Part shown: piece after piece, positions 1-43,523 of the stretch
How positions within the stretch are numbered: position 1 is the first letter of the stretch
Layout of the letters: each line of letters begins with the position of its first letter
Assembly (NCBI GenBank): GCA_001817345.1
Contig: MHIE01000005.1
Span: 1-43,523 of the forward strand
Direction: 5' to 3'
DNA: 43,523 nt
Source of the DNA: Candidatus Buchananbacteria bacterium RIFCSPHIGHO2_01_FULL_44_11
GTDB taxonomy: Bacteria; Patescibacteriota; Patescibacteriia; Buchananbacterales; UBA6539
Made by a program: the position numbers and the translations under genes
Notes under the pieces: model-generated
What the model saw: only the letters and a program-made list of their open reading frames with translations
What the model was told of the DNA's origin: nothing
Databases searched by the model: none

Positions 1-118
1 TATGACATTATCATTTCCGTTCTACATCCTGTTTAATTTTTGTTGAATAAAAAAATCCCCGAGCCGGATGCCCGAGGGGAGCGTAGATTTTCTTTGATTT
101 TTTGATTGTGCCAACAGG

Positions 119-928
119 TTATAGTCCGGCGGCTTTTTTGGCGGCATTGCCGGCGCTATCCCCGACTTTTTTGCCCGCACTGAGCGGATCGAACTTATCG
201 TCGCGGTTGGCGTCGTTCCAAAGGACCAGCACCAAGTAGCTGTTGACTACCAACTCTTGGAATTTGGTCTGAGTCGGATTGAGTTTGGGCATAGCCGCCT
301 GGTTACCAAGTAGCTTTGGTCCAACTAAGGTTTTGGGTTCGGCATTAATATCTTGGTCGCCGCCCAAATCTTCAAGCACCGCACTGGCTGGCGTTACGTG
401 GGTGGTACCGCTGGTGGCGGTGTCAGATCTGGCAGCGGCGGCGATCTTGGACTTGAAGGTAATGGTAACCACGTAGCTGAATTCACCACGCGTCCGGATT
501 TTACGGAGAAAGCACGAAAGGGCGCTGTAGTATCCCTTATCAAACTCTTCCTGGTAGCGGTAAACGCTAGTGACCGCGTCCGGCGCGTAACTGACTTCCT
601 GGGGCTCGCCCATAATAGTGATTGATTCAGCTAGGGTGGTTTGGCCCACCTTGAGGTTTTCTTCCAGCTTACGGTTGATCCAAATGGTCAGGCTGCCGTT
701 GCCAGAAATCTTGGTCTGGTCGGCGTTTGTCTTGTCGGCACCCAGCACCACTGGCTGTTGGGGGCCGAATCCCTGGAGGCTGATGGGACTAACCAGCTCA
801 TTGGGGTTGTAGCGCAGTGAGCGAAGGTCAAAGCAATCTCGACCTCGCGCCGACTTTAAACTCCAGCAGCCGGTTAGTAATAGCCCGGCGAGCAACGTGA
901 ATTGAAAAAGAACTATCCTCCTTCTCAT
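119..928 (-). CDS. hypothetical lipoprotein
   Basis: 269-aa ORF with N-terminal signal peptide and lipobox (LLLTGC). Confidence 0.7.
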   Translation of the reverse strand: MRRRIVLFQFTLLAGLLLTGCWSLKSARGRDCFDLRSLRYNPNELVSPISLQGFGPQQPVVLGADKTNADQTKISGNGSLTIWINRKLEENLKVGQTTLAESITIMGEPQEVSYAPDAVTSVYRYQEEFDKGYYSALSCFLRKIRTRGEFSYVVTITFKSKIAAAARSDTATSGTTHVTPASAVLEDLGGDQDINAEPKTLVGPKLLGNQAAMPKLNPTQTKFQELVVNSYLVLVLWNDANRDDKFDPLSAGKKVGDSAGNAAKKAAGL

Positions 929-1063
929 GGCGATAGCCCTCCTTGCCTAGTGGGATTGGGATTCTGAGTTTTCCAGGGTTTCCTGGCAGTTGTCAGTATA
1001 CTCCGTTGATCTTTGGTCAGCAATTAATTTATCCACCACTATTTTTATAACCCTGGGTCTGTA

Positions 1064-1092
1064 TTGACAAAAATCATAATATTTGCTAAGGT
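1064..1092 (+). promoter_or_regulatory. sigma70-type promoter of the 3D-domain gene
   Basis: TTGACA (1064-1069), 17-nt spacer, TAAGGT (1087-1092). Confidence 0.6.
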
Positions 1093-1129
1093 GGTCTATC
1101 CTCAGAGATGAGGTTTTTTTGTAGCTAAA

Positions 1130-1660
1130 ATGCCTAAAATTATGAAGAAACTTATTAAATATCTCTATAAAAACCAGGCTGAACTGGTGGTTTTGCCAGT
1201 GGTGGCTTTTCAGCTGGTATTTTTCCCTTACCCAGCCTTAGCGGCTCAGGATCAATCGGAATTTATCAGTTTACCGCCGGTTGACTTGGCCAAGGCAGCT
1301 CAAGAAAGCGAAGAAGGCAAAATTGAGTTGATTCTACCGATTAAGGAATATCAGGTGGTTAAAACCTATCAGTTGACGGTAACCGCCTACTCCAGCACGA
1401 CCGACCAGACCGACTCCACGCCCTGCATCACGGCCAATGGTTTTGACCTTTGCGAACATGATACCGAGAATGTGATTGCCGCTAACTTTTTGCCGTTTGG
1501 CACTAAAGTGAGACTGCCTGAGAAATTTGGTGACCGGATTTTTACCGTCGAGGACCGGATGAACGCTCGCTACTATTATCGCGCCGATGTTTGGTTCAAG
1601 ACTAGAGACGCGGCTAAACAGTTTGGCGCTCCCTATACCATTCTTGAAGTGGTTGAGTAA
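1130..1660 (+). CDS. 3D-domain (RlpA-like double-psi beta-barrel) secreted protein
   Basis: Motifs LTVTAYSSTTDQTDSTPCITANG ... FGTKVRLPEKFG...FTVEDRMN...ADVWF typical of 3D domain. Confidence 0.85.
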   Translation: MPKIMKKLIKYLYKNQAELVVLPVVAFQLVFFPYPALAAQDQSEFISLPPVDLAKAAQESEEGKIELILPIKEYQVVKTYQLTVTAYSSTTDQTDSTPCITANGFDLCEHDTENVIAANFLPFGTKVRLPEKFGDRIFTVEDRMNARYYYRADVWFKTRDAAKQFGAPYTILEVVE

Positions 1661-1680
1661 ATGATTTCTACAAACCCATC

Positions 1681-1712
1681 AAAGCGCCGGCTGTCTGATC
1701 GGTGCTTTATTT
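1681..1712 (+). terminator. putative intrinsic terminator downstream of the 3D-domain gene
   Basis: AAAGC.CCG...CGG.GCTTT hairpin followed by T-rich tract. Confidence 0.5.
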
Positions 1713-1716
1713 TGCC

Positions 1717-1745
1717 TTGATTTATTAATGATTTTTTGGTAGACT
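1717..1745 (+). promoter_or_regulatory. sigma70-type promoter of the tRNA-Cys locus
   Basis: TTGATT (1717-1722), 17-nt spacer, TAGACT (1740-1745). Confidence 0.6.
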
Positions 1746-1778
1746 GAAACAGTTCTTTGATTTCTTGGCCTGGTTTGA

Positions 1779-1808
1779 GGCCACGTAGCCAAGTGGTAAG
1801 GCGGAGGC
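1779..1808 (+). tRNA. 5' half of a split/interrupted tRNA-Cys (copy A)
   Basis: GGCCACG-TA-GCCAAGTGGTAAGGC-G-GAGG; acceptor strand complementary to CGTGGCC at 2120-2126. Confidence 0.55.
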
Positions 1809-1996
1809 CCCGCACCAAGCCCGAACTTGTCTGGTTGTTAGTTAAACATTAATTCTCGGAAGACGCCTGCGGCTTACTCCCCGATAATATAGTTAAAACA
1901 CTTTTGGCTTGGTGCGGGGTAAATCTGTCCCGACTCATATATTTTTTAAAATTAAGGAAGTCGAGGATCCTCGATTCAAAACTTCTGGAGATACTT

Positions 1997-2071
1997 GGCC
2001 TGGTAGCCAAGTAGTAAGGCAGAGGTCTGCAAAACCTTTATTCGCGGGTGCAATTCCCGCCCAGGCCTCCA
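1997..2071 (+). tRNA. tRNA-Cys(GCA), contiguous copy B, CCA encoded
   Basis: Cloverleaf: GGCCTGG/CCAGGCC acceptor, GCC/GGC D stem, CTGCAAA anticodon loop, GCGGG/CCCGC T stem, TCCA end; unusual D-loop A18 and T-loop G55. Confidence 0.8.
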
Positions 2072-2089
2072 GAAGTTTTGAATCGGGAC

Positions 2090-2130
2090 AAAACCTTTAT
2101 TCGGCGGTTCGATTCCGCCCGTGGCCTCCA
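2090..2130 (+). tRNA. 3' half of the interrupted tRNA-Cys (copy A)
   Basis: AAAACCTTTATTC-GGCGG-TTCGATT-CCGCC-CGTGGCC-T-CCA; canonical T-loop. Confidence 0.55.
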
Positions 2131-2148
2131 AAATTTTAACCTCGGGAC

Positions 2149-2189
2149 AAAACCTTTATCCGCGGGTGCAATTCCCGCCCAGGCCTCCA
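2149..2189 (+). repeat. additional tRNA-Cys 3' half (copy B')
   Basis: AAAACCTTTATCCGCGGGTGCAATTCCCGCCCAGGCCTCCA; T arm and acceptor strand identical to copy B. Confidence 0.8.
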
Positions 2190-2231
2190 ACCCGTAAAAT
2201 GAATTTTGCAGCGCAAAATTCATCACGGGTT
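2190..2231 (+). repeat. imperfect hairpin downstream of tRNA-Cys repeats
   Basis: AACCCGT..AATGAATTTTGC / GCAAAATTCAT.ACGGGTT. Confidence 0.6.
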
Positions 2232-2352
2232 AGACCCATGGTCTCACAGCGACTTTATGGGGCATACGCCCATCTACCCCCCCCCTCGCCTCCAGTAGTA
2301 GCCCCAGTTACTTAAAATTTAAAATTGGATATTTAAAATTGTTTACCAATGA

Positions 2353-2500
2353 ATCCCGTTAGAGGCCGCCTGTCTGCCGTGCCAACGACACAGGTAGACG
2401 GTCGCGACCAAACGGGGAACAATAATCATTTGTGATTATTCAAGATAAAATATTAATTCAGGTAAGTGGTTTAACGGCCGCGACCTGCCTCTAACGGGAT
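2353..2500 (+). promoter_or_regulatory. structured infB leader with long-range helix to the start codon
   Basis: ATCCCGTTAGAGGC (2353-2366) is a perfect inverted repeat of GCCTCTAACGGGAT (2487-2500). Confidence 0.6.
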
Positions 2501-4490
2501 GAACGTAACCGAGTTAGCTAGAAAATTAAAAATTCCAAGCCGTGAACTGTTGGAAATTTTGCCAGCAGTCGGTTTTGATATTGGGCGCCGAGCGATTAAA
2601 ATTGACAATCGTCAGGCTCAGCGCATTATTGAGAGTTGGTCCAGCCTGCTGGCTCAGTATCGGGCCAAACTTAATCCGGCCGCGGCTGAAGAGCTGAAAG
2701 TTGAGGCGGCCGCTGAAAAAAAACCAATTACTCTGCCCGCCTTAATTCGAGTCAGGGATTTCGCCCAAAAACTCGGCCTGCCTTTGTCAAAAGTCATCGC
2801 GGCTTTAATGAAAAATGGCGTTTTATCCGCCATGAACGAAATGATTGATTTTGACACCGCTTCAATTATTGGTACCGAGCTGGGCTTTGAAATTGTTGCC
2901 GACACCACTCAAGCCGCGGAAACGGAAAAAGCCACTGCCGGCAAACTGGAAACTTTATTAAATCAAGACAAAGAAAAAAATTTAGTGCCCCGGCCGCCGG
3001 TCGTCGTCGTCATGGGCCACGTTGACCACGGTAAAACTAAATTATTGGACTCTATTCGCAAAACTAACGTCGTGGCCAGCGAAAGCGGCGGCATTACTCA
3101 GCACATCGGTGCTTACCAGGTGGAGCGTAATGGTAAGCCGATCACGTTTATTGATACGCCCGGCCACGAAGCTTTTTCTACCATGCGTTCCCGCGGGGCG
3201 AGAGTGGCTGATATCGCCATCCTGGTCATTGCCGCGGATGACAGCATTCAACCCCAGACCAAGGAATCAATTAAAATTATTCATTCCGCCGGTTTGCCGA
3301 TGATTGTGGCGATTAATAAAATCGACAAACCCGAGGCTAACCAAGATAAGGTCAAGCAAGATTTGGCCGCCCTGGATTTATTACCCGAAGAATGGGGCGG
3401 TAAAACCATTTGCGTGCCGATTTCGGCTAAAGCCGGTACCGGCATTGATGAATTGTTGGAGATGATTTTATTGGTGGCTCAAACGACCAAAACTGAACTG
3501 GTGGCTAACCCCGATCGACTGGCGGTCGGCACGGTGATTGAATCTCACGTTGACCGCGGCCAGGGTCCATTGGCGACTTTGCTAATCCAGAACGGTACTT
3601 TGCGCGTCGGTGATTTAGTGATGGTGGCTGACAATTTTTACGGTAAAATTCGGGCAATGAAAGATTTCAGCGGTCAGGATTTGACAGTGGCCAACCCCTC
3701 AACACCGGCCAGGGTTCTGGGGCTGAAAGCCGCGCCCAGTGTGGGTGATATTTTTGAAGTTACCGCCGAAGTTGATCGTAAAAGCAAAGTGACCAAATAT
3801 AAACTCCAAGAGCAGGCCACCGGTTACACTCAGCTGGTGGAGATAAACAAAGAAGACGCCAAAAAAGGCATTCAGTCTCTGAACCTGGTTTTACGCGCCG
3901 ACGTGCTCGGTTCGCTGGAAGCCATAATTTCTTCTTTAAACCAGCTGAGCAACCAAGATGTGCCGGTTAATATTATTGCCAAAGGCTTGGGCAATATAAC
4001 GGAAAATGACGTAATGCGGGCGATGTCCGGTAACGCCGTGGTCTTTGGTTTTCACGTTAAGGTCACGCCGGAAGCTGAATTAGTGGCTAAAGAGCAAAAA
4101 GTTGAGGTTAAGTCTTATGACATTATTTATCAGCTTTTAGACGACGTGAAAGTAAGGCTGGAGTCGTTACTGGTGCCGGAAGTGATTCGGACTGATTTCG
4201 GCCGGTTGAAAGTTTTAGCCATTTTTCGAAAAGAAAAAAACGCCATGGTGATTGGCGGCAAAGTGACTAAAGGCGTGGCTCGGTCTGGTGTTAAGGCTGA
4301 AGTGTTACGCAATAAAGCTAAGATTTCGGCCGGTGACATTATTCAGTTGCAGCTTAACAAAATCAGTGTAGCCGAAGTTAATGAAGGTTCAGAATGCGGT
4401 TTGAAGTATGAAGGCAAACCGGTGGTTGAGGTTGACGACATCTTAGAATTTTATACTGAAGAAATTAAGAAAAAGAAATTAGTCGCTTAA
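2499..4490 (+). CDS. infB: translation initiation factor IF-2
   Basis: GTPase motifs VMGHVDHGKT, DTPGHEAF, NKID; full IF-2 architecture. Confidence 0.98.
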   Translation: MNVTELARKLKIPSRELLEILPAVGFDIGRRAIKIDNRQAQRIIESWSSLLAQYRAKLNPAAAEELKVEAAAEKKPITLPALIRVRDFAQKLGLPLSKVIAALMKNGVLSAMNEMIDFDTASIIGTELGFEIVADTTQAAETEKATAGKLETLLNQDKEKNLVPRPPVVVVMGHVDHGKTKLLDSIRKTNVVASESGGITQHIGAYQVERNGKPITFIDTPGHEAFSTMRSRGARVADIAILVIAADDSIQPQTKESIKIIHSAGLPMIVAINKIDKPEANQDKVKQDLAALDLLPEEWGGKTICVPISAKAGTGIDELLEMILLVAQTTKTELVANPDRLAVGTVIESHVDRGQGPLATLLIQNGTLRVGDLVMVADNFYGKIRAMKDFSGQDLTVANPSTPARVLGLKAAPSVGDIFEVTAEVDRKSKVTKYKLQEQATGYTQLVEINKEDAKKGIQSLNLVLRADVLGSLEAIISSLNQLSNQDVPVNIIAKGLGNITENDVMRAMSGNAVVFGFHVKVTPEAELVAKEQKVEVKSYDIIYQLLDDVKVRLESLLVPEVIRTDFGRLKVLAIFRKEKNAMVIGGKVTKGVARSGVKAEVLRNKAKISAGDIIQLQLNKISVAEVNEGSECGLKYEGKPVVEVDDILEFYTEEIKKKKLVA

Positions 4491-4491
4491 A

Positions 4492-4833
4492 ATGTCTTCG
4501 CATCGAATTTTACAAATCAATGAGCTGATTCGCCACGAACTAAGTGGCTTAATTTTGGCTGAAGTCGAGTTTCCTAAAGATTGTCTGGTGACTATTATGG
4601 ACGTTCAAGCTTCAAAAGATTTGCGTCATGCCAAAATTTGGTTAAGCATTATCCCGGGTACCTACACTGGTCAAGTCTTGTCCAGATTGGACAGAAATAT
4701 TGGTCACTTGCAGTTTTTGCTCAACCAAAAATTAAGCATCAAGCCTTTGCCTCGAATTAGTTTTGTCATTGATGATACGGAAGCTGAAGCCGCCGGCATT
4801 GAAGTACTCTTGGATAAAATAAAAGAAAAATAA
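4492..4833 (+). CDS. rbfA: 30S ribosome-binding factor RbfA
   Basis: Size, position after infB, RINE-type N-terminus and SFVIDDTEAEA C-terminus. Confidence 0.9.
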   Translation: MSSHRILQINELIRHELSGLILAEVEFPKDCLVTIMDVQASKDLRHAKIWLSIIPGTYTGQVLSRLDRNIGHLQFLLNQKLSIKPLPRISFVIDDTEAEAAGIEVLLDKIKEK

Positions 4834-4854
4834 CAGTCAGTCCGTTTCTGAAAT

Positions 4855-4882
4855 TAATCGCTTTTGAGGCGATTTTTTTAAA
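4855..4882 (+). terminator. intrinsic terminator after rbfA
   Basis: AATCGCTTTTGAGGCGATTTTTTT. Confidence 0.8.
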
Positions 4883-5133
4883 ATTAAACCCCCGCGACTT
4901 TTTCAGACAGCCGCGGGGGCGAGAGGCGATAAGGAGAACGTATGGGCACTTGTGTCGGACGCCGAGCCTTTCTAGGGGCTCATCCGCTAACTTGTGCTAG
5001 TGTGGATTCGAACCACAATACACCGGGCTTATCAGGCCCGCTTGGCCCAATAGAGGACCTCCTTTTTTACAAGAGCGGGTTGTGGTGATCGTGTCGGTGC
5101 TGTGATCAGCTTTTTCCGACACCAATCGCTGAT
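4880..5133 (-). ncRNA. candidate ncRNA with tRNA-Ile(GAT)-like anticodon and T arms
   Basis: Minus-strand promoter TTGACA-17-TAAATT (5168-5140); CGGGC-CTGATAA-GCCCG and TGTGG-TTCGAAT-CCACA arms; terminator CCCCCGCG...CGCGGGGGTTTAATTTT. Confidence 0.45.
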
Positions 5134-5195
5134 AAGGGTAATTTACATACTTTGTTAGACTGTGTCAATAGGTAAAATTTTGGCATGGTAATTTT

Positions 5196-5954
5196 TTAAA
5201 TCAAATGTCGGCCGCCGTCAATTGTTAGTGTTACGCCGGTAGTGAATGAGTCAGGTAGAATAAAATACTCAACTGCCTTCGCCATTTGTTCCACGCCGCC
5301 CCAGCGACCCAGTGGCGTAGTTTTGGCCACGGTTCGGCGTTCCTGAGCGCTCATATCCGGCGGCGGCAAAATTGGCCCCGGGGCAATAGCGTTAACCGTA
5401 ATCCCCCATTTGGCCTCTTGCAAAGCCAGGACTTCGGTCAGGCTGTTCACCGCTCCCTTGGCCACATAATAAGCCAAATAGCCGTTAACCGTGTAGCCGG
5501 GCTGATGAGTGGCCGCCGTCCGGTCAGTGAAGTTAATAATTCGGCCCCAGCGGTTTTGGCGCATTGGTGGTATGGCGGCTTTGGCAAATAAAAAGGCACT
5601 GGTCAGGTTAGCCGCTAAATCGGCGTCCCACTGTTTTTTATCCAGCTGGTTAAAAGGCCGGCGTTCAAAGGTTGAGGCCATATTAATTAAAATATCCAGC
5701 CGCTTGAATTTTTTTTGAACGGTTTTTATTACTCGTTTAACCTCCGCTTCTTTAGTCGCATCAGCGGCAATCAGTATAAACGAGACGCCGTATTTTTGGC
5801 ACGTCTTTTGGAGTTTTGACAGTTCGCCGGGTTTGGTGCGGTAAGTCATGACAACATGGATTCCGAGTTTGGCCAAACTTAAAGCCACGGCTTGACCAAT
5901 GCGCCGGCCGCCGGTAATTATCGCCACTCTATTTTTGAGTGATTTTGATTGCAT
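5196..5954 (-). CDS. SDR family oxidoreductase (FabG/pteridine-reductase-like)
   Basis: VAIITGGRRIGQAVA nucleotide-binding motif, YYVAKGAV catalytic motif. Confidence 0.85.
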   Translation of the reverse strand: MQSKSLKNRVAIITGGRRIGQAVALSLAKLGIHVVMTYRTKPGELSKLQKTCQKYGVSFILIAADATKEAEVKRVIKTVQKKFKRLDILINMASTFERRPFNQLDKKQWDADLAANLTSAFLFAKAAIPPMRQNRWGRIINFTDRTAATHQPGYTVNGYLAYYVAKGAVNSLTEVLALQEAKWGITVNAIAPGPILPPPDMSAQERRTVAKTTPLGRWGGVEQMAKAVEYFILPDSFTTGVTLTIDGGRHLI

Positions 5955-5980
5955 CGAATTGTTATTAGTTTATCCGGTTT

Positions 5981-7501
5981 TTAAAATCCGGGGAAGTAGT
6001 CGGTTTTTATGTTTTTTGTTCTTATGACCAGTTTTAACAGTAACCGTCGGTAGTTTTTGACCATGGCGTCGGGTCCGGACAAATAAAATATTCTTTCAAG
6101 GTAGTCAGGTGCATTATCTTGAATCATCTGATCGGTGATGTAGCCAGTTTTACCCGGCCAGTCCTGAGGCGTCCTTTGGGGATCAGTGGCGACGTAAATA
6201 GTTTTAAGACCAAAAGACTGCTCGGCTTGTTTGAGTAAATCTTGATAAACAAAATCTTTAACGTCGGCGTTAGCGTAAAAAAGCATGATATCTCGCTTTT
6301 GATTTTTATCAACCAGATACTTAATCATACTGCGAAAAGGGGTGATGCCGATGCCGCCGGCAATGAAAACTAATTTTTTATCATTTTCTTTAGGTAGAAC
6401 AAATTCCCCACCTAGCTGCGAGGCCGAAATTTTGTCGTTTTTTTCCATTGCCAAAAGGGCTTTTTTAAAACTGCTGGAAAATTGGTTATTGATTTTTACC
6501 CCGAGTTTAATTTCATTTTCAGTCGGTGAAGAGGCGACAGTAAAATACCGGCGGTTGCCTCGGTCGTCTGGGTGGTGGTGGCTCAATGTCCATTCCAAAT
6601 ATTGGCCTGGGGCAAAATCAAGCTTTTTATCAGCGCTAAAATTAAACTCATAGATATCCGGCGCCAAAGGTAATTTTTCTTTAAGCGACAGGAATAATCT
6701 TTGTTTTGAGCTGACTAAATAAGAAAAAATATTACCGACGACTAAAGCGAACTCCGGAGTTGAATAAATCGGCCCAAGATGGAATTGGGAGCCAAACAAT
6801 AGGCCAGTGAGTATGCCATAGACGATTTGCTGGTATTTTTTTGGTGGGGTAGTTTGCGGCTCGGTTAGCATAATGGAAGCGAAAAACAATAGCGGCCAAG
6901 ACAACACTGCCTGTTTAATCACTTCAATCGCTTCCAGTTTATTGACTAAGCCAAAAATTAAAATGGTCACTAGGCTGGTGCCAACAAAAAATGTAAACAA
7001 GGTAAAGCGACGAATTTTTCTGACTACGAGTAACCCGACGATAACAACAATCGGCAGTAAAAACGAACTGCCTACCCACCAAATTATGCCGTCGCTGCCA
7101 AGCAGTCCGGCGCAAAAAATCGCGATCGCCGCCGGGTTAAACACGTGTTTTTGGCCGACGGCCAAGATGTATTTTAACGCCATGCTTAAAATACCGATCA
7201 GGCCCATGGTAACAGTGTCGGCTAACCCGGTGATTGGTGCAAGGATAAAAAACAAAATCAAAGCGGTGATAATTGCTGACTCAATATTGCGTTGAGCCCG
7301 AAACATGGCCGCAAAAATCCGGTTAGCAAAGTAGCAGATTGAAACCAGTAGCAAGGCCGAGATTAGTAGCCGGCTGCCGCTATAAGGCAGAACATCGGAA
7401 AAGCCAAAAGCTATGGCTAAAATTGCCATGGCCATTAGGCCGTAAAGAACCAGCCGGTACATAGTGATTGAGTTTAGGAATCCGTCAATGAATTTAAGCA
7501 T
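5981..7501 (-). CDS. NqrB/RnfD-like membrane domain fused to a ferredoxin-reductase-type FAD/NAD(P) domain
   Basis: N-terminal multi-TM with KHVFNPAAIAIF; C-terminal FAPGQYLEWTL, RRYFTVASSP, FIAGGIGITPFRSM. Confidence 0.85.
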   Translation of the reverse strand: MLKFIDGFLNSITMYRLVLYGLMAMAILAIAFGFSDVLPYSGSRLLISALLLVSICYFANRIFAAMFRAQRNIESAIITALILFFILAPITGLADTVTMGLIGILSMALKYILAVGQKHVFNPAAIAIFCAGLLGSDGIIWWVGSSFLLPIVVIVGLLVVRKIRRFTLFTFFVGTSLVTILIFGLVNKLEAIEVIKQAVLSWPLLFFASIMLTEPQTTPPKKYQQIVYGILTGLLFGSQFHLGPIYSTPEFALVVGNIFSYLVSSKQRLFLSLKEKLPLAPDIYEFNFSADKKLDFAPGQYLEWTLSHHHPDDRGNRRYFTVASSPTENEIKLGVKINNQFSSSFKKALLAMEKNDKISASQLGGEFVLPKENDKKLVFIAGGIGITPFRSMIKYLVDKNQKRDIMLFYANADVKDFVYQDLLKQAEQSFGLKTIYVATDPQRTPQDWPGKTGYITDQMIQDNAPDYLERIFYLSGPDAMVKNYRRLLLKLVIRTKNIKTDYFPGF

Positions 7502-7510
7502 AGGTATTTT

Positions 7511-8377
7511 TTAAAAAATTTCCGCCGGAAAGTTTTCTGATTTTTTAATTGAATTGTCCGGGTACAAAATCAGATACTCAAAGCTATAATGCGGTTCCAG
7601 GCTTTCGGCCGGGAAAAAGTATAGGCAGGTGGTTAGGGCGTCAGCGATTAGAGCGGTTTTAGCCATGACCCAGACGGCTAAGATGTGTTTGGGTGACTCC
7701 AGCCGGCGGGGATCAATAATGTGGTGGAACCTGTCCCATTGCCGCCGGCTGCCGGCTGAGCCGCAGAGACTGCAATTGGTAATCTTGGCTAAACCGATGA
7801 CGCGCTGGGCGTTGCGCGGGTCTTCCAGGCCGACCCGGAGCAGTCTGTTTTTTTCGCTTTGTTGTAGAATGTCGCCGCCGGCATCAATGCAAAACGAATT
7901 TAGACCTTTTTGTTTGAGCAGTTCGCCGACTAAATCAATTAGATAGCCTTTGCCCGCCGCGCCAAAATCCAGCCAGACCGGTTTTTTTAAGGTTAATTGC
8001 GGCGGCTGGTAATCCATCACTTCTGCCCAGCGCGCCGGCGGCCGGAGTTTTTTTGGCTTTAATCGGTATTTAGCGTCATAGCCGGCATCAACCAGAACCT
8101 GGCCGATTAACGGCGTAAAAGCGCCCTCGGTAATATTATAAAGTTCTTGGTATAAAGAAAGTAGGGGTTTAGCATCAGCCGGTAAAGTGTAAGTACCCTG
8201 GTTTTTTGCCATAGCCGTGACTAAAGAATCCGGCCTGAATCGCGAGTAGGTCTGGTCAAAAATTTCAATTCGGTCTTCAATTTGTTGGCGCAGGTCTGAT
8301 TGCTTTTCGGCCGGCCAGTCGTCGTTAAAATCAATTTGCCACCTGGTGCCGATAGCTTCAAAAATAAACTTATCCAT
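7511..8377 (-). CDS. apbE: FAD:protein FMN transferase (ApbE family)
   Basis: FEAIGTRWQI, DFGAAGKGYLIDLVGELL, SFCIDAGGDI, HHIIDPR motifs. Confidence 0.9.
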   Translation of the reverse strand: MDKFIFEAIGTRWQIDFNDDWPAEKQSDLRQQIEDRIEIFDQTYSRFRPDSLVTAMAKNQGTYTLPADAKPLLSLYQELYNITEGAFTPLIGQVLVDAGYDAKYRLKPKKLRPPARWAEVMDYQPPQLTLKKPVWLDFGAAGKGYLIDLVGELLKQKGLNSFCIDAGGDILQQSEKNRLLRVGLEDPRNAQRVIGLAKITNCSLCGSAGSRRQWDRFHHIIDPRRLESPKHILAVWVMAKTALIADALTTCLYFFPAESLEPHYSFEYLILYPDNSIKKSENFPAEIF

Positions 8378-8387
8378 ATTAAATCGC

Positions 8388-8864
8388 CTAGGCTTTGGCC
8401 TGGACTTTAATTTTTTCTAGGGCGCTGTTAAAGCCTTTCGGTGTTAATGAAGCACCAGAGATTTTGTCCAGACGGACGGCGTCAATGTTTTTGCCGACGA
8501 CATATTGTTTATAGTTCCTGGCAAAGATTTGCTGAAAAGTTACTGATTCCGATTCAGTCGGCTTGAATTCTACCGCCGTATCAACAATAATGTTATTTTC
8601 TATTTTTAGTTTTACTTTAATTTGCTCCGTTCCGCCCGGAGACAGATAGCCACTGCTTTGGGTGTATTCTCCGTTTTTGTAAATCGTAGTGATTTGAGTA
8701 ACGCCGGGATTATTATTTAACCCTGGTAAAGCCGGGACCGGTTTGCCGATGCCGTTTTTCATGATTTTACCCAAGCCAAACAAAGCCAGCATTAATACCG
8801 CCGCCACGATACCGGCGGTGATTTTATTTTTTCTTTGGGGGTTGGTGGCTGGATTTTGGTCCAT
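8388..8864 (-). CDS. membrane-anchored FMN-binding domain protein
   Basis: N-terminal TM, C-terminal FMN-binding fold with ISGASLTPKGF flavinylation-like motif. Confidence 0.8.
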   Translation of the reverse strand: MDQNPATNPQRKNKITAGIVAAVLMLALFGLGKIMKNGIGKPVPALPGLNNNPGVTQITTIYKNGEYTQSSGYLSPGGTEQIKVKLKIENNIIVDTAVEFKPTESESVTFQQIFARNYKQYVVGKNIDAVRLDKISGASLTPKGFNSALEKIKVQAKA

Positions 8865-8991
8865 GGTTAAACTTAATTAAATCAGTTTTTACATTGTAGC
8901 AATTTTAAGCTAAAAAATAAAGGATTTTTGGCAGTCTTTTATTTGACTAGTTAAAATCAAATCAGCGAACCACGGCTAAGCTGGCTCCAGA

Positions 8992-9020
8992 TTGACAATT
9001 ATCTTAGGCTGATATATTAT
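8992..9020 (+). promoter_or_regulatory. promoter of the DHH gene
   Basis: TTGACA (8992-8997), 17-nt spacer, TATTAT (9015-9020). Confidence 0.7.
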
Positions 9021-9094
9021 TACTGGCTCTGTCCCGTTAGAAATCTATCTTTTATAAGTCGGGGCAGATAATCATCATAATTTCTAACCGAGCT

Positions 9095-10063
9095 ATGGTT
9101 AATATTGCTGACAGTCAAAAAATCAACAATCTGGTTCGGGGGGCGGCCAATATTTTATTAGCCACTCACCAAAATCCGGATGCCGATGCTTTGGGCAGTT
9201 TATCGGCTTTTTGCCAATGGCTTGAGCAAAACGATAAAAAATACGACGCTTTTTGCAGTAATTTGCCGGCCAGTAATCTGCAGTTTCTTTTTGATTCGGA
9301 AAAATTAATTACCGATCCGGCGGTTTTATTTGAATCCCGCTATGATTTGATCGTGGTTTTAGATTCCGGCGACTTAAAGCGGGCCGGGCTGGTTGAACTG
9401 GTTGATAAATACCCCGATTCTCAAATCATTAATATTGATCACCACGCGACCAATCCGAATTTTGGTACAGTTAACTTGGTTGATGTATATGCCGCTTCTA
9501 CCACCGAAATTTTGTTTCGGCTTTTTAAGGCGGTTAATTTTTCCGTCAGCGCCAAAACCGCCTCGGCTCTTTTGGCCGGCATTGTTGATGACACTTATAA
9601 TTTTACCAACCCAAACACCAGCCATGATTCTTTGGCGATTGCCTCCCAGCTTTTACTGAAGGGCGCAAAACTTTCAGTCATCAGCGATTTTTTAGGCAAG
9701 AACAAAGCTTTAGCTGACTTGCAGCTTTGGGGTCGCATTTTGTTTCGTTTGCGGGTTAATCAAGAATTGGGCATTGCCACCACCGTTGTGACTTTGGAAG
9801 ACCTGGCCGACGCCCCCCAGGGCTTGGAAGTAACCGAAGGCATTGCCAATTTTTTGAATAATTTAAGCGGGGTTTCGGCTACCTTGATTTTGCGCCAGGA
9901 AGACGCCGAAACGATTAAGGGCAGTTTTCGGACTAACAGTGACTTGATTGATGTGGCGAAATTAGCTACAATATTGGGTGGTGGCGGTCATCGTAAAGCC
10001 GCCGGTTTTAAACTCAAAGGTAAGCTAGTCTCCACGCCGACAGGCGGCTGGCAGGTTATTTAG
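9095..10063 (+). CDS. DHH/DHHA1 phosphoesterase (NrnA-like nanoRNase / pAp phosphatase)
   Basis: HQNPDADALGS, DHHATN, GGGGHRKAAG motifs. Confidence 0.9.
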   Translation: MVNIADSQKINNLVRGAANILLATHQNPDADALGSLSAFCQWLEQNDKKYDAFCSNLPASNLQFLFDSEKLITDPAVLFESRYDLIVVLDSGDLKRAGLVELVDKYPDSQIINIDHHATNPNFGTVNLVDVYAASTTEILFRLFKAVNFSVSAKTASALLAGIVDDTYNFTNPNTSHDSLAIASQLLLKGAKLSVISDFLGKNKALADLQLWGRILFRLRVNQELGIATTVVTLEDLADAPQGLEVTEGIANFLNNLSGVSATLILRQEDAETIKGSFRTNSDLIDVAKLATILGGGGHRKAAGFKLKGKLVSTPTGGWQVI

Positions 10064-10146
10064 AGAATTAAGAATTTGGAATTATGAATTAAGGCCGGTA
10101 CAGAATTTCTTGATTCATAATTCTTGATTCATAATTCAATTTAACT

Positions 10147-10722
10147 ATGTACTTAATTCCAACCGTTGTAGAAAAATCTAGTTTTGGCGAGCGGGCCTAC
10201 GACATCTATTCTCGCCTACTCAAAGAGCGCATCATTTTTTTAGGCGCGCCGATTGACGATGCGGTGGCTAATACCGTTATTGCCCAGTTGCTATTTTTGG
10301 AAAGTGAAGACAGTAAAAAAGACATTAAACTTTACATCAATACTCCAGGCGGTTCAGTGACAGCCGGTTTGGCCATTTATGACACTATGCAGTATGTTAA
10401 AGCTGATGTCACCACTATTTGTATCGGCATGGCCGCTTCCATGGGCGCGGTTTTACTCGCGGCCGGTGCTAAGGGCAAGCGCATTGCTTTGCCTAACTCG
10501 GAAATTATGCTGCACCAGGTGATGGGCGGCGCTGAAGGCCAAGCGACAGACATTAAGATTCGGGCGGAGCATATCCTTAAGATTAGAGACCGGCTTAACC
10601 AAATTTTATCCAAACACACCGGTCAGCCATTACAAAAAATTGAGAAGGACACTGACCGTGACTTCTTTATGAATCCGGAAGAAGCCAAAAAATACGGCGT
10701 GGTTGATAAGATCATCAAGTAA
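10147..10722 (+). CDS. clpP: ATP-dependent Clp protease proteolytic subunit
   Basis: Ser ([14 protein letters not shown]) and His (MLHQVMGG) active-site regions. Confidence 0.98.
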
Positions 10723-10724
10723 AG

Positions 10725-10753
10725 TTGACATTTTTCGGCCGTTGGTATATATT
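10725..10753 (+). promoter_or_regulatory. promoter of the SAM riboswitch transcript
   Basis: TTGACA (10725-10730), 17-nt spacer, TATATT (10748-10753). Confidence 0.7.
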
Positions 10754-10774
10754 AGATATATCATTGAAAATTAG

Positions 10775-10886
10775 CTAATTATCAAGAGTGCTATCTGTCA
10801 AGGGTTCTGGCCCAATGATAGCCAACAACCCATCCGCCATAACGTGGACAAGGTGCTAAATCCAGCCCATTAGGGGAAGATAAGAT
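10775..10886 (+). promoter_or_regulatory. SAM-I (S-box) riboswitch aptamer
   Basis: TTATCAAGAGTG...CTGGCCCAATGATAGCCAACAACC...AAGGTGCTAAATCCAGC...GGGGAAGATAAGA matches SAM-I core. Confidence 0.9.
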
Positions 10887-10897
10887 CAATCACAAAG

Positions 10898-10919
10898 ACT
10901 CTTGCCCAAGAGTTTTTTT
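10898..10919 (+). terminator. riboswitch expression-platform terminator
   Basis: ACTCTTGCCCAAGAGTTTTTTT; ACTCTTG can alternatively pair with CAAGAGT at 10783-10789. Confidence 0.85.
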
Positions 10920-10925
10920 GGTTTC

Positions 10926-10959
10926 TAAAAAGCCGATCTTCCTGGTAGGTCGGTTTTTG
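10926..10959 (+). terminator. second terminator-like hairpin
   Basis: AAAAAGCCGATCTTCCTGGTAGGTCGGTTTTTG. Confidence 0.6.
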
Positions 10960-11087
10960 TTTAGTAATCATTTATGTTCTTTAAGTGAAAGGAGGGATAA
11001 GACCGCAATAAGATTTGAAGCCTTGATTTTGGAGGCCTACTTCGGTAGCCCTATCCAAGTCGGCAAACTCTCAAGGAGGTAGGTAGT

Positions 11088-11276
11088 ATGTCTGATTTAG
11101 CGTTGTTTAATGCCGCTGCGTCGGTTAATCCGCCGCCGGTTCCCGAATCCGATTATTGTCCGGCCTGCGGGACCGAAATTTTGTTTGGCTTTGTCCGGCT
11201 CAACCACTATTGTCCGGCCTGTCGCCAGCCGCTGGCGATTGAAGCTGGCCAACTGGTCCAGACGGAGTCCAAGTAG
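11088..11276 (+). CDS. 62-aa zinc-ribbon protein
   Basis: CPACG...CPACRQ double CxxC; SD AAGGAGG upstream; strong terminator downstream. Confidence 0.7.
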   Translation: MSDLALFNAAASVNPPPVPESDYCPACGTEILFGFVRLNHYCPACRQPLAIEAGQLVQTESK

Positions 11277-11338
11277 TTCGATCAAACCAAGATTACTTCT
11301 GGCTGAAGCCAGATAGCCACGGTCTTTATCCCCGATCA

Positions 11339-11370
11339 GGGGTGCACTCAGTTGCACCCCAATTTTTTTG
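11339..11370 (+). terminator. intrinsic terminator
   Basis: GGGGTGCACTCAGTTGCACCCCAATTTTTTT. Confidence 0.9.
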
Positions 11371-11460
11371 TTGATTTTTGCTGAGTCTTATCCCCGCACC
11401 TATTATGTTAAACATCAGATAATAGGCCCACAGCTAGCCAAATTCCATAGGTGGGGTGGC

Positions 11461-11489
11461 TTGCCAAAAATTAAGACCCGTGCTATACT
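11461..11489 (+). promoter_or_regulatory. rny promoter
   Basis: TTGCCA (11461-11466), 17-nt spacer, TATACT (11484-11489) with extended -10 TGC. Confidence 0.7.
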
Positions 11490-11740
11490 CGGAAAGTATC
11501 ATTAATTATTATTGATTTAGAAACATTAGGTGATATAAAGTTTAGAGACTAAAGATGGTATTAATCCGCTTTTCCTTGCCTTATCCTCGCCGTCTAAGCG
11601 ACTAAGACTGACATGAAATTACTACTCTTCTACATTCCTCAAACTCAAAAATCCTATCAGCGGGATTAATTTTCGCTTATCTATTTCTCTCTCTAAAAAA
11701 TCAATCATCTAGTTTTCTATCTCACTACAGATAGAAACCT

Positions 11741-13267
11741 ATGCAAAACATTTATTGGGCAATCGCGCTTTTTTGTGGCATCATCGGCGGGGTTGCTTTT
11801 GGTTATCAGCTGCGTAAAATTTGGGCGTTCAAACGCAAGGATACGATTGAAGCTAAGATTGAAAACCTGATTAACGAAGCCAAGACCAAACAAAAAGAAA
11901 TCTTACTCGAAGCCAACGACAAGGCTTTAAAGGTGATTGAAGATGCCAAACGGGAATCAAAAGAAAGGGAACAAGAGTTAGTCCGTTCTCAGCAACGCTT
12001 AGAAAAACGTGAAGCTCTTTTTGACCAAAAGCTGCTAGATTTGGAAAATAAGAAGCAGGAACTTTTGGAAAAGGCGGAAAAGGTGGAAAAAATCAAAGAA
12101 GAGGTCAATAAAATCAAAGTTGACCAACTGGCCAAACTGGAAAAAATTGCCGCCATGAATAAAGAAGAGGCCGGCCGAATTCTTTTTGACAACGTGGAAA
12201 ACGAAATCAAAGAAGACTTAGTGGTCAGAATCAAAAAGTTGTCTTATCAGACTTCCGAAGAACTGGAGCGCAAGAGTAAACAAATGCTGATTTCAGTCAT
12301 TGAACGCTGCGCTTCTTCCCATGCGTCAGAAAGTACGACGACAACCGTCGGTTTACCCAGTGATGAGATGAAAGGCCGGATTATCGGCCGGGAAGGCAGA
12401 AATATCAGAACTTTCGAACAGCTAACTGGCGTGGAAATTATTGTTGATGATACCCCAGGTGCCATTACTATTTCCGGTTTTTCGCCGATTCGACGCCAGG
12501 TGGCGAAAAAGGCTTTGGAAAAACTGATCAGCGACGGCCGCATTCATCCGGCCCGGATTGAAGAAACCATTGAAGCCGCCAAAAAAGAGTTGGCGATTGA
12601 AATTAACAAAGCCGGCGAAGACGCGCTTTACCAAGTTGGCATTACCGGCATTGATCCAAAGCTAGTCCAAATTTTGGGCCGGCTTAAATACCGGACCAGT
12701 TACGGCCAAAATATTTTACAGCACTCAATTGAAGTGGCTAACCTGGCCGGCCTGCTCGCTCAGGAATTGGGTGTGGACATCGGCATTGCCAAACGCGGCG
12801 GGCTCTTCCACGACATTGGCAAGGCGGTTGACCATGAAGTGGCCGGCGGCCATCCGGAGATCGGTTATGACATTTTAAAGAAATTCGGCGTGGCCGAAGA
12901 AATCGCCTACATTGCCAAAGCTCATCATGAAGATCACCCGCAGACTTTGGAGTGCGTTGTGGTTAAGGTGGCTGACGCCATTTCCGGCGCTCGGCCCGGC
13001 GCCCGCAAAGACACTTATGAACATTATCTCCAACGGTTGGAAGAATTGGAAAACATCGCTACCAGTTTTGAAGGCGTAGAAAAGTGTTATGCTATTCAGG
13101 CCGGCCGCGAAATCAGAATTTTTGTTGTGCCCAATCAAATTGATGATTTAGCCGCTTTTAAACTGGCTAAGGCCGTGGCGACTAAAATTGAGCAGGACCT
13201 AAAATATCCCGGCGAAATTAAAGTGACGGTGATTCGTGAGACTCGGGTCGTGGAGTATGCCCGGTAG
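11741..13267 (+). CDS. rny: ribonuclease Y
   Basis: N-terminal TM/coiled coil, KH domain (GRIIGREGRNIR), HD domain (LFHDIGKAVD). Confidence 0.97.
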   Translation: MQNIYWAIALFCGIIGGVAFGYQLRKIWAFKRKDTIEAKIENLINEAKTKQKEILLEANDKALKVIEDAKRESKEREQELVRSQQRLEKREALFDQKLLDLENKKQELLEKAEKVEKIKEEVNKIKVDQLAKLEKIAAMNKEEAGRILFDNVENEIKEDLVVRIKKLSYQTSEELERKSKQMLISVIERCASSHASESTTTTVGLPSDEMKGRIIGREGRNIRTFEQLTGVEIIVDDTPGAITISGFSPIRRQVAKKALEKLISDGRIHPARIEETIEAAKKELAIEINKAGEDALYQVGITGIDPKLVQILGRLKYRTSYGQNILQHSIEVANLAGLLAQELGVDIGIAKRGGLFHDIGKAVDHEVAGGHPEIGYDILKKFGVAEEIAYIAKAHHEDHPQTLECVVVKVADAISGARPGARKDTYEHYLQRLEELENIATSFEGVEKCYAIQAGREIRIFVVPNQIDDLAAFKLAKAVATKIEQDLKYPGEIKVTVIRETRVVEYAR

Positions 13268-13338
13268 TTGCGAGTCGCAAATGGCAAATAGTTGATTGAA
13301 AAAATGATTTTCAACAAGCGATTATCAATTAGCAAAAT

Positions 13339-14133
13339 ATGAAAATATTATTTTTTGGTGACATTGTCGGTAAAATCGGCCGGACGGCAATCCGGCAGGT
13401 TATCGCTGATCTGAAAAAAGAAGTTGAGCCGGATTTGATTATGGCTAACGTTGAGAATTTAGCTCATGGCACCGGCGTAACGGAAAAAACTTTGCAGGAA
13501 TTGCTGGATTTAGGCTTTGGCTTTTTTACTTCGGGCAACCATATTTTTGATAAACCCGAGGCGGAAGTTTTGCTATCCAGAAAAGATTTTCCGTTGATTC
13601 GGCCGGCCAATTATCCACTCCAAACTCCTGGCGATGGCTACAAAATTATCAGCGTCGGCTCGCGTTCACTGCTAATTGTCAATTTAATCGGCCGGGTGTT
13701 CATTAAAGAGAATTTTGATTGTCCATTTAGGAAAATCGATGAGATTTTAGCCGCGGTTGACACTAAAAAATTAGCCGGCATTATTGTTGATTTTCATGCT
13801 GAAGCGACTTCAGAAAAAATTGCTATGGGCCATTATTTGGCCGGCCGGGTTTCGGCGGTTTTAGGCACTCATACTCACGTCGCTACCGCCGATGCCCGGA
13901 TTTTGCCCCCAGGCACGGCTTATTTAACCGATATTGGTATGGTTGGCGCAATGGACTCGGTAATCGGAGTGGACAAAGGTCCGGTCTTAAAAATGTTTTT
14001 AAGCCAGATGCCGGCGAGTTTCCAGATCCCCGAAGAGGGTGAAGTCATTATCAATGCCGTGGTTTTAACTATTGACCCGCAAAATCAAAAAGTTTTGGAT
14101 TTGACCAGACTAGACAGAGTTGTTAAAGTGTAG
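13339..14133 (+). CDS. ymdB: YmdB-family metallophosphoesterase
   Basis: KILFFGDIVGKIGR, NVENLAHGTGVTEKT, GNHIFDK, GTHTHVATAD. Confidence 0.92.
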   Translation: MKILFFGDIVGKIGRTAIRQVIADLKKEVEPDLIMANVENLAHGTGVTEKTLQELLDLGFGFFTSGNHIFDKPEAEVLLSRKDFPLIRPANYPLQTPGDGYKIISVGSRSLLIVNLIGRVFIKENFDCPFRKIDEILAAVDTKKLAGIIVDFHAEATSEKIAMGHYLAGRVSAVLGTHTHVATADARILPPGTAYLTDIGMVGAMDSVIGVDKGPVLKMFLSQMPASFQIPEEGEVIINAVVLTIDPQNQKVLDLTRLDRVVKV

Positions 14134-14203
14134 TAGTATATTTCTATTGTTATAAATAATTTATTAGCCGACTTGAGCTAATAATCATGAAGGGAGGTGG
14201 CTT

Positions 14204-14488
14204 GTGAACAAAGCAGAACTAATCGAAGTCATATCGCAAAAAGTCGGTATCTCTAAGAGAGAATCCGAAGAAGCGGTTGACTGTCTGACCCAGACAATTA
14301 CCGAAAGAATTAAGGCGGGTGAGGAGGTGACTCTGACTGGGTTTGGGGCTTTTTCGGCGCGAACCAGAAAAGGCCGAGTGGGTGTTAATCCCCGGAATCC
14401 CCAAGAAAAAATTGATATCCCTTCGGTTACAGTCCCTAAGTTTAAAGCCGGTAAGAATTTAAAAGAGGCTTTAAAAGCTAAGGCTTAG
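14204..14488 (+). CDS. HU-family DNA-binding protein
   Basis: MNKAELIEVISQKVGISK...GFGAFSARTRKGRVGVNPRNP. Confidence 0.95.
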   Translation: MNKAELIEVISQKVGISKRESEEAVDCLTQTITERIKAGEEVTLTGFGAFSARTRKGRVGVNPRNPQEKIDIPSVTVPKFKAGKNLKEALKAKA

Positions 14489-14517
14489 TTGATCAGGTAG
14501 ACTTAATATAAATTTCA

Positions 14518-14594
14518 CCCCGCCGTTTCTGTTTGTTTTAGTAGGGACAAAATATTATTTTGTCCCTACAGATGCAGAAACGGCGGGGTTTCGT
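14518..14594 (+). terminator. terminator of the HU gene with a second hairpin nested in its loop
   Basis: Outer CCCCGCCGTTTCTG/CAGAAACGGCGGGG; inner GTAGGGACAAAAT/ATTTTGTCCCTAC. Confidence 0.8.
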
Positions 14595-14712
14595 TTAATT
14601 CAGAATTATCAGCTTAGCTGGTAGGTCTGTTTTCGCCTATAGACTAGTTGCTTTTATCTCCCCCACTTCGTTTTTCGAACTTCGTAGGGCAAGTCGAGCT
14701 TTGGTAAGCAGG

Positions 14713-14739
14713 CCTCCCCCTCCCATTGGGAGGGGGAGG
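14713..14739. repeat. 12-bp perfect hairpin CCTCCCCCTCCC-ATT-GGGAGGGGGAGG
   Basis: Direct reading; followed by polypurine tract to about 14763. Confidence 0.9.
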
Positions 14740-14791
14740 AGGAGAGGTGGAGGTGGGAGGGGGATTAATTAACCCCTGGCCTTTATTCTCT

Positions 14792-15589
14792 TTAGCTTAA
14801 GAGTACACCGCCGTCAACAACAACAATTGAGCCAGTCATATACGACGAAGCCTCGCTAGCTAAGAACAAAACAACCGTGCCGATTTCGTCGGGCTGGCCC
14901 GATCGGCCCATCGGTATTTTGGCGTTAAATGTTTCCATAATGGCTTTTTGCTGTTCAGTTGATAAATCCTTGACCATGGCGGCGGTACCTTCAGTTGAGA
15001 TACTGCCGGGCGCAATGGCGTTGACTCGGATGCCGAGATTAGCCACTTCCAAGGCAAAGTTTTTGGTAAAGCCCCAAACGCCGTGTTTGGAAGTGTCATA
15101 AGCGGCTAAACCCACCATGCTGGGGTGTAAGGCGTCAATCGAGGCGATATTAATAATATTGCCGCTTTTATTTTTCACCATTACTTTAGCCGCTTCCCGA
15201 CTCATTAAAAATACGCCGCGCTGGTTAACGGCCTGGATTTTTTCCCACAAAGCTAAATCCATTTCCATCACCGGCATTGAAGGGAAAATACCGGCGTTAT
15301 TGATTAAAATATCAAGGCCGTTGAATTTTTTTACCGTCTGATTGATCAAGTTTTCTACCTCTTTTTCGCTACTGACGTCAGTCTTAACAAATATCACCGG
15401 GCGTCCTTGGCGAGTCAGTTTTTGAGCCTTTTCTTCCCCGACTTTTTCAGCGATATCGGCAATAACGACATTAGCTCCGGCCTCCGCCAGTCTTTTGACA
15501 ATGCCATAGCCAATGCCCATTGACCCGCCGGTGACAATCGCGGTTTTGCCCTTGAAGTTGAATAATTCAGCAATTGATTTTTGAGGCAT
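14792..15589 (-). CDS. SDR family oxidoreductase
   Basis: AIVTGGSMGIGYGI, INNAGIFPS, YDTSKHGVWG. Confidence 0.9.
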   Translation of the reverse strand: MPQKSIAELFNFKGKTAIVTGGSMGIGYGIVKRLAEAGANVVIADIAEKVGEEKAQKLTRQGRPVIFVKTDVSSEKEVENLINQTVKKFNGLDILINNAGIFPSMPVMEMDLALWEKIQAVNQRGVFLMSREAAKVMVKNKSGNIINIASIDALHPSMVGLAAYDTSKHGVWGFTKNFALEVANLGIRVNAIAPGSISTEGTAAMVKDLSTEQQKAIMETFNAKIPMGRSGQPDEIGTVVLFLASEASSYMTGSIVVVDGGVLLS

Positions 15590-15702
15590 ATTTTTTGGTT
15601 ACTTAGAATTATAGTGGTATTATACCAAAAAATCGCCTGATCGGCGATTTATTGGCGACGTAGGGCGAGTGTCCGCCTGAGGCGGACCGAATTTAGCTAG
15701 CC

Positions 15703-15803
15703 AAAAAGGGTGCAATACCCCGTCCCGTATATAGTAAACTTAAAGCCTCTACGGGACTGCGTAAGAAGTGGGCGGAGCAAGCTCTGCGGTCAATACCCTT
15801 TAT
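15703..15803. repeat. palindromic dispersed repeat, copy 1
   Basis: AAAAAGGGTGCAATACCC-[hairpin]-TGCGTAAGAAGTGGGCGGAGCAAGCTCTGCGGTCAATACCCTTTATT; second copy at 33093-33167. Confidence 0.85.
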
Positions 15804-15809
15804 TAGTTT

Positions 15810-16082
15810 TTAAAAAAGAGAGATACGCAGATTGGCGTCCAGCGCTTTGGCTAATCGGTTAAGAAAAGCCAAGCTTGGGTTATAATCGCCGCATTCCAGA
15901 CGCGAAATGGCTGATTGTTTCGTGTTGAGTTTTTTGGCCAATTCGGCTTGGGTTAAACCTTGTTTGAGGCGTCTTTCAATGATTAACTGGGTTAATTCAA
16001 ATTCCGAGTTGAGTTTTTTGTAGGCTTGGCTGGTTTGCCGGTCTTTAAGTAATTGCTGCTTTAATTTTTTGTATGTTTTCAT
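15810..16082 (-). CDS. XRE-family HTH antitoxin (HigA-like)
   Basis: LTQAELAKKLNTKQSAISRLECGDYNPSLAFLNRLAKALD. Confidence 0.9.
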   Translation of the reverse strand: MKTYKKLKQQLLKDRQTSQAYKKLNSEFELTQLIIERRLKQGLTQAELAKKLNTKQSAISRLECGDYNPSLAFLNRLAKALDANLRISLF

Positions 16083-16111
16083 AGTATTGGCAGTATAACG
16101 TATATGTTATG

Positions 16112-16420
16112 TTATGTCAAGTTCTTTAATTTTCTTTTAGCTTGGTCAATTTCTCTCTTCGGTATCACTTGTGATTTTTTGATAAATCCAGAGAGTACAA
16201 CTATATTGCCTTTTTGGAAAGTATAGAAAAGCCGTACCTCTTGTCGGCCTTTGATTCTTAGCTCAAACAAGCCGGCACTTATCTTTTTACTGTGAGGCAA
16301 ACCAAGCTGATGGCCGAATTTTTCCAGTAAATCAATAACCCGCAATACTTTTGCGATTGCTGGTTTTTCCAGTGACCGGATGAAACTCTCAACACTGTTA
16401 TCAAAAACTATTTTTATCAT
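16112..16420 (-). CDS. RelE/HigB (Gp49-like) toxin
   Basis: KISAGLFELRIKGRQEVRLFYTFQKGNIVVLSGFIKKSQVIPKREI. Confidence 0.9.
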   Translation of the reverse strand: MIKIVFDNSVESFIRSLEKPAIAKVLRVIDLLEKFGHQLGLPHSKKISAGLFELRIKGRQEVRLFYTFQKGNIVVLSGFIKKSQVIPKREIDQAKRKLKNLT

Positions 16421-16618
16421 AATTTAATTAAAAAAGCGCCTTTTTGGCGCTACGTTGATAATTAAGTTTACTGTTTTTATTTTAACGCTTCATTATTTTT
16501 CTGTCAACTAAAAATCAATCCCGAGGTTGGTATGAAAAACCATGCTAAATTATTTTTTATTTCTTGCCAATTTCCTTGCTTGTGCTTTTCAAGTTATGGT
16601 CGCACGCCGTTTTTAACT

Positions 16619-17995
16619 CTAATTTTTGATTATTTTTAGATCCTTTCTTTTAAAAATCTTATCATAAAGAGTTATTATTAGTACTCCCAATAAAGTTGTT
16701 ACTATAAAAACCTGCTCTTTTAAAAATGGAAAAAGAATAAACAAAAGACTGGCAGGCACCAGGATTGAATAGAAACTTGCATTTGCTGAAATTTTTTTTG
16801 AATAAATACCAGCAAAAATTGGCGGTACAAAAATTAATGCCAAATAAGTAACCAGTAATGACAACGTAACTATATTTGGGATTATAAATGCCAATACAAA
16901 TCCGACAACTCCAAAAGCCCCCGTGAGTAATCGGGCATATATTATTTCTTTTTTACGGTCAAGAGTCTTTTGATCAAATAAAGCTTTATATATAATTGTA
17001 GAACCGCCGACCAGTAAACTATCAATAGAAGACATAATGACTGCTAAAATTGACGCAAAGCCAAATCCAACCAACCAGGGCGGCAAAATTTCTTTCATGA
17101 GAGTAAATATGGCAGTTTCTTTTTGAATTCCAACTGGCAATTTAATAGCCGCAACCAGACCTAAAAATAAAACTAGAATTCCAAGAAAAGCGGTTATTGG
17201 GATTGCGAGATAAAATGATTTTCTCGCAGTATTTTTGCTCTCGGCAGAAAAAATTCTTTGCCAATGCGTAGTATTGCCCAGATAGAAAAAGCCACTTATT
17301 ACAATTGCCCCAATAAACCAACTTAATCCCCCAAAAGCAAGCGGATCAAGATGACCTTTGGGTAGTTGGGCAAACAGGTCATCAAAATTTCCTATACTCT
17401 GGTATCCTATAATTGCCATTATAATAAACATTAAAACAATTATCCAAAATTGAATAAAATCGGTGATAATATCAACTTTTAATCCACCGATTGTGGTATA
17501 AAGGATTGTAATGGCTGCAGAAAAGAACAACGCGATTACATAATCAGCACCCGTAAGAACAGACGCGAGCGATGCAATGGCAATTGCCTGAACGCCAATC
17601 CAAATAATGAGTAAAAATAATTGCAACCACCCTGTCAAAATTTTGTTTTTTCTCCCAAATCTTTTTTCAAAAAAATCAACAATGGTGTGAGCGCCATATT
17701 CGTCACCAATTTCTTTTATTTTTTTAGCCAATAATCCGAGAATAAACATCCCGACTATAAAAGAAATTGGCAATGCCAAGCCATATGAAATGCCTGTGTT
17801 ATAAACTTCTGAAACAATCGCAACCGTTGCGCCAGCCCCCACCACAGTGGCAACAGTAGAAAAGGTCATCAGCCAAAGATTTGTTTTTCGTTGGTTTACA
17901 AAATACGCCTCAATAGATTCCTTTCTGGAGAAATGCCATGCAACGAAGAACATCACTGCTAAATAGATTATTAAAACGATTGATATTGTGTCCAT
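16619..17995 (-). CDS. sodium:solute symporter (SSS family)
   Basis: 12-13 TM; FVNQRKTNLWLMTFSTVATVVGAGATV; SILAVIMSSIDSLLVGGSTI. Confidence 0.9.
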   Translation of the reverse strand: MDTISIVLIIYLAVMFFVAWHFSRKESIEAYFVNQRKTNLWLMTFSTVATVVGAGATVAIVSEVYNTGISYGLALPISFIVGMFILGLLAKKIKEIGDEYGAHTIVDFFEKRFGRKNKILTGWLQLFLLIIWIGVQAIAIASLASVLTGADYVIALFFSAAITILYTTIGGLKVDIITDFIQFWIIVLMFIIMAIIGYQSIGNFDDLFAQLPKGHLDPLAFGGLSWFIGAIVISGFFYLGNTTHWQRIFSAESKNTARKSFYLAIPITAFLGILVLFLGLVAAIKLPVGIQKETAIFTLMKEILPPWLVGFGFASILAVIMSSIDSLLVGGSTIIYKALFDQKTLDRKKEIIYARLLTGAFGVVGFVLAFIIPNIVTLSLLVTYLALIFVPPIFAGIYSKKISANASFYSILVPASLLFILFPFLKEQVFIVTTLLGVLIITLYDKIFKRKDLKIIKN

Positions 17996-18190
17996 ACTAT
18001 TTATCTTATTAAGTCGTCAACACTTACCTTAACCTTCTTAAACTTTTGGTTATTTTGAGTTAGTCATTATGCTAATATTATAACTCGCTTCCAGAAAGCA
18101 GGCAAAAGCAAAAATCCCGTCTTTTATTTCATCCTTGATTTATAGTATTAATTGTGCTAGATTGTTACCATTGTCAGTTGGTTTTATTTA

Positions 18191-18266
18191 GCGCCCGTAG
18201 CTTAATGGATAGAGCACTTGGCTTCGGACCAAGGGGTTGTAGGTTCAAGTCCTACCGGGCGCGCCA
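18191..18266 (+). tRNA. tRNA-Arg(TCG), CCA encoded
   Basis: GCGCCCG/CGGGCGC acceptor, CTTGG-CTTCGGA-CCAAG anticodon arm, GTTCAAGTC T loop region. Confidence 0.95.
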
Positions 18267-18279
18267 GATTAGTAAACGT

Positions 18280-18351
18280 GGGGCGTTAGCTCAATGGTAG
18301 AGCAGTTGCCTCTTAAGCAAACGGTTAGGGGTTCGAGTCCCTTACGCCCCA
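18280..18351 (+). tRNA. tRNA-Lys(CTT), CCA not encoded
   Basis: GGGGCGT/ACGCCCC acceptor, loop CTCTTAA, AGGGG-TTCGAGT-CCCTT T arm. Confidence 0.92.
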
Positions 18352-18354
18352 TTT

Positions 18355-18383
18355 TAAAGAATCGTCTGGTTGACGATTCTTTT
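18355..18383 (+). terminator. terminator after the tRNA operon
   Basis: AAAGAATCGTCTGGTTGACGATTCTTTTT. Confidence 0.85.
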
Positions 18384-18413
18384 TGATTAATATGACAGAC
18401 AGGGAGAACATAA

Positions 18414-18536
18414 TGAACCCGACTCCGTAGCAAGCTACGGAGTATCAGGGCGGGTTCTTTATGCAAGGTGTTGGCTCCGCCAACGTATTATTTTTATAAT
18501 GGCCTTCATCTCCGCGGCCAGCCGCGGAGTATCCGG
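18414..18536. repeat. cluster of three nested hairpins
   Basis: GAACCCG-A-CTCCGTAGC-AA-GCTACGGAG-TATCAGGG-CGGGTTC; GTTGGC-TCC-GCCAAC; TGGCC-TTCAT-CTCCGCGGC-CA-GCCGCGGAG-TATCC-GGCCA. Confidence 0.85.
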
Positions 18537-18617
18537 CCAACCATAATAAAAAATCCGCCTCTGGGCCGAAGCCAAGAGGACGGAAAGAGACTTTGATTTT
18601 AGGGAAAGCAGTCTGTT

Positions 18618-18959
18618 TTAGCCGCGAAAGACGAGCTTGGGCAGCTCTTCGTCCACATTAGGGAGTATAATGTGGATGTGGAACGTTTCCCTAGTGCAGA
18701 GGTCGTCGCCGTTTTGGCCAATCCGATATCGCCCTGGGCGAACGGCGAATTCTCTGGCGAATTGTTCGGCCAGCAACCAGAGCTCTGAGCGTTCGGTAAT
18801 GGTTGGCTGAGCTGATTCGTCCTCAAGAGCCAAGATCAGATGTCGGCCAGTAATTGGCCCGGTGCCGTCCTCCCGAGGCGAACGGCGTCGGCTTTCGACC
18901 AAACACCACCGCCGGCCAGACGACAAAGTACCTTGTCTAATAGGATCAGGCGCAGGCAT
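18618..18959 (-). CDS. short HIT-like / hypothetical protein
   Basis: HLILALEDES and C-terminal TFHIHIILPN (HxH-type motif); weak. Confidence 0.45.
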   Translation of the reverse strand: MPAPDPIRQGTLSSGRRWCLVESRRRSPREDGTGPITGRHLILALEDESAQPTITERSELWLLAEQFAREFAVRPGRYRIGQNGDDLCTRETFHIHIILPNVDEELPKLVFRG

Positions 18960-19116
18960 TTTTAGCTACCTCATTCCCGTTGCAAAAAAGAGCGTGCTGG
19001 GAAATCTAAACCCAACATCTTAAAATAACACAGGCAAGCGAATTTGTCAATCCATCTCAATAAAAAAAATGACCCAGGTTTTTCAGAGTCATTTTTTGTT
19101 TGGTAGATTCTATTGA

Positions 19117-20157
19117 TCAGTTCAGCATTTCCGGGTGAGTCATGTGCGACTGGGCCGTTTCTTTACTGATTAATTTTTGACTGAACATATTGATTAAATC
19201 TTGATCCATGGTAATCATCCCCTCTTTGGCGCTGGTTTGAATGACGGTTTTAATTTGGGCGATTTTATTTTCCCGAATTAAGTTAGCCACCGCCGGTGTA
19301 TTGAGTAAAATTTCCCGAGTGGCCACCCGGCCGCCGCCTTCCTGGGGAATCAAATTTTGAGAAATAATGCCGGTTAAAGTCATTGAGACCTGCAGCCGAA
19401 TCTGCTGCTGCTGGTGCGACGGGAAAATATCAATAATCCGGTCGATGGTCTGGGCGGCGTTATGGGTATGCAGAGTGGCTAGCACCAAGTGGCCGGTTTC
19501 GGCTAAAGTGATTGTTGCGGCAATAGTCGCCAAGTCGCGCATTTCGCCGACCATAATGACGTTGGGGTCCTGGCGCAAAACGTGGATCAGGGCGTCTTGA
19601 AAAGTGATCATGTCAGTATGCAGCTGCCGCTGTTTCACAATGCTTTTTTGGGGCTTGAAAAGAAATTCAATTGGGTCTTCAAGCGTGACAATGTGAGCGG
19701 ATTTATTGGTGTTAATATGGTTAATCATCGCCGCTAGGGTGGTAGATTTGCCGCAGCCGGTCGGACCGGTCATCAGGATTAATCCCTGGTACATATCCAG
19801 TAGGCGATAGACCACTTCGGGCATTTTGACGTCTTCCATAGTTGGAATTTCAGAAGAAATGACGCGGGCCACTAAGCCTAAATTATTTTTTTCCCAGTGC
19901 AAATTGACGCGAAAACGGTGGCCGGTTTTTATTTCGTAGGAAAGATCTAGTTCTTTTTTATTCAGTAAGATTTTTTTCTGTTCCTCGGTGATAATCGGGT
20001 AAATCAATTCCTCGGCGATTTTCTGGCTGATGTTGGGCCGGTTTTTGATCGGTCCGAGCTGGCCGTCAATTCTCAGGTAAGGCGGCATGCCGACGATCAG
20101 GTGGAGGTCGGAAGCTTTTTTTTCCACGGCAATTTTAAACAGTTCTTCAATGCTCAT
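19117..20157 (-). CDS. pilT: type IV pilus twitching motility ATPase PilT
   Basis: KKASDLHLIVGMPPYLRIDG, LMTGPTGCGKSTTLAAMI, GEMRDLATI, TLHTHNAAQTIDRIID. Confidence 0.95.
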   Translation of the reverse strand: MSIEELFKIAVEKKASDLHLIVGMPPYLRIDGQLGPIKNRPNISQKIAEELIYPIITEEQKKILLNKKELDLSYEIKTGHRFRVNLHWEKNNLGLVARVISSEIPTMEDVKMPEVVYRLLDMYQGLILMTGPTGCGKSTTLAAMINHINTNKSAHIVTLEDPIEFLFKPQKSIVKQRQLHTDMITFQDALIHVLRQDPNVIMVGEMRDLATIAATITLAETGHLVLATLHTHNAAQTIDRIIDIFPSHQQQQIRLQVSMTLTGIISQNLIPQEGGGRVATREILLNTPAVANLIRENKIAQIKTVIQTSAKEGMITMDQDLINMFSQKLISKETAQSHMTHPEMLN

Positions 20158-20161
20158 AAAA

Positions 20162-20857
20162 TTATTTATCCCATTTTTTCTTTTTTAGAGCGGCTTTGGC
20201 GGCTTTGGTTTGTCCTTCTTGTTTACTTGAGCCGGTGGCAGTGGCAATCAACTCATCGTTAAGGAAAACTCCAACTTGGAATTTTTTGTCATGGTCTGGG
20301 CCGTTTTCTTCCAAAACCCGATAGTTGGGAGTGATTTTTAATTTTTCCTGGGCAATTTCCTGAAATTTACTTTTGGGATCTAAGTAGAGTTTGTTCGATA
20401 AAATATTAGGCAGTTCGGGCAGGATGTTTTTGGCGATAAAATTTTGGGCCATTTCCAGCCCCTGGTCAATGTAGATTGAACCGATTAAGGCCTCAAGAGC
20501 ATTGGCTAGGATGTAATTTCTAGCTTTGCCGTTGGTATCGTTATTTTCACCCTTACTTAAGTAGAGGTATTTACCCAGTTCAATTTTTTGGGCGATTTTA
20601 GCCAGCATTTGACTGTTGACTAAACTGGCTCGCCAGTTGGTTAGATCCCCTTCTGGATTTGGGTAATTATGGAAAAGGTAATCAGTGACGATGAGTTCTA
20701 AAACCGCATCGCCCAAAAATTCCAGCCGCTCGTTGTGTTCCAGCTTAAAGCCGGGATTTTCGTTTAGGTACGAACGGTGGACCAAGGCTTGCTTCAAGAT
20801 GTCTGTGTTTTTAAAATGAACCTTAATTTTTTTTTCTAAGTTTGACAGTTCGGTCAT
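20162..20857 (-). CDS. rnc: ribonuclease III
   Basis: NERLEFLGDAVLEL signature plus C-terminal dsRBD. Confidence 0.97.
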   Translation of the reverse strand: MTELSNLEKKIKVHFKNTDILKQALVHRSYLNENPGFKLEHNERLEFLGDAVLELIVTDYLFHNYPNPEGDLTNWRASLVNSQMLAKIAQKIELGKYLYLSKGENNDTNGKARNYILANALEALIGSIYIDQGLEMAQNFIAKNILPELPNILSNKLYLDPKSKFQEIAQEKLKITPNYRVLEENGPDHDKKFQVGVFLNDELIATATGSSKQEGQTKAAKAALKKKKWDK

Positions 20858-20957
20858 AGGAATCGTTTTGTACCAGCCGGGTTACCGGTCTGGACAAACG
20901 GCATGCGAATAAACAAATAATCGCCTGGAGCATTTGTTGATTCGTATGCGTTTGTGA

Positions 20958-21389
20958 TTAATTAGCTGGTGGCTGCTCGCTTAACATTTGTTTATAAATT
21001 GAGCCCAGGACGCCGTTGACGAATTTGCCCGAGGACTCCCCGCCGAAAGTTTTAGCTAGTTCAATGGCTTCATTAATGGCGACTTTGTCCGGGATGTCCG
21101 CGTCATACTGGAGTTCGTAAATGCCGATGCGTAAAACATTTCGGTCCACCATGGTGATTTGTTCCAGCGGCCACTCCGGGGCGAATTTAGTGATCAGGCT
21201 GTCAATCTCCTTCTGATTTTTTGTCACACCTTTGACCAGGTTATCAATAAAACCCTTATCGTCAAATTGCGGCGCAAATTCCGCTAGGTCGTTTTTAATT
21301 ACGGCTTCCAGGTCGGTTTGTTTATCATTAAAATCCCATTGGTAGAGGGTTTGCAAAGCAATCGTACGGGCCAGGTGGCGGTTGGACAT
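20958..21389 (-). CDS. nusB: transcription antitermination protein NusB
   Basis: Size, [24 protein letters not shown]. Confidence 0.95.
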
Positions 21390-21445
21390 AGTTGTTAGAT
21401 AGCAAGTTAGCCAGTCAATCGAGCCGGTCGGCTCGTTTAGCTAAC

Positions 21446-21646
21446 TTATTTTTTTGCTTTAGCTTTTTTTTCTTTGATTTTAATCACCTGCCGGCCTTGG
21501 TAATAACCGCAGAAAAGACAGGTCTGGTGCGGCAGGGTCGGTTTTTTGCATTTTGGGCATTTGGTCAGCTTGGGTTGGGTGATTTTTTTATGGGCACGAC
21601 CCATGCGAGAAAAGGAACTTGATTTGCGGTGAGCTGGAACTGGCAT
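21446..21646 (-). CDS. rpmF: 50S ribosomal protein L32
   Basis: MPVPAHRKSSSFSRMGRAHKK...CPKCKK...CLFCGYYQGRQV. Confidence 0.95.
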   Translation of the reverse strand: MPVPAHRKSSSFSRMGRAHKKITQPKLTKCPKCKKPTLPHQTCLFCGYYQGRQVIKIKEKKAKAKK

Positions 21647-21724
21647 AATTAGTAGGATTTAGTTTTTAGTCATTAGTTGTTAGTAGTATATATTATTTTA
21701 GTATTGAAGGCAACTTGGAGCTTT

Positions 21725-24307
21725 TTAAATAAAAGTCACCGAGGCCACTTTATCGTTAGCTTCCTTAAAGCGCATCAGCCGCACTCCCTGGGTGGCCCGG
21801 CCCAAGACGTTGACTGATTTTAAAGGCAGGCGGATCACTTGGCCTTTGGCCGAGATAATAATCATATCTTCTTCTATAGCTTTGGCGTTAACCGCCGTCA
21901 TACTGACCACCCGTCCGGTTTTACTGGTTACTTTGGCCGTCTTAATGCCGGAACCGCCCCGGCCTTGGACTTTGTAGCTGTTTAAGCTGCTGCGTTTGCC
22001 GTAACCATTTTCGGTAATAACTAAGATCTGGCCGACCGAAGACAATGCTTGGTCAACTACGTCCATGCCGACGATTTTATCGTCTTTTTTCAGTCGGATG
22101 CCACGGACACCGGCCGCGGCCCGGCCCATGGGTCGGATTTGAGCCTCTTTGAACCTGATTGCCTGGCCGTTAGCGGTGACTAAAATAATATTGTCTTTAC
22201 CGCTGGAGGGTTTAAGCCATTCTAGTTCGTCGTTTTTCTTTAAACGGATGGCGATTAAGCCTGATCGTCTGACATTAGTGAAGTCAGCAATATCAACTTT
22301 TTTAATATTACCCAGACCGGTCACCATCACTAGGAATTTGTAGTCTCCCAGTTCACTGAACGGCAAGGCTGAAGAAATCTTTTCTTCCGGTCCGAGCTGC
22401 AAAAAGTTGACGATGGCCTGGCCTTTGGCCGTTCTAGAGCCCTTGGGAATATCATAAGCTTTCAGCTGGAAGACCCGGCCTTTGGTCGTAAAAAACAAAA
22501 CGTCAGAATGAGTGGTAGTGGAAAAGAATTGTTCCACCACGTCTTCTTCTTTAGTGGTCAGGCCGACCACGCCTTTACCGCCCCGGCCCTGAGTTTTGAA
22601 GGTTTCGGGCGCCAGCCGCTTGATGTAGCCGTCTTTAGTGATCGTGATAATCGTGTCTTCATCGGGAATCAAATCTTCGGTGCTAAATTCTTTAACGCCG
22701 TGGCTGACGATTTGCGTCCGTCTGGGGTCGCCGTATTTTTCTTTCAGCTTGGCCAGTTCATCTTTGATGATACTAAGAATTTTTTGCTTTGATTTTAAAA
22801 TGCTTTCCAGGTCTTTAATCAAGGCCAGCTTTTCTTTGAGTTCTTGCTCAATTTTCAGCCTTTCTAAATTAGCCAGTTGCTGGAGTTTCATTTCCAGAAT
22901 GGCGACGGCCTGCCGCTCGGAGAGACGGAATTTCTTGATTAAATTAATTTTAGCGACTTCTTTGTCTTTTGATTTTTTTATCGTTTGAATCACCTGGTCA
23001 ATTTTTGCCAGGGCGAGTTTTAAACCTTCAAGAATATGAGCGCGCTCTTTGGCTTTGGCCAAATCGTACTCGGTTCTTTTTCTAATCACTTCCTGCCGGT
23101 GCTTGAGGTATTCTTCCAAAAGCATTTTTAGCGTCAGGACGCGGGGCTGAATGCCATCAACCAAAGCCAGGGCATTAATGTGAAAAGTGGTTTGAAGATC
23201 GGTCAGTTTAAAAAGGCTGTTTAGAACTTTTTTAGGGTAAGCGTCTTTTTTAAGTTCAATCACTACCCTCACCCCTTCTTTTGAGGATTCATCGCGCAAA
23301 TCTTTGATGCCTTCCAGTTTTTTATCTCGGACCAATTCCGCGATTTTTTCTAAAATACTCGCCTTGTTCACCTGATAAGGAATTTCGGCGATGATAATAT
23401 TGAAAGAATCATTTTTAGCCTCAACAATTTCGGTTTTGGCTCGAATGACAATGCCGCCCTTGCCAGTGGCGTAAGACTGCTTGATTTCGTTATTGTCATA
23501 AATTATCCCGCCGGTGGGGAAATCCGGTCCTTTGATGAATTGGGTCAGGTCATCAACAGTTGCTTCGGGATTTTCAATCAAATGGACAATGCCGTCAATG
23601 ACTTCGTTAAGGTTATGCGGCGGAATATTAGTGGCCATACCGACCGCAATGCCCATTGTGCCGTTTAGAATTAAATTCGGCAGTTTGGAGGGCATAACAG
23701 TCGGTTCGCGATGCGAGCCGTCGTAGTTGGGAATAAAATTGACCGTCTCTTTTTCAATGTCAAACATCAGTTCTTCGGCAATGCCGGACAGCTTGGCTTC
23801 GGTGTAACGCATGGCCGCGGCGCCATCGCCGTCCATCGAGCCGAAGTTGCCTTGGCCGTTGATCAGCGGGTAGCGCAGCGAGAAATCCTGGGCCATTCTG
23901 ACCATGGAGTCGTAGACGGCAACGTCGCCGTGAGGATGGTATTTACCTAAAACTTCACCGACTACTGTCGCTGATTTCCGGTATTTGCCGCCGGCCCTTA
24001 GGCCGATACTCCACATCGCGTACATAATCCGGCGATGGACCGGTTTTAAACCGTCACGGACATCAGGCAAAGCCCGGGCAATAATGACCGACATGGCATA
24101 GTCCAGGTAGGATTCCTGCATCTCTTCAATAATCGGCCGGTGACTGATTTTTCCCACCCCCTCTTTGCCTTCTATGACCGTGTTATTCATTGGCTTAATT
24201 TCCGCCGGCGTTTCTTTAGATTGGGCGATCGGGTCTACCGTCGCCTTTTTTTCTTTTTTGGCGGAATTTTTTTCCAGCCGGGGTTGGGATTTTTTCTTTT
24301 TTAGCAT
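21725..24307 (-). CDS. gyrA: DNA gyrase subunit A
   Basis: [34 protein letters not shown]-terminal beta-pinwheel GRGGKG motifs. Confidence 0.97.
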
Positions 24308-24345
24308 GATCGTTAAATGATTATGGTTTCTTTAATGCGGTCGTT

Positions 24346-25101
24346 CTAGTTGAATTCAATCGTCGTAATGATTTTTATTGATGTGTCGTTGAAATCTTTT
24401 TCGTTTTTGATAAACGACAAGACGTATAAGTTATTATTTTTTTCAATAAAATAGTTTTCCGTTTCGCGGTTAATTTCCCCCACTCTTTTTAAACATCTTA
24501 ATTCCATCGTTTGGTTGCCATTAATGATTGTCGGTTGTGGTTTGGCGCAGCCGGCCGGAAATTCAGTTACAAAATTTTTAATAAAATCTAAGTCCTGATT
24601 TTTAATCACCTGGACAGTGAGGGCTTCGGTGGCCGTGGCCGATGCGGGTTGGCTCAGGCTGACCATTTCCGGTTTAGTGGCGTCAATTGACCACTGGTTG
24701 GGGTACTGGATTTGGTATTGGTAATCGGGGCTGGAATATTTCTGCCAACTTTTTATTTCGCCCGCCAGTAGTTCAGTTTTGATTTTGGCGATTGCTTCCG
24801 GAGTCAGGTTCAATCCATCGGCCGACTCCCCTGACCAGTCTTTCAAATTTTTATCTAAAATTTCAAATTGCTCCTTAGTGCCTTCAAAAAAGTTGGTTAA
24901 GTCTTCTTGAATTTTTTTTAAATCCTCAGCTTGCTTTTCACTTTGAGCCGAAGGAGCCAAAGAACTTTGTAAAAATACCAGCCATAAGCCTAGGATAATC
25001 ACCATCAAAATCGCTAGGGCAAAAATCAAAATTTTTTTTCTGGTTTGAATTGGCAGTTTGTCTATCAATAACTTCTGTTTTTCGCTGTTAGGTTTTGCCA
25101 T
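24346..25101 (-). CDS. hypothetical membrane-anchored protein
   Basis: Single N-terminal TM, PsbP-like SPDYQYQIQYPNQWSID region. Confidence 0.6.
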   Translation of the reverse strand: MAKPNSEKQKLLIDKLPIQTRKKILIFALAILMVIILGLWLVFLQSSLAPSAQSEKQAEDLKKIQEDLTNFFEGTKEQFEILDKNLKDWSGESADGLNLTPEAIAKIKTELLAGEIKSWQKYSSPDYQYQIQYPNQWSIDATKPEMVSLSQPASATATEALTVQVIKNQDLDFIKNFVTEFPAGCAKPQPTIINGNQTMELRCLKRVGEINRETENYFIEKNNNLYVLSFIKNEKDFNDTSIKIITTIEFN

Positions 25102-25105
25102 GGCC

Positions 25106-25711
25106 TTAGGGTTCTAAAATCACCACCTTAATATCTTCTTGCGGCAAGTCTTTTTTTGTGATTTTAAATTTGTTGGTTTTTTCTGAGGCGGAAGCGCCTA
25201 TTTCTTTGCAGAATTTATCCAGGCCGTCCAGTTTAATCTTTAAGCCTGGGAGCTGATAATACATCGGGATGACAATCCTTGGCTCCAGCTGGCTGATTAA
25301 TTCCGTCGCTTGTTTGGCGTTCAGCGTTTTTTCGCCGCCAACCGGGATCATTAAAATATCCACGCCTTCCAGTTTTTCCATTTCGCCGTTAGACAGGGGC
25401 GCATTAATTTCGCCCAAGTGAACCAGAGTTATACCGTCCATTTCAATCCGGTAGATAACTTTTTGATTTCCGGCAATGCCATAGACAAAAGTATTTTTAA
25501 TCTCATATTCACCCGGCTGATCAATGGTAAAAGGCGGCTGATCAACCAGGCCCTTAACGTTGTGTTCCTTTTGGTTGTTACTAATGGTGACAATGTCAGC
25601 GCTAAGCCGCGGTATTTTTAGGCCGCAACTCTCATCGAGCGGATCAGTCACTAAAGTGCTTTTATCGCCCTGGAGACGGAAGCAGGCTTGGCCAAAGAAA
25701 TTGATAATCAT
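25106..25711 (-). CDS. MBL-fold metallohydrolase-like protein
   Basis: FFGQACFRLQGDKSTLVTDPLDES...GGEKTLNAKQATELISQLEPRIVIPMYY. Confidence 0.75.
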   Translation of the reverse strand: MIINFFGQACFRLQGDKSTLVTDPLDESCGLKIPRLSADIVTISNNQKEHNVKGLVDQPPFTIDQPGEYEIKNTFVYGIAGNQKVIYRIEMDGITLVHLGEINAPLSNGEMEKLEGVDILMIPVGGEKTLNAKQATELISQLEPRIVIPMYYQLPGLKIKLDGLDKFCKEIGASASEKTNKFKITKKDLPQEDIKVVILEP

Positions 25712-25900
25712 AATTATGGTGCGAATGATACGAATTTAACTTTCTCCCGCCAAGGGGAGAGGGAAAATGCTATTCGCATATTGCCTTAATTAAAAAAACG
25801 ACCGTTTGGACATTTTTATTTTAGCAGATTTTATTATCTTTTGCAAGTAAATTAATTGGATAAATTTGTCTAAACTTAGCCAAATATAGCGGTTAATTTT

Positions 25901-26458
25901 TTAATTGCCAAAATCAATCCCCATGTCCGGTAAATCGGCTAAATCTAAGTTGGCTGGCCGGGCGGGTTTTCGGTTATTCGGCTTAAGGCCGCTGTCTTTT
26001 TTGGTCGGTTTAGAACCTGGTTTTTGTCTTTCTTGGTTAAGGCTTTGTCTTGTCTGGCTAGAGAGTTGGTAGCGACCCAAAGTGCTTTTGGGATCATAAT
26101 TAGTCAAATTTTTACCGCGGTCTTCGGCAGTGAGTTCTTCGCCTAGATCGATTCTGATGTTGGTTTGGACATGTTCTTGTCTGATGGCCTCTTCTCTGGC
26201 TAAATCTTCTTGATATTGTGCCTGGGCCGCCGCGCCGTAGATTTGGTCCGTCCGCTTGGCAGTTTTCAGGAGGCCAGCGTTTTTGAGATGGCGGACGGCT
26301 TTTAAGGCATCATCTTTTTTTATTTTGGTTCCGGCGAAAACGTGTTTTAAGCCGGCTTTTTCCAGCTCTTTTTTAACAGCGCTGGGCATGAAGTTCTTTC
26401 CGCCCGAAGCCATTTTAGCAAAGTTTTTCGGTGATAAATAATTTGATTGCTCACTCAT
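25901..26458 (-). CDS. hypothetical protein
   Basis: 185-aa ORF with structured leader; no family recognised. Confidence 0.6.
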   Translation of the reverse strand: MSEQSNYLSPKNFAKMASGGKNFMPSAVKKELEKAGLKHVFAGTKIKKDDALKAVRHLKNAGLLKTAKRTDQIYGAAAQAQYQEDLAREEAIRQEHVQTNIRIDLGEELTAEDRGKNLTNYDPKSTLGRYQLSSQTRQSLNQERQKPGSKPTKKDSGLKPNNRKPARPANLDLADLPDMGIDFGN

Positions 26459-26861
26459 TCCGTTAGAGAAAGAAAATGTTTTAAGCGATTTTTTAAAAAT
26501 TTTTTACCCATCCCTGGCTCCAAGTATTTTTCTCGCCCAAAAGCATTATCTTTATTTAAACACACTCTATAATAAATGACACCAAGTAGTCCACGACCTT
26601 TTTACTTTGTAAGACGTAAATATACCGCATAACCTTTTCTCTAACGGGACTCATATTTTTGGTTAAGCTAGTCTCTTATAATTTTACATTTTTTTGAGAC
26701 TTTTAGCCATTCCGTTTAGGCGGTTGAGCCAATTTTTACCCCTCTTGCCAATAATTTAAAATTATAGTATCATAGGTTATACGTTTAATTAATGCTTATT
26801 TTTGGCCAAACTTGGCCGATTAAGCGCTTATCCGGGTTTTCGGGTGGGCTAACGAGCAGCC

Positions 26862-26945
26862 AAAATTCTGATTGGTTCCCCAGCTACTGAAGGTCAGAAT
26901 TTTTTCGCTCGCAATTTGTTTTAGACCTCAGTGTCTGTCTAAAAC
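26862..26945 (+). promoter_or_regulatory. structured leader of the rpsA-like gene (two hairpins)
   Basis: AAAATTCTGA/TCAGAATTTT followed by T run; GTTTTAGAC/GTCTAAAAC. Confidence 0.6.
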
Positions 26946-26962
26946 AGAACTAATAATTAACT

Positions 26963-28171
26963 ATGACAACCAGTAAACTCAATAGAATTAAAGTAGAAGA
27001 GAAACCAACCTCTCAGTTATCCAAATTATTGGCTGAGGGGGATTTTATTAAAATTCCAAAAGTTGGCGAATTGGTTAAAGGCACGGTCATTGATATCTCC
27101 AAGTCTGAAGTCCGGATTGATATTGACGGATTAACGACCGGGGTCGTCCGGGGCCGGGAATTTTACGATGAATCAAGTGAATCCGGCAGTCTGAAGGCGG
27201 GAGACGTGATTGAAGCGACAGTGATTGACTTAGAAAACGAGAACGGCGAGATGGAACTTTCATTGCGTTTTGCCAGTCACCAAAGAGCTTGGGATGGTTT
27301 GGCTAATCTCAGGGGCAGCGGTGAAATCGTCAACGTGGAAATTACCGATGCCAATAAAGGTGGTTTAATGGTCAAGGTCGGAAAAATTCCGGGCTTTTTG
27401 CCGGTTTCCCAGCTTTCGCCGGAACACTATCCGCGCGTCCCGGGCGGCGATAAAAACCGAATTTTAGAAAGACTGCGCAGCTACATCGGCAAGAAATTTG
27501 AAGTTAAAGTCATGGATACGGCCGAAGCGGAAGATAAATTAATTGTTTCTGAAAAATTAGTCTGGGAAGAAAAACAAAAAGAAGTTATTGCCAGCTTTAA
27601 GGTCGGTACCGTAGTTGAAGGCAAAATTACGGCCGTGACTGATTTTGGCGTTTTTGTTGAATTTGGCCAGAACCTTGAAGGCTTGATTCACATTTCCGAA
27701 CTGGCCTGGCAGCGGATTGATGACCCCGGCAATTTATTTAAGGTCGGCGACTTAGTCAAAGCGGAAATAATTAACATTGACGGTTCTAAAATATTTCTTT
27801 CAACTAAAAAACTTAAAAAAGACCCTTGGTCAGAAATCAGCAAACGTTACCAAGTTGGCCAGGTGGTTTCGGGCAAGATTTTAAAGATTAACCTCTTCGG
27901 CCTGTTCGTCGAATTGGATCCGGAAATTCACGGTTTAGCCCACATCTCCGAGCTTAATCTTGAACCGAATAGAGACTTAAAAGACCAGATCAAAATCGGG
28001 GATGTTCTGGAATTCAAAATTATTTCAGTTGAACCCATGCAGCATCGTTTGGGTCTGAGCCAGAAAGCGGCTTTACCTAAACCGGCCAAAAAACCGGTGG
28101 CTGAAAACGCACCGGAACCAACCGGCACTCCAGTCCCGACCCCGGCCGAGCCAATCAATCCTCAAAGCTAA
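26963..28171 (+). CDS. rpsA: 30S ribosomal protein S1-like (four S1 domains)
   Basis: Repeated S1 motifs (VVEGKITAVTDFGVFVEFGQNLEGLIHISEL). Confidence 0.9.
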   Translation: MTTSKLNRIKVEEKPTSQLSKLLAEGDFIKIPKVGELVKGTVIDISKSEVRIDIDGLTTGVVRGREFYDESSESGSLKAGDVIEATVIDLENENGEMELSLRFASHQRAWDGLANLRGSGEIVNVEITDANKGGLMVKVGKIPGFLPVSQLSPEHYPRVPGGDKNRILERLRSYIGKKFEVKVMDTAEAEDKLIVSEKLVWEEKQKEVIASFKVGTVVEGKITAVTDFGVFVEFGQNLEGLIHISELAWQRIDDPGNLFKVGDLVKAEIINIDGSKIFLSTKKLKKDPWSEISKRYQVGQVVSGKILKINLFGLFVELDPEIHGLAHISELNLEPNRDLKDQIKIGDVLEFKIISVEPMQHRLGLSQKAALPKPAKKPVAENAPEPTGTPVPTPAEPINPQS

Positions 28172-28253
28172 ATTGATTTAAGGAAAAACCACGGCGCCGT
28201 CCAATAACGTCTTGTTGGTTTTTTCTAAACCCGGTATAATATATTTAAGAGCT

Positions 28254-30116
28254 ATGAAAAACTTTGCCAAAAATTTTTTGATTATTTTTCTGATTTTTGT
28301 TTTTATCTCTTCTTTGTTTAGCTTTTATATTGCTCCGGAAAAAGAGAAAGAACAGATCGGCATTTTGGCCGTGGTGGAAAAAATCAACCTTGGTCAGGTG
28401 GATTCGATTAAAATTATTGATAATCAATTAATCATCGGTTTAAAAGACGGGACTGAAGTCGAGGCGGCCAAAGAAGTTAATGAGCCTTTGAGCACTTTGC
28501 TGAAGAATTTTAATGTTGATCCGGAAAAGCTCAAAGAGGTAAAAATCAGCGTTGAAGAAGACCGTAGCCTTAATTTTTGGCTGGCGGCCTTATTGCCTTT
28601 TCTGCTGCCATTTTTAATCATCGCCGCTTTTATCTACTTTATGATGCGCCAAGTCCAGGGCGCCAACAGCAAGGCCCTGATGTTTGGTCAGAGCCGGGCG
28701 CGCGAATCCTCGCCCCAAGACCGACGCAATCGCGTTACTTTTAAAGACGTGGCTGGCGTCAGAGAAGCCAAGGAAGAGCTGAAAGAAATCATTGATTTTT
28801 TAAAAAATTCTCGGAAGTTCACGAATTTGGGCGCCCGGATTCCCCGCGGCGTCTTATTGGTCGGCCCGCCGGGCACTGGTAAAACTTTATTGGCTCGAGC
28901 CGTGGCCGGAGAAGCCAACGTGCCATTCTTTAGCATTTCCGGTTCGGAATTCGTCGAGATGTTTGTCGGTGTTGGCGCTTCCCGGGTCCGCGATTTATTC
29001 AAGAAAGCCAAAAAGAACAGCCCCTGCATTGTTTTTGTTGATGAGCTTGACGCCGTTGGCCGCCAGCGCGGCGCCGGCCTGGGCGGTTCTAACGATGAGC
29101 GGGAACAAACCTTAAACCAGATTTTAGTGGAAATGGACGGTTTTGACGTTGAGACCAATATTATCGTGATGGCGGCGACCAACCGGCCGGATATTTTAGA
29201 CCCGGCCCTACTGCGGCCCGGCCGATTTGACCGGCGGGTGATTTTGGATTTTCCCGACATTAACGACCGGGAAGAAATTTTGCAGGTTCATGCCCGCAAA
29301 AAGCCCTTAGCTAAAGACGTTAATCTGCGCCGGGTGGCCGAGCGCACCCCGGGTTTTACCGGCGCTGATCTGAACAATTTATTAAACGAAGCGGCTTTAC
29401 TGGCCGCCCGGCGCGATAAAACCAAAATTGAACTGATTGATATTTTGGAAAGTATTGAAAAAGTGATGCTCGGGCCGGAAAGAAAAGGCCGAGTGGTCCA
29501 GGATAAAGAAAAAAAGATTACCGCTTATCATGAAGCCGGTCACGCCCTCTTGGCTCACGAGTTGGCCGGCGCCGATCCGGTTCAGAAAGTCTCAATTATT
29601 TCTCGGGGCCGGGCGGCGGGCTACACCTTAAAAATGCCGGAGCACGACAAAAATTTTCATAGCCGTTCTGAGTTTATTGACGAACTGGCGGTGTTATTAG
29701 CCGGCTACACGGCTGAAAAAGAAATTTTTGGCGATATCACGACCGGCGCTTCCAACGATTTGAAGGTCGCGACTAAGCTTGCCAAGCGGCTGATTACCGA
29801 ATACGGCATGAGCGAGGCTTTGGGTGCCCGGACTTTCGGCGATCGCGAAGAATTGATATTTTTAGGCCGGGAGATAACCGAGCAGCGCGATTACAGCGAA
29901 AAAGTGGCTGAAGCGATTGACAAAGAAATCAGTCTATTGATCGGTGATGCCGTCAAGACGGCCCGTGAGGTTATCAAAAAGATGCGGCCCAAGATGGAAG
30001 AAATTGTCAGGATCCTTTTGGAAAAAGAAACAATTGAGCGAGATGAATTTGAGGCCATTTTTACCAGCGGCCCAAAAGTTAATCCCAAGCCGGCAGCGGT
30101 GATAGCCTCAAGGTAA
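28254..30116 (+). CDS. ftsH: ATP-dependent zinc metalloprotease FtsH
   Basis: [24 protein letters not shown]; start moved from track position 28212 to the ATG after TATAAT (28235-28240). Confidence 0.95.
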
Positions 30117-30325
30117 GCTTGAGGTGATAAATTACAAATTCCAAATCTCAAGATCCAAATAAATCTCAAATCGCAATATTAAAAACCCAAGACACTAATT
30201 CCGGGCGTTTGTAATTTTGACTTTTTACGTTGTAATTTATTTGGGATTTGGAACTTGGTGCTTATATTCCAGGATTTACACATATTGATTAATATTTTTT
30301 AGAAATAACTGACTTCTAACGGGAT

Positions 30326-31273
30326 ATGCCGACTTATCGTCAAATTTTATTCAAGGCGTTAAATATCGCTTTAACCCATCGGTCGCTTTGGTTTTTTGGT
30401 TTTTTTACCGCTTTATTCGGCGCCGGTGGTGAAATTGAATTACTTTTGCAGAGCAGTTCCTTGGGCGAAAATCAAGGCGTGATTGTTAGCTTTTTTGCCG
30501 GCTTTTTTGAGGGCGGTTTTTTTAACGCCGCCACCTTATCCGGTCTTTTTAATTTAATGCTGTCCCAGCCGTTCTCATTTTTAATATTTTTATTTTTACT
30601 GACTTTAGTTTTAGCCGCCATGGTTTTAGTCGTTTGGCTATTGATTGTCAGCCAGGTGGCTCTAGTCAACGGTGCTTTGTTGGTTTTAAAAAATCAGTCG
30701 GTTAGTTGGTCCGAGTCTTTCAAGGTTGGTATGGCTAATTTTTGGCCGATTTTTTTCATTAACACTTTGCTTAAAGTCATCAGTTGGGGCCTTTTGGCGG
30801 TCTTGGCCGCACTAACCGTTCTGAATTTTTCCGGCCTGACGCCGCTGTTTGTGTTTGGTTTTATGCTTTTTGTCTGGCTGATTCTGTTCTTATCTTTTAT
30901 TACCAAATACGCGATTTTATTTATTGTCACTAAAAAACAACAGGCCGGTCAGGCGGTTAAAGGCGCCTTAAACTTGTTTTCTAAAAATTGGTTATTAAGT
31001 TTGGAAGTGGCCGTTACCCTGTTTGTGATCTACTGGCTGGTTAACTCCGCTTTTTTGGTACTCTTCCGTGAGGTCATGGCTTATGTTTTGTTTCAGCGGC
31101 CAGGCGCCATTGGCGGTTATATTTTTTTCAGTTTTGTTATTTTTGCGTTTTTGCAAATGCTTTTGGCGGTTTTTCATTGGATCAGCTGGGTGATAGTTTT
31201 TCAGATTTTGAATAATAAACAGCTGGCGTTTAACAGTCGATTAGTCGACGGTTTCAAGAAAATATTCGGTTAA
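30326..31273 (+). CDS. hypothetical polytopic membrane protein
   Basis: Six or more predicted TM segments. Confidence 0.65.
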   Translation: MPTYRQILFKALNIALTHRSLWFFGFFTALFGAGGEIELLLQSSSLGENQGVIVSFFAGFFEGGFFNAATLSGLFNLMLSQPFSFLIFLFLLTLVLAAMVLVVWLLIVSQVALVNGALLVLKNQSVSWSESFKVGMANFWPIFFINTLLKVISWGLLAVLAALTVLNFSGLTPLFVFGFMLFVWLILFLSFITKYAILFIVTKKQQAGQAVKGALNLFSKNWLLSLEVAVTLFVIYWLVNSAFLVLFREVMAYVLFQRPGAIGGYIFFSFVIFAFLQMLLAVFHWISWVIVFQILNNKQLAFNSRLVDGFKKIFG

Positions 31274-31336
31274 ATACCGTTTCAGTTTTCATTTGTGTCC
31301 CCGCCCCTGGGGGTTTTTATTTTTACCGTAAACTAG

Positions 31337-31342
31337 TATAAT
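31337..31342 (+). promoter_or_regulatory. -10 box immediately upstream of the PilB/GspE gene
   Basis: TATAAT ends 7 nt before the ATG. Confidence 0.55.
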
Positions 31343-31348
31343 GACAGT

Positions 31349-33085
31349 ATGACGGAAAAAAATTCCTCAATTGAAGATTTGACCGGCAGCCAATCGCTCA
31401 AAATTGCCACCAATGAAAAGGCGGAACAGTTTAGCGACAAAATGCGCGAAATCGGTCTGAAAGAAAAAGAGCGGGAAGCGGCCAGTCGGGCTCAGCTAAT
31501 GGGCGTTCAATATATCAACTTAGCCGGGTTTCCCATCAGCCCGGAATCTTTAGTCGTTATTACCCAGGCCGAGGCGGAGAAACTCAAAGCGGTTTGTTTT
31601 TTTCTGGGCGCGGACAGTTTGCGAATTGGCGGCCTGGATCCAAAAAATCCGGAGCTCTTAAGTTTGGCCGCTGTATTGGAAAAGAAACTTCATGCCCAGG
31701 TCACTATTTACCTTATTTCTCAGCACAGTTTTGATTTTGCCTTGAAACTTTACGATGCCGTGCCAAAAATCAGGAAATTTGTCAGTGGCGTGGAAATCAC
31801 TGAAGAAGAAATTAGAAAATTTGAAAAGGAAATTAAAACCTTTCGTGATTTAAACGATAAGCTTAGCGAAGTCTCGGTGACCGACATGCTGACGCTGATT
31901 ATTTCCGCGGCGATCAAGGCTCGTTCCTCGGACATACACGTTGAGGCCGAAGAAAAAGAAGTTAAGGTCCGGTTTCGGATTGACGGTTTGTTGCACGAAG
32001 TCGCCATTTTAGAAACTAAGGTCTGGCCGCAAATTATCACCCGGATTAAGCTGGTTTCTAAACTAAAAATCAACATCGAGGACCGGCCCCAAGACGGCCG
32101 CTTCACGATTTTTATGACCAACGAAAAAATTGACGTCAGAGTCTCCACTTTGCCGACCGCCTACGGCGAAAGTGTGGTCATGCGGCTTTTAATGTCTTCG
32201 GCTATTGGTTTAGCTTTTGAAGAGTTGGGCCTGCGCGGCAAAGCTTTTGAAGCTTTAAAAATGGAAATTCAGAAACCCAATGGCATGATTGTCACCACCG
32301 GCCCGACCGGTTCAGGCAAAACTACCACGCTTTACGCGGTTTTAAATAAGTTGAACAATTCGGAAACTAAAATTATTACCATTGAAGACCCGATTGAGTA
32401 TAAATTGGGTGGTATTAATCAAAGCCAGGTTGATCGAACCAAAGGCTACACTTTCGCCTCAGGCTTGCGCAATATCTTGCGTCAGGACCCCGATATCGTT
32501 ATGGTCGGTGAAATCCGCGATTTAGAAACGGCGGAAATCGCCATCAATGCCTCTTTAACCGGTCATCTAGTCATCAGCACTTTACACACCAACGACGCGG
32601 CCGGTACCATTCCCCGCCTGCTTTCGATGCGGGTTAAGCCGTTTTTACTCGCCCCGGCGATTAACGCCATGATGGGCCAGCGCTTAATTCGGCGTATTTG
32701 CAGTCATTGTAAGCAGGAGACGGAACTGGACAACCGGACGCTTTCGCGGGTGATGACGATTTTGTCCGAAATTCCCGAGCAGTCGGGTTTTAAAATTCCG
32801 GCGCCGGATTTAAAGAAACTAAAGTTTTACCAAGGCGGCGGCTGCGAAGAATGCCAGGGCCTGGGGTATAAAGGCCGAATCGGCATTTATGAAGTGATGA
32901 CCATGGACAGAAAAGTGGAGAATTTAATTTTGTCGGCTCACGTTTCCGAATACGACATGCGGGCCATTGCCGTGGAAAACGGCATGATTACGATGATTCA
33001 AGACGGTTTACTTAAAGCCGTTGACGGCATTACGACAGTTGATGAAGTCTTTAGGGTGGCTAAAGACATTACGGCTAAATTGTAA
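31349..33085 (+). CDS. type II secretion / type IV pilus assembly ATPase (GspE/PilB family)
   Basis: RSSDIHVEAEEKEVKVRFRIDG, TTGPTGSGKTTTLYAVL, GEIRDLETAEIA, C..C zinc motif CSHCKQ...CEECQG. Confidence 0.95.
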   Translation: MTEKNSSIEDLTGSQSLKIATNEKAEQFSDKMREIGLKEKEREAASRAQLMGVQYINLAGFPISPESLVVITQAEAEKLKAVCFFLGADSLRIGGLDPKNPELLSLAAVLEKKLHAQVTIYLISQHSFDFALKLYDAVPKIRKFVSGVEITEEEIRKFEKEIKTFRDLNDKLSEVSVTDMLTLIISAAIKARSSDIHVEAEEKEVKVRFRIDGLLHEVAILETKVWPQIITRIKLVSKLKINIEDRPQDGRFTIFMTNEKIDVRVSTLPTAYGESVVMRLLMSSAIGLAFEELGLRGKAFEALKMEIQKPNGMIVTTGPTGSGKTTTLYAVLNKLNNSETKIITIEDPIEYKLGGINQSQVDRTKGYTFASGLRNILRQDPDIVMVGEIRDLETAEIAINASLTGHLVISTLHTNDAAGTIPRLLSMRVKPFLLAPAINAMMGQRLIRRICSHCKQETELDNRTLSRVMTILSEIPEQSGFKIPAPDLKKLKFYQGGGCEECQGLGYKGRIGIYEVMTMDRKVENLILSAHVSEYDMRAIAVENGMITMIQDGLLKAVDGITTVDEVFRVAKDITAKL

Positions 33086-33092
33086 ATTCATT

Positions 33093-33167
33093 AAAAAGGG
33101 TGTAATACCCAGCAGCTTGCTGCGTAAGAAGTTGGCGGAGCAAGCTCTGCGGTCAATACCCTTTATT
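33093..33167. repeat. palindromic dispersed repeat, copy 2
   Basis: AAAAAGGGTGTAATACCC-[hairpin]-TGCGTAAGAAGTTGGCGGAGCAAGCTCTGCGGTCAATACCCTTTATT. Confidence 0.85.
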
Positions 33168-33186
33168 TATCAAGGAAAAGTCCGGA

Positions 33187-33807
33187 TTATTCTTTTGGAC
33201 TTTCGCTGCTAGAGTCGCCGGATAAAAACCAATTAGGCATATGTTCATCAGTTAGCCTTTCGACCTCTTCTTCGGTCAGGCCGTTAATGTTATGGTGTTC
33301 CTTTAGCTGGTTGATTAAACTGGATCTGGCTTCGGGGAATGACTGAAAACCGTTTTGACTGGGGTCAAGAAAACCTTTTCTGGTTATCCAATTTTTATTA
33401 AACTCTTTTTCATCCTCTTCTTCTTCCAACTCAAAACGACTGTGGATTTTTGGGTCGGGTTTGAAGTTGCCCAATATCGCTTCAAGTAAAATCGCATGGC
33501 TAGTGTGTCCCTCGGCGTAGTACTTTTTAGCCGGGTCGTGCCGGCTTTCCAGTATGGTAAAAGCTCTGATTCGCCTCCCGGTTTCTGGTGACGGCAGAAT
33601 AAGACAGTTATCTTTTAGTATTATATATTTAGCCAAGATAAAATCTCTGGTGTCTGATATTTTTTCTTCTTCGACTTGTCCTACTTTCTCTACTTTGCCC
33701 TGGGCGTGGACTTCTTTGTACACCGGTTCGGTTGGTTCGTTGGTGGCTTTTGGTATCCTTGGTGTTTCGCCGATAGGTAATTCCGGGTTTTCTTTGTGTT
33801 TACTCAT
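33187..33807 (-). CDS. hypothetical protein
   Basis: 206-aa ORF, acidic low-complexity segment; no family recognised. Confidence 0.6.
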   Translation of the reverse strand: MSKHKENPELPIGETPRIPKATNEPTEPVYKEVHAQGKVEKVGQVEEEKISDTRDFILAKYIILKDNCLILPSPETGRRIRAFTILESRHDPAKKYYAEGHTSHAILLEAILGNFKPDPKIHSRFELEEEEDEKEFNKNWITRKGFLDPSQNGFQSFPEARSSLINQLKEHHNINGLTEEEVERLTDEHMPNWFLSGDSSSESPKE

Positions 33808-33809
33808 AA

Positions 33810-34241
33810 TTATCTGTTATTAAAATTTATATTTCTCTGGTTATTTTTTTTACCCAATTTTAGTTTAACATTAAGGATTTTTTTAGGCAAAATCTTTTTA
33901 ACTTTTGCCGGCCATTCAATTAAAACCACGGTATCGTTTTGGCCGAAATATTCCGGCGCGCCAATGGCCGCCAGCTCCTCGCTACCCTTGAGCCGGTAAC
34001 AGTCAATGTGCACCAATTTTTTGATTGGCCGGTTAGTCGCCCGATAAACTTTCATTAAAACAAAAGTCGGGCTGGTAATCGGTTTTTTAACGCCTAAACC
34101 CAGAGCAATGCCTTTAACCAAGGTAGTTTTGCCCGCGCCCAGCTCGCCACTTAAACCAAAAACTTCCCCGCCTTTAAGCTGGCTGGACAGTTTTTTACCT
34201 AAAGCCATGGTTTGCTTGGCTGACTGGGTTGAATAAAGCAT
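33810..34241 (-). CDS. tsaE: tRNA t6A synthesis ATPase TsaE
   Basis: [39 protein letters not shown]. Confidence 0.95.
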
Positions 34242-34247
34242 ATTGTT

Positions 34248-34314
34248 GTCATTCTGAACTTGATTCAGAATCTGTGATTATTAAGCTAGATCCTGAAATA
34301 AATTCAGGATGACG
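34248..34314. repeat. pair of inverted dispersed repeats of GTCAT-CTGAA...TTCAG type
   Basis: GTCATTCTGAACTTGATTCAGAATCT and AGATCCTGAAATAAATTCAGGATGAC. Confidence 0.8.
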
Positions 34315-34318
34315 ATTA

Positions 34319-35320
34319 CTATCTTATTTCCAGGTTCGGATCAGCGGTTAATTTTTGCCAGGGGCTGGGTTTGGCAAAGTAGCCGGCCGCGGCAATAATC
34401 GCGGCATTGTCGGTACAGAGTTTGATCGGCGGAACAATAAAACTCGCTTTAATTTTTCCAACGGCTTGGCCGAGCTCCACGCGCAGCTGACGGTTAGCCG
34501 CCACCCCGCCGGTCAGCATGACGGTTTTAGCTTTGTAATGCTGCGCCGCTTTAATGGTTTTTTGGACTAAGACGTCAGTCGCGGCTTGCTGAAAACTGGC
34601 GGCTAAATCAGCTTTAGTCTGTTGGTCAATTTTTGGCAGTTTGTTTTTAGTATAAAGCACGGCAGTTTTTAGCCCGGCAAAACTGAAGTTAAAATTCGGT
34701 TCATTAACCATCGGCCGGGGAAATTTAAAGGCGGCAGCATTACCGGTTTTCGCCAGTTTAGAAATCGCCGGCCCACCCGGATAGCCCAAGCCGAGCATCT
34801 GGGCGACTTTGTCAAAACTTTCACCGGCGGCGTCGTCCAGCGTCGCGCCGATTTTTTTCAGCGACTGGCTGCTCTTCATCAATATCAATTCCGTGTGGCC
34901 GCCGGAAACAATCAGGCAAAGGGCTGGGTAGCGAATTGGTTTATTTTCCAGCCAGCTGGAATAAAGATGGCCTTTTAGGTGGTTAGTGGCAATAATCGGT
35001 TTTTGCCATTGCTGGGCCAAGACCCGGGCGGTTTCTACGCCAATTAGCAGGGCGGTGATTAAGCCGGGGCCGGTCGTCGTGGCAATGCGGTCAATGCCGG
35101 CTGGTTTTACTTTCGCTTTGGTCAAAGCCTGGTTAATGACCGGCAGGATATTGATGATGTGGTTTCGGGCGGCCAGTTCCGGCACCACGCCGCCATAGGG
35201 CCGGTGGATGTCAATTTGGGACGAAACAATGCTGGATAATATAAAAAACCTACCTCGCTCTATTTTAAGAACGGAGGCGGCAGTCTCATCACAGCTAGTT
35301 TCAATACCGAGAATTATCAT
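34319..35320 (-). CDS. tsaD: tRNA N6-adenosine threonylcarbamoyltransferase TsaD
   Basis: ILGIETSCDETAASV, HLKGHLYSSW, VSGGHTELI. Confidence 0.97.
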   Translation of the reverse strand: MIILGIETSCDETAASVLKIERGRFFILSSIVSSQIDIHRPYGGVVPELAARNHIINILPVINQALTKAKVKPAGIDRIATTTGPGLITALLIGVETARVLAQQWQKPIIATNHLKGHLYSSWLENKPIRYPALCLIVSGGHTELILMKSSQSLKKIGATLDDAAGESFDKVAQMLGLGYPGGPAISKLAKTGNAAAFKFPRPMVNEPNFNFSFAGLKTAVLYTKNKLPKIDQQTKADLAASFQQAATDVLVQKTIKAAQHYKAKTVMLTGGVAANRQLRVELGQAVGKIKASFIVPPIKLCTDNAAIIAAAGYFAKPSPWQKLTADPNLEIR

Positions 35321-36021
35321 ATGCCTTTTAAATACTTTTGCCTTTTAGCCTCGGCAAATTTTTCAATCGCGTAACGCAGCATCGTTCGAGGCATTTGCCG
35401 GTGGTATTGCCGCAGAAATTTCTCTTCGGCTTTTTGGTCAATTTTGCCGGCTTCGCGCAGCATCCAGCCCGTCGCCTTATGAATCAGGTCGTACTTGTCG
35501 TTTAGCAGTAGCTTAGCGATTTTAAAAGTATCAGTCAACTCCCCTTTTTTGATAAAACTGTAAGTCGCCACAATGGCTATTCGTCTTGGCCATAAATTTT
35601 TTGACCGGGCCAGGCGATATAATATCGCCCTCGGTTTATTGAGTAAATGCTGCCCGACAATTCGTGGGGCTGACAAATCGACCAGATCCCAATTATTGAT
35701 ATTTTTAGTTTGGCCTAAATAAAATCGGAAAATTTTTTCTCTGCTCTTCTGGTCTGCTTTTGGGTACTGATTGGTCAGGATCATTAAAGCCGTTTGCCGC
35801 TGTTCATGAATTTTACTTTTTAGCAGCGCTTGAATCTCCGGCAGTGATAACGTTGAGTAGGTTTTGGCCACTTGGCGCTGTTGCGGGTTAGTTAATCCCC
35901 AAAAAATATCGCCGGCGCCGTATTGGCCTGATCCGGTTTTAAAAAACCGCTGGCTGATTTTTGCCCGTCTCGGGCTAGCCAGTTTTTTTAAGTCGGTTTT
36001 TAGTTGATTCAGTCTGGCCAT
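35317..36021 (-). CDS. DNA alkylation repair (AlkD-like HEAT-repeat) protein
   Basis: YGAGDIFWGLTNPQQRQVAKTY...NNWDLVDLSAPRIVG. Confidence 0.9.
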   Translation of the reverse strand: MARLNQLKTDLKKLASPRRAKISQRFFKTGSGQYGAGDIFWGLTNPQQRQVAKTYSTLSLPEIQALLKSKIHEQRQTALMILTNQYPKADQKSREKIFRFYLGQTKNINNWDLVDLSAPRIVGQHLLNKPRAILYRLARSKNLWPRRIAIVATYSFIKKGELTDTFKIAKLLLNDKYDLIHKATGWMLREAGKIDQKAEEKFLRQYHRQMPRTMLRYAIEKFAEAKRQKYLKGI

Positions 36022-36023
36022 GG

Positions 36024-36635
36024 TTAAATTTGATCAAAATCCACCCTGCGGGGTACGAGTTTGATGGTTGGTACGCTTAAGGTACTTAAAATAAATTTAA
36101 TGACGATATTAATGAAAATAATTTCCATCACTGTTTTAAGCGGCAAAACGCCCAGGAAGGCAATGGTGCCAAAAATCAGGCTGTCAATAATTAAACCAGC
36201 CAGATTGCTTAAAAATGTTGCCATTAAATCATTAAGTTTTTTATAGACAGCGCTGAATATCTCCGTGTCAATCAATTCGGAAACAATCTGGGCAAAAATA
36301 CTGGCTAAGACAATCCGGCCGACTGGCAGTAGAATTTGTTCGTAGGCTTGCTGGAACGGCCAGGCTGGGTCAGGTGTCATTTTGCCAATCAGCCAAAACA
36401 GCGCTACCATCAATAAATTCAGCGCCGCGGCGATAATCACTAGCTGGCGGGCGTTATTTTTACCCCAGGTTTTATGGACGAAATCGCGCAAGGTAAAAGT
36501 TAGTGGGTAGATTACCGTGCCGCCGTCGACCGCCAAATTAAAAAAAGGAATTAGGACGATTTTAGTCGAGAGGACATTAGCAATCAGTTGTGAGGCAATG
36601 TAGAGGGCGCTGCTTACTAACCCAAGATTAATCAT
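36024..36635 (-). CDS. VUT family (YhhQ-like) queuosine precursor transporter
   Basis: Multi-TM, LTFTLRDFVHKTWGKNNAR, SELIDTEIFS. Confidence 0.85.
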   Translation of the reverse strand: MINLGLVSSALYIASQLIANVLSTKIVLIPFFNLAVDGGTVIYPLTFTLRDFVHKTWGKNNARQLVIIAAALNLLMVALFWLIGKMTPDPAWPFQQAYEQILLPVGRIVLASIFAQIVSELIDTEIFSAVYKKLNDLMATFLSNLAGLIIDSLIFGTIAFLGVLPLKTVMEIIFINIVIKFILSTLSVPTIKLVPRRVDFDQI

Positions 36636-36655
36636 ACTTTATTACTGTACCAAGA

Positions 36656-37147
36656 TTAGTTTAATTGATTATTAAAGTATTGATTGATCGCCATACCGAC
36701 GTAATTAGTTAAAATAATCACAATCACCGCGATGAGCAGGTGCTCGGAAATAACATTGATTGGTTTTTCTTTTTGACTTTTAGCGATTTTGTAACTCAGA
36801 ATACTTAAAGTCAATAAGCCCCAGGCAATACTAACGATGACGGCCGTGGCGATCTCAAAAACCAGGACGGGGAGAACAAAAGTCAGGGCAAACAAAAATT
36901 TTGCCAGAAAAGTAAAAACAGTTGAAAGCCAAATTTCTTTTGGCGTGTGAACGTTTTCTGACTCTTCGGAAATATGGATGCCCAGGGCGTCAGAAAACGC
37001 ATCGGCAATGGCAATAGTCAGGATGCCGCCTAAAACCACCAGCCTTGAGTTGGTGCTGGAATTTAATCCAACCATTAAGCCCAGGGTGGTGATTATCGCC
37101 GAAGTCAAGCCAAAGCTAATCCCAGTTTTTAAAGAATGTTCAATCAT
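36656..37147 (-). CDS. VIT1/CCC1-like membrane protein
   Basis: Multi-TM, ADAFSDALGIHISEESE. Confidence 0.65.
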   Translation of the reverse strand: MIEHSLKTGISFGLTSAIITTLGLMVGLNSSTNSRLVVLGGILTIAIADAFSDALGIHISEESENVHTPKEIWLSTVFTFLAKFLFALTFVLPVLVFEIATAVIVSIAWGLLTLSILSYKIAKSQKEKPINVISEHLLIAVIVIILTNYVGMAINQYFNNQLN

Positions 37148-37306
37148 TATTTTTTTTATTAAGTTTCTATTTGCAGTATAGCAAAAAAATGCCCATTAAG
37201 CGATGGTTAATCTTGTTTTTTTTGGTTTTGAGCGCTATAATCAAGTTGAAGATTTTAACAATTTAGCTGGCCTGATTTTTTAGCGCCAGCGGTAGAGAGG
37301 GAAAAT

Positions 37307-38077
37307 ATGGAAAATAATAATCCGGTTAATTCTTGGCGCAGTCCCAAGGTTATCCTAAGTTTAGTCGGCCTGATCTTAGTCGCAGGTATTGTCACGGTCG
37401 CCATCTTGCGCGACCGGTTGGTCAGCCCGCCCCAATGGCAAGTATCAGTCACCGGTCAGGGCAAAGTCAGCTATCAGCCTGACATTGCCATTGTCTCTTT
37501 GGGCGTCCAAATTGACAAAGCCGCCAGTGCGGAAGTTGCCTTACGCAATTTGAATCAACGGACCGAAAAAATTATTACTGCCGTTAAAGCGGCTGGGGCG
37601 GCTGAAGCCGACATTAACACCCAAGGCTTTTCGGTTTACACCCATTATGATTTTATTGATAACGTTTCTCAGGCTAACGGTTACGATGCCGTTCAGCAGC
37701 TGGCGATTAAAGTCCGAGACATTAATAACCAAAAGAGTTTAGTGACCGAAATAATTAAAGCGGCGACGGAAGCTGGTGCCAACAAAGTTGACGGCATTAC
37801 TTTTGAAGTTTCTAATCTGGAAGCCTTAAAGCAAGAGGCCCGGGTTAAGGCCATTGCCGATGCTAAGCTCAAAGCGGTGGAACTGGCCAATACCGCCGGC
37901 GTCAGGTTAAAAAAGATTGTTGGCTGGTGGGAAAATATGATCCAGGTGCCCGGTTTTCAGACGCCTTATTACCTTGATGGTAAAGGCGGTATGGGTGGCG
38001 GTGGCGGCAACGGCGTTATTCCCAGCGGGCTGCAGGAAATCATTATTGATATTGGTGTCAATTATCAGATTAAGTAG
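37307..38077 (+). CDS. SIMPL-domain (DUF541) protein
   Basis: VTGQGKVSYQPDIAIVSLGVQ...ARVKAIADAKLKAVELANTAGVRL. Confidence 0.9.
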   Translation: MENNNPVNSWRSPKVILSLVGLILVAGIVTVAILRDRLVSPPQWQVSVTGQGKVSYQPDIAIVSLGVQIDKAASAEVALRNLNQRTEKIITAVKAAGAAEADINTQGFSVYTHYDFIDNVSQANGYDAVQQLAIKVRDINNQKSLVTEIIKAATEAGANKVDGITFEVSNLEALKQEARVKAIADAKLKAVELANTAGVRLKKIVGWWENMIQVPGFQTPYYLDGKGGMGGGGGNGVIPSGLQEIIIDIGVNYQIK

Positions 38078-38094
38078 GCTTTTTGCCATTAACA

Positions 38095-38145
38095 ACCCCG
38101 CCCTTTCTTGCCGACAGCAAAGCCGGCAGAAAGGGCGGGGTTTTG
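38095..38145 (+). terminator. strong intrinsic terminator
   Basis: CCCCGCCCTTTC..GCCG / CGGC..GAAAGGGCGGGGTTTT. Confidence 0.9.
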
Positions 38146-38162
38146 TATCATTCTAATTAATC

Positions 38163-38648
38163 CTAGGGCTGGATCAGAATTTGGACGGCGTTATAGGCGA
38201 TATCGTCGCCTGACCGGCAATCAATAATGGCCGTATGGGGCAGTTTGTCGCTAGACATTGTGACTGTCTCAAATTCGTAGCCCCAGAGCCGATGCGGTAC
38301 GCCGTCAATAGTAATCTCGTGACCGTCAGCCGAGCGGTTATCTAGTAGAATTTTTGTGCCATTCTTGACAGTCATCGATGTCGGATTGGGTAAACAGTTT
38401 GGAGCAAACTGGATTCGGTAGCCTTCAAACTGTTCCATTGCCTGTTGGTAGTTTGACGGGTTAGCTACGCTACCGGCGGTTCTTACTTTTTGACCCAACT
38501 CTTCGCCAGTGTCTTTTCTGGGACTGATAATGCTGCCGTATGACCCAAAGTCAGTTACTTCGTTGGCAATGGCATAGATGCCAATGCCGGCGAGCACGCC
38601 AACGGCAAAAACTATAATGAGCGGCACAATTTGGATTTCTTTACCCAT
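38163..38648 (-). CDS. hypothetical membrane-anchored protein, possible cupredoxin-like fold
   Basis: N-terminal TM; NGTKILLDNRSADGHEITIDG. Confidence 0.5.
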   Translation of the reverse strand: MGKEIQIVPLIIVFAVGVLAGIGIYAIANEVTDFGSYGSIISPRKDTGEELGQKVRTAGSVANPSNYQQAMEQFEGYRIQFAPNCLPNPTSMTVKNGTKILLDNRSADGHEITIDGVPHRLWGYEFETVTMSSDKLPHTAIIDCRSGDDIAYNAVQILIQP

Positions 38649-38694
38649 ATATTTTTATGGATTATTTAATCCCTCCCTTAGATTACTTCGTCAA

Positions 38695-38955
38695 CTAATT
38701 TTCACTTGGTTGGCCAGATTGCAGATCTATAATCAATTGACGCATCATCTTTTTTTTCATACTTTCCAGGTGATCGCTTTCCAGTTTGGCGGCAGGAGAC
38801 TGCCTGTAATATTTTAGGTAGCCGCTTGGTCGGTAACGGTTCCAGGTTTGGCCCAGTTCGTCACTGCCCAAGTAATCAAGCAGAAAAGAATCAAGATTCC
38901 TGTCGGCCCGATCAATTTTTTTCATTAATTCATAAGAATATTGGCCAATAGTCAT
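38695..38955 (-). CDS. hypothetical protein
   Basis: 86-aa ORF in an otherwise empty interval. Confidence 0.4.
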   Translation of the reverse strand: MTIGQYSYELMKKIDRADRNLDSFLLDYLGSDELGQTWNRYRPSGYLKYYRQSPAAKLESDHLESMKKKMMRQLIIDLQSGQPSEN

Positions 38956-39084
38956 AGGAGTGTAGGTTAATTATTAGTGGCACTGAGTTTTGTGCTGGTG
39001 AGTACGGCCCGGTACTTTAGTCTATTTAATCCTACAATATTACTATGAATATTCTATGAATTTTAGTTTTAGAATTATTGCCGC

Positions 39085-40107
39085 TTAAATTGGCAATAAG
39101 ATTGAAAAAGTGGCGCCGTGGCCCGGTCGGCTTTTGACCATCACTCGGCCGCCATGTTGCAGCATGATTTCTTGGACAATAGTTAGCCCCAGTCCGGATT
39201 TAATGGCGCCGCTTTCGGCTGCGGCCGCTCCTTTGTAAAACGGTTCAAAGATTTTTTTTTGTTCCCACCAGTCTATGCCTGGGCCGTGATCTCTAACGGC
39301 GATATGTACGTTTCTTTTAGCTATCGTGAGCGTGAGTGTAATTGATTTGCCGACTGGTGAATGAAAAATCGCATTTTTAAGTAAATTCATCAGGACTTGT
39401 TCAATTGCCACTTTATTAGCGTTGATTTCTACTTGGTTATTAGTTTGGTTGTCGTAGATGATGTTGATGTTTTTTTGCCGCGAGAGAAGCTGGCAGCGCT
39501 CAATGATATCTTGGACAACCTCCTCAATGTTGATTGGTGCCATGGGTAATTTTTTTAAATTACGTTCAACGGTACTCAAATAAAGCATGTTTTTGATAAT
39601 CAATGATAAACGATCAGTTTCATGGACGGAATTTTCCAGGATTTTAATTGCCCCTTCTTTGGTGAGTGATTCTTTATCAAGCAAAGCGACTTCGGTTGAG
39701 GTTTTAATAATAGACAGCGGGGTTTGTAGCTCGTGGGAGGCGTTAGCGATAAAGCGGCGCTGACGCTTTAGGATTTGGTTAATATTGTGGAGAATTAAGC
39801 CGATAAAAAAAGAAGCAGAAATCATTACAAAAATCATCACCGCTATATAGATTCTGATTTCCAAGGTGTCTATTTGGCTGCCTAATTCTTGGCTGATAAT
39901 TTTTTGAGCGTCGGTGGATAAAGCGCTGGTATTTAAAATGTTGGCAAAAATTTTATCTCTTTCATAGCGAAAGATGGTGAAAAAAGTTAACCCCATCAAT
40001 AACAAGGTGACCAGTTTCAAAGTTACCAGCTGAAAGCCGATTCGTCGGACGCTGTTATGGCGTAATCCGGTAACCCACGCTTTGAACTGTTTGTATGAGG
40101 CTGCCAT
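39085..40107 (-). CDS. two-component sensor histidine kinase
   Basis: FIANASHELQTPLSIIKTS H-box; N, G1 (DHGPGI) and G2 (GLGLTIV) boxes. Confidence 0.95.
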   Translation of the reverse strand: MAASYKQFKAWVTGLRHNSVRRIGFQLVTLKLVTLLLMGLTFFTIFRYERDKIFANILNTSALSTDAQKIISQELGSQIDTLEIRIYIAVMIFVMISASFFIGLILHNINQILKRQRRFIANASHELQTPLSIIKTSTEVALLDKESLTKEGAIKILENSVHETDRLSLIIKNMLYLSTVERNLKKLPMAPINIEEVVQDIIERCQLLSRQKNINIIYDNQTNNQVEINANKVAIEQVLMNLLKNAIFHSPVGKSITLTLTIAKRNVHIAVRDHGPGIDWWEQKKIFEPFYKGAAAAESGAIKSGLGLTIVQEIMLQHGGRVMVKSRPGHGATFSILLPI

Positions 40108-40726
40108 TTTTGTCTTTTAATTTTTTTCGTAAATTTTTAACATGGACGTCAACAATATTGCTGAACGAGTCAAAATCGTCTCCCCACAAGTGTTCAATGA
40201 TCTGTTCCCGGGTCATGACCTGATTCGGGTGGCGCATTAAATATTCCAACAGCATAAATTCTTTATTGGTCAGATAAACTTTGCCGCCGTCGTGACTCAC
40301 TATCCGGGTCTGGGGGTTCAATTCTATATTCCGGATTGTTAGTTTATCGCCAATGACCTGGTGGGGCCGGCGGAGCAGGGCTCGAAGTCGGGCCAGCAAT
40401 TCCTGGAAAGAGAACGGCTTGACTACGTAGTCATCTGCCCCGGCGTCTAGTGCCGCCACTTTGTCTTCTTCAAAGTTTCTGGCGGTTAAAACCAAAATCG
40501 GTAGATAAATACCCAGCTGACGTAAACTGCGGCAAACGTCAAAACCGTCCAGGTGGGGCATGACTAAGTCTAAAATTAAAACATCGTAATCCTCAGCGCT
40601 CATTTTTAGCCTTTGCAGGCCGCTTTGGCTGTCAGCGACGTAGTCAACGGCATAGCCGACTTTTTCTAGTCCAAGTTTAATCGCTGCCGCTAATTTTATT
40701 TCATCTTCAATAATCAAAATGCGCAT
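40055..40726 (-). CDS. OmpR/PhoB-family response regulator
   Basis: MRILIIEDEIKLA, DVLILDLVMPHLDG, winged-helix C-terminus. Confidence 0.97.
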   Translation of the reverse strand: MRILIIEDEIKLAAAIKLGLEKVGYAVDYVADSQSGLQRLKMSAEDYDVLILDLVMPHLDGFDVCRSLRQLGIYLPILVLTARNFEEDKVAALDAGADDYVVKPFSFQELLARLRALLRRPHQVIGDKLTIRNIELNPQTRIVSHDGGKVYLTNKEFMLLEYLMRHPNQVMTREQIIEHLWGDDFDSFSNIVDVHVKNLRKKLKDKNGSLIQTVQSVGYRITP

Positions 40727-40979
40727 AAATGCTATTAATTATAATCTGTTTTAAAGATTAAATTTAGCACTGTTTCGTGAATTTTTGATGAAGATTAGGG
40801 GCTTATCCACATTTTATCCCAACCAGTTTATTCCCAGTTTTTTACTAGGTATTACGTTGGTCGTGATGGTTTATTTATTCTACCCCGCCTGCGCTTTTAA
40901 AGCTATGGCTCGCTACGCCGAAGCGTTAGCGAGGCGAGCGGGCAAGCATCCTTCGCCCTACAAGCTTCGGCGGGCAAGC

Positions 40980-41009
40980 AAAAAATCGCCTGAGAGGCGA
41001 TTTTTTGAT
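40980..41009. terminator. bidirectional hairpin terminator
   Basis: AAAAAATCGCCTGAGAGGCGATTTTTTG. Confidence 0.8.
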
Positions 41010-41029
41010 CTAACTTTGACGAAGATAAT

Positions 41030-41227
41030 TTAGATCTTTTTTACTTGAACCGCAGCAGCACCCTTGGGGGTTTCAACGACGTCAAAACTGACTCGGTCCC
41101 CTTCGCGCAGTTGAGAAAACTCAACTCCGTCAAGTTCGCTGGCGTGAAAAAACAAATCTTTTTCCTTACCTTCTTGGCTGATGAAACCGAAGTTTTTATC
41201 AGTCAATTTCTTGATTGTACCTTCCAT
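41030..41227 (-). CDS. cold-shock domain protein
   Basis: MEGTIKKLTDKNFGFISQEGKEKDLFFHASEL. Confidence 0.96.
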   Translation of the reverse strand: MEGTIKKLTDKNFGFISQEGKEKDLFFHASELDGVEFSQLREGDRVSFDVVETPKGAAAVQVKKI

Positions 41228-41458
41228 AGAAAACGAAGAAATGAAGTGAATTAATTGCCTAGATAGTAGTAGAAATTCGACTTTATTTCTACGTAAACTA
41301 TGCTTGGTGTCTTATCGTTTTGCAACGACAGGACTCGGCCTACCCAACCTATTCGGTCAGATTAAGGCCATGTTGGTTAACTTTTGACCTGAAAAGGACT
41401 CCTCGCTCCGAGGCAGCCCGATAATCTAAGTCTATGTTAATTTAACCTTACGAATACC

Positions 41459-41487
41459 AGTCTAGCACACTTTCGGCTTTTTGTCCA
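41459..41487 (-). promoter_or_regulatory. promoter of the cold-shock gene
   Basis: Minus strand TGGACA (41487-41482), 17-nt spacer, TAGACT (41464-41459). Confidence 0.6.
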
Positions 41488-41500
41488 GGGCCGGCTAATA

Positions 41501-42721
41501 TTAGTCAATCGAGCGGTTTTTCAGCTGTTGGCAGCTTGTTTCCAGTGAAACTTTAACCCGCTCTTTTTCCTGATTCTCCCAGCTATTAACCTCTGTTTGC
41601 AGCTGGTTGATTTCTTGTTCCAGAGTGGCTAGCTTGGCTTGCCGTTTATTATTATCGGCCTGACTTTCGGCAATAATTTTATCAATCACGCCGTTATTAA
41701 TATGCTGGGTTTTTAAAATGTCAATTTCTTCCTGAGTGATATCAGCCGACGGTAAGGGAGCGTTGGCCGCGCTTTTAATTAACTCCGTAGCAATTTTTAC
41801 CGGATCACCTAAGCTGTCCACCGCTTCCAGGGCGACATTAACACCAACCGATTTGACTTTGCCGCTGACTTCACTAGTATCAATCGCCAGCGATGAATCA
41901 CCGGGAATTATTCCCTGGACCACTTTAAGTCCGGCGCCGATCGTCTCGGCCGCGGCGCCGGTCGTCAAAAGCTGGGAGTATGATTCGCCCAGGCCTTGGC
42001 CGCTTTGGACCGTAGTATAAGTCACCCAGGACAGCCGCCAGAAAGCCTTAAGCAGGTTGGTTTTGATATTTTGGACCAAAGCCGCTTTGTATTCCTGAAG
42101 TTCAGCCTGCATCTGGTTTTCAATTTCAATGTCGCGTTCCAGGCTAAACGCTTCAACCATTTTGGCCACCATGGTTTCATAGGTGGTTAAAGTTTGTTTG
42201 GCTTCGTAACTGCGTTCTTCAAACGGAATCACTTCGTCAATGTCGGAATATTTTTTCCAGTCTTGGTCAAACTCATCTGGCTTAATTTTGCAGTCAGCCG
42301 TCAGCGGTCCGTCCGGGACAAATTCTTCCTCAGTCGCCTGAGACTCATCCGCGGCGCTGACGCAATTGCCGTCTTTGGCCAGGTAGCCTTCATCACAATA
42401 CTGGCACTTATCCTTTTTGAAAATGCCGCCCTGGGCGACGCAGTTGTCGCCAAAGCTAGCCAGTTGTAAAGAAAGCCATTTATCAAATTCCGATTGGACA
42501 TAGTCGTTTGCCGCTCCCTTTTTCAGGCCAATGGCGTCGCAGAATTCATTATGAAAAGCACATTTACAATACTGAAAATTAATTTGGACGCCGCAAAAAT
42601 CGTCTTTAATGTCCGGATAAGAAAACTTGGTGGCTTGGCCGTAGCCTTTATTGGAGCAGCCGGTTAAAACCAAGGCCAACCCGGCAAATAATAAAAGAGT
42701 TGTTTTTGACCAATGATTCAT
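41501..42721 (-). CDS. hypothetical cysteine-containing lipoprotein
   Basis: Lipobox LVLTGCSN; coiled-coil C-terminus. Confidence 0.7.
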   Translation of the reverse strand: MNHWSKTTLLLFAGLALVLTGCSNKGYGQATKFSYPDIKDDFCGVQINFQYCKCAFHNEFCDAIGLKKGAANDYVQSEFDKWLSLQLASFGDNCVAQGGIFKKDKCQYCDEGYLAKDGNCVSAADESQATEEEFVPDGPLTADCKIKPDEFDQDWKKYSDIDEVIPFEERSYEAKQTLTTYETMVAKMVEAFSLERDIEIENQMQAELQEYKAALVQNIKTNLLKAFWRLSWVTYTTVQSGQGLGESYSQLLTTGAAAETIGAGLKVVQGIIPGDSSLAIDTSEVSGKVKSVGVNVALEAVDSLGDPVKIATELIKSAANAPLPSADITQEEIDILKTQHINNGVIDKIIAESQADNNKRQAKLATLEQEINQLQTEVNSWENQEKERVKVSLETSCQQLKNRSID

Positions 42722-42765
42722 ACTTTACTTTCATTATAGCAGTCTTATCTAAAAAACCAAGCGTT

Positions 42766-43050
42766 CTAAATCTGTAGTCCCAGAAATTCAAAAATGGCGC
42801 CCGCGACGCCTTGGCCGGACAATTCAGGATTATTAATCAAGATTTTTTGGTCGGCCAGGCTGGTCAAAAAACCAGTTTTTAGAATAATTGCCGGCGTCAT
42901 CGGATGAATTGAGTGATCATAGCGCCGCCAGTTAAAAGCGTAGTAGCCGCGCATGTTGCGGGTGACGTTGGGGTCAATTTGTAGCTTGGTCGCCGCCGCG
43001 TAATTTTTTTCTAGAGCTTGTATAAATGACTGGCTCAGCGTTTTTTATCC
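42766..43050 (-). pseudogene. N-terminally truncated N-acetylmuramoyl-L-alanine amidase
   Basis: SIHPMTPAIILKTGFLTSLADQKIL...FLGLQI amidase C-terminus; in-frame TAA upstream, no N-terminal catalytic region. Confidence 0.6.
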
Positions 43051-43148
43051 GAGTCGTGGATGACCTTATGACTTATTTAATTATTTTACCTTTAAGGCCG
43101 ACCGCATCAGCCGGTAAATGTGATATCACGAATAACAATAAATATGTA

Positions 43149-43177
43149 TTGACAAACGATAAGGACTAGATTAAGAT
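43149..43177 (+). promoter_or_regulatory. promoter of the last (partial) gene
   Basis: TTGACA (43149-43154), 17-nt spacer, TAAGAT (43172-43177). Confidence 0.7.
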
Positions 43178-43185
43178 GTAGATAT

Positions 43186-43523
43186 ATGAATATTTCAAGA
43201 AAAAAATTCGTTATTCTCTTCATCATTTCTGGGTTCGCTTTTATGTTTATCACTACCACGCTTTTGGGGTCAACAGGCCCCCGAGGATTCCCTAAGCACC
43301 CAGACTCTTTCCTGGGAACGGCATCACCAACAGCCTGGAAGAATACCGTAGCCACAATTATATCGCCTATCAAAATTGTTTTAATAGGACCTTTGTTACT
43401 TTCTACCGATTTTTTGCGGGATGATCCACCACCTCCATTTATTGGTATCTATCTTATTTTCTACTGGACTATTCTTGCCTCAATTATTCATTATCTCCTC
43501 CGCAAAATAAACATTCTTAAAAC
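43186..43523 (+). CDS. hypothetical membrane protein, truncated by window end
   Basis: Open frame MNISRKKFVILFIISGFAFMFITTTLLGSTGPRGFPKHPDSFLG... to the window edge; absent from the supplied track. Confidence 0.6.
   Translation, partial: MNISRKKFVILFIISGFAFMFITTTLLGSTGPRGFPKHPDSFLGTASPTAWKNTVATIISPIKIVLIGPLLLSTDFLRDDPPPPFIGIYLIFYWTILASIIHYLLRKINILK

Follow-up and report, generated by a model that had tools for sequence, protein, structure and literature searches.

The tRNA-Cys locus of Candidatus Buchananbacteria bacterium RIFCSPHIGHO2_01_FULL_44_11 contains one intact tRNA-Cys gene that is enclosed in the anticodon loop of a second, split tRNA-Cys gene and is followed by a third tRNA-Cys 3' half. 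The locus occupies positions 1779-2189 of the window, the 43,523-nucleotide stretch that represents contig 5 of a 943-kb genome assembly (30 contigs, 78% complete). Genome-wide scans were run on the whole genome rebuilt from its stretches. The initial annotation had described a tRNA nested in an anticodon-loop insertion of a tRNA of the same identity, and this arrangement is borne out, with the halves, the stem, the repeat and the inner tRNA all found. The following features are arranged along the locus.

1717-1745, forward strand: putative native promoter of the tRNA-Cys locus (TTGATT-17 nt-TAGACT), which by eye resembles the stretch 5' of tRNA-Cys in the relatives G003-G006
1767-1774, forward strand: GGCCTGGT, which may derive from the 5' end of an earlier, outermost tRNA-Cys (layer C); short and tentative
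1779-1807, forward strand: 5' half of the outer tRNA-Cys (A), up to the anticodon stem; E 3e-4 genome-wide against the inner tRNA
1808-1923, forward strand: separate palindromic repeat in the outer anticodon stem, with 14-bp arms (CCCCGCACCAAGCC/GGCTTGGTGCGGGG) and dispersed copies (L003 and L005)
1924-1927, forward strand: TCTG, which continues the outer anticodon loop as far as the TG^CA insertion point, read directly
1928-2088, forward strand: tRNA-bearing double-hairpin element of 161 bp (TCCCGAC...TCGGGA); its left 50 bp are 87% identical to the tRNA-Thr element
1928-1967, forward strand: hairpin 1 of this element (TCCCGAC-AT-rich loop-GTCGAGGA), ORF-less, assigned from the fold and from comparison with L137, L166 and L167
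1968-2088, forward strand: hairpin 2 (TCCTCGATTCAAAACTTCTGGAG ... CTCCAGAAGTTTTGAATCGGGA), a 19-bp perfect inverted repeat that encloses the inner tRNA
1997-2071, forward strand: inner intact tRNA-Cys(GCA) (B), identified by ARAGORN, Rfam (64.5 bits) and the genome-wide scans
2089-2130, forward strand: 3' half of the outer tRNA-Cys (A), 42/42 identical to the tRNA-Cys 3' half of G004
2142-2147, forward strand: TCGGGA, the right terminus of an older element, next to the third 3' half (direct reading)
2148-2189, forward strand: third tRNA-Cys 3' half (layer C), B-type and 41/42 (98%) identical to the inner tRNA, a relic of an earlier round

Both outer halves match the inner tRNA genome-wide (E 2e-6 for the 3' half), and the rejoined outer gene is called as tRNA-Cys(GCA) by ARAGORN, as the initial pairing of these halves had proposed. 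The interior of the nest, first described as a single long insertion in the loop, is composed of two independent insertions (1808-1923 and 1928-2088), the second of which is the tRNA-bearing unit. Removal of both restores GAGG-TCTG-CAAAACC exactly and yields a canonical tRNA-Cys. The 14-bp stem noted earlier is present but belongs to the separate, dispersed palindrome rather than to the tRNA-bearing unit, and the inverted repeat around the inner tRNA, initially put at about 18 bp, measures 19 bp (arms 1972-1990 and 2067-2085). The tRNA-bearing unit folds into two adjacent hairpins with conserved ends (TCC..GGA TCC..GGA), and the region as a whole folds far more stably than its shuffles (z -6.1). 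The promoter assigned to 1717-1745 was not called by a consensus scan, but the stretch is conserved, by eye, 5' of tRNA-Cys in four relatives.

Two features on the periphery of the nest, the third 3' half (2148-2189) and the short 5' relic GGCCTGGT, had been missed. The letters of GGCCTGGT (1767-1774) match the start of the inner tRNA B, and in the predicted fold they pair with CCAGGCC of the third 3' half. The junction at the third 3' half, TCGGGA/CAAAACC, is the same as that at 2083-2089. A search for another intact tRNA-Cys, which had been proposed as a check, returned none in the genome beyond the inner copy at 1997-2071. In this inner tRNA, A18 and G55 replace the usual G18/U55 pair. The same combination recurs in G005 (L101) and in L200 and suggests covariation of these positions in some Patescibacteria tRNA-Cys. 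Further downstream, a large inverted repeat with 14-bp arms (ATCCCGTTAGAGGC) lies at 2353-2500 of the window, just before and into the start of infB.

Empty sites were sought in six relatives of the same family (G001-G006). Five of the six (G001 and G003-G006) contain one intact, plain tRNA-Cys directly before infB and thus represent empty sites; G001 additionally carries a degenerate tRNA-Cys relic upstream of the intact gene. In G002, the search matched the palindromic repeat only and tRNA-Cys was not recovered, which provides no evidence either way. The tRNA-Cys genes of the family fall into two alleles, A (GGCCACG, in G003 and G004) and B (GGCCTGG, in G005 and G006), which differ by paired changes in the acceptor and T stems with all pairs kept within each allele. 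The outer copy, whose 5' half carries the A-type acceptor GGCCACG of G003 and G004, is allele A, and the B type is found in the inner copy and in the third 3' half. Because the stems differ by compensated changes and the 3' half of A is that of G004, outer A and inner B were both working, distinct alleles and not a gene with its decayed duplicate. Trees of infB and of the upstream gene, built to tell which allele is native, contained no well-supported fork.

The nested arrangement is not unique within the genome, since other tRNA loci are organized in the same way. The left 50 bp of the element are common to the tRNA-Cys and tRNA-Thr(TGT) loci (E 7e-11). At the latter, an intact tRNA-Thr resides inside hairpin 2 and the unit is flanked by the halves of an outer tRNA-Thr. 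The tRNA-Ala locus is a stacked nest of several layers. For Thr(GGT), Gln, Glu, Ile, Val, Arg, Leu and Trp, either partial copies or double hairpins inside relic D-, anticodon- or T-loops are observed, and the hairpin that interrupts the Tyr locus is spelled differently from the TCCCGA element. Rejoining the outer Ala of the middle layer, the outer Ala of L137 or the Thr(GGT) relics gave no tRNA call. A tRNA-SeC with a 1.5-kb intron, reported by ARAGORN, was an artefact of the intron mode and was left out.

Double-hairpin copies without autonomy of their own are also dispersed at unrelated sites, in intergenic palindromes and protein genes. The palindromic repeat at 1808-1923 has copies elsewhere in this genome (L003 and L005), and its arms resemble the hairpins around GIY-YIG ORFs (ACCCCG...). 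At L003 (1450-1700, contig 6), a CCCCGCACCAA palindrome copy stands between the two copies of the duplicated 5' start of a response-regulator-like gene, in which AATCATTGAAGACGA is repeated. On three contigs (C19:38460, C24:6849 and C3:132389 of the same genome), GIY-YIG ORFs lie within palindrome arms that contain TGTCATTGCGAGGA / GACGAAGCAATCT, and ORF-less copies of these palindromes may be non-autonomous forms of the GIY-YIG-bearing ones. A further GIY-YIG ORF on contig 3 (L041, 248-965), with the arms ACCCCGCCC.../...GGGCGGGGT, is located in a stem-loop inside a gene identified as RNase P RNA (Rfam RF00010, E 6e-38).

A GTDB-wide pattern search with the left hairpin and the central palindrome retrieved 27 stretches, most of them from Patescibacteria, among which are short tRNA-less copies at many sites. 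Two stretches (L111 and L130) carry a GIY-YIG ORF inside hairpin 2. L122, from Spechtbacteria, is a tRNA-Glu nest whose rejoined outer gene is called Glu, and L121, from a Bacteroidetes MAG, displays a tRNA-Pro/GIY-YIG arrangement. Searches for relatives of the GIY-YIG ORFs brought up full composites in three other families (L137, L166 and L167). In each, hairpin 1 contains a GIY-YIG ORF, hairpin 2 contains an intact tRNA-Ala, and the insertion point is TTTG^CA in the anticodon loop of an outer tRNA-Ala. Their order is an outer 5' half ending in TTTG, a TCCCGA arm, the GIY-YIG ORF and its closing arm, then an arm, the tRNA-Ala and an arm ending in TCGGGA, and finally the outer 3' half starting with CA. 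The ORFs of L137 and of the Tyr and Glu loci of the present genome were assigned to GIY-YIG by Pfam (PF01541). The 161-bp Cys unit lacks a GIY-YIG ORF, and the best interpretation is that it represents the GIY-YIG composite without its ORF, with hairpin 1 emptied.

L166 and L167 were obtained with a pattern of GIY-YIG start codons in TCCCGA hairpins, which was too strict and gave three hits in 381 genomes. A pattern that combined an outer 5' half with TCCCGA yielded few true cases in 144 genomes of the class, and the other inspected matches were due to chance. The TCCCGA-type anticodon nest is therefore sporadic, a point against the mobile-element reading given below. Other sites of the element family were also noted. 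In Azambacteria (L124), a double hairpin at TTTG^CAAATGG adjoins a second copy of the 3' end of an rpmG-like gene, which resembles a displaced gene end. In Giovannonibacteria (L114, L120 and L130), the element stands between the two copies of the duplicated 5' start of a zinc-ribbon gene. In a Deltaproteobacteria MAG (L127), a tRNA-Met fragment that adjoins an intact tRNA-Met has a double hairpin in its D-loop, which reflects either spread past Patescibacteria or mis-binning.

The association of tRNAs, inverted repeats and GIY-YIG ORFs was quantified in the present genome. A perfect flanking inverted repeat of at least 10 nt is found at 8 of the 29 tRNAs, compared with 0.3% of random places; among GIY-YIG ORFs the figure is 8/15, compared with 5% of small ORFs (both by binomial test). 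Four of 16 GIY-YIG ORFs lie less than 400 bp from a tRNA, where 0.34 would be expected. In samples from the order, class and phylum, 42 of 61 GIY-YIG ORFs have an intact tRNA no more than 400 bp away, and 27 of the 61 stand between an intact tRNA and a partial copy of the same tRNA, rates that are biased by a query taken from tRNA-associated nucleases. Only four tRNAs of the genome (Cys, Tyr, Ala and Thr-TGT) have an anticodon loop with TGYA, and they are the four that are interrupted there, a rule that was noticed post hoc and that includes a Tyr case with a different hairpin sequence.

The nest probably records the repeated invasion of a single tRNA-Cys gene by a small mobile element that carries a tRNA of the same identity. 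This reading draws on features legible in the DNA itself: the unit structure, the precise site, the same-identity cargo, the empty sites, the repeated layers and the existence of GIY-YIG-bearing versions. We give about an even chance to the broader proposal of a home-and-rescue class, in which one hairpin holds a nuclease gene, the other holds a whole functional copy of the disrupted gene, and re-invasion of the rescue copy generates Russian-doll tRNA genes. In the mechanism proposed for the Cys nest, the GIY-YIG protein would cut TG^YA-type sites in tRNA genes, and the composite would be copied into the resulting break. The resident tRNA would die and the cell would survive through the cargo tRNA as its replacement. 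A cargo tRNA that retains the target motif could be invaded again, so that layers would accumulate with the working copy innermost, and the Cys copy would have lost its nuclease gene. Mobility driven by GIY-YIG is an inference from sequence comparison, and the Cys element would be linked to GIY-YIG by its anatomy and by the three composites at tRNA-Ala. Recurrence of the structure at further loci and in other genomes makes misassembly, which had been named as a possible refutation, very unlikely.

Local duplication is the main competing explanation. In this scenario, a hairpin or GIY-YIG element inserts into a tRNA gene, repair of the break copies a portion of the resident tRNA together with its flank, and the tRNA is not cargo. 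A long target duplication would keep one copy intact, and the nests would require two events, one on the 5' side and one on the 3' side. Partial copies that duplicate an intact tRNA together with shared flank are indeed observed at Tyr (37 nt), at Ser (3' end and downstream flank) and at Asn (L136), and one-sided duplications of 5' or 3' ends occur at protein genes too (L003, L124, L114 and L120). Identity of the inner tRNA with the outer pieces in L137, L167 and Tyr weighs against cargo and fits duplication at insertion as well, and the cargo reading leaves the source of a right-identity tRNA in the element unexplained. However, at Cys, at Thr(TGT) and in L166 the outer and inner copies represent distinct functional alleles whose acceptor stems carry compensated changes, an outcome that duplication in place and later decay would not produce, and hairpin 2 surrounds the tRNA symmetrically. 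Local duplication fits Tyr, Ser, Asn (L136) and possibly L137 and L167, but not Cys, Thr or L166, and as a general explanation it is unlikely, if well ahead of the remaining alternatives.

RNA splicing of the nest, by which the insertion would be removed from the outer precursor RNA and both tRNAs would be used, is very unlikely. The position in the anticodon loop, the nearly intact outer tRNA and the pairing of the ends, which extends the anticodon stem in the predicted fold, would suit an intron, an option that the initial annotation had raised. Nevertheless, no Rfam group I/II covariance match was obtained in 1700-2250 even at E 5, and an additional 116-bp palindrome sits in the outer anticodon stem. 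Elements of this kind are also found in D- and T-loops as well as in palindromes and protein genes, and other outer tRNAs are truncated, mismatched or re-interrupted. Moreover, the intact inner copy makes splicing needless.

A tyrosine-integrase element that used the tRNA 3' half as attB and left duplicated 3' halves behind is rejected as scarcely plausible. The anticodon loop is a frequent target of tRNA-integrating tyrosine integrases, and the three 3' halves stand in register (2030, 2089 and 2148) with a 59-bp spacing. Against this, the 161-bp unit contains no integrase and is too short for one, the outer 5' halves are still present, the ends TCCCGA/TCGGGA have no att core repeat, and the full-length relatives (L137, L166 and L167) carry GIY-YIG instead. 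The Cys unit shares with such elements a tRNA gene target and displaced 3' halves but differs from them in carrying a complete tRNA. Least credible of all is a decaying tandem tRNA-Cys array without mobile elements, another option first offered for the several tRNA-Cys pieces lying together, which is contradicted by the single intact copy in five searched relatives, the exact insert boundaries and the recurrence of the same hairpin element and composite anatomy at other tRNAs and in other genomes.

The invading-element reading finds partial parallels in known systems. The Cys unit is like the double-hairpin elements of fungal and algal mitochondrial DNA (Allomyces), short mobile-looking units of two adjacent GC-rich hairpins, in its two-hairpin form, a likeness drawn by description and not by sequence; we know of no GIY-YIG or tRNA cargo in the hairpins of those elements. 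Fungal mitochondrial GIY-YIG elements reportedly take the place of a gene's end, and the resident end is displaced (Paquin, Lang). They are comparable in that a carried piece of the gene offsets insertion into an essential gene and a displaced relic is left behind, but they concern protein genes and supply the gene end only, whereas here a whole tRNA is held in a hairpin. The small GIY-YIG enzyme SegB of T-even phages is free-standing, cuts within tRNA genes and drives tRNA duplication, and its reported motif RAWTSGAAC is the reverse complement of the T-loop-like GTTCSAWTY (PMC2988022, PMC13096335). As in the Patescibacteria loci, one small GIY-YIG protein adjoins tRNA genes; however, SegB is phage-encoded and located between tRNAs, with no double hairpin and no tRNA cargo in a broken tRNA. 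Insertions in CPR rRNA genes, mostly at the tops or bases of stem-loops, include GIY-YIG-coding and short (<200 bp) ORF-less types that are not group I/II introns (PMC11270868). Compared by description, they match the present elements in phylum and in both types but differ in their rRNA target, and no nested replacement gene has been reported for them (PMC11270868). The supposition that a tRNA nested in its own target had not been described held in the open-access literature, where no description was found of nested tRNAs, of an element of this type with a tRNA as cargo or of GIY-YIG/tRNA elements in CPR.

Essential single-copy genes are normally closed to mobile elements unless the insertion is spliced out or the gene end is restored. 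The elements described here seem to insert into the most conserved loop of an essential tRNA and to survive because they supply the gene in full. If true, this would account for the fragmented surroundings of tRNA genes and the abundance of GIY-YIG genes in these small-genome bacteria, and core tRNA genes would be horizontally replaceable. The system would also constitute a natural counterpart to cleave-and-rescue designs, testable with an 84-residue protein and a 75-bp target.
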